Origin: Thraustochytrium sp. TN22
Taxonomy: Eukaryota > Sar > Bigyra > Thraustochytrida > Thraustochytriidae
Assembly: GCA_013306675.1 (NCBI GenBank)
Contig: JABLUY010000325.1
Coordinates: 1 to 33,383, forward strand
DNA: 33,383 nucleotides
Direction: 5' to 3'
In this document: positions 1-33,383 of the stretch, piece by piece
Position numbering within the stretch: position 1 is the first letter of the stretch
Layout: each line of letters starts with the position of its first letter
Translations under genes and position numbers: made by a program
Notes under the pieces: model-generated
What the model saw: the letters and a program-made list of their open reading frames with translations, nothing else
The model's database searches: none
Told to the model about the DNA's origin: nothing

Positions 1-60
1 GCGGGCGCGGGCGAGCGCGCGAGGGAGGCGCGCGCGGCGGTGGAGCGCGCGCGCGCGGCC

Positions 61-849
61 ATGGACGTGCTCGCGCCCGCGCGGCCGCAGATGTTCGCGG
101 GCGTGGCCGCGAGGCGCGCGGCCGCGCGAGGGCTCGCGACGAGCAGCGGAGACGGGGACGGCGGCAAGGAGCGCGAGGAGAGGCTGGCCAAGGAGCTCAA
201 GGCCAAGGCAGAGGCGCTGCTGGCCGCCAAGAAGGAGGAGGAGGCGCAGCGCTTCGAGCGCGAGCGCGAGGAGTACGCCGGGCGCATGAAGGAGCTGCGC
301 AAGCAGTGGAAGGCCGAGTCCATGCGCAAGGTCGAGGCGCACCTGCGCGACCGCGAGGAGCGCATCAAGAAGGGCCTCGCCAAGCAGGCCGCCGAGGAGC
401 GCCAGTACCAGGCCGAAAAGCAGAAGGCGCGCGAGGAGCGCACCTCGCTCGAGGTGTCCGCGCTCGAGGCCTACCGCGAGGTCTACGAGAAGGACCTCGT
501 GGAGCGCCGCGCGCGCAAGGCCGCCCGCCGCCAGGAGGTGCTGGAGCGCCTGCAGGAGCGCCGCGCCTTCGAGGACGCGCGCCGCACCGCCATGCTCGAG
601 GGCCTGGCGCGCGAGGCCCACCTCTGGTTCACCAAGGAGGACCTCGACAACGGCACGCTCGACGCCAAGCTGCGCGAGCGCCTCGTGCAGGTCCAGCCAG
701 TCACCGCCTCCTGGCAGTCCGTGCTGCCCAAGCATCATCACGACGACGCGCAGCTCTTCATCACGGATGACACGGAGATGATTTACGACGAGGAGGTCTT
801 CGAGGCCATCTTTGAGCAGGAGTCCGCGCGCCACCGCCTCTCTGACTAA
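61..849 (+). CDS. Mitochondrial coiled-coil protein, possibly ribosomal protein mS26-like
   Basis: Encodes 262 aa from the ATG at 61. The frame is open upstream to the window edge, but the only start-like codon there is a GTG at 40; an ATG at 91 is a second option. The N terminus is Arg/Ala-rich without acids and ends in a RGLATSS-type stretch, typical of a mitochondrial presequence. Residues ~40-185 are a long charged helix (Glu/Lys/Arg/Ala), almost certainly coiled coil. After it comes WFTKEDLDNGTLDAKL (about residues 188-203), which resembles the 'F-[IV]-T-x-E-[ND]-L' segment that follows the helix in small-subunit protein mS26. The tail is acidic. mS26 would place it in the mitochondrial ribosome, but coiled coils give misleading similarity, so this is a suggestion. 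It converges on Fab1 across a repeat-rich spacer. Confidence 0.72.
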   Translation: MDVLAPARPQMFAGVAARRAAARGLATSSGDGDGGKEREERLAKELKAKAEALLAAKKEEEAQRFEREREEYAGRMKELRKQWKAESMRKVEAHLRDREERIKKGLAKQAAEERQYQAEKQKAREERTSLEVSALEAYREVYEKDLVERRARKAARRQEVLERLQERRAFEDARRTAMLEGLAREAHLWFTKEDLDNGTLDAKLRERLVQVQPVTASWQSVLPKHHHDDAQLFITDDTEMIYDEEVFEAIFEQESARHRLSD

Positions 850-1359
850 GCCGTTGGTCGCTGCCGCGAGATGCAAAGCATAGCAGCATCGCGTCGCATC
901 GCAATGCCGCTCGCTACTGCTTTCGCAGACGCTTCGTCGGCTTTGTCGTCGGCGGGCAACGTGCGATACCGCGCAAGCGCTCGCGAGCGAGTGCGAGTGC
1001 GAGTGCAAGTGCGAGAGAGCATCTGCTTGCCTGGCGTGCGCAGGCCAATAACCTCGGGGTTCCAATGGGAGTCTGTCTTCCTGGCTGGCGGCCATGGCGA
1101 CTGCTGCGGGTGCGGCGGCGAGAAAGTTCGTTACCGCCCGTGCGCCTGCGCGGTCGCTCGTCGACCTGACAGTGAGCGCAGCCTCGCTCCCGGATGAGGG
1201 GTCCAGGAGCACCCGTCTGTCTCCCTATTCACTCGTCGGGTCGTGTGGCCTTGTGACGACAAATCAAGGCGACGCGATTCCTGATCAATTCCCATCACAA
1301 ACGAAAACTCTTTCCTTGGAAACAAACCAAAACATAAATAAAAAAGAACAAACCTTACA

Positions 1360-1473
1360 GACGACTGCCGTGACGACTCGACTGCCGCGATGACACGACT
1401 GCCTTGACGACTCAACTGCCGTGGTGCCTCGACTGCCGTGACGACTCCATTGCCGTGACGACTCGACTGCCGA
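1360..1473. repeat. 17-bp minisatellite, six full units plus a partial
   Basis: Six consecutive 17-bp units start at 1372, 1389, 1406, 1423, 1440 and 1457, with consensus GACGACTCGACTGCCGT, preceded by a 12-bp partial unit at 1360-1371. Units differ by one to four substitutions and no indels. 17 is not a multiple of three, so the array is not coding. It lies in the shared 3' region of two convergent genes. Confidence 0.9.
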
Positions 1474-1484
1474 CCTTGCTCTTA

Positions 1485-1510
1485 CTCTCTCTCTCTCTCT
1501 CTCTCTCTCT
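1485..1510. repeat. (CT)13 microsatellite
   Basis: Thirteen uninterrupted CT dinucleotides, 12 bp after the 17-bp minisatellite. On the Fab1 transcript strand it would be a GA run just downstream of the stop codon. Confidence 0.93.
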
Positions 1511-1637
1511 TGTAAGGCTCGCTTGTATTGCCGTCTTGCTTGTTACAGCGACCGCGTCAAGTTGCCTCTCTTCTTGGTAACTACCCGATAGTGAAGCACT
1601 TACTTTACAACATCATCAGTCGTCACCATCATCATCA

Positions 1638-4600
1638 TCAGGTCCAGGACTGCAGCGGAGGCTTCGGGGGTGCAGGCGCCTGATTGGCGACACCGATAAA
1701 ATTGCGGTCGAGAGCACGCAGGAGACGCGCACGATAGGCCGGCGGGTCGATGACGGTGGGCTCGAGCTGGCCCGCGATCATCCCAGCCCGCTTGACGTTG
1801 AACTCGATCATCTTGCGCAGGTTGAAGAGCTGCAAGAAGTCGATGATGCCGACGCGCAGGGCAGGCAGGTTATCGTCGCCGGCGTCCGCCCTGGCGTCCG
1901 GCTCCTCGTCGCGCTCGCCGGCCGGCGCAGGGATCCCGAGGAGCAACGAGTAATCGACGATCTCCTCGTGCTCAAGGAACTCCGTGTCGCGTTCGATGGC
2001 CTCGCGTAGCTCCCGCTTCGCCGTTGGCGTCAGCGAGAGCGGGACACCGTTCGTGTACGCGCGGAAGTTGCGGTCAAGCAGCACCTCGCCCTTTTTCGGA
2101 TGCTGAACGAGGCGGTTGCGGAAGTTGCCCTTGAGGTCGAACTTGGCCTCGAACACCTCGTCCGGCGGGAACAAATTCTCCATGATGATGTAGTGCGTCT
2201 TAGACTGACGCTCCGAGCCCATCGGAGTCGGCGGCACCGGCGGCTCCTCGGCCGCCTCCGCCTCCTCGGCCACGCCGCGCGCAGCCTCGGCGCCGGCCTC
2301 ACCTCCCGCGCCGCTGGCTTCGATCTTGACGCGACCAGTGCCTGAGCCTCCCACGGCCGCGCCGCCCATGGCGCCCAGCATCCCGGCCGTCCCACTGGCC
2401 GCGTTCGCGCCGGACGCCAAGCCGGAGGCAGCGACACCGCCAGCCGACCCCGCCGTCACGGCCATGGAGGCGGAGGCGGAGGCGGAGGCGGAGGAGGAAG
2501 AGGAGGAAGGCCCACCAGGTGCAGCCGCGGCTGTCTCGGTCTTCTCGGCCTTGACCCCGCTCGTGGACGCGCCGCCGATGGAGCCGCCGAACATGGGGAT
2601 ACTGCCGCTGGAAACCTTGCGCACGCCCGTGGAGGGCACCATCTGCTTGCCCTCGCTGCCCGCGGCGCTGGGCGGGCGCACAATGCCAATCTCGCCCTTG
2701 GATCGCTTGGCGGAGAAGCTCATCGACGCGTTCTCCGCGCTCGCCAGGCCGCCCACCGTCGGTGTGAGCCGCGGCAGGACCGGCTGCTGCAGCGGCTGCG
2801 GCGCCTCCAAAGGCGTCACAGCCTCCGCGGTCGTGTCGATCGCCGTTGGCGCTTTGCTCGCCGCCGCACCGCCGTCCGCGTTGCCAGAAGCCGCGCCGGC
2901 GTCCTCGCGCTTGGTCAGGTGGTCCAGCGCCGACTCCAAGAGACGGTCTACGGGGCGCTCGCGGACCTTGCCTCCTGACGACGAGGGCGAGGGCGAGGCG
3001 CCCGCCGACGCCGACGCCGACGTTGACGCCGACGCCGACGCCGACGCGGGCGGCGGCGAGCCATCACGCGGCGGCAGAGAGGGCGCGGCGGGAGGCGGCC
3101 GCGGGGCCTCCAGGGGCAGCATGGGCGGCGTGGGCGGTGCCTGAATCGCGCGGAGCTGCGCCGCGTCCGCGCGCTTGCGCGCCTCGCCGTCGTCCTCGCT
3201 CTCGTCCACGGGCGGCGACCCGGGCCTGCTCGCGTCGCCGCTGAGCGGGTCGCCCCGCTCCACGCCGCTGGCCGGGGAGCCCCCCGCCGCTGTGGCGGAG
3301 ACCGCCGCCGGCGCCAGCGGGCCAGCGCCCTGCTTGCCGCCAAAGTCGCGCGAGATCGCCTGCGCGGACCCGGCGTCGAGGTCCGCCAGGTTGATCCTCG
3401 AGCTAAAGGCCGAGGAGATGGTGGAACGCGACGGGGCCGCCGCCGACGCTGGGGGCGGCGCGTCCTTTGACGTGACCGTGTAGACTCCGACTATGCGCAG
3501 CAGCGCCGTCGGGCAGCGCTTGTCGTAGACGTTGGCCAGGTGGTCGAAATAGCTGGGCGCCAGCGCGAGAAACATGTCCAGCTCATCGGACGAGATCGAC
3601 TTGGCGATGTACCGGCCGTCGCGACACCGGAGGAAAACGGAGCGAGACTTGCCGCCCGTGGCGCGCCAGTGGTCGCAGCGCGAGAGCGACTCCAAAAACG
3701 AGACTTCCGGGTCCAGGCGCGCGCGAGAGCCGTCCGAGGACCGCCGCCAATTGATGTGCGCCTGGCGCAGCGCGTAGAATTGCAAGGGGCAGTACACCTT
3801 GACGGAAAAGTGCAGGCTGAGCTGCTCGAGGCGCTGCACGTCCTGGAAGTTGAGCGTGAGCGCGGTGGCGCGCGCGTCCACGAGGGGCACGCGCATGACG
3901 CTGGACCACTTGCCGGCCTGGAAGTTGTCCATCTGCTCGCGCTCCTCGGCGCGCCCGAAGAGACCCTGGCGGTGCTCCATGGAGTTGAGCGCGTACGCAA
4001 TCCACGAGGTGGGCTCGTCGTCGTACACAAAGACGACGCGGTTGCCAAAGCCCGGCGGCAGCGTGGGCCGGCCGCGGTGCATGAAGGTGGCCGGCAGGTC
4101 CACGGGCGAGAGGAGCGCCTGCGACTCGATCGCGGTCTCCTGCGCCGCCTCTTGGAGGCGGCCCGTCTCGACGCCCGCATCGCTGCAGCTGCTGCTGTTG
4201 CTGCCACTGCCCGGGACCGGCCCAGAGCTGCTGCCGTGGCTGCTGAGGCTGTGGGACTTGAGCAGCGTGGTCCGGCGCGAAATGCCGCTCATGGGCGTGC
4301 CGGGCAGCGAGTGCATGCCGAAGGGCGGCAGCACTGCGCCGTTGCTGGCAGACTTGGGCTTGTGGTGCGGCACGCTCGTGGCGCGGGTCAGGTCAAAGGG
4401 CTTGTCGAGCTCGAGGAGCCGGCCGGCGCCGTCGCCGGCGCCGTCCGTGGCCGCCGCCACCGCGGCCGCCGCCTCGTCCAGCGCGCCGTCCGAGAAGGTC
4501 CGCGGGCGGTCCAGGCCGCTGCGAGGCGGCATGGTCGGGCTGGCCGTGGCGGCGCGGTGGCGCAGCATCGCGAGCTTGGCGTTCCACTCGCCCACCAGCT

Positions 4601-7600
4601 TGATGAGCTCGCGGCGCACGCGGTAGGTCTCGAGCACGGTGAGCTCGTGCACGGAGTCCTCGTCCTTGAGGCAGGCGGTGAGGTCCGCGATGCCGGAGCG
4701 GATCTCGTCCTCCAGGCGAACCACCTCCTCGCGCGTGCCCTCCGCGTCGGCGAACTCGTCCGCGTACCGGTGCAGCTTCTTGTCGAGGAAGCCGAGGCGG
4801 ACGAACTTGAGCGTGTCGGTGAGCTCGGCGCGCTTGACGCGCACCATCTGTGTGAGCCAGAGCTCCGCGAAGCGGGGCAGTGGGCGCGGGACGTCTGGGT
4901 CGACGGGCGCCAGGCTCGTCACGAAGGGGTCCAGCTTCTCAAACTCAAAGCCGGCAACCTGGCCCTTGAGCTCAAAGTAGGTGACGTAGTCCTGGAAGAT
5001 GGAATGTCGACAGCCCTGTGCCGGCGAGGACGGCAGCAGCGAACTGACGTTGCGCGCGCGGAAAAACAACTTGAGCTGGAGCCAGCGCGCAAACGAGAGG
5101 CTCTCGGCGTCCTTGGAGAGCACTTTGTACTCGGTGGTGGCGTCGCACTTGAGGCATTCGGACCAGGTGAGAATGGGCAAGTTCTTGATGGGCAGCGCGC
5201 GCGACCGGCGGTTTGCCTCGGAGTTCTGCAGGCGGCGAATGCCGCTGGCAACGTACTCGCGGCGGATATTGTCGAGGCTGTCGCGCAGCGAGGCGTGCGT
5301 CTCGTCGCTCTTATTGAGCGAGCCGGTGAACACGTAGACGCGGCCCTCGCCCACGCAGTAGACGGCGTCGGCTGCGCCGCTGGCGTTCTCGAGGCCGCCC
5401 GCAGCGGCCGAGTCGCTCAGCTCCGCCGGGCTGGCGTTGCTCTCGTCGACCGCATCGCTGTTGCGGTCGTCGCGCGGCGTCATGGGCCCACCGTCCGCGC
5501 CCGGGCTGCGGCCCGCGTCGGCGATCCCAGCCAGCAGCGGCGACGCCAGGTTGGACGCGGCCGACAGCTTGTGCTGCAGGCCGCCCTGCTGCGGCTGCTG
5601 CGGCTGCTGCGGCTGCGCGGCGGCCAGGTCCTTGTCGAGCCCCGCTGGCTGCGAGTCGGACGCGTAGTCCACCTGCGCGCCCTGGGAGGCGGCCTGCTGG
5701 GAGGCGGCCTGCTGCGCCGGCGTCGCCGGCTGCTGCTGCTGCTGCTGCTGCTGCGGCGGCGGCGGCGAGGCGGTCTGGCCCGGGCGCCTGCGGCGCACGC
5801 TGGGCGCAGTCTTGAAGCAGCGGGAGCGCAGATAGTCGCCGAGCGTGAGGTCGCTGCCGATGGTGCCAAAGTTGAAGCGCTTGAGCTCGGCCGGGTGCAT
5901 CTGGTCGCGCTCGCGGATGGACACCTTGCAGACCTGGAGCTGGTCGGCCTGCAGGAGGGCGTCCTCGTGCGCAAAGGCCGACGGCTTGGAGAGGCGGTCC
6001 TCGCCGATGAAGACGCCAATGTCGCGGAAGAGGCGGTTCTGCTGCTTGAGCGTGTAGGTGGTGGTGATCATGGTGGTGACAATGCGCTCCATGTGCGCGA
6101 GCGTGTCTGGGCTGGCGCCGCGCAGACAGATGGAGGCGCCGAGGCGCGGCGGACAGCCCTCGAAAAACATGAGCGTCCTCTGCGGCGACACACGCGCGCG
6201 CTGCTCGAGCTGCTCGGCGAGCTGCGCGTCGGTGAGCCGCGTCGTGAAGGTGCGCATGGTCCACAGTTTGCAGGTGCCGCGCGGGTCCCACTCCTCGAGC
6301 AAGTCGGAGCTGGGCAGGATAAACATGAGGTCCGTGTTGGGCAGCAGGTAGGCGCCCGTGAGTCGCGCGATGCGCTCCAGCAAGCGCGTCTGCACGTTAA
6401 TGACGACCGAGATGCCAGCCTCGAGCAGCAGCTCCTGCGCGATGCGCGAGACGCTGCTGCCGACGACCAGGAGGTCCACGCCCATGGAGACGATCTTGTG
6501 CACGACCAGCTCCATGTAGTGGTTCTCCTGCTCGCGCAGCGCGTCGAGCGAGCTGATGCGGTTGCGTTCGCGCGAGAACTCGATGGCGCCCTGCAGCAGC
6601 AAAATGCGCGGCTGCACGATGCGCTGGCGCATGAGCCGGTGCACGACGTGCTTGTCGCAGACCACGCCATTGAGCAGTGCGCACTCGGAAAGCGCGCCGC
6701 CCGGCACGCTGACCAGCTTGCAGTAGCCGTCAAAGTCCATGTTGTAGGGCCGCACGGCGCTGCAGAACTGCTTGCTGATGCGCGTCAGGGTCTGCTTCCA
6801 CTCGTCCGCCACCTCGTCCGAGAGCAGGATGCTAGGCCGCGCGTCGCGCAGCGCGTCCACCTGCTTGTTGACCAGGCGCTGCACGGCCAGGTCGAGCCGT
6901 TTGGAGAGCAGCTCGCGCTGCAGGCGCGCCACGGCCGCCTTGTTCCCGGACTTGGACCCGTCGAGCAGCTCGTGCGACTTGAGCAGATCGTCCAAGGACC
7001 GCTGCGAGTCGATGAGCGAGGCTTGCGACCGGCTCTGCTTGAAGCTGTTGCTGCGCAGCTTCTCGTCCACGTCCATGCGCGCGGCCGCGGCCGCCACGCT
7101 CTCGCGTGGCTTGCCGTCCCAGCTGTTGCTGCGCGGTCGCCGCGCTGCCGCGGCGGCCGCCGCGAACAGCCCGCCGGCCGCCTTGAGCGAGGCGCCGCGC
7201 TTGCTCAGCCGGCTTGGTCCGAGGCGCGCCAGCGCCGCTGCGCCCGTCGGGTCGTCGTCCATGTTGAGGATGTCGACGAGGTCCATGGGCTCCAGCAGGC
7301 GTCGGCTCGAGGCGCGCGCCGAGGCCAGCTTTGTGTTGCGAGCACCGCTCTGCGAGCTGCCGGCAGCGCCACCGGCGCCGCCGTCCTTGATGTCGCCGGC
7401 GGTGCCGCCTGCGGACCGGCCTGGGCTGCCCTTTTCGAGCGGGTCCGGGCCTCGCGGCGCCGGGACTCCGCCGCGTTTCGCTTTGTCTTCGCGCCTTGCC
7501 GCGGGGCCGGCTGCGGCCGCGCGCGTCTTGGGGGGCAGCGCCGAGTTGTGCGAGTCGGCCCAGCCCCAGCCCCAGCTTTCTTCCGCGTCGGCCTCGTCCG

Positions 7601-7768
7601 CGCCGTCCGCGTCGCCCTCCGCATCGGCGTCCATGTCCATCTCCTCGTCCTCGCCCTCCTCCTCCTCCTCCTCGACACCCTTGCCGAGGCCCGCCGGCCG
7701 CCTGCCTCGCCGGTAGCCGCCTCCCTCCGGCACGCCCGGCGGCGCCCGCTGGCCCGGCTCGGGCTGCC

Positions 7769-7814
<46 letters not shown>

Positions 7815-8528
7815 AATAAAGTGATGCGCCGTGGTGCGGTGCGAGGATGCGTCATCGTCAACGTCCTCGAAGTCGTCGTCCTCGTTGTGATGCGGATGAT
7901 GCGAGGACGCCTGATTCTGCAGGCGGTGCAGGTGGCTGCGCTCGTTCTGGCTGAGGCCGTCCCGCATGCGCTGCGCGTAGTTGTAGCACTCGTCGCAGAC
8001 GCGCACCTGGCCCGCCAAGTTGTAGGCGGCGCCGTCCATGCGCTTGCTCGTGCAGCTGCCGCAGAAGATGAAGCCGCACGCGCGGCAGTGGTGGCGGCGC
8101 AGAAGGATCGTAAAGGGCGCCTCGCAGTTGCAGCACGCCTTGGCCGCGCTGTCGTCCATCCAGAAGAGCTTGGAGTTGCGCCGGTTGCGGAAGACCCGTG
8201 GGTTGCCCGGCTCCGCGCCGCCGTCCGGCGAGTGCAGCGCGTCCGCGTCGCGCAGCTTGCGCGTGCGGTCCTTGCCGTCCTCGTCCTCCTGCATCACCTC
8301 GAAGTTGCCGTCCATGCCTCGCCGCTTGCGTTCTGGCGAGTCGCCGCGCGTCGCCGCGTACGACGCCACCGCCGCCGCCATGGACCCGCCCGCGCCGCCC
8401 GGGTCGCCGAAGGACGCTGACGACGCCCGCGCAAGAGGGAAGCCGCCGCCATCGCGCCCCGCGCCGCCGCGCCGCGCCCCATCATCCGCCAGCAGCGCCG
8501 CGAAGCTCTCGTACCCCGCCGCGGCCAT
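1638..8528 (-). CDS. FAB1: FYVE-type phosphatidylinositol-3-phosphate 5-kinase (Fab1/PIKfyve)
   Basis: Encodes 2296 aa from the ATG at 8528, with no intron needed. The family converts PI3P to PI(3,5)P2 on endosome/vacuole membranes, normally with Vac14 and Fig4. Domains in order: FYVE zinc finger (~118-188) with paired cysteines and the PI3P-binding RRHHCRACG core; TCP1/Cpn60-like chaperonin domain (~600-830); cysteine-rich Fab1 region (~1110-1205, CLKC then CRHSIFQDYVTYFEL); the DEPTSWIAYAL block (~1493-1510); and a C-terminal PIP kinase. In the kinase, YIAKSI carries the putative ATP-binding lysine (~1640), KFDLKGNFRNR (~2127) matches the DLKGS motif, DYSLLLG (~2190) matches MDYSLL, and GIIDFLQLF (~2228) is the metal-binding IID block. 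About 420 low-complexity residues (~1686-2108) split VGVYTV from HYIIMENLF, which adjoin in most homologues. PolyQ and acidic runs add length. Confidence 0.96.
2200..3475 (-). other. In-frame low-complexity insertion within the Fab1 kinase domain
   Basis: About 1.27 kb of Ser/Ala/Pro/Gly-rich sequence lies between the kinase strand VGVYTVTSK and the hinge-like HYIIMENLF. It includes Pro-rich and Ser/Ala runs. It is open in frame without a stop. It could be a translated loop or a spliced intron that happens to be open; no clear splice consensus was identified by eye. Confidence 0.75.
5730..5753 (-). repeat. CAG/CTG run encoding polyglutamine in Fab1
   Basis: Eight CTG triplets on the + strand, read as glutamine codons on the coding strand. 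They follow a run of prolines in a Gln/Ala-rich linker between the chaperonin-like and cysteine-rich regions. A second Gln/Pro tract lies near 5583-5620. Confidence 0.9.
7770..7812 (-). repeat. CAG/CTG run encoding polyglutamine after the FYVE domain of Fab1
   Basis: A nearly pure CTG run (one TTG and one CCG interruption) encodes about 13 glutamines around residue 240. It is followed in the protein by an acidic Glu/Asp-rich linker, and is likely length-variable between strains. Confidence 0.88.
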
Positions 8529-9354
8529 CCTGCCGCGCCGCGCCGCGCCCCTGCCGCGCCGCCGCGCCGCCGCGTCGCCGCGCCGCCGCGCCGGCGACCG
8601 GCTCTGCCGCGCGCCGCGCGAGCGCGGAGACGGCGAGGGCCGAGCCTGGCTTGGCCGCGCCGGCGAGACTTGGAGGAGGCCGCCTGTGACTTGAGAAGGA
8701 CTCTCGCGTCGAGACTCGGGCAGCCTGAGAGAGCCTCGGCGCCGCGGCCCGCGAGAGACGGAGCGCGGCCCGGCGGCGGGTCGACCGTCGACGACCCCGG
8801 CCCGGGCCCGAACTCGGACGGGCCGGTCTTTACGTCAGTCGAGACCGACCACGGCGACGCCGGCGAGAACGAGGACGAGGATCACGACGACGAAGAGGAG
8901 GAGCCATGTCGGGTGCACTCTGTTGGGCTGGGCGCGCTCCAGTCCACGCACGCGGTGGCCGTTGGCGTCGTCATGGGGAGATTCTGGGCCTTGGGTTTTC
9001 GTCGTGATGACGCGGCTGCTTTTGAGGGACAGAGAGGGTCAGGCAGAGAATGATCAGAGCCAAGAGCGCAGGCCTAGTCGCATCGAGAGTGGCGGCGACC
9101 AGGAGCGCCGCCAGGAGCTGCCTGCAAACGAGCCCTAAATCAAAGCAGACTTGCCAACCAAGAGGTTTTGATCAAAATCTCAAGAAGCAGCCCGCCAATG
9201 TAGGACTCGAAGCGCAGCCGACAGACGGACACTTTCCTGTTTACATCATGCCAACGTGCCGCGTGGCTGGCTGCGCACCGTGACAGCAAGTCCTCCCTCC
9301 AAAACGCCCTCCAAATCACCGGGAGCACAAGCCCCGGCCAGCAAGTTGCAGCAA

Positions 9355-9359
9355 CCAAT
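9355..9359 (+). promoter_or_regulatory. CCAAT box candidate
   Basis: CCAAT within AACCAATCAAC, in an AT-richer island of the divergent spacer. It fits an NF-Y type site by sequence only, about 1 kb from YME1 and 0.8 kb from FAB1, so assignment to either gene is uncertain. Confidence 0.3.
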
Positions 9360-9852
9360 CAACTTTCAGTCAAACAGCCAGGAGAACAAGGTCTTTCGGC
9401 CGGAGGTTGGTGCCCAAAACCCCGGCGCAAGTCCGAGTCGTGGCCGCGCATCTCGACTTCGTCTCGCCATCGAGCATCAACGAGGACCCCGCCCGGAGCC
9501 TCCCTCCGAGTCCTGGCCTCGCAAAATCAATCGGCCGGCCTGCCGCCGGCCTGCCTGCCTGCCGGTGCGGTCCTCCCCGCCTCCTCCCACGCGCCAGCAG
9601 CTCCTTCTCGCCTCGCCTCCTCGCCAACGCACGCCGTCCTCGCGCTGCTCCGGCCCTCCTCTCCCTCCTCGTCGAGCCTGGCCTGCGTGCCGGTCTGCCT
9701 GCCTGCCTGTCAGCCAGCCAGCAGCCTCCAGCTCCTCCCTTGCTCGCTCGCCTCGCCGCCCGCGCGCGGCGGCCCCGTCGCGGCGTCGCGGCGTCGCGGC
9801 GCGGCGCTCCGCGCGCTTTCGTTTCGCCTCTGGCAGAGCTCCGCCTCGCCAC

Positions 9853-9927
9853 GATTCGAATTTGCATTCGAGCTCGATTCGAATTCGAATTCAAATTCGA
9901 GCTCCAATTCAAAATTCGAAGTCGCGC
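9853..9927. repeat. AT-rich palindromic ATTCGAATTC repeat tract
   Basis: About 75 bp of overlapping TTCGAA and GAATTC words, containing the perfect 14-bp palindrome ATTCGAATTCGAAT at 9877-9890. It stands out sharply from the surrounding GC-rich DNA of the FAB1/YME1 spacer. Confidence 0.8.
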
Positions 9928-10390
9928 TCAAGCTCCGTTCGTGTTCGACTCGAGCTGGCGCGCGCCGCGCCTGCCCGCCTCGGGCTGCGCCGGGTCTGGC
10001 CGCCGGGCTGGCCTCAGCGGGCAGCCTGAGGCCAGCCCGTGGCGCGAGCGGCGAGCCCTGGGGCGGGCGAGTCGGGCGGCGCCCTCTGCGCTGCCTGCGC
10101 CGGCACTAGCCTATAGGCCGCCGCCTTACCAAGTGATGACAGTCACAGACTGTGAATCGGGTTTGGCGGCGCGAAGTGGGGTGTCGCAGGGTAGCAAGCC
10201 CTAGTGGCAAGGCTGGCGGCCGTCGGAGGCGCAGCGGCGCTCGCGAAGAAGCGGGCGCGCGGCGCGCGGCAGCGCGGCAGAGCGCGAGCGCGGCGGCGGC
10301 GGCGGCGCGGCGGCGGCGGCGGCGGGCGGCGGGCCGGCGGCGCGGGCCGCAGCGGCGGAGCGGGCGGCGGCGGCGACGGAGCGGGGCGGC

Positions 10391-12706
10391 ATGGCGATGG
10401 TGGTGTCGCTGGCCAGGGCCGTGGAGGCGGCACGCGGCGGCGCGGCGCGGGGGCTGTGCGGCGGCGGCGCGCGCGGCGGAGGCGGCGCGCGCGGCGGCGG
10501 AGGCGTGAGGGGCATCTCGTCGAGGAGCAGGAGCAGGCTGGAGCGGCTGGAGGATGACGCGAACATGCGCGTGGCGGACGCCGCCGCGCAGGAGCGCTTC
10601 TTGCGCGAGGTGGGCAAGGTCTCGCCGGAGATCGTGCTGCAGAGGTACGAGTCCGGGCGGTTCGCGGCGAGCGAGGGCGTCTTCAAGGAGTACCTCAAGG
10701 CGCTGGTGGCCACCGGCCGCCTCGAGCGCACGTCCATGGACGATCTGCTGCGCAACGCGCAGGCCGGCGCCGCGTACGGGCTCGCGCACGGCGGCGCCGC
10801 GGCGGCCGCCTACGGCCACGGCGGCGGCTACAGCAATGGGCATTACAACGTCGCCGGCGGCGGCGGTGGCGGCTACGGCAGCGGCCACGGGCTCCTGGGC
10901 TACGCGGCGCAGCAGGCCTCGCACCAGCACCCGGGCGGCAGCGGCATCGGGGCCGGCGGCCCGGCGTGGGGTGCGGCCGGCGGCGCGAGCGGCGGCGCGG
11001 GCGCCGGCTTCCTGCCGCAGATGCAGGCAGGCGGGCTGTTCGCCGGGAGCGGCGCGGCGGCCGGCCAGATCGGGTCCGAGTCCGTCCCGGTGCGCGTGCA
11101 GATCGTGGAGGGCAACGTCAAGTCGCAGTTCTGGCGCGCGGCGCGCATGCTGGCGCTGGCCGGCGTCCTTGTCTTCGGCTTCAACATGTTCATGGAGGGC
11201 CGGGGCATGATGCCGCGTGGGCTGACGACCGAGGTCAAGGCCTTTGTTGGTACGACCGGCAAGACCTTTGAGGACGTGTGCGGCGCGCAGGAGGCCAAGG
11301 ACGAGCTGCAGGAGATCGTCGAGTACCTCAAGGACCCGAAGCGCTTCACGCGCCTCGGTGGCAAGCTGCCCAAGGGCGTGCTGCTCACTGGTCCGCCCGG
11401 CACCGGCAAGACGCTGCTGGCCAAGTGCATCGCCGGCGAGGCCGGCGTGCCCTTCTTCCACGCGGCCGGCTCCGATTTTGAGGAGATGTACGTGGGCGTG
11501 GGCGCGCGCCGCGTGCGCGACCTCTTTGACGCCGCCAAGAAGGCCAGCCCGTGCATCGTCTTCATCGACGAGATCGACGCCATCGGCTCCACGCGCGCGC
11601 TCAAGGAGCAGCAGGCGCTCAAGATGACGCTCAACCAGCTGCTCGTCGAGCTCGACGGCTTCCGCGACACCGAGGGCATCATCATCATCGGCGCCACCAA
11701 CTTTCCCGACGTCCTTGACCCGGCGCTCGTGCGCCCGGGCCGCTTCGACCGCAATGTCGTCGTCCCGCTCCCGGACCTGCACGACCGCACCGCCATCCTC
11801 AACCTGTACCTTGGCAAGGTGCCGCACGAGGACGACGTGCGCGCCATTGACGTGGCGCGGGGCACGCCCGGCGCCTCGGGCGCCGACCTCGCCAACATTG
11901 TCAACGTTGCCGCGCTGCGCGCCGCCAAGATCGGCGCCGAGACCGTCACCACCGAGGACCTCGAGTACGCCAAAGACAAGGTGCTCATGGGCGCCGAGCG
12001 CCGCTCCGCCATCATCCCCAAGGAGGTGCGCGAGGTCACCGCCTACCACGAGGGCGGCCACGCGCTCATGGCGCTCCACACCCCGGGCGCCATGCCCATC
12101 CACAAGGCCACCATCATGCCGCGCGGCCAAGCCCTCGGCATGGTGCACCAGCTGCCCGAGGAGCAGGACATGCTCCAGCGCACCAAGCGCCAGATGCTCG
12201 CGGAGCTCGACGTCTGCATGGGCGGTCGCGCCGCCGAGGAGCTCATCTTCGGCCCGGACTCGGTCACCTCGGGCGCCTCCTCCGACATCCAGAAGGCCTC
12301 GCAGATCGCGCGCGCCATGGTCGAGCGTTACGGAATGGGCAGCTCTGACGTCGGCATCGTCTATCTGCCCAACGACCGTCTGCCCATCAGCGACGAGACG
12401 CGCCAGCGCGTCGACGCGGAGGTCAAGAACATTCTCAACGCCTCCTACGACCGCGCACGCAAGCTGCTCACCGCGCACAAGCGCGAGCTGCACCGCCTGG
12501 CCCGCGCGCTCCTCGACCACGAGAGCCTCACGGCCGAGCACATCCAGCTCGTCATCAATGGCAAGCCCCTGCCGGCCTCGGTTCGCCGCATGAAGACCAT
12601 GCCGGAGGACGGCAGCGGTGGTGATGCCGCGGCCAAGAAGACTGCCGCTGCGGTCGCCTCGGCCACCACGCCGTCCTCCGCGGTCGGTCCCAACCTTCCC
12701 GCATAG
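10391..12706 (+). CDS. YME1: Mitochondrial i-AAA protease (Yme1-like, AAA + M41 zinc peptidase)
   Basis: Encodes 771 aa. This family is anchored in the inner mitochondrial membrane facing the intermembrane space and degrades unassembled or misfolded membrane proteins. Visible features: an Arg-rich, acid-poor N terminus fitting mitochondrial import; the Yme1-type helical segment [20 protein letters not shown] (~80-100); an unusual Gly/Ala/His-rich stretch (~120-230); one membrane helix (~251-270); Walker A GPPGTGKT (~334); pore loop MYVGVGARR, which has the Tyr typical of i-AAA rather than the Phe of FtsH; Walker [17 protein letters not shown] second region of homology (~448); zinc site HEGGH (~553); and the third zinc-ligand region [11 protein letters not shown]. 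One membrane span, not two, also favours i-AAA over m-AAA. The ATG at 10391 is the first start in this frame before the conserved part. No introns are apparent. Confidence 0.96.
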
Positions 12707-12870
12707 TCTGCGACGCGCGATTTCGCGCGCTTTCGTAGATGACTGACTACTGCGGCTCCGTTCGGCAACAAGGAGGAGCTCGGCCGCGTCGGCCCCGTTG
12801 CCTCTCGCGCGCGCGTGCGCGTACGCGTCTGTCCTTTCTGACGCGTGCGCTTTCGTTCTCCTGGATGTCC

Positions 12871-12913
12871 TCTTTCCTTCTCCTTCTTTTTTTTCTCTCT
12901 CTCTCCCGCTCAG
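12871..12913 (+). other. Long polypyrimidine tract ending in CAG
   Basis: Forty pyrimidines broken only by a single G, including a T8 and a CT run, end in CAG at 12911-12913. By form it is a strong 3' splice acceptor, 165 bp after the YME1 stop codon. It may instead be simple repeat sequence in the 3' UTR. Confidence 0.4.
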
Positions 12914-13069
12914 GCTCGCCCTCCCCGCATTCCACGACGGATGAGAGAGCCACCTGATTTAGCTGTCGCGCGCTCCTGTTGCCTCGCAGGCAGACACTTT
13001 TCATTTGCGCATGCGCAGCCAGCGAGCGATCGATCGAGCGTGCATGCGCGCGATCGAGCAGCAAGCAAC

Positions 13070-13116
13070 GCAATGCGAAATGCGATGCAAAAATATTGCA
13101 ATGCAATGCAATGCAG
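13070..13116. repeat. GCAAT/ATGCA short tandem repeat
   Basis: Repeated GCAAT, ATGCA and AATGC words including TTGCAATGCAATGCAATGCA. Together with the preceding CGATCGATCGAG it makes the centre of this spacer low-complexity. Confidence 0.8.
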
Positions 13117-13391
13117 AGCAAGGAGCTTCTTGTCCACCTCTCATGGCGGACTCGTCTCTCTCCACCCACCCATGCACCCATGCAGCCAACTAGAAGCGCA
13201 CGCTCGCGACGCGATCGCCGCGTCGTCGTGCAGACTTTTGCTCTGGTATTCACGAACTGTACAACAGAAACAGATGGTCATTCCTAGCTCCTGAAAGTAG
13301 GGCTTGTCTTTGCGTGTCTCGTGTCACGGTCTTGCTCCATCAGCCAGGTCTCCAGCAGGAAATTCATTTCGTTTCGAGTTCTTCATCAGCG

Positions 13392-14096
13392 TCAGGGCAG
13401 CAACAACAGCGACAACAACAGCGGCAGCACGACGGACCATGGCGTAAGGCGGCCCGAAGCAAGATTACACAGGTCGTCCTGGCAGCATCGCACGCCCGTG
13501 CCTGTGAGCGTGGACTGCTCGCGCTCCTCGCAGGTGCGCGCACAACCGCGAATGTGGACGGCCTCAAAACCCCAGACCGCGGTCTTGCCGTAGCGGGAGT
13601 TCTGCGGCCGACGGAACTCGTCAATGCAAAACACCTCGTCCTCCGCGCATTCCATGGTCTGATTGGGCGCCAAGCCCGTGCTGCAGTCCGCGACGCCACC
13701 GCAGGCCTCCAGCTCGCGCGCGCAGGTCCACACTGGCGCGAGAGCGTCATCGTCCTCCGGCGGCGCCGTATCGCACTGGTCCTCGGTGGCGGTGCACGTG
13801 CGCGTCTGGTTATCCTCCGGGCCCTCGTACCAGCAGGTCTCCACGGTCTGCGTGCAGTTCGTGCTTCCCTCTGGCACTGCGGTTGGCGCCGTCAAGGTCA
13901 CCGCGTCCTGAAAAGCGCACTGCTCGATGCTCCACGCCGCCTCGGCGGCCGCCGCGTCGCCCAGCTCCTCCGCCTTGATCGCCACGCACTCCGGAAAGCA
14001 GTCATGGCGCCCCACGTAGCACGTCAGCGCCTCACCGCCTTGCGCCAGCACCGCCAGCACCGCCAACACGGCCAGCGCGGCCAGCGAGCGCGCCAT
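13392..14096 (-). CDS. Secreted GPI-type cysteine-rich protein with Ly6/uPAR (LU)-like domain
   Basis: Encodes 234 aa from the ATG at 14096. The frame continues upstream but only via a GTG at 14198, and the ATG places a signal peptide (MARSLAALAVLAVLAVLAQG) at the very N terminus. The mature protein has 18 cysteines. The C-terminal half (124-211) follows the LU order: spaced cysteines, then GCARTC, then VRCCQDDLCN, where CC-x-x-D-x-CN is the LU hallmark. It ends in a small-residue segment and a hydrophobic tail without a charged end, as in GPI attachment signals. NCT and two NQT sequons are present. The N-terminal half (26-110) is also cysteine-rich but lacks the CC motif. LU proteins in animals are surface receptors or ligands; any function here is unknown. 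It shares a 304-bp divergent promoter with DZIP1. Convergent evolution of the motif cannot be excluded. Confidence 0.85.
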   Translation of the reverse strand: MARSLAALAVLAVLAVLAQGGEALTCYVGRHDCFPECVAIKAEELGDAAAAEAAWSIEQCAFQDAVTLTAPTAVPEGSTNCTQTVETCWYEGPEDNQTRTCTATEDQCDTAPPEDDDALAPVWTCARELEACGGVADCSTGLAPNQTMECAEDEVFCIDEFRRPQNSRYGKTAVWGFEAVHIRGCARTCEEREQSTLTGTGVRCCQDDLCNLASGRLTPWSVVLPLLLSLLLLP

Positions 14097-14268
14097 GGAC
14101 GAGAGCGCCCCTGGCCTCCGGCGCGCAGCCGAGCCTTGCCAGGACCCTCTTTTTTGCCGCCGCCGTCGGAGCCGCCGCCACCCCGGCCGGCGACTCACCG
14201 CTCCCGCCGTGCGAGCCGCGAGCGCAGGAGAGTTGTACCGCGGTCTCCCTCGAAACCGTTGACTAAGA

Positions 14269-14291
14269 GGCCTAATGGCTACTGTTAGGCC
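14269..14291. promoter_or_regulatory. Inverted repeat GGCCTAA-N9-TTAGGCC
   Basis: Perfect 7-bp arms at 14269-14275 and 14285-14291 with a 9-bp spacer. Position in a short divergent promoter suggests a dimeric factor site. A transcribed hairpin in the DZIP1 5' UTR is the alternative. Confidence 0.5.
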
Positions 14292-14294
14292 GCG

Positions 14295-14310
14295 TGGGAC
14301 GCGCGTCCCA
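14295..14310. promoter_or_regulatory. 16-bp perfect palindrome TGGGACGCGCGTCCCA
   Basis: Reads identically on both strands, centred on GCGC, and begins 3 bp after the GGCCTAA inverted repeat. It lies 91 bp before the DZIP1 ATG. It could be an operator-like dimer site or a 5' UTR hairpin. Confidence 0.55.
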
Positions 14311-14400
14311 GCCTGAGCTCAACCACCTCACTGTCAATCAACTGCAAGTCGCAGCGCCGCTCGCTTGCAGACGCCGCTCGCGCTGCGGCCCCGCTGCACC

Positions 14401-17400
14401 ATGGGCACGGCGGCGCTCCAGGAGCTGCGCGCCAAGCGGCGGTATCGGCACGGGGCCGGGGCTGCCGCTGCCTCGACCGGCGCCGCCGCGTACGAGCAAG
14501 ACGAGGAGGACAGCGCGGACGACCGGGAGCTGGAGGGCGGCGTAGGCGGCGGTGCTGACTGGCTGCGGAGCTTTAGGTTCCAGCAGCGCCACGGCAAGCT
14601 CGACGTGCGCAGGCTCGCGCGCCTGGACCTGACGCGCGTCGTGGACCGCGTCGATGTGGGTGCGCTGCAGGAGGTGCTGGAGAATGTGGCTTTTTGCAAC
14701 CTCAAGGTGGCTGATCTGCAGGGGCTCGCGGACGCCACCCTGATCAAGACCTTCCGCGTCGCGCAGCTCATCATCGAGTACCTGCTCAACCTGGAGAATG
14801 CGCTCTTCGCGCAGGTTGACACGGCGCGAGCCGAGGCCAGGACGGCCACGGCCGAGGCTGACCAGCTAGCCGAGGACGGGCGCGTGCTCGCGGACGAGAA
14901 TGATCGTCTTCACAAGGAGCTGCGTCAGAAGCGCAAGGCGCTCGCCACCTTCGAGTACGTGCTCACCGTCCACGGGCCGGGCGCCGGCGCGGGCTCGCTC
15001 AAGGAGACGCTTGCCCATGCACTCGCTGGAACGCGGCCCGGTGCAGGGCTCGACGCGCCAGGACTCGAGGCCGCTGTCTGCGCCACCTGCGGCAAGACCT
15101 TTAGCTCGCGGGACTTTTTGCGCCGCCATTGCGCACGCAGAAACCACGTCTACAAGGCGCCTCCTCTGCACGACGCGGAGAACGTGGAGCCCAATCCGAC
15201 GAGCGAGCTGCCCGCGCAGAAACAGGCCGCGCTCATCGAGGACCTCCAAGCCTCGCTGCTTGCAGCCGTCAAGGACCGCGAAGAGGCTATCCAGGGCGCC
15301 GTGGACCGCGCGCGCGAGGCCGACCGTGCGCTGCATGAGGAGCAGCTCGCCTCGCTGCGCGCACAGCACCAGGCCAACGAGGACCGCGTTCAGGCGCACT
15401 TTGAGGCGCGCCTCGCAGGCCAGCAGCTGGCGTACGAACAGCGCATTGCCGGTCTTGAGGCCAAACTGGATGTCTTCCGCACCTTTTCTCTCACCGCGCG
15501 CGCCGAGGCGGACGATGAGGCGAAGCGGGCGCGCAGCGAGGAGCAAGCTCGCCTGCAGCGGGAGCAGGTCGACCTTCTCGAGCGCGAGCTGCGCCTTCGC
15601 CAGGCCGAGCAAGCCCAGGCCGACGCGCGGGCACACGCGCAAGCCCAAGCCCAAGCGCAAGCGCACGCGCAAGCGCAGAGTCACGCCTTGCAAAGCCGTC
15701 CGTGGCACGAACCCGTGCAAGAGCTCGCTGTGGCGGACGAAGAGGCCAAGGGCGCAGCGGGCGAAGCGCATACACGTCGCTTCCGGGAGGCCATCATGGC
15801 GAACCTGTGCCGCTCGCTCGCCGCCGCGTCCCGCTCTTGGCGGCAGCGCGCGCTTGCGCGCGCCATGCAGACGCTCAGGGAGCACAGCATGAGCGCCGCC
15901 TTTGCACGCGCCAAAGCGGACCTGCTGCAGGCCACATCTGCGGAAAGGGCGACCTCGCCCCGTCTTGCCGTCGCGCGCCACGTGGCGCAAGCTGTGGCCG
16001 TCGAGGTGCAACCAGACGCGCGGCCCATCAACGACGAGGCCGTGCGCAACATCACCCTGCAGTACCTGCACGCGCAGCGTCAGGATACCATCTCGGACGA
16101 AGAGCGTGTTGCCATGGCCGACGTGGACACCATCATTGACGGCCGTGCTTCGCTTCTGCGGACCCAGTTCCACGTCGGCGCGCAGCCCATGGATCACGTG
16201 CCGTTTCCGGGCAAGCCGTATGTCCGCGCGCGCTGGGATCACGGCTCCGCCGAGGTCCGCGCGCAGCTGCGCGAGGTTCGCTCGCAACTGCGCCGCAAGA
16301 TGGCGGCCTTTGACGAGGCACTCCCAGACATGGACACGCTCACAGACGAACAGCGCGTACACCTTCAGCGCCAGATCGAGGTCTCGCGGCGTAGCGAAGC
16401 TCAGCCGGGCTTTAAGAACGCCGTACGCGCCGTGCGCAAGCTCACAGCGGACCTCACTGAGGCCTTTTACGTGCCGCAGCCCACGGAGGACCTTGAGGAC
16501 CTTGAAGATGAGTTCCCTACGCCGCGCGACCAGCTGCTCCAAGACGCCATGGTCCCGATCGCCGATCGCCAGCGGCAGCGCCGGCAGCGCGAGGCCGAGG
16601 AACAAGCTGCGCTCGCGGTGCAGCCCCGAAGCCGCCCACGGGTGGTTGCACAGCCCTCGTTTGCGGCGCTGCGCGTCTCCGCGGAGGATCTTGCGGACCC
16701 GAACATCGGCGACCAGGACCGCGACGGCGACCGCGAGCGGCCCGCGCGGCATATTGCCACTGAGGCGCGTCCGCCGCGCCCCGAGTGGCCTCCTAGTGAG
16801 GAGGAGAAGAGGACCACATCGCTCACGATGCAGGAGGACGCGGGCGAAGTTGAGCAGCACGACACGTGGTCACCGCTACCCCCGCCGCCTCATATCGCGA
16901 GCCTCGATGCGGGAGAAGAAGACATGGCCGTGCCGCAGGTGCGTGCTTACCGGCAAGGTCTTGCTGACCCGCAAGGCTTTCCGCGCCCGTACGTGGAGAC
17001 CAAGACGAGTCCGTGGTCTGAGCACGGCGCGCGGGACGAACCTGAGGTGGTCCCGACCCCAAGTGTGCTTTCCGCTGGGTCCTCACGCGCACCGCCCGTC
17101 ACGCGCGTGACCCCGGTCTCTCCTACAACCGCGCAAGAGCGGCAGGACGTGCCTGTGGAGGCCAAGACGGCGGATTCGTTCGAGCACGATCATGCGCATA
17201 ATGATGACCACGATCATGAGCATGATCATGAGCATGACGACGACAAGTATCATCGTGAACATCAAGTCAACCTCCACCACGACGACAGTGACAGCGACAG
17301 CGACGATCGCGAGCAGGAGGAATTTCCTTTGGAGACCAAGACCTCGGCTTTGACCGAGCACGAGCTTCTTGAGACGAAGTCTGCACCCCGTGCACAGACG

Positions 17401-17976
17401 CCCACGCCGGCGCAAACGTCTCCACCCGAATCACCGGAGCCGCCTGGGCTGCTCACACCTGATCGAACAGGCACGGCATCGCGGTCGCCCGAGGAGTCGC
17501 CGGCCCCGGCCCTCTTGACGCCCGAGCCCAAGGCGCCTGCGCCTGCGATGGCCGAGTCTCCGGATTCGCCCGCGCCCGCGCTTCTCACGCCGGAGCAGGT
17601 GTCGCCGGTCGCGGCCCCTGAGAATGCGCAGGACGACGACGAGGACGGCGGCGGTCAGGACTCGCCCCTAACTAGCGTGACGGAGTCCAAGGGTACGGCG
17701 CTCGAGACGGAGCAGCCCGCACCAAGCAAGGCGGAGGAGTCCGCGACGCCCGTGCTGCCGCGCCGCCCCAATTCGCCCATCGTGTCGGACCGGGTGGACA
17801 ATGCCAAGGCCGGAAAAGTTGGCGCCCGGCGGCGGCCAAGTGGGCCCTTTGGCGCACAAAGGTCGTCTGCAGCGGTGGTGGGCGTCTCGCAGGTCACCCA
17901 GCAGGACCTCGAGGCGATGCATTGGGACCTGGTGGCTGAGGTCTCGGACGATGACGACCATCAAATCGGGAGGTGA
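14401..17976 (+). CDS. DZIP1: DZIP1/Iguana-like ciliary zinc-finger protein
   Basis: Encodes 1191 aa from the ATG at 14401 in a strong CACCATGG context; the frame upstream opens only with TTG. Residues 56-140 match the Dzip N-terminal domain: FRF, then RVDVGALQEVLENVAFCNL and KTFRVAQLIIEYLLNLE. Coiled coil follows, then one C2H2 finger (227-249, CATC-x12-H-x5-H), and a long Ala/Gln/Glu/Arg coiled coil with an AHAQAQ-type run (~405-430). The C-terminal ~500 residues are disordered, with a His/Asp-rich block (~930-957) and repeated ETKT and PALLTPE motifs. In animals DZIP1 works at the basal body and transition zone in cilium assembly, so a flagellated stage is implied. The disordered tail is much less conserved in type than the N-terminal half. 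Confidence 0.88.
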   Translation: MGTAALQELRAKRRYRHGAGAAAASTGAAAYEQDEEDSADDRELEGGVGGGADWLRSFRFQQRHGKLDVRRLARLDLTRVVDRVDVGALQEVLENVAFCNLKVADLQGLADATLIKTFRVAQLIIEYLLNLENALFAQVDTARAEARTATAEADQLAEDGRVLADENDRLHKELRQKRKALATFEYVLTVHGPGAGAGSLKETLAHALAGTRPGAGLDAPGLEAAVCATCGKTFSSRDFLRRHCARRNHVYKAPPLHDAENVEPNPTSELPAQKQAALIEDLQASLLAAVKDREEAIQGAVDRAREADRALHEEQLASLRAQHQANEDRVQAHFEARLAGQQLAYEQRIAGLEAKLDVFRTFSLTARAEADDEAKRARSEEQARLQREQVDLLERELRLRQAEQAQADARAHAQAQAQAQAHAQAQSHALQSRPWHEPVQELAVADEEAKGAAGEAHTRRFREAIMANLCRSLAAASRSWRQRALARAMQTLREHSMSAAFARAKADLLQATSAERATSPRLAVARHVAQAVAVEVQPDARPINDEAVRNITLQYLHAQRQDTISDEERVAMADVDTIIDGRASLLRTQFHVGAQPMDHVPFPGKPYVRARWDHGSAEVRAQLREVRSQLRRKMAAFDEALPDMDTLTDEQRVHLQRQIEVSRRSEAQPGFKNAVRAVRKLTADLTEAFYVPQPTEDLEDLEDEFPTPRDQLLQDAMVPIADRQRQRRQREAEEQAALAVQPRSRPRVVAQPSFAALRVSAEDLADPNIGDQDRDGDRERPARHIATEARPPRPEWPPSEEEKRTTSLTMQEDAGEVEQHDTWSPLPPPPHIASLDAGEEDMAVPQVRAYRQGLADPQGFPRPYVETKTSPWSEHGARDEPEVVPTPSVLSAGSSRAPPVTRVTPVSPTTAQERQDVPVEAKTADSFEHDHAHNDDHDHEHDHEHDDDKYHREHQVNLHHDDSDSDSDDREQEEFPLETKTSALTEHELLETKSAPRAQTPTPAQTSPPESPEPPGLLTPDRTGTASRSPEESPAPALLTPEPKAPAPAMAESPDSPAPALLTPEQVSPVAAPENAQDDDEDGGGQDSPLTSVTESKGTALETEQPAPSKAEESATPVLPRRPNSPIVSDRVDNAKAGKVGARRRPSGPFGAQRSSAAVVGVSQVTQQDLEAMHWDLVAEVSDDDDHQIGR

Positions 17977-18092
17977 ACGTCGATATGTGTAGAGCCAGGA
18001 CGGGGGTCGTCCATGGCGTGCTTTCTAGCTAGTTCAAAAAAAGAAGCGGGAATTTGGCACTCGTCGTGTGTCTGGAATGCGGGCCAGAGTGC
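17977..18092. other. Short convergent spacer
   Basis: 116 bp between the DZIP1 stop and the stop of the facing GPI-type gene. It includes TCTAGCTAG (18025-18033) and an A7 run. The 3' UTRs probably overlap. Confidence 0.6.
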
Positions 18093-18809
18093 TCAGGAGC
18101 TTAGTGCAACGACGAAAAGAGCGGCGGCGATCAGGCTTGCGGCGGAGCTGTGAAGGGAGGGAGGGGCGCTCGAGGTGGTTGCGATGCGGCAGATGTCATC
18201 ACTGTTGCAGGACGTCTCAATACTGAAGCTGGAGCCTTCGCTCGCGAGGCGGACATCGGCATGATCAATGTTGGCCTCGCAAATGCCCTTGTTGATGCCT
18301 GCGGTGAAGTTGGCCCTCCAAGTGCATTGGTCGTAGCAACTGAAGTAGGCATCCAAGGCGGACTTGAAGTTCGGGCAGTGCTCTCCAGGGGAAGGATCCT
18401 GGTCGACGATCGCTGCGTCAATCGCGCTGTCCAGCGAGGCGAGGTACTGCAGGCAGTATGCTCCATAATAGTCGGTGCACTCGCTCGCGTAGTAGCTCGG
18501 GTTCGCGTCGGATGCGTCGTACGCGGTCTGCAGGCAGAAGCTATCTTTCGCCGTCGAGTTGTAGTCGAAGCACGCGTAGTCGAGTGCATAGTAGCACTGA
18601 CCGACGATACGCCCCAGCTCCTCGGTCGGGACTGGCTCGGCGGTGTCGCCAGCGCAAGTCATGGCGCGAGTGAACTCAGCAATCGCCGCGTCGCACCCCT
18701 GCTCGAGATAGATGTCCTTGTCGGGCAGGCAGTCCGCCTTCACCCTCGCGCCCATGAGCGCGCTCATGACGCACAAGACCGCGGTCGCCGTCCTCGACTT
18801 GCTCCTCAT
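18093..18809 (-). CDS. Small secreted, probably GPI-anchored cysteine-rich protein of unknown family
   Basis: Encodes 238 aa from the ATG at 18809; further upstream the frame opens only with GTG. The N terminus is a basic-hydrophobic signal peptide (MRSKSRTATAVLCVMSALMG) with probable cleavage before ADC. The mature part has 14 cysteines, an even number fitting disulphides, many Tyr/Asp/Ala residues, and NST and NFT sequons. The C terminus is Ser/Pro-rich followed by a hydrophobic tail (AASLIAAALFVVALSS), as in GPI signals. I do not recognise the fold. Its last cysteines (SCNSDDICR) faintly echo the CCQDDLCN end of the LU-like protein at 13392-14096, but the CC pair and Asn are missing, so relatedness is not claimed. 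It converges on DZIP1. Confidence 0.82.
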   Translation of the reverse strand: MRSKSRTATAVLCVMSALMGARVKADCLPDKDIYLEQGCDAAIAEFTRAMTCAGDTAEPVPTEELGRIVGQCYYALDYACFDYNSTAKDSFCLQTAYDASDANPSYYASECTDYYGAYCLQYLASLDSAIDAAIVDQDPSPGEHCPNFKSALDAYFSCYDQCTWRANFTAGINKGICEANIDHADVRLASEGSSFSIETSCNSDDICRIATTSSAPPSLHSSAASLIAAALFVVALSS

Positions 18810-19308
18810 GATGGCGTGCAGCTTTGCGGCTTTGCCGTGCGCAGTGCGGCGCCAGCTTGCGGCGGGGTGGGGTGGTACCTTCGTAGTGACTCTGGTTAAG
18901 TCTCTGGCCACTGGCCAGTCTCATTTTGCACTGGCACTGGTGGGCGCCAAGGGCTACGCATTTCGCGCACTGCAGTGGCAGGCGCGCTGGCTGTCGCGGC
19001 GCGCGGCTTCCACCACCAGCCGCTCAAAGTGGGTGGGAACCGAGGGAAGATCCGGAGTGAGTCTCTTTCGCGTTGTCGTCGGCGGCGTTGATCAAGGGCC
19101 CCAGGAGGTTGCCCGTCACGCATTGTTTCCGACGGCATCGTCTCAAACACTGACAAGGACGCCAGAGCTGCGCTAGAACTCCGAGGCTGGCCCGCGAAGA
19201 AGCCGTGTGCGCGCCATCAGCGATCACATAGCATCAAACTCATGCGCGTCTTGCTATCATACTAAACAAATAGAAACGGTTTGCACGCGACGCACGCGCA
19301 AAAGGGGA
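18810..19308. other. Intergenic region upstream of the GPI-type gene
   Basis: 499 bp between the start of the 18093-18809 gene and the stop of the carrier gene, both on the minus strand. It should hold the former's promoter and the latter's 3' UTR. Open frames here overlap the signal-peptide region or lack domains. I see no gene, tRNA or strong repeat. Confidence 0.6.
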
Positions 19309-20217
19309 TCAAAGCCAGAGGGGATTCTCGCGGAAGCGATCTAAGGCTCGGTTGGAGAACTCATAGCCGAGAAAGAGGGCACCGTTGCAGGGAAAGGCGC
19401 GAATGGCAGCGGCAGTCCAGCCCTTGAAGAAGCCAGCTGGACCCTTGGCAGCATAAATGGCGCGCACGGTGTACAAGGTGCTGGTGCCGGGGCGCGTGGA
19501 GACCTGCATGGTGGACTTGACGACGTCAAAGGGGAGCGTAAGGCTCCAGCCAGCGACGCCGGCGAGGCCGCCTGCGAGCACGATGGCAGGCCCGCTGAGC
19601 CCGGCCTTGTCGTTGATGCCGGTGAGGACGCAGAGGCCCTTGGTGGCGACCTCGTAGGCGCCGAAGAAGACGAAGTTGAAGGGCACGTCGCGCGCGATCT
19701 GCGCCGGGAGGCCGCGGAAGAGGCCACGGACGCCCTCTGCGCGCAGCGTCTGGGCGACGCAGTCGAGCGAGCTGCGGAAGCGCGCGCCGGCGGCGAGCTG
19801 CGCCTGCATGCGGCATTTGATGGTCTCGGGCGCGCAGATCGCCGTGGCGCTAAAGATGCCGCTGAGGCCGCCAATGGCGGAGAGCTCGGCGTGCGAAAGT
19901 GGCGTGTGGTCGTTGCGCGCCTGCTTGAGCGCGAGCGCCTGCTGGCGGATGGCCGAGTTGGCAGCGAAGACGACCGAGTTCTCGATGATGGCGCTGGTCA
20001 GCGCCGGCGACACGCCCTTGTACAGCGACAGCGGGCTCTCCTCGCGCACCGTCCGCGCCAGGCACTGCGAGAAGCTCTGGAAGCGCGCCGAGTTGGTCTG
20101 CATGCGCACCTTGACGCAGTCAAAGGGCGCGCTCGCCACCACGGAGCACGCGCCGGCAAAAGACCCGCACAGCAGCACCTGCGAGGCGCTCTGGCTGCCG
20201 CCGCCTCCGCCGCCCAT
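19309..20217 (-). CDS. Mitochondrial carrier family protein, ornithine/acylcarnitine-carrier-like (SLC25)
   Basis: Encodes 302 aa, the normal length of the family, from the ATG at 20217; upstream the frame is only GTG-initiated Arg/Ala sequence. Three ~100-residue repeats are visible: PFDCVKVRMQ (31), PETIKCRMQ (130) and PFDVVKSTMQ (229), each followed by a G-[FL]-[FY]-[KR]-G-type segment such as GFFKGW. SPALTSAIIENSVVF (70-84) and RAFPCNGALFLGYE (273-286) resemble the ornithine, basic-amino-acid and acylcarnitine group, so exchange of a cationic amino acid or carnitine ester across the inner membrane is likely; the substrate is inferred. In repeat 2 the proline is shifted by one residue (CAPETIK instead of CPxExxK). 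No cleavable presequence is evident, as usual for carriers. Confidence 0.9.
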   Translation of the reverse strand: MGGGGGGSQSASQVLLCGSFAGACSVVASAPFDCVKVRMQTNSARFQSFSQCLARTVREESPLSLYKGVSPALTSAIIENSVVFAANSAIRQQALALKQARNDHTPLSHAELSAIGGLSGIFSATAICAPETIKCRMQAQLAAGARFRSSLDCVAQTLRAEGVRGLFRGLPAQIARDVPFNFVFFGAYEVATKGLCVLTGINDKAGLSGPAIVLAGGLAGVAGWSLTLPFDVVKSTMQVSTRPGTSTLYTVRAIYAAKGPAGFFKGWTAAAIRAFPCNGALFLGYEFSNRALDRFRENPLWL

Positions 20218-20330
20218 CTTGCGAGCGCTGCAACGAGCAAGACGAGCGTGACGAGCCTGGCAGCCTGCGCCTACGTACGCCTCGCCTCGTCTCGCCTCGG
20301 AGCGAGGACGCGCACGAGGCGGCGGCCAGT

Positions 20331-20404
20331 GGCGCGGCGCGGCGCGGCGCGGCGCGGCACGGCACGGCACGGCGCGCCTCTCGCCCGCCCGCCCGCCCGC
20401 CCGC
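20331..20404. repeat. GGCGC/GGCAC pentamer run followed by GCCC tetramers
   Basis: Tandem GGCGC pentamers grade into GGCAC, followed after a few bases by a GCCC tetranucleotide run. It lies 115-190 bp upstream of the carrier ATG. Confidence 0.85.
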
Positions 20405-20539
20405 CGAAGCGCGACTGCCCGGCCAGCGGCGCGGCGCCTCGGCCTCGGCGAGTCTCGCCGCGCCGCCGAAGGCCTGATGCACCGGCGCCAGCCAGCCTAC
20501 TGCTAGACTGCCCGGCGCGCGCGCCCGGCGGCGGCCGGG

Positions 20540-20583
20540 GCGGCGAAGCGGCGGAGCGGCGGAGCGGCGGAGCGGCGAAGCGG
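20540..20583. repeat. 8-bp tandem repeat GCGGCGGA/GCGGCGAA
   Basis: Five full 8-bp units plus four bases; the first and fifth end in GAA, the middle three in GGA. Confidence 0.88.
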
Positions 20584-20881
20584 CCGATCGATGCAGGAGG
20601 AGAGGCCCCTGGCCGCTCGCGCGAGTTCGGGTTTGACGGCGCCGCGGTTGGATGCGGAGACGAGAGAGAGAGAGGAGGCTAGCGAGGCTCGCGGACAGAG
20701 CGCGCTGTGGGCCACGGTGGAGCGGCTGGCTGCGGGGCGCTGCGGCGGCGGCGGGGGCGCCAGTGCGAGTTGGCGAGCTCGCTCCTGAGCCCGACTCCTG
20801 AGCCGGGCCGGCGCGCTAGCTACCTGGTGGACGTAAGATGAAATTCGTTTGGGCTTTGCAGCTACGAGACAAAGGGGGTCA

Positions 20882-20903
20882 GGCCGGCCGGCCGGCCGGC
20901 CGG
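20882..20903. repeat. (GGCC)n palindromic run
   Basis: Five and a half consecutive GGCC tetramers, self-complementary along their length. Confidence 0.9.
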
Positions 20904-20965
20904 TTTGGAGCCAATGAGAAGCCAGGCGCGGCTCACATGGCAGGCCAGGCGTGTGGTCGGTGGAT

Positions 20966-21011
20966 GGATGGATGAATGGATGGATGGGTCGATCCATCCA
21001 TTCAACCATCC
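20966..21011 (-). repeat. Long hairpin downstream of the 21070-24819 gene
   Basis: Arms 20966-20985 and 20992-21011 with a 6-nt loop. The inner 13 bp pair perfectly (TGAATGGATGGAT with ATCCATCCATTCA); beyond one mismatch the pairing continues with one G-T pair. Built from GATG repeats. It lies ~60 nt past the stop codon of the cysteine-rich gene, so it would fold in that mRNA's 3' UTR if transcribed. Confidence 0.75.
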
Positions 21012-21035
21012 GTCAACCACACCGGGTGGCATGGC

Positions 21036-21078
21036 AGCTAGCTATTAGCTAGAGAGCTAGCTAGCTAGTTTAGCTAGA
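21036..21078. repeat. CTAG/AGCT repeat spanning the stop codon of the 12-module gene
   Basis: Repeated AGCTAG words including CTAGCTAGCTAG. The TAA stop of the 21070-24819 gene and its last serine codon (AGC) lie inside the repeat, so the stop may have been set by repeat growth. Confidence 0.8.
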
Positions 21079-24000
21079 GGGGGCCTTCTTCTTGGGAATG
21101 CAGGCCGGAGACTGCGAGTCGTCGTACTTGCAGAACTTCTTCATGGGCTTGGAGGTGCAGTCCTCCTCGGTGGCCGCGGCGCACTCCTCGCGGAGCAGCT
21201 CCCACTTCTCGAGGTCGCTCATGTCGCGGCAGACGGAGTTGGCGTCCCAGACGCACTGGCTGGAGGAGGAGACGCAGATGTCCTCGGCGGCGCAGGCGGA
21301 GCAGTCGTCGTCGCAGGCGACGCACTTCTTGCCGGTCCAGCCGCAGGCAGCCGGGCTGTCGTTGCACTCGTCCTCACCACCGCAACGCTTGCACTCAAGC
21401 TCGCAGACCTTGGGCTCCTTGATGTCCGGAACGCAGAGGCCGCTCCTGAACTTGCAGTCGTCGTTGGCCTCGCACGTAGAGCTGGTGTTGAAGCCGGAGC
21501 ACGAGCCCACGGCGAGAGTCCACTGGTCGTAGGCCGTCATCATGCTGCAAGCGCCGTCCTTCCAGATACAGTCCTCGTTGGACCCGGCGCAGGTGGTCTC
21601 GGACCCGCAAAAGCCGCAGTCGTTGTAGCAGGCGCCGCAGACGTTGGACTCGGCGTCCCAACCGCACACGGAATAGCTGCCGAGGCAGTCGCTCTCGGAG
21701 GCGCAAACGGAGCAGTCGATTTCGCAAATCTCAGGAATGTCCTTGGGCCCGCACATGCTGTCCGCGTTCGAGTACGTGCACTTCTTCTGCTTGCGGCAGT
21801 CCTTCCTGTCCGTAATGGCGATGCAGTCCTTGAACACCTCGAGGAAGACCTCGTACTCCGTCATGGGCTCGCAGAGGTCGTCATCGCCGGACCACTTGCA
21901 GTCGAGGTGCGAGTTGGAGCAGTCGTCGGCGTCGGAGCAGAAACCGCAATCGTCGTCGCAGCTCTTACACTCGCCTTCCTCGGCACTCCAGGAGCAGCGC
22001 GTGTAACTGCTGTTGCAAGCCACAGGCTCCGCACACTTGTCGCAGAAGAACTCGCAGGTGTCAGGCGGGTCAACCTTGGGGAAGCAGGTGCTGGTCTCCT
22101 CATCGTACGCGCACACCTTGCGGAGCGACTTGCACTCGCTGGCCGAAACCGACAGCTCGCCGCAGGCGTCCGCGAGCACCAGGTACATCTCCACCTCGTT
22201 CATATCGCGGCACGCCTCGGTCTCCGCGTCCCAGGTGCACTCGTTGTCAGCCGAACAGGTCGCCTCGGTGGCGCAGGCGCCGCAGGTGTCCGCGCAGGAC
22301 TCGCACGAGCCGCCCTTCTTGCCGAGGATCCACCCGCAGCCGGCGTCGCTGCCCGCGCAGGTCTCCTCGTCGCTGCACTCGCCGCAGTTCAGCGCGCACA
22401 CCTTGGGCGCCTTGGCCTTGGGCTCGCAAATCTCGTTCTTGTTGTCCCAGGAGCAGCCGGACGGGCAGTCACGCTTGGACTCGAAGAGGGCGCAGGTCTC
22501 GGTAAGGTGCATGTACGCCTCCGTCTCGTCCATGGCGCGGCAGGCGGTGGCGTTCTCGACGGCGTCGTCCCAGATGCAGAGGTTGTCCGCCAGGCACAGG
22601 TCCTCGCCCATGCAGGCGGCGCAGTTCTCGTCGCAGGCGACGCACTCGCTACCCTTGTTGCCCTCGATCCAGCCGCACTCCATGGCGCTCGTGCCGCAGG
22701 TCTCTGCGGTGTCGCACTCGCCACAGTCCAGCTCGCAGACCTTGGGCGCGCTCTTGGAAGCCGTGCACGTCTCGGCCTTGTTGTCCCACTTGCACGTCTT
22801 CTTCGGGCAGCTGGACGACGACGTGAAGGAGCTGCAGATGAGCGTCCAGAAGCTCCACTCCTCGACCTCCGTCATGTCGCTGCACGAGCCCGCGACGCTG
22901 TTCCAGGCGCACAGGTTGAAGGCGGAGCAGGAGTTCTCCGTGCCGCAGGCGGCGCAGTTCTCGTCACAAGACTCGCAGCTGCCGTCCACCCAGCCACAGC
23001 CAGCCTCGCTCGCGCCGCAGGTCTCCTGGTCCTCGCACACACCGCAGGTCGTGGCGCAGACCTCCGGCTCCTTGCCCTTGGGCTCGCACTCGTCCTTGAA
23101 CTTGTTCCACGAGCACGTCTTCGACGGGCACGCCTTCTTGTCCGAGTACCCGCTGCAGGCGGTCTCCCAGTACTGCCACTCCTCGACCTCGGTCATCTCG
23201 CGGCACGAGCTGGAGCTCTCGTCCCAGGCGCACAGCGCGTCCGCCGAGCAGCTGTCCTCCGACCCGCAGGCGCCGCAGGCATCCTCGCACGAGACGCACT
23301 CCTCATCGATCCAGCCGCAGCCCGCCGCGCTCGCGCCGCAGGCCTCCTCATCGGCGCAAATGTCACACGTGTTGGAGCACGCCTCCGGCTGGTCGCCCTC
23401 GGGCTCGCACACCTTCCTGAACTTGTTCCACGAGCAATCCTTCGGGCAGTCGCTCTTGTCCGTGTAGAGCGCGCAGGTAGTCGACCAGTACTGCCACTCC
23501 TCGGCCTCGGTCATCTCGCGGCACGAGTCTCCCTCCCAGGCGCACAAGTTGTCCGCGGCACAGGTCGCCTCCGAGGCGCAGGCGCCGCAGGAGTCCGCGC
23601 ACGAGACGCACTCTTCATCCACGAAGGCGCACTCCGCAGGGCTGTTCACACAGGTCTCCTCGCCGTCGCAGAACTCGCAGCCCAGCTCGCACACCTCGGG
23701 CGCGCTGCCCTTGGGACCACAAACCTCATTCTTGAACTTGCAGTCCTTTGGGCAAGTCTCCTCGGACTCAAAGGTGGGGCAGAGGGCAGACCAGTACTGC
23801 CACTGCTCCATCTCCGTCATCTCGCGGCACGAGTCCTCCTCCCACGCGCACAGGTTCTCCGAAGCGCAGGTCGCCTCCGTGGCGCAGGCGCCGCACGTTT
23901 CCGCGCACGAAAGGCACTCGCCGTCATCAAAGGCGCAGACCGCTGGGCTGTCGCTGCACGAAGACTCGTCATTGCAGTACTCGCAGCTCACTTCACAAAT

Positions 24001-24819
24001 TTCCGGCGCGTCGCTCTTGGGCTCGCAAGCCCCCGACGACTTGGACCACTTGCAGTACTTGCTCAGCGAGTCGCAGGTGTCCTCATCCTCCACCGGCAGG
24101 CACTTGGCCTGCTTCATGATCCACTCCTCGTATTCGGTCATCTCGCGGCACGCCCCGTCGCCCATGGTGCAGAAGAGCTCGCTCGCCGAGCAAAACTCCT
24201 CGTTGTGGCATGACGAGCAGTTGCCGTTGCAGCTCTCCATGGGGTCCACGAGGCCACGGCATTCGTCATCCTGATGCGACCACGAGCAAAAGTCCATCGC
24301 GCGGCACGAAGCCCTGTCGTCTGCATTATCAGTGCAGTGCGCGTCCGTCTTGATGAGCACATCAATCTCCGAGAGCGCCGCGCACGAGTCCGAGCTCCAT
24401 GCGCAGTAGAGGCTCGCATCGCAATCCGTTTGCGACGCGCAGGTGCAGTCTTCGCAAAGGTCCGCGGCACTGTATGCGGGAACGCAGGTGGATGTGCCGT
24501 TCTCGCTCACAAATTTGCAGCGCGAGGCACCCGCATCGCCCGTCAGGGTGGTATACTCGAAGGTCAACGAAGAACAGGCGTCCTCGTCCTCGTTGAGCCC
24601 TGCGCACTTGGCCTTATCGTTCGCCAGAGCCACCGTGACATCTGTGATATCAACGCACCCTCCTTTCGTTTTCCACTCACAAACCCCCTCCCTTTTAGTA
24701 TTGCAACCGATCTCGCCATTGCACTTGCTGCATTTGTCCGCGCAAGTTGCCGCCGCCTCGGCGCGCGTGACCACAACACTGGCGATGACACCGACTACGA
24801 AGGCCGCGCGCAGCATCAT
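21070..24819 (-). CDS. Large secreted cysteine-rich modular protein, 12 PSI-like modules
   Basis: Encodes 1249 aa from the tandem ATG ATG at 24819. An in-frame ATG at 25164 would add 115 residues that do not look like a signal or conserved domain, while 24819 starts a clean signal peptide (MMLRAAFVVGVIASVVVTRA). The rest is twelve modules of ~100 residues. A typical one reads C-x2-C-x2-C-x5-C, then LCAW, C-R-E-M-T-E-x-E-E-W, C, C-P-x-x-C, C-x-P-K, P-x-x-C-x3-C-x2-C, CGW and C-x-S-C. The CxxC...C(A/G)W pieces recall PSI (plexin-semaphorin-integrin) cysteine patterns, but assignment is by eye. It is acidic with no membrane span or GPI tail, so probably secreted: an extracellular scaffold, wall or adhesion protein (speculative). 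The gene at 25680-29117 is its tandem paralogue. Confidence 0.88.
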   Translation of the reverse strand: MMLRAAFVVGVIASVVVTRAEAAATCADKCSKCNGEIGCNTKREGVCEWKTKGGCVDITDVTVALANDKAKCAGLNEDEDACSSLTFEYTTLTGDAGASRCKFVSENGTSTCVPAYSAADLCEDCTCASQTDCDASLYCAWSSDSCAALSEIDVLIKTDAHCTDNADDRASCRAMDFCSWSHQDDECRGLVDPMESCNGNCSSCHNEEFCSASELFCTMGDGACREMTEYEEWIMKQAKCLPVEDEDTCDSLSKYCKWSKSSGACEPKSDAPEICEVSCEYCNDESSCSDSPAVCAFDDGECLSCAETCGACATEATCASENLCAWEEDSCREMTEMEQWQYWSALCPTFESEETCPKDCKFKNEVCGPKGSAPEVCELGCEFCDGEETCVNSPAECAFVDEECVSCADSCGACASEATCAADNLCAWEGDSCREMTEAEEWQYWSTTCALYTDKSDCPKDCSWNKFRKVCEPEGDQPEACSNTCDICADEEACGASAAGCGWIDEECVSCEDACGACGSEDSCSADALCAWDESSSSCREMTEVEEWQYWETACSGYSDKKACPSKTCSWNKFKDECEPKGKEPEVCATTCGVCEDQETCGASEAGCGWVDGSCESCDENCAACGTENSCSAFNLCAWNSVAGSCSDMTEVEEWSFWTLICSSFTSSSSCPKKTCKWDNKAETCTASKSAPKVCELDCGECDTAETCGTSAMECGWIEGNKGSECVACDENCAACMGEDLCLADNLCIWDDAVENATACRAMDETEAYMHLTETCALFESKRDCPSGCSWDNKNEICEPKAKAPKVCALNCGECSDEETCAGSDAGCGWILGKKGGSCESCADTCGACATEATCSADNECTWDAETEACRDMNEVEMYLVLADACGELSVSASECKSLRKVCAYDEETSTCFPKVDPPDTCEFFCDKCAEPVACNSSYTRCSWSAEEGECKSCDDDCGFCSDADDCSNSHLDCKWSGDDDLCEPMTEYEVFLEVFKDCIAITDRKDCRKQKKCTYSNADSMCGPKDIPEICEIDCSVCASESDCLGSYSVCGWDAESNVCGACYNDCGFCGSETTCAGSNEDCIWKDGACSMMTAYDQWTLAVGSCSGFNTSSTCEANDDCKFRSGLCVPDIKEPKVCELECKRCGGEDECNDSPAACGWTGKKCVACDDDCSACAAEDICVSSSSQCVWDANSVCRDMSDLEKWELLREECAAATEEDCTSKPMKKFCKYDDSQSPACIPKKKAPSS

Positions 24820-25679
24820 CGTTCTCTTTCGTGTGGAGGCCGCCTGCTCCGCAGCAGGGGCTCCGCCTCGTGTTGCGTTCTGCTTCGCGCTCTGCCTTTC
24901 CAGGCAAGAGTTGGGGTTCTGCTCGCCTCGCAGGCTCGACGAATCTCTCGCTCGACGCGCCGGCCGCCTTGCGATCGGGCCGGCCGGAGCGAAACCGATC
25001 TCCACGTCCCAGCTGGTAGTCTGCAGTGAGAGGCCTTTGCGTGACGCCACATCATGGAAGGGCGGGCTGCCAGCATTTAACCTTCGTTCAACCGTCAAAT
25101 CTTCTTGGAAAAGCGCACTTTTTGTCGAGCGGATCGAGCGGCCATCCGATCCTGTCGCACGCATACTTTAGCGTTGAGCGGGCGTTGCCCTGGTCTGGAA
25201 GCTGCAATCGGCCAGCCAGATTGATGGCGCGCCTGTTGCGGCGTCCCTCCCCCACAGAAGATGTATCCGGTGAGCCCTGCTTTTCGTCAAATTCAACCGA
25301 GTGCCAGCCAACACAGCCCGGGCCGCCGCCGGCACGGTGGTGGCTGAGGCGCAGCACCGGTTAGCGAGCAAGCCACGCTCGCTCTGCAATACGCGCGAGG
25401 AGGTGAGGGCGATCATCGCGCGCGCGCAACTGACAAACTCAACTTATGCTGGCGCTCGCGATCTGCGGGTCAAGCATGGCTGATGCTACTGGCAGGTTCG
25501 TTACGAAAGCTCGGTCGAATTTCCGCTGGCTCTGGTGACGTTGGCCGCACGAAGTTTGAAGTGACCTTTGCTTCGATGGTGACTCGGACTTTACACTTGC
25601 AGGCTCTTTCTGGTCAGGCAGGGCTCACAATTTATTGATCTTTGATATCTGTTACACTTGACCCGTTCGTCATGTGCGT
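24820..25679. promoter_or_regulatory. Intergenic region between the two cysteine-rich paralogues
   Basis: 860 bp on the transcribed strand between the stop of the 11-module gene and the start of the 12-module gene. It should contain the former's 3' UTR and the latter's promoter and 5' UTR. The ATG is preceded on the coding strand by a purine-rich ACGAAAGAGAACG. Open frames here have no domains. No gene or tRNA is seen. Confidence 0.6.
25631..25636 (-). terminator. Candidate AATAAA polyadenylation signal
   Basis: AATAAA on the minus strand, 44 nt after the stop codon of the 11-module gene, in an AT-richer segment. Its position suits a polyadenylation hexamer; whether this organism uses that hexamer is unknown. 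Confidence 0.4.
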
Positions 25680-28600
25680 TCAACGGAGGAGACGCGCGCT
25701 GGGCGCGGCCTTCTTGGGCACGCAGGGCGGATCCTCGGCCGCCTCGTACTTGCACACCTTCTTGAGGGGCCGGGAAGTGCAATCCTCCTCGGAGGCGGCA
25801 GCACACTCATCGCGGAGGAGGTTCCACTTCTCGAGGTCGGTCATGTCGCGGCACGAGGTGGAGTCCCAGGCGCACTGGTTGCCGGAGGCGACGCAGGTGT
25901 CCTCTGCAGCGCAGGCGGAACAGTCCTCATCGCAGGAAACGCACTTGTTACCGTTCCAGCCGCAGGCGGCCGGACTGGCGCCGCACTCGGTCTCGTAGCT
26001 GCAGCGGCTGCATTGCAGCTCGCAGACGCGGGGCGCCTTGCGGTCCGGCACGCAGGCATCGCCCCGGAAGACGCAGTCGGCGTGCGCGTCGCACTCGGCG
26101 CTGTCCGAGAGACCAGAGCACGTGCTGACGGCGAGCGTCCAGACGTCGAAGGCGGTGATCTTGCTGCAGGTCTCGTCCTTCCAGATGCAGTCCTCGGCCG
26201 AGCCGCCGCAGGCGCTCTCGTCGCCGCAGAAGCCGCAGTCGTTGTCGCAGGTGCCGCAGGTGCCAGAGGCGGCGTCCCACGAGCAGGTGGCCTCGCTCCC
26301 GGAGCAGGAGGACTCGTCGCCGCAGATGGAGCAGTCCAGCTCGCACACCTGCGGCACGTCCTTGGGCACGCAGCCACCGGCCTGGCGCGAGTACGTGCAG
26401 TGGCTGTGCTTGCGGCAGTACTTGGCGTCATCAATGGACGCGCAGTCCGCGGTGAACTTGAGGTAAGCGTCGTACTCCGAGAGCGCCGAGCACGTGGTGG
26501 TGTCCAGGTCCCAGGCGCAGGCCAGGTGCGAGTTGGCACAGTCGTCGGAGCTGGTGCAAAAGGCGCAGTCGTCGTCGCAGTTCTTGCAGGTTGCCTCGGT
26601 TTCATCCCAGGAGCAGCGCGAGTAGCTGGCGTCGCAGGTCGTGGAGTCCGTGCACTCGGCGCAGTCGAACTCGCAGGTCTGCGGCGGGCGAACGGCCGGA
26701 AAACAGGTGAGGGACTCAATGTCGTACTTGCAGCTCTTGCGGAGCGCGTCGCAGGTCGCAGGCGAATCGGAGTACGCGCCGCAGTTCGCGACCAGCACGA
26801 AGAAGGCCTCGGTGTCGGTCATGTCGCGGCAGGAGCTGGTGTCAGTGTCCCAGGCGCACAGGTTGTCCGCCGAGCAGGTGGCCTCGGTAGCGCAGGCGCC
26901 GCAGACATCCTCGCAGGACATGCACTCGTCGCCTCGGCGGCCGGGGAGCCAGCCGCAGCCGGCCGCGCTCGCCGCGCACGTCGTCTCGTCGCCGCACTCG
27001 CCGCACTCAAGCGCGCAGTCCTTGGGCATCTTGCCGGCCGGCTCGCAGACGGCATCCTTGCGGTTCCACGAGCACGTGCCCTTGGGGCAGTCTTTCTTGT
27101 TGTCAAAGACCCCGCAGGTGTCCTCGAGCTGCTGCCACTCTTCCACGTTGTCCATGCCGCGGCACACGGAGGAGTCAGCGTCCCAGGTGCACAGGTTGTC
27201 GGCCGAGCAGTCCGCCTCGGCCGCGCAGGCGGAACACTCGTCCGCGCAGGCCATGCACTCGTCGCCGCGCTTGCCGGCGACCCAGCCACAGACCATGGGG
27301 CTGCTGGAGCATGCGGCCTCATCGCTGCAGACGCCGCAGTCCAAGGAGCAGTCCTCCGGCATCTTGCCGGCCGGCCCGCAGACCCCGTCCTTGCGGTCCC
27401 ACGAGCACGTGCCCTTGGGGCACTCATCCTTGGAGGCGAACTGGGCGCACGCGGTCGTCCAGAAGGCCCACTCCTCGACAGCAGCCATCGCGCGGCAGGT
27501 GCTCGCGTCGCTCTCCCAGAGGCAGCCGTTCGGGCTCGTGCAGTCGGCCTCGGCAGCGCAGGCGGCGCAGTTGTCCTCGCACGACTCGCACGTGCCATCG
27601 ATCCAGCCGCAAACCGCGGCGCTGGCGTCGCAGGTGCTCTGGTCGGCGCACACGCCGCACGTGTTGGAGCAGTCCTCGGGCTCGCTCCCCTTGGCCGAGC
27701 AGGTGCCAGCCATGCGGTTCCAGGAGCAGTCCTGCTTGGGGCACTCGTTCTTGCTTGAGTAGCCGCTGCACATGGTCTCCCAGTGCTGCCACTCCTCGAG
27801 GTCTGTCATGCCGCGGCACGTCGAGGCATCCGAGTCCCACGCGCACAGGTTGTCCGCCGAGCACGCCTCCTCCGAGAGGCAGGCACCGCACTCGTCCGCA
27901 CACGAGGCGCACACGCCGCTGTCCGCCAGCCAGCCGCAGCCCGCGGCGCTCCCGCCGCACTCGGTCTCGTCCGCGCAGACATCGCAAATCAGAGAGCAGT
28001 CTTCCGGGGCACTGCCCTTGGGGAGGCAGAGGTCCTGGAATTTGTTCCACACGCACGACTTGGGGCAGTCGTTCTTCTTCGTGTACGCGCCGCACGTTGT
28101 GGTCCAGTACTGCCACTCCTCGACCTCAGTCATGTCGCGGCACGCGCCGCTCTCCCAAGCGCACTGGTTCTCCTCCGTGCACGTTGCCTCGGTGGCGCAG
28201 GCGCCGCACGAGTCGGCGCACGAGAGGCACTCGCCATCCGAGTAGGCGCACACCGCCGGACTGGCGCCGCAGGTCGCCTCATCCGCGCAAAACTCGCAGC
28301 CGAGCTCGCAAACCTCGGGCGCGCTGCCCTTGGGCTTGCAGAACTGGGACGCCTTGGACCACTTGCAGTACTTGCTCAGCGTATCGCAGGTCGACTCGTC
28401 CGCACCGTCGCACTGGGACTCCTTCTCGAGCCACTGCTCGTACTCGGTCATGGCGCGGCACGCGCTGTCCTCGAAGGTGCAGAACAGCTCGCTCGCACCG
28501 CAGAACTCCTCGTTGTGGCACACCGTGCAGTCGCCGTTGCAGCCCTCCATCGGATCGACCGCACCGCCGCACGTCTCGTCCTTGTTCGACCACGCACAGT

Positions 28601-29117
28601 ACGACATATAGTTGCACGCCGGCTTGGACGCGCCGTGGGACGCGCAATATGCATCCGCCTTGATGAGCATCTCGATCTCGCTGAGCATCTCGCAGGCGCC
28701 CGAGTTCCACGCGCAGTTCAGGTTCGCATCGCACTCCGCCTGGAACTCGCACGAGCAGTCCTGGCACACCAGCGAAGAGTTGTACGCGGGAAGGCATGCC
28801 GATGTGATATTGTCCGTCACAAAGGTGCAGCGCAGGTCGCCCGCATCACCAGTCGGCATGTTCTGGCCGAAGGTCTCCGAGGTGCAGGCAACCATGTCTT
28901 CGTCGAAGGTCGCGCACTTCGTGGCGTCGAGCCCAAGCGAGGCCTCCACGCTATCATAGCATGTGCCAGACTGCCACGCACAGTACGCCGGGCCGTTGCT
29001 ATTGCACTTGATCCTGGTGCCGCAATCGCCGCATACCCCGGCGCAACCGGCGTCGGCGCCGCTCACAAGCGCGGCAGCGACCACGCCGAGCGCGAGGCCC
29101 GTGCGCGCCGCGACCAT
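25680..29117 (-). CDS. Large secreted cysteine-rich modular protein, 11 PSI-like modules (paralogue)
   Basis: Encodes 1145 aa from the ATG at 29117; the frame extends 14 codons upstream only to a TTG. The signal peptide MVAARTGLALGVVAAALVSG is followed by eleven ~100-residue cysteine modules of the same pattern as the gene at 21070-24819. The N-terminal cap (TGDAGDLRC, PAYNSSLVCQDCSC) and C-terminal cap (RDMTDLEKWNLLRDECAAA, CVPKK) align with those of the paralogue, so the whole gene was duplicated. The length difference of 104 residues equals one module. It is acidic and has no membrane span. Module 8 (SALSEYDAY) and module 9 (SKITAFDVW) pair with modules 9 and 10 of the longer copy. A GA-rich leader precedes the ATG. 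A secreted structural or adhesive role is inferred only from architecture. Confidence 0.88.
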   Translation of the reverse strand: MVAARTGLALGVVAAALVSGADAGCAGVCGDCGTRIKCNSNGPAYCAWQSGTCYDSVEASLGLDATKCATFDEDMVACTSETFGQNMPTGDAGDLRCTFVTDNITSACLPAYNSSLVCQDCSCEFQAECDANLNCAWNSGACEMLSEIEMLIKADAYCASHGASKPACNYMSYCAWSNKDETCGGAVDPMEGCNGDCTVCHNEEFCGASELFCTFEDSACRAMTEYEQWLEKESQCDGADESTCDTLSKYCKWSKASQFCKPKGSAPEVCELGCEFCADEATCGASPAVCAYSDGECLSCADSCGACATEATCTEENQCAWESGACRDMTEVEEWQYWTTTCGAYTKKNDCPKSCVWNKFQDLCLPKGSAPEDCSLICDVCADETECGGSAAGCGWLADSGVCASCADECGACLSEEACSADNLCAWDSDASTCRGMTDLEEWQHWETMCSGYSSKNECPKQDCSWNRMAGTCSAKGSEPEDCSNTCGVCADQSTCDASAAVCGWIDGTCESCEDNCAACAAEADCTSPNGCLWESDASTCRAMAAVEEWAFWTTACAQFASKDECPKGTCSWDRKDGVCGPAGKMPEDCSLDCGVCSDEAACSSSPMVCGWVAGKRGDECMACADECSACAAEADCSADNLCTWDADSSVCRGMDNVEEWQQLEDTCGVFDNKKDCPKGTCSWNRKDAVCEPAGKMPKDCALECGECGDETTCAASAAGCGWLPGRRGDECMSCEDVCGACATEATCSADNLCAWDTDTSSCRDMTDTEAFFVLVANCGAYSDSPATCDALRKSCKYDIESLTCFPAVRPPQTCEFDCAECTDSTTCDASYSRCSWDETEATCKNCDDDCAFCTSSDDCANSHLACAWDLDTTTCSALSEYDAYLKFTADCASIDDAKYCRKHSHCTYSRQAGGCVPKDVPQVCELDCSICGDESSCSGSEATCSWDAASGTCGTCDNDCGFCGDESACGGSAEDCIWKDETCSKITAFDVWTLAVSTCSGLSDSAECDAHADCVFRGDACVPDRKAPRVCELQCSRCSYETECGASPAACGWNGNKCVSCDEDCSACAAEDTCVASGNQCAWDSTSCRDMTDLEKWNLLRDECAAASEEDCTSRPLKKVCKYEAAEDPPCVPKKAAPSARLLR

Positions 29118-29512
29118 GTTGTCGCTCTCTCTCTCCCTTCCTCTCTCTTTTGCTTGCAAGTTTTTCTTCGTTTGGGGTTTGCGTCCCTCTCGGCGCTGGC
29201 CGAGGCGTGAGTGCCTAGCGGCCGAAGCGGATAGTCGCGTCTATCTTCGATGATGCTGCGTGATTGTGAAACCGTCTTCTCTCTTCACGTCCATGTACCG
29301 CGAGTGGCCCCTTCCGGCACCTGCACGCTACTTGCTGCCCACTGGCCGCTCACTGGACCATCCTCCCGGACCCAAGGTGCCAGACGGAGTGTCCGTTCAC
29401 CGGACATATCCTCATGCGGCGGCTTCCCAGGAGCGAGTTCCTTTGCCAAGACGACCAGGCGCGCGCCGCGGAGAGCGTTGCGGCATCCGCGTGGCCTGCG
29501 AGAGTGGGTGAC

Positions 29513-29563
29513 CAGGCTACGCGCAGGAGCAGGCTACGCGCAGGCGCAGGCTACGCGCAGAGG
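29513..29563. repeat. 17-bp tandem repeat, three units
   Basis: Units at 29513, 29530 and 29547 share CAGGCTACGCGCAG and differ only in the last three bases. Confidence 0.9.
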
Positions 29564-30693
29564 CATGAAATGTCGAACCGGGGCCGCGCTGGGCCGGGCG
29601 GGCCGACGCACATCGCGTCGCGTTGCGTCACGCCGTGATGAAACGAAACGATCGGGCTGACTACAGAAACTCTAGAAGGGCAGCGCACGGCCGTGGCGGA
29701 ACCAGGTATTCCGTTGCAAAAGCTTGAGATCTGGTCATCTCCAGTGCAGCCAAGCTTGCTCAGAGGTGATGGCCCGCGCCGCGCCGGAAGCGCCGCCGCG
29801 CCGGAGGGAGCGCCGACTCGTTCATTCACCGGGACCGCAGATCGTTCATTCCCACGCAAATGCAGGGATCATACCATGCCGCAGAAGGGAGCAGTTGGCA
29901 ACAAAAACAGAGCGTCGGACGCCTTTGGCGAATCTGGCCGGTGCGCCGGACGCCGTGGCGCGGGCTCGCCTGGTCACTGCAGCCGCATCACAGTGTAACG
30001 TAACGCATCTGGAGGATTCTCGACCTTCTTCCCATGGTCGTCTTCTCGCCGAGTTCTTCGTCAGGGAGCAAGGCGTTGCGCCGAAGTATTTCGCTCGCTT
30101 GCAGTATGTCGCGGGCACAAACGAATGCCAAAAAGGGACATTGACAAGGCTGCAGCGAACCAACCACTGGCACCTCGATTTGGCGCCGCCACAGTGGTCC
30201 GGGAAAAGAGGACTATTTGGAGGCCGAAGGGCAAAAAAACATTCAACACCGGGGCTTCGCATGCAGTCCCCTATCATACTACTAGCCCGGCCCTACGTGA
30301 CTTTACTTCTCAGTGCGAATGAGATGAGGTGTTGCCCACGTGGTATGATCGAATGTGCAGGCTTCGTGGTCAGAAGTCCTTATAACCATGAGAGTACCTT
30401 CGAGACACAGGACAGCAAGCTAGCTAGTTCGGTCAGGCAGACTTCACCCCCTTCGGGAGCGAGCCGCCACAGGATCTCCGAGTCGGCTCTTCTCTCCCAA
30501 ACCACACCCTCTGGCTCTCAAGGAGCTCAGATCCCTCTGTGCAGGCGACAGCCGCGCCAATTCCCGCCCAATGGGAAGCCCCCTCACAAGACAAGGTACT
30601 GGTATCCGGGTACCGTGCACTTGGATCCAGGGTACCATGGCATGCTGTACTACTACTCCATGGCCAGCTCGCTGGCCGGCCACGGCCCGATCG

Positions 30694-30707
30694 TGTGCAC
30701 GTGCACA
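30694..30707. promoter_or_regulatory. 14-bp palindrome TGTGCACGTGCACA with E-box core
   Basis: Perfect palindrome centred on CACGTG, which is the bHLH/bZIP G-box core. It lies 414 bp upstream of the Hint ATG. A role in that promoter is inferred from position. Confidence 0.4.
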
Positions 30708-30934
30708 AGCCCGGCCCGTGACCATGATGATGACAGCCCAAGCGTGCCCAAGCGCGCCCAAGCGCCGCGAAAACGGGCGCCCCCGCCAAGCAACTTGCCC
30801 TTGCAGCAGATTCACTAACTGTGAGCCCGAGAGGATGCACGTGGACCGAGGCGCACGGGGCGAGGAGCCGAACTAGAGAGCGAGCGCGGTCGCTGGCTCG
30901 ACGCCGGCCGGCGCTAGCTAGCCGGCCGGGCGGC

Positions 30935-30967
30935 CACGTGCCGGATTGGAACCGCAACGATTGGAAC
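30935..30967 (+). promoter_or_regulatory. G-box plus paired GATTGGAAC elements (inverted CCAAT)
   Basis: CACGTG at 30935-30940 is followed by two identical GATTGGAAC words at 30944-30952 and 30959-30967, spaced 15 bp start to start. ATTGG is CCAAT on the other strand. The cluster ends 153 bp before the Hint ATG, a typical NF-Y distance. Confidence 0.5.
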
Positions 30968-31028
30968 GCCAGGCGTCAGAGTGACAACTAGAGCCTAGGC
31001 CCAGCTAGTAGGAGTCGGGCCCAGAAGC

Positions 31029-31064
31029 AGAGCGGGAACCAGAGCGGGGACCAGAGCGGGGACC
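31029..31064. repeat. 12-bp tandem repeat AGAGCGGGGACC, three units
   Basis: Units at 31029, 31041 and 31053; the first has an A in place of one G. It ends 56 bp before the Hint ATG, in the promoter or 5' UTR. Confidence 0.88.
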
Positions 31065-31120
31065 TGAGGGGCGTGACCTCGGAGGCCAGCTTGAAGGATA
31101 CTAGACGAGTTGTACGCGAG

Positions 31121-32419
31121 ATGGCCGGGGTGACCGCGCTGGTGGTGGCGCTGCTGGCGGTGGCGCTCGGCCACGTCCGACTCAGCGAGGCATGCTTCAG
31201 GAGCGATGCAAGGGTCAGCATGGCCGACGGTAGCCTGAAGAGCATCAAGGACGTGCGAAGCGGCGATGCAGTGCTCTCCTTCAACGAGGCCACTGGTGTG
31301 CTCGCGAACGCGACGGTCGTGAAGCTCGTGCGGTCCGAGGCGCTCGAGCTTGCGGAGGTCAAGTTTCGCGACTCTGGCTTTTCGATCTGGTCCACGCCGG
31401 ATCACCCGTACTGGAGCCACCGCGCGCGGGCGGTCGTCTCCTTCCGCCCGAGCGAGACGTATGGCCGCTACTTACTGGAGACGGCCGAGATGCTCAAGCC
31501 GAGCGAGGTGCTTGAGGACGTGCGCGGCCTTCCGGTACACGTATCCGCGTCAATCGCGCCGGCAACAGTCGCTCCCGTGTCTGTCTTCACACTCTCACTC
31601 GCGCCCACGCACTGGTACTATGTGGAGGGCGTGCGCGTGCACAACAAAGGCGGGGTCGGGAGAGGCGCACCCGGACATAAACCTTCGTCCTCGGGGACGT
31701 TCTGGTCAAGCAGTGGCGGCTCTTACTCAACGTCGTCGTCGACGTACTATTTCAACAGCTTCAACGGGCTGCACTGGGCCAACGTAATTTTCTACAGGCC
31801 GTCCTATAGTTCGAGCCCGACGTGTCAGGCTGATCAAACCCAGCCTGGGTGCAGCAACTCGACGGAGACCTCCTTCGCCTGTGGCTGCTCAGAGGGCATG
31901 GCCGTGGGCAGTAGCGACAGCGTCGAGCACACGGCGCCAGACGCCACGTCTTACGTAACCACCTCGTTCGGCTTCGACCCATGCCCGTCGGGGGCCGCTG
32001 CAGGCATCTGCACCAACGCCTCGAGCTTCGACCCATGGTGCGTGCCCAGCTGGCCAGCGAACCTGACAGCCGGCGACGCCGGCTGGGAGCACGTTCAATA
32101 TTACATCTACTCCCATTGCGCGTCGACCTACAAAGCCTGCGCCACCGACGCGAATTGCGACGCCTACCTCAGCAACGCAACGCTCCAAAGCGTCTACTAT
32201 ATCAGCCCTCTCCAGGAAGTCTGGAAGAGCTCCAATTCCTCGCTCTATGATGCCTTCCAGCAGTGCATGAGCTCAAGTCTGGTGTGGTGCGAGTGTGACT
32301 GGGAGACCTGCGACGAGTCCGGTCTAGACTTGGCAGGCATCCTCGGCATCATAGTCTTCTCCATCTTCGGGTTGTTGGTTCTTGTCAGGGCCTGCGTTTC
32401 CTGCTTATCTAACAAGTGA
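31121..32419 (+). CDS. Type I membrane protein with N-terminal Hint (hedgehog/intein) domain
   Basis: Encodes 432 aa from the ATG at 31121; the frame opens further upstream only at a GTG. A signal peptide (1-24) is followed at once by Cys25 of CFRSDARVSMADGSLKSIKDV, the classic Hint opening (C-F-x-x-x-T/A-x-V, then GD). Further Hint landmarks are GDAVLSF (49), TPDH (92-95, the TxxH block that activates the first bond) and YYVEGVRVHN (166-175), the C-terminal block with penultimate His and terminal Asn. Lys176 follows, so there is no Cys/Ser/Thr for splicing. Residues ~176-230 are Gly/Ser-rich. The rest is a cysteine-rich, N-glycosylatable ectodomain (NST, NAS, NLT, NAT, NSS sequons). One membrane helix (~402-424) and a short tail with two cysteines end the protein. 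C-terminal cleavage after Asn175 could release Hint; this is inferred. Confidence 0.88.
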   Translation: MAGVTALVVALLAVALGHVRLSEACFRSDARVSMADGSLKSIKDVRSGDAVLSFNEATGVLANATVVKLVRSEALELAEVKFRDSGFSIWSTPDHPYWSHRARAVVSFRPSETYGRYLLETAEMLKPSEVLEDVRGLPVHVSASIAPATVAPVSVFTLSLAPTHWYYVEGVRVHNKGGVGRGAPGHKPSSSGTFWSSSGGSYSTSSSTYYFNSFNGLHWANVIFYRPSYSSSPTCQADQTQPGCSNSTETSFACGCSEGMAVGSSDSVEHTAPDATSYVTTSFGFDPCPSGAAAGICTNASSFDPWCVPSWPANLTAGDAGWEHVQYYIYSHCASTYKACATDANCDAYLSNATLQSVYYISPLQEVWKSSNSSLYDAFQQCMSSSLVWCECDWETCDESGLDLAGILGIIVFSIFGLLVLVRACVSCLSNK

Positions 32420-33383
32420 TGAAGTATTGATCCAAGCAGAAAAGGGAAAGATGGACAGGTCTTAGAGACGCAACAAAGCCCCGCCCCCGCGCAGGCCGAA
32501 GGGGGCAGGCGAGGGACGGGGTGAAAAGGGTTGTGATGTGGCCGAGAGCTGAAAGTCAGGTCGAGCCGAGTTGCGAGTCTGCCGAAGCCGCGGGGAGGCT
32601 TGGCGCCCGACTGATGGCTGCGAGGCCTGGGCAGTGATGCTGCCTAGGGCCTGTGCACGCGGTACAAAGTGGCGAGCGCCTTGGTTGGTGCGGATCTGCG
32701 CGGGGAGCAGCTCGTGGATCTCCGCGATCAGGCACTGGGTGCCTTCACGGCAGCGTGCGAAGTATTGAGTGGTCGAGCCAGGTCTCGATGAGACTTCACC
32801 GCTTGCCCGGAGTAGCCCTGGCGCCGCCCGGGCTGGGAGCGTCATACAAGGATTCCGACGGACCGGGCATCCAGGCTTCGCTCTTGTTGGTCTTCCGCCC
32901 TCGGGCCCTGTCGCACGTCATCCCTTGTGGGCAAAGGCCCACATACTCAGAAGTGCTCGGAAATTCTCTTTTTGGGTGTCGCTCTCACAAGATGCGCGCG
33001 GTCACCGCCATGGCCGACGTCCTGGAGCATGCTGAGACCGAGCTCATCGCGCGCAGCTCCTGGGGTTCTTCTCGCCCCCCGGTTTGCCTCGAAACCGTAT
33101 CAACTTTCACTTCTAAAGTCCGCACCGTCGTAGCCAGCTTCCAGAGCGCGCCTTGGGACGAGGCCGCTCCTTTTACAAGAGCGATCACGATACCGCCGAG
33201 GGGAGCACCAACCACGCCAGCGGCACACGCCGGACGCCTGCATGCACAGTGCCACGATGCTCGTTGATGTGGAGGAGTGTGAAACAACAGATGATCTTTA
33301 GTTTGAATTTGAACTTTTCGCGTGCGATGGGACTGCTCCAGCTCTTGCTAGCCAGAAGTTGCAGCTGGATCGGAACGCCGCAG
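32420..33383. other. Intergenic region at the right edge, no supported gene
   Basis: 964 bp after the Hint gene. Open frames on both strands reach about 200 codons but have mixed third positions and no domain. One plus-strand start at 32992 has about 22 codons of usage like the neighbouring genes before it degrades, and might be a first exon of a gene continuing out of the window. No tRNA or repeat array is seen. Confidence 0.5.

Follow-up and report, generated by a model that had tools for sequence, protein, structure and literature searches.

The Hint-containing gene and its paralogues

The window, that is, the whole 33,383-nucleotide stretch analysed, is contig C250 of a genome assembly of 37.9 Mb in 453 contigs. 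On its forward strand lies a gene for a 432-aa protein in which a signal peptide, a Hint domain (Cys25 to Asn175), a Gly/Ser-rich linker, an ectodomain with 14 cysteines and a single membrane helix follow one another in that order. The features of the gene, with the evidence for each, are as follows.

31121..32419, + strand: open reading frame of 432 aa with a type I membrane protein layout; no internal stop, two near-full-length paralogues (78% and 76%)
31121..31192, + strand: signal peptide, residues 1-24, predicted cleavage between A24 and C25; hydropathy, and small residues at -3 and -1 in all three full-length copies
31193..31645, + strand: Hint domain, C25-N175; Pfam, NCBIfam and PDB profile matches, pairwise dN/dS of 0.22-0.38 among the three full-length copies
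31193..31195, + strand: Cys25 (tgc), block A nucleophile and predicted mature N terminus; sequence, the only Cys of the Hint domain
31307..31315, + strand: N63-A-T glycosylation sequon within the Hint domain; same alignment columns in the four Hint copies
31394..31405, + strand: block B, T92-P-D-H95; sequence alignment of the copies
31610..31612, + strand: block F His164; alignment, block named after PMC4031507 and placed by eye
31640..31645, + strand: block G His174-Asn175 (cacaac), putative scissile bond between N175 and K176; Asn shared by L003, replaced by Ser in L002 and L004
31646..31822, + strand: rapidly evolving Gly/Ser-rich linker and the segment after it; dN/dS of 0.48, 0.64 and 1.0 over residues 178-236
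31823..32311, + strand: ectodomain, which has 14 cysteines and five sequons for N-glycosylation; sequence, PDB sequence-profile search without a match
32324..32392, + strand: transmembrane helix (about residues 402-424), then a tail of a few residues; hydropathy

A search of the whole genome with this gene returned five places: the window gene itself, the near-full-length paralogues L002 (78%) and L003 (76%), and two partial relatives. L004 corresponds to the Hint part only (38% identity) and encodes a secreted protein of 196 aa made of signal and Hint, while L005 corresponds to the ectodomain part only (37%) and has one internal stop. Genome searches with the L004 protein and the L003 ectodomain detected no further clear family member, the latter yielding one weak match (E 0.4, 25%). 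The layout proposed in an earlier sequence-only reading of this DNA, from signal through Hint, linker and ectodomain to helix, is kept in L002 and L003, and every full-length copy has 14 cysteines between Hint and helix. L003 is the longest form (601 aa) and continues beyond the helix into a cytosolic tail with CxxC pairs. The similar tail of L005 gave a sub-threshold FYVE match (E 1.8e-4), and no match was obtained for the L003 tail even with E values of up to 5 allowed. The window copy and L002 end directly after the helix; a remnant of the tail, with two stops, is present 3' of L002, and no counterpart of the L003 CxxC tail was found in the window.

Signal peptides were called from hydropathy (above 1.6 over 19 residues) and the -3/-1 rule. 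The hydropathy threshold was exceeded at the N terminus of the window copy, L003 and L004, and no N-terminal 19-residue window of L002 reached it. All three full-length copies have an Ala-Cys junction at the predicted site (SEA/C, AHA/C and ARA/C), despite a length change of two residues. The sequon common to the four Hint copies fits a domain of the secretory pathway. For the ectodomain, no PDB match by sequence profile, no Pfam domain and no relative in the viral contigs was detected.

Identity of the Hint domain and its catalytic residues

The domain had been recognised as Hint by its motifs, and profile searches bore this out. Pfam PT-HINT (PF07591) matched residues 34-177 marginally (E=1.8e-6, 28.7 bits for a cut-off of 27.7), and was also above its cut-off in L002 and L003 and below it in L004. 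Pfam Hint (PF01079) matched 44 residues, 23-66, below its cut-off (5.5e-5), Vint matched the first half of the domain, likewise below cut-off (1.8e-4), and an intein match, weaker than that of PT-HINT, was also present. The NCBIfam profile intein_Nterm (TIGR01445) covered residues 25-96 at 2e-4 and 22.3 bits, under its cut-off of 24.5, and scored above it in the genome scan (26.2 bits for the window gene). When a profile of the four copies of the domain was compared with solved structures, 8w20 (1.3e-11) and 2lwy, a bacterial intein-like (BIL) domain (3e-8), were matched over the first half only; the matches to 6y75 and 6tmm (about 1e-8) spanned the full length of the domain. Profile matches and the motifs of blocks A, B, F and G together place the domain in the Hint superfamily, and the observation is real, not a product of chance.

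The domain also looked intact at the predicted mature N terminus, as had been claimed: Cys25, T92-P-D-H95, H174-N175 and Lys176 are all in place. In the block numbering of PMC4031507, whose placement on the window sequence is our own, both the window copy and L003 carry Cys25 (A:1), Thr92 and His95 (B:7 and B:10), His164 (F:13) and His174 and Asn175 (G:6 and G:7). Position F:4, Asp in inteins, appears by eye to be Thr157 in the window Hint. The C-terminal His-Asn of type A BILs is present in the window copy and L003 and absent from L002 and L004, and Lys176 agrees with their lack of Cys, Ser or Thr at +1. As far as sequence can tell, the residue pattern is that of a type A BIL, not of Hog or Vint.

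The Asn175 codon, AAC, is replaced by AGC (Ser) in L002. L004 has AGC (Ser) as well, together with Ala at the aligned Cys position and a Cys three residues earlier; this copy was trimmed by eye for alignment, and another alignment could use the earlier Cys. The reading frames of both remain open. Because Ser is unable to form the cyclic imide, a point of established intein chemistry, cleavage by Asn cyclisation is closed to L002 and L004. Self-release would thus be chemically possible in two of the three full-length copies and, by the chemistry of Asn cyclisation, excluded in the third (L002). The cleavage after Asn175 envisaged in the sequence-only reading is therefore upheld in part, since all the residues for Asn cyclisation are present in the window copy, but Ser replaces Asn175 in a copy 78% identical (L002) and in L004. 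Loss of Cys25, His95 or Asn175 in orthologues had been named as evidence against it, and such loss was found in part, as Ser in L002 and as Ser plus Ala in L004, which are paralogues, not orthologues. Their loss of Asn175 refutes cleavage as a family-wide rule, but not cleavage of the window protein. L002 has lost the residue that the cut requires, so the cut is not indispensable in all copies.

Selection between copies

Pairwise dN/dS among the three full-length copies was 0.38, 0.28 and 0.22 for the Hint domain, with bootstrap limits (0.19-0.78, 0.16-0.45 and 0.14-0.38) all below 1, and 0.28, 0.20 and 0.22 for the ectodomain. Higher values were obtained for the signal peptide (0.84, 1.3 and 0.67) and for the C-terminal part made up of helix and tail (1.1, 1.3 and 1.9, the first two being those of the window copy with the others). 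For the L002 Hint, the values were 0.22 with L003 and 0.38 with the window copy, in pairwise comparisons that do not isolate the L002 branch. The Hint domain is conserved in the comparisons that include L002, where it is not releasable by Asn cyclisation. Synonymous divergence between the window gene (31193-31651) and L002 came to 0.144 (limits 0.079-0.228) for the Hint and to a higher 0.336 (limits 0.226-0.487) for the ectodomain, with limits that just touch; the pattern would fit an exchange of the Hint half through gene conversion.

Proposed mechanism and competing explanations

We tentatively favour, at slightly short of an even chance, a reading in which a Hint domain resembling type A BILs and PT-HINT caps a membrane protein of the secretory pathway as an N-terminal head that can be removed, with release differing between copies. 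Signal peptidase would expose Cys25, and the folded Hint would then cyclise Asn175, aided by His164 and His174, so that the bond to Lys176 breaks. The products would be a free Hint of 151 residues and an anchored ectodomain with the Gly/Ser-rich stalk as its new N terminus. Because signal peptidase would make the cut on the N side, neither ligation nor a +1 nucleophile would be called for, in agreement with the Lys found at +1. The window copy and L003 may be able to release the domain, whereas L002, with Ser, would retain it unless another protease cuts, so that L002 must tolerate, or benefit from, a Hint that stays in place.

Release is supported by the recovery of Hint by several profiles, by the catalytic set of the window copy and L003, by the Cys that follows the signal in all three full-length copies, by the upstream stops that make a hidden N-terminal partner unlikely, by the dN/dS of the Hint (0.22-0.38) compared with that of the linker (0.48-1.0), and by the cleavage or release described for type A BILs and proposed for PT-HINT and MafB Hint domains. 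It is weakened by Ser in place of Asn175 in L002 and L004, by Ala in L004 and by Thr157 at F:4, and also by the absence of the L003 tail and a helix dN/dS above 1, given which the window copy may be decaying. A more specific version, which we regard as possible but rather unlikely, is that a Hint placed at the signal junction is excised without ligation, by signal peptidase and Asn cyclisation, as a timed prodomain, and that loss of the Asn in a sister copy turned it into a permanent domain.

The Hint could instead be a retained structural or binding domain that does not cleave, with Asn175 a leftover in two copies, and this deserves serious, if still tentative, consideration. Asn is missing from two of the four Hint copies, both with open frames and one of them (L004) with Ala at the aligned Cys position too; L004 is a secreted protein of Hint alone; and the L002 Hint has the low pairwise values given above. 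Yet each of the three full-length copies retains Cys25, T92, H95, H164 and H174, which is beyond the needs of a bare scaffold. It seems improbable that the window copy is a drifting duplicate, truncated and with a Hint now devoid of function: its lack of the L003 CxxC tail, the two stops in the L002 remnant and the strong divergence of the helix region among copies (dN/dS 1.1-1.9) agree with drift, but its frame is open, all 14 ectodomain cysteines are present, and dN/dS of its Hint and ectodomain is 0.20-0.38.

Two further explanations would place something ahead of Cys25. An uncut signal peptide might act as a short N-extein, a thioester at A24-C25 then removing the signal, transferring it to a nucleophile or splicing it to Lys176. 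L002 keeps Cys25 despite the loss of Asn, type A BILs are described as able to ligate through attack of a free amine on the thioester (PMC4031507), and a nematode Hog gene with a predicted N-terminal part of 15 residues has been reported (PMC2362128); however, a fair signal peptidase site precedes the Cys in all three copies and co-translational cleavage normally comes earlier, and we consider this explanation very doubtful. Alternatively, an upstream exon could add a domain before Cys25 and make the layout an ordinary hedgehog-like or intein-like one, since introns are possible in what is known from DNA alone, and the frame is open upstream of the ATG for 43 codons in the window, without an ATG, and for 61 codons in L002, with one. 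Stops three codons ahead of the ATG in L003 and eight codons ahead of it in L004 nevertheless make a hidden N-terminal partner unlikely; the signal peptide begins at the ATG, and long single-exon frames seem common in the window (up to 2398 aa, although these are mechanical frames, some antisense). Such an exon is thus highly improbable, in line with the earlier claim that nothing lies ahead of Cys25 to be joined.

Hints are known as C-terminal processors in hedgehog, as interrupting elements in inteins and as modules that release toxins. Release, if true, would mean that the fold is able to serve as a self-removing head when it stands at the N terminus of a type I membrane protein in a eukaryote. 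The natural pair of Asn (window copy and L003) and Ser (L002) offers a ready-made test of Asn cyclisation in vivo.

Other features of the window and the genome

This genome seems to harbour Hint domains of four kinds. A canonical-looking intein, beginning with Cys and ending in VVVHN followed by Cys, was detected at L031 (G000:C411:122105-122344:-), inside the cysteine motif of an apparent TYW1-type radical SAM gene, named by eye; TYW1, wybutosine and radical SAM are absent from the main text of a 2018 survey of eukaryotic inteins (PMC5784728). A VWA-Vint-like gene is present at L013 (C417:122797-122949:-), with PF01079 at 26.7 bits, below cut-off, and VWA recognised by eye. A second PF01079 match, above cut-off (30.4 bits), was found at L012 (C200:32453-32905:-), which we label Hog-like.

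On the reverse strand of the window, the adjoining and similar-looking long frames 21070-25167 (-) and 25680-29240 (-) appear to encode secreted cysteine-repeat proteins, and neither had a Pfam match at E 0.01. A small secreted-looking protein with a hydrophobic end resembling a GPI signal is encoded at 13395-14090 (-), and matched the three-finger (Ly6/toxin-like) profile Toxin_TOLIP (22.4 bits for a cut-off of 21.2, E 2.1e-4). Elsewhere in the genome, the frames between L004 and L003 (L033, G000:C433:36500-46400) carry what look like ankyrin repeats, and a C-terminal segment that resembles TIR. A match to omega-3 polyunsaturated fatty acid synthase of the PfaA type (2540 bits) is contained in a single frame of 3044 codons, and an oppositely oriented frame of 2083 codons, with weaker matches, is found a few kb away. 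This gene pair suggests that the host is a stramenopile of thraustochytrid type.

Comparison with known Hint systems

Type A BILs have His-Asn at their end and no nucleophile at +1, and what they yield is mainly the products of cleavage (PMC4031507, PMC7664689). The window domain shares with them the N-terminal Cys, the T..H of block B, the His-Asn end and a non-nucleophilic +1 residue, but differs in belonging to a eukaryotic secretory protein with no N-flank after the signal, and in having a full-length paralogue without the Asn. PT-HINT (PF07591), the best Pfam match, likewise stands ahead of a C-terminal module; it is described as directly preceding a toxin module that it is thought to free (PMC3482391). 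The window protein has only a signal peptide before the Hint, and downstream of it, instead of a toxin domain, a cysteine-rich, membrane-anchored ectodomain without a Pfam match and a helix, so that the toxin context of PT-HINT does not apply. The Hint domains of MafB have been called type A and proposed to release the C-terminal part (PMC4524018), whereas PMC7738311 places the cleavage probably in another domain, with Hint only perhaps helping, which counts against release by Hint.

A PT-HINT search of 100 genomes found ten places in five of them, including the bacterial genome G001, in which four frames were inspected: VHN closes every one of them, the +1 residue is Ile, Gln, Cys or Ala, and the open frame ahead of the domain is never shorter than 199 codons. 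Scored with a profile of the window domain, six bacterial PT-HINT loci (L044-L049) reached 21-36 bits and two phage inteins 24 and 29, while a seventh locus of that search (L051) and the genome's own Vint (L013) reached 14 bits each. These scores, from chosen loci in a set picked with PT-HINT (seven of its ten places, with L050, L052 and L053 left out, and no score listed for the Hog-like L012 or the TYW1-type intein L031), suggest a leaning of the window Hint towards PT-HINT and inteins over the genome's own Vint, not a tree. Related domains were also detected at two loci in viral contigs (L021 and L022), which we read as inteins in phage terminase-like genes, and at one in prokaryote contigs (L023), an Rhs-like protein with Hint. 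Phage records gave 23 weak matches, none of which reached 60% identity; among the 15 listed, 13 are annotated as helicase, NTPase or DNA-repair helicase and two as hypothetical.

A canonical intein was rejected, as no N-extein is left if the signal is cut and Lys at +1 is not a nucleophile. Hedgehog and Hog proteins of protists and animals also combine a signal peptide and Hint in a secreted protein, but there Hog is C-terminal to the released domain, and Hog genes are reported to be spread over protists with an N-terminal part ahead of the Hog domain (PMC2362128). Hog was rejected, since Hint is N-terminal in the window protein, stops lie upstream in L003 and L004, and the Pfam Hint match is confined to 44 residues. 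Vint was rejected as well: the match is weak and limited to the first half, Pfam found no VWA in the window protein, and the genome has a separate VWA-Vint gene (L013). A Hint-only polypeptide of Ministeria (PMC2346548) resembles L004 in having Hint without the hedgehog N-terminal domain, but is classed with hedgehog, and the available text describes no ectodomain or membrane helix for it.

In Ectocarpus, a Hint gene is reported as lowly expressed in female gametes (PMC3879662). The diatom Pleurosigma pacificum is counted as having Hint domains in more than 290 genes, and Seminavis robusta in 112 (PMC12803021), an abundance at which the layout might be more frequent than it appears. Among the titles and abstract openings listed on Hint domains and on thraustochytrids together with hedgehog, with few subscription journals covered, no signal-Hint-ectodomain protein of the window kind was seen. 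The layout of the window protein is genuine and is unusual among the Hint proteins compared here.
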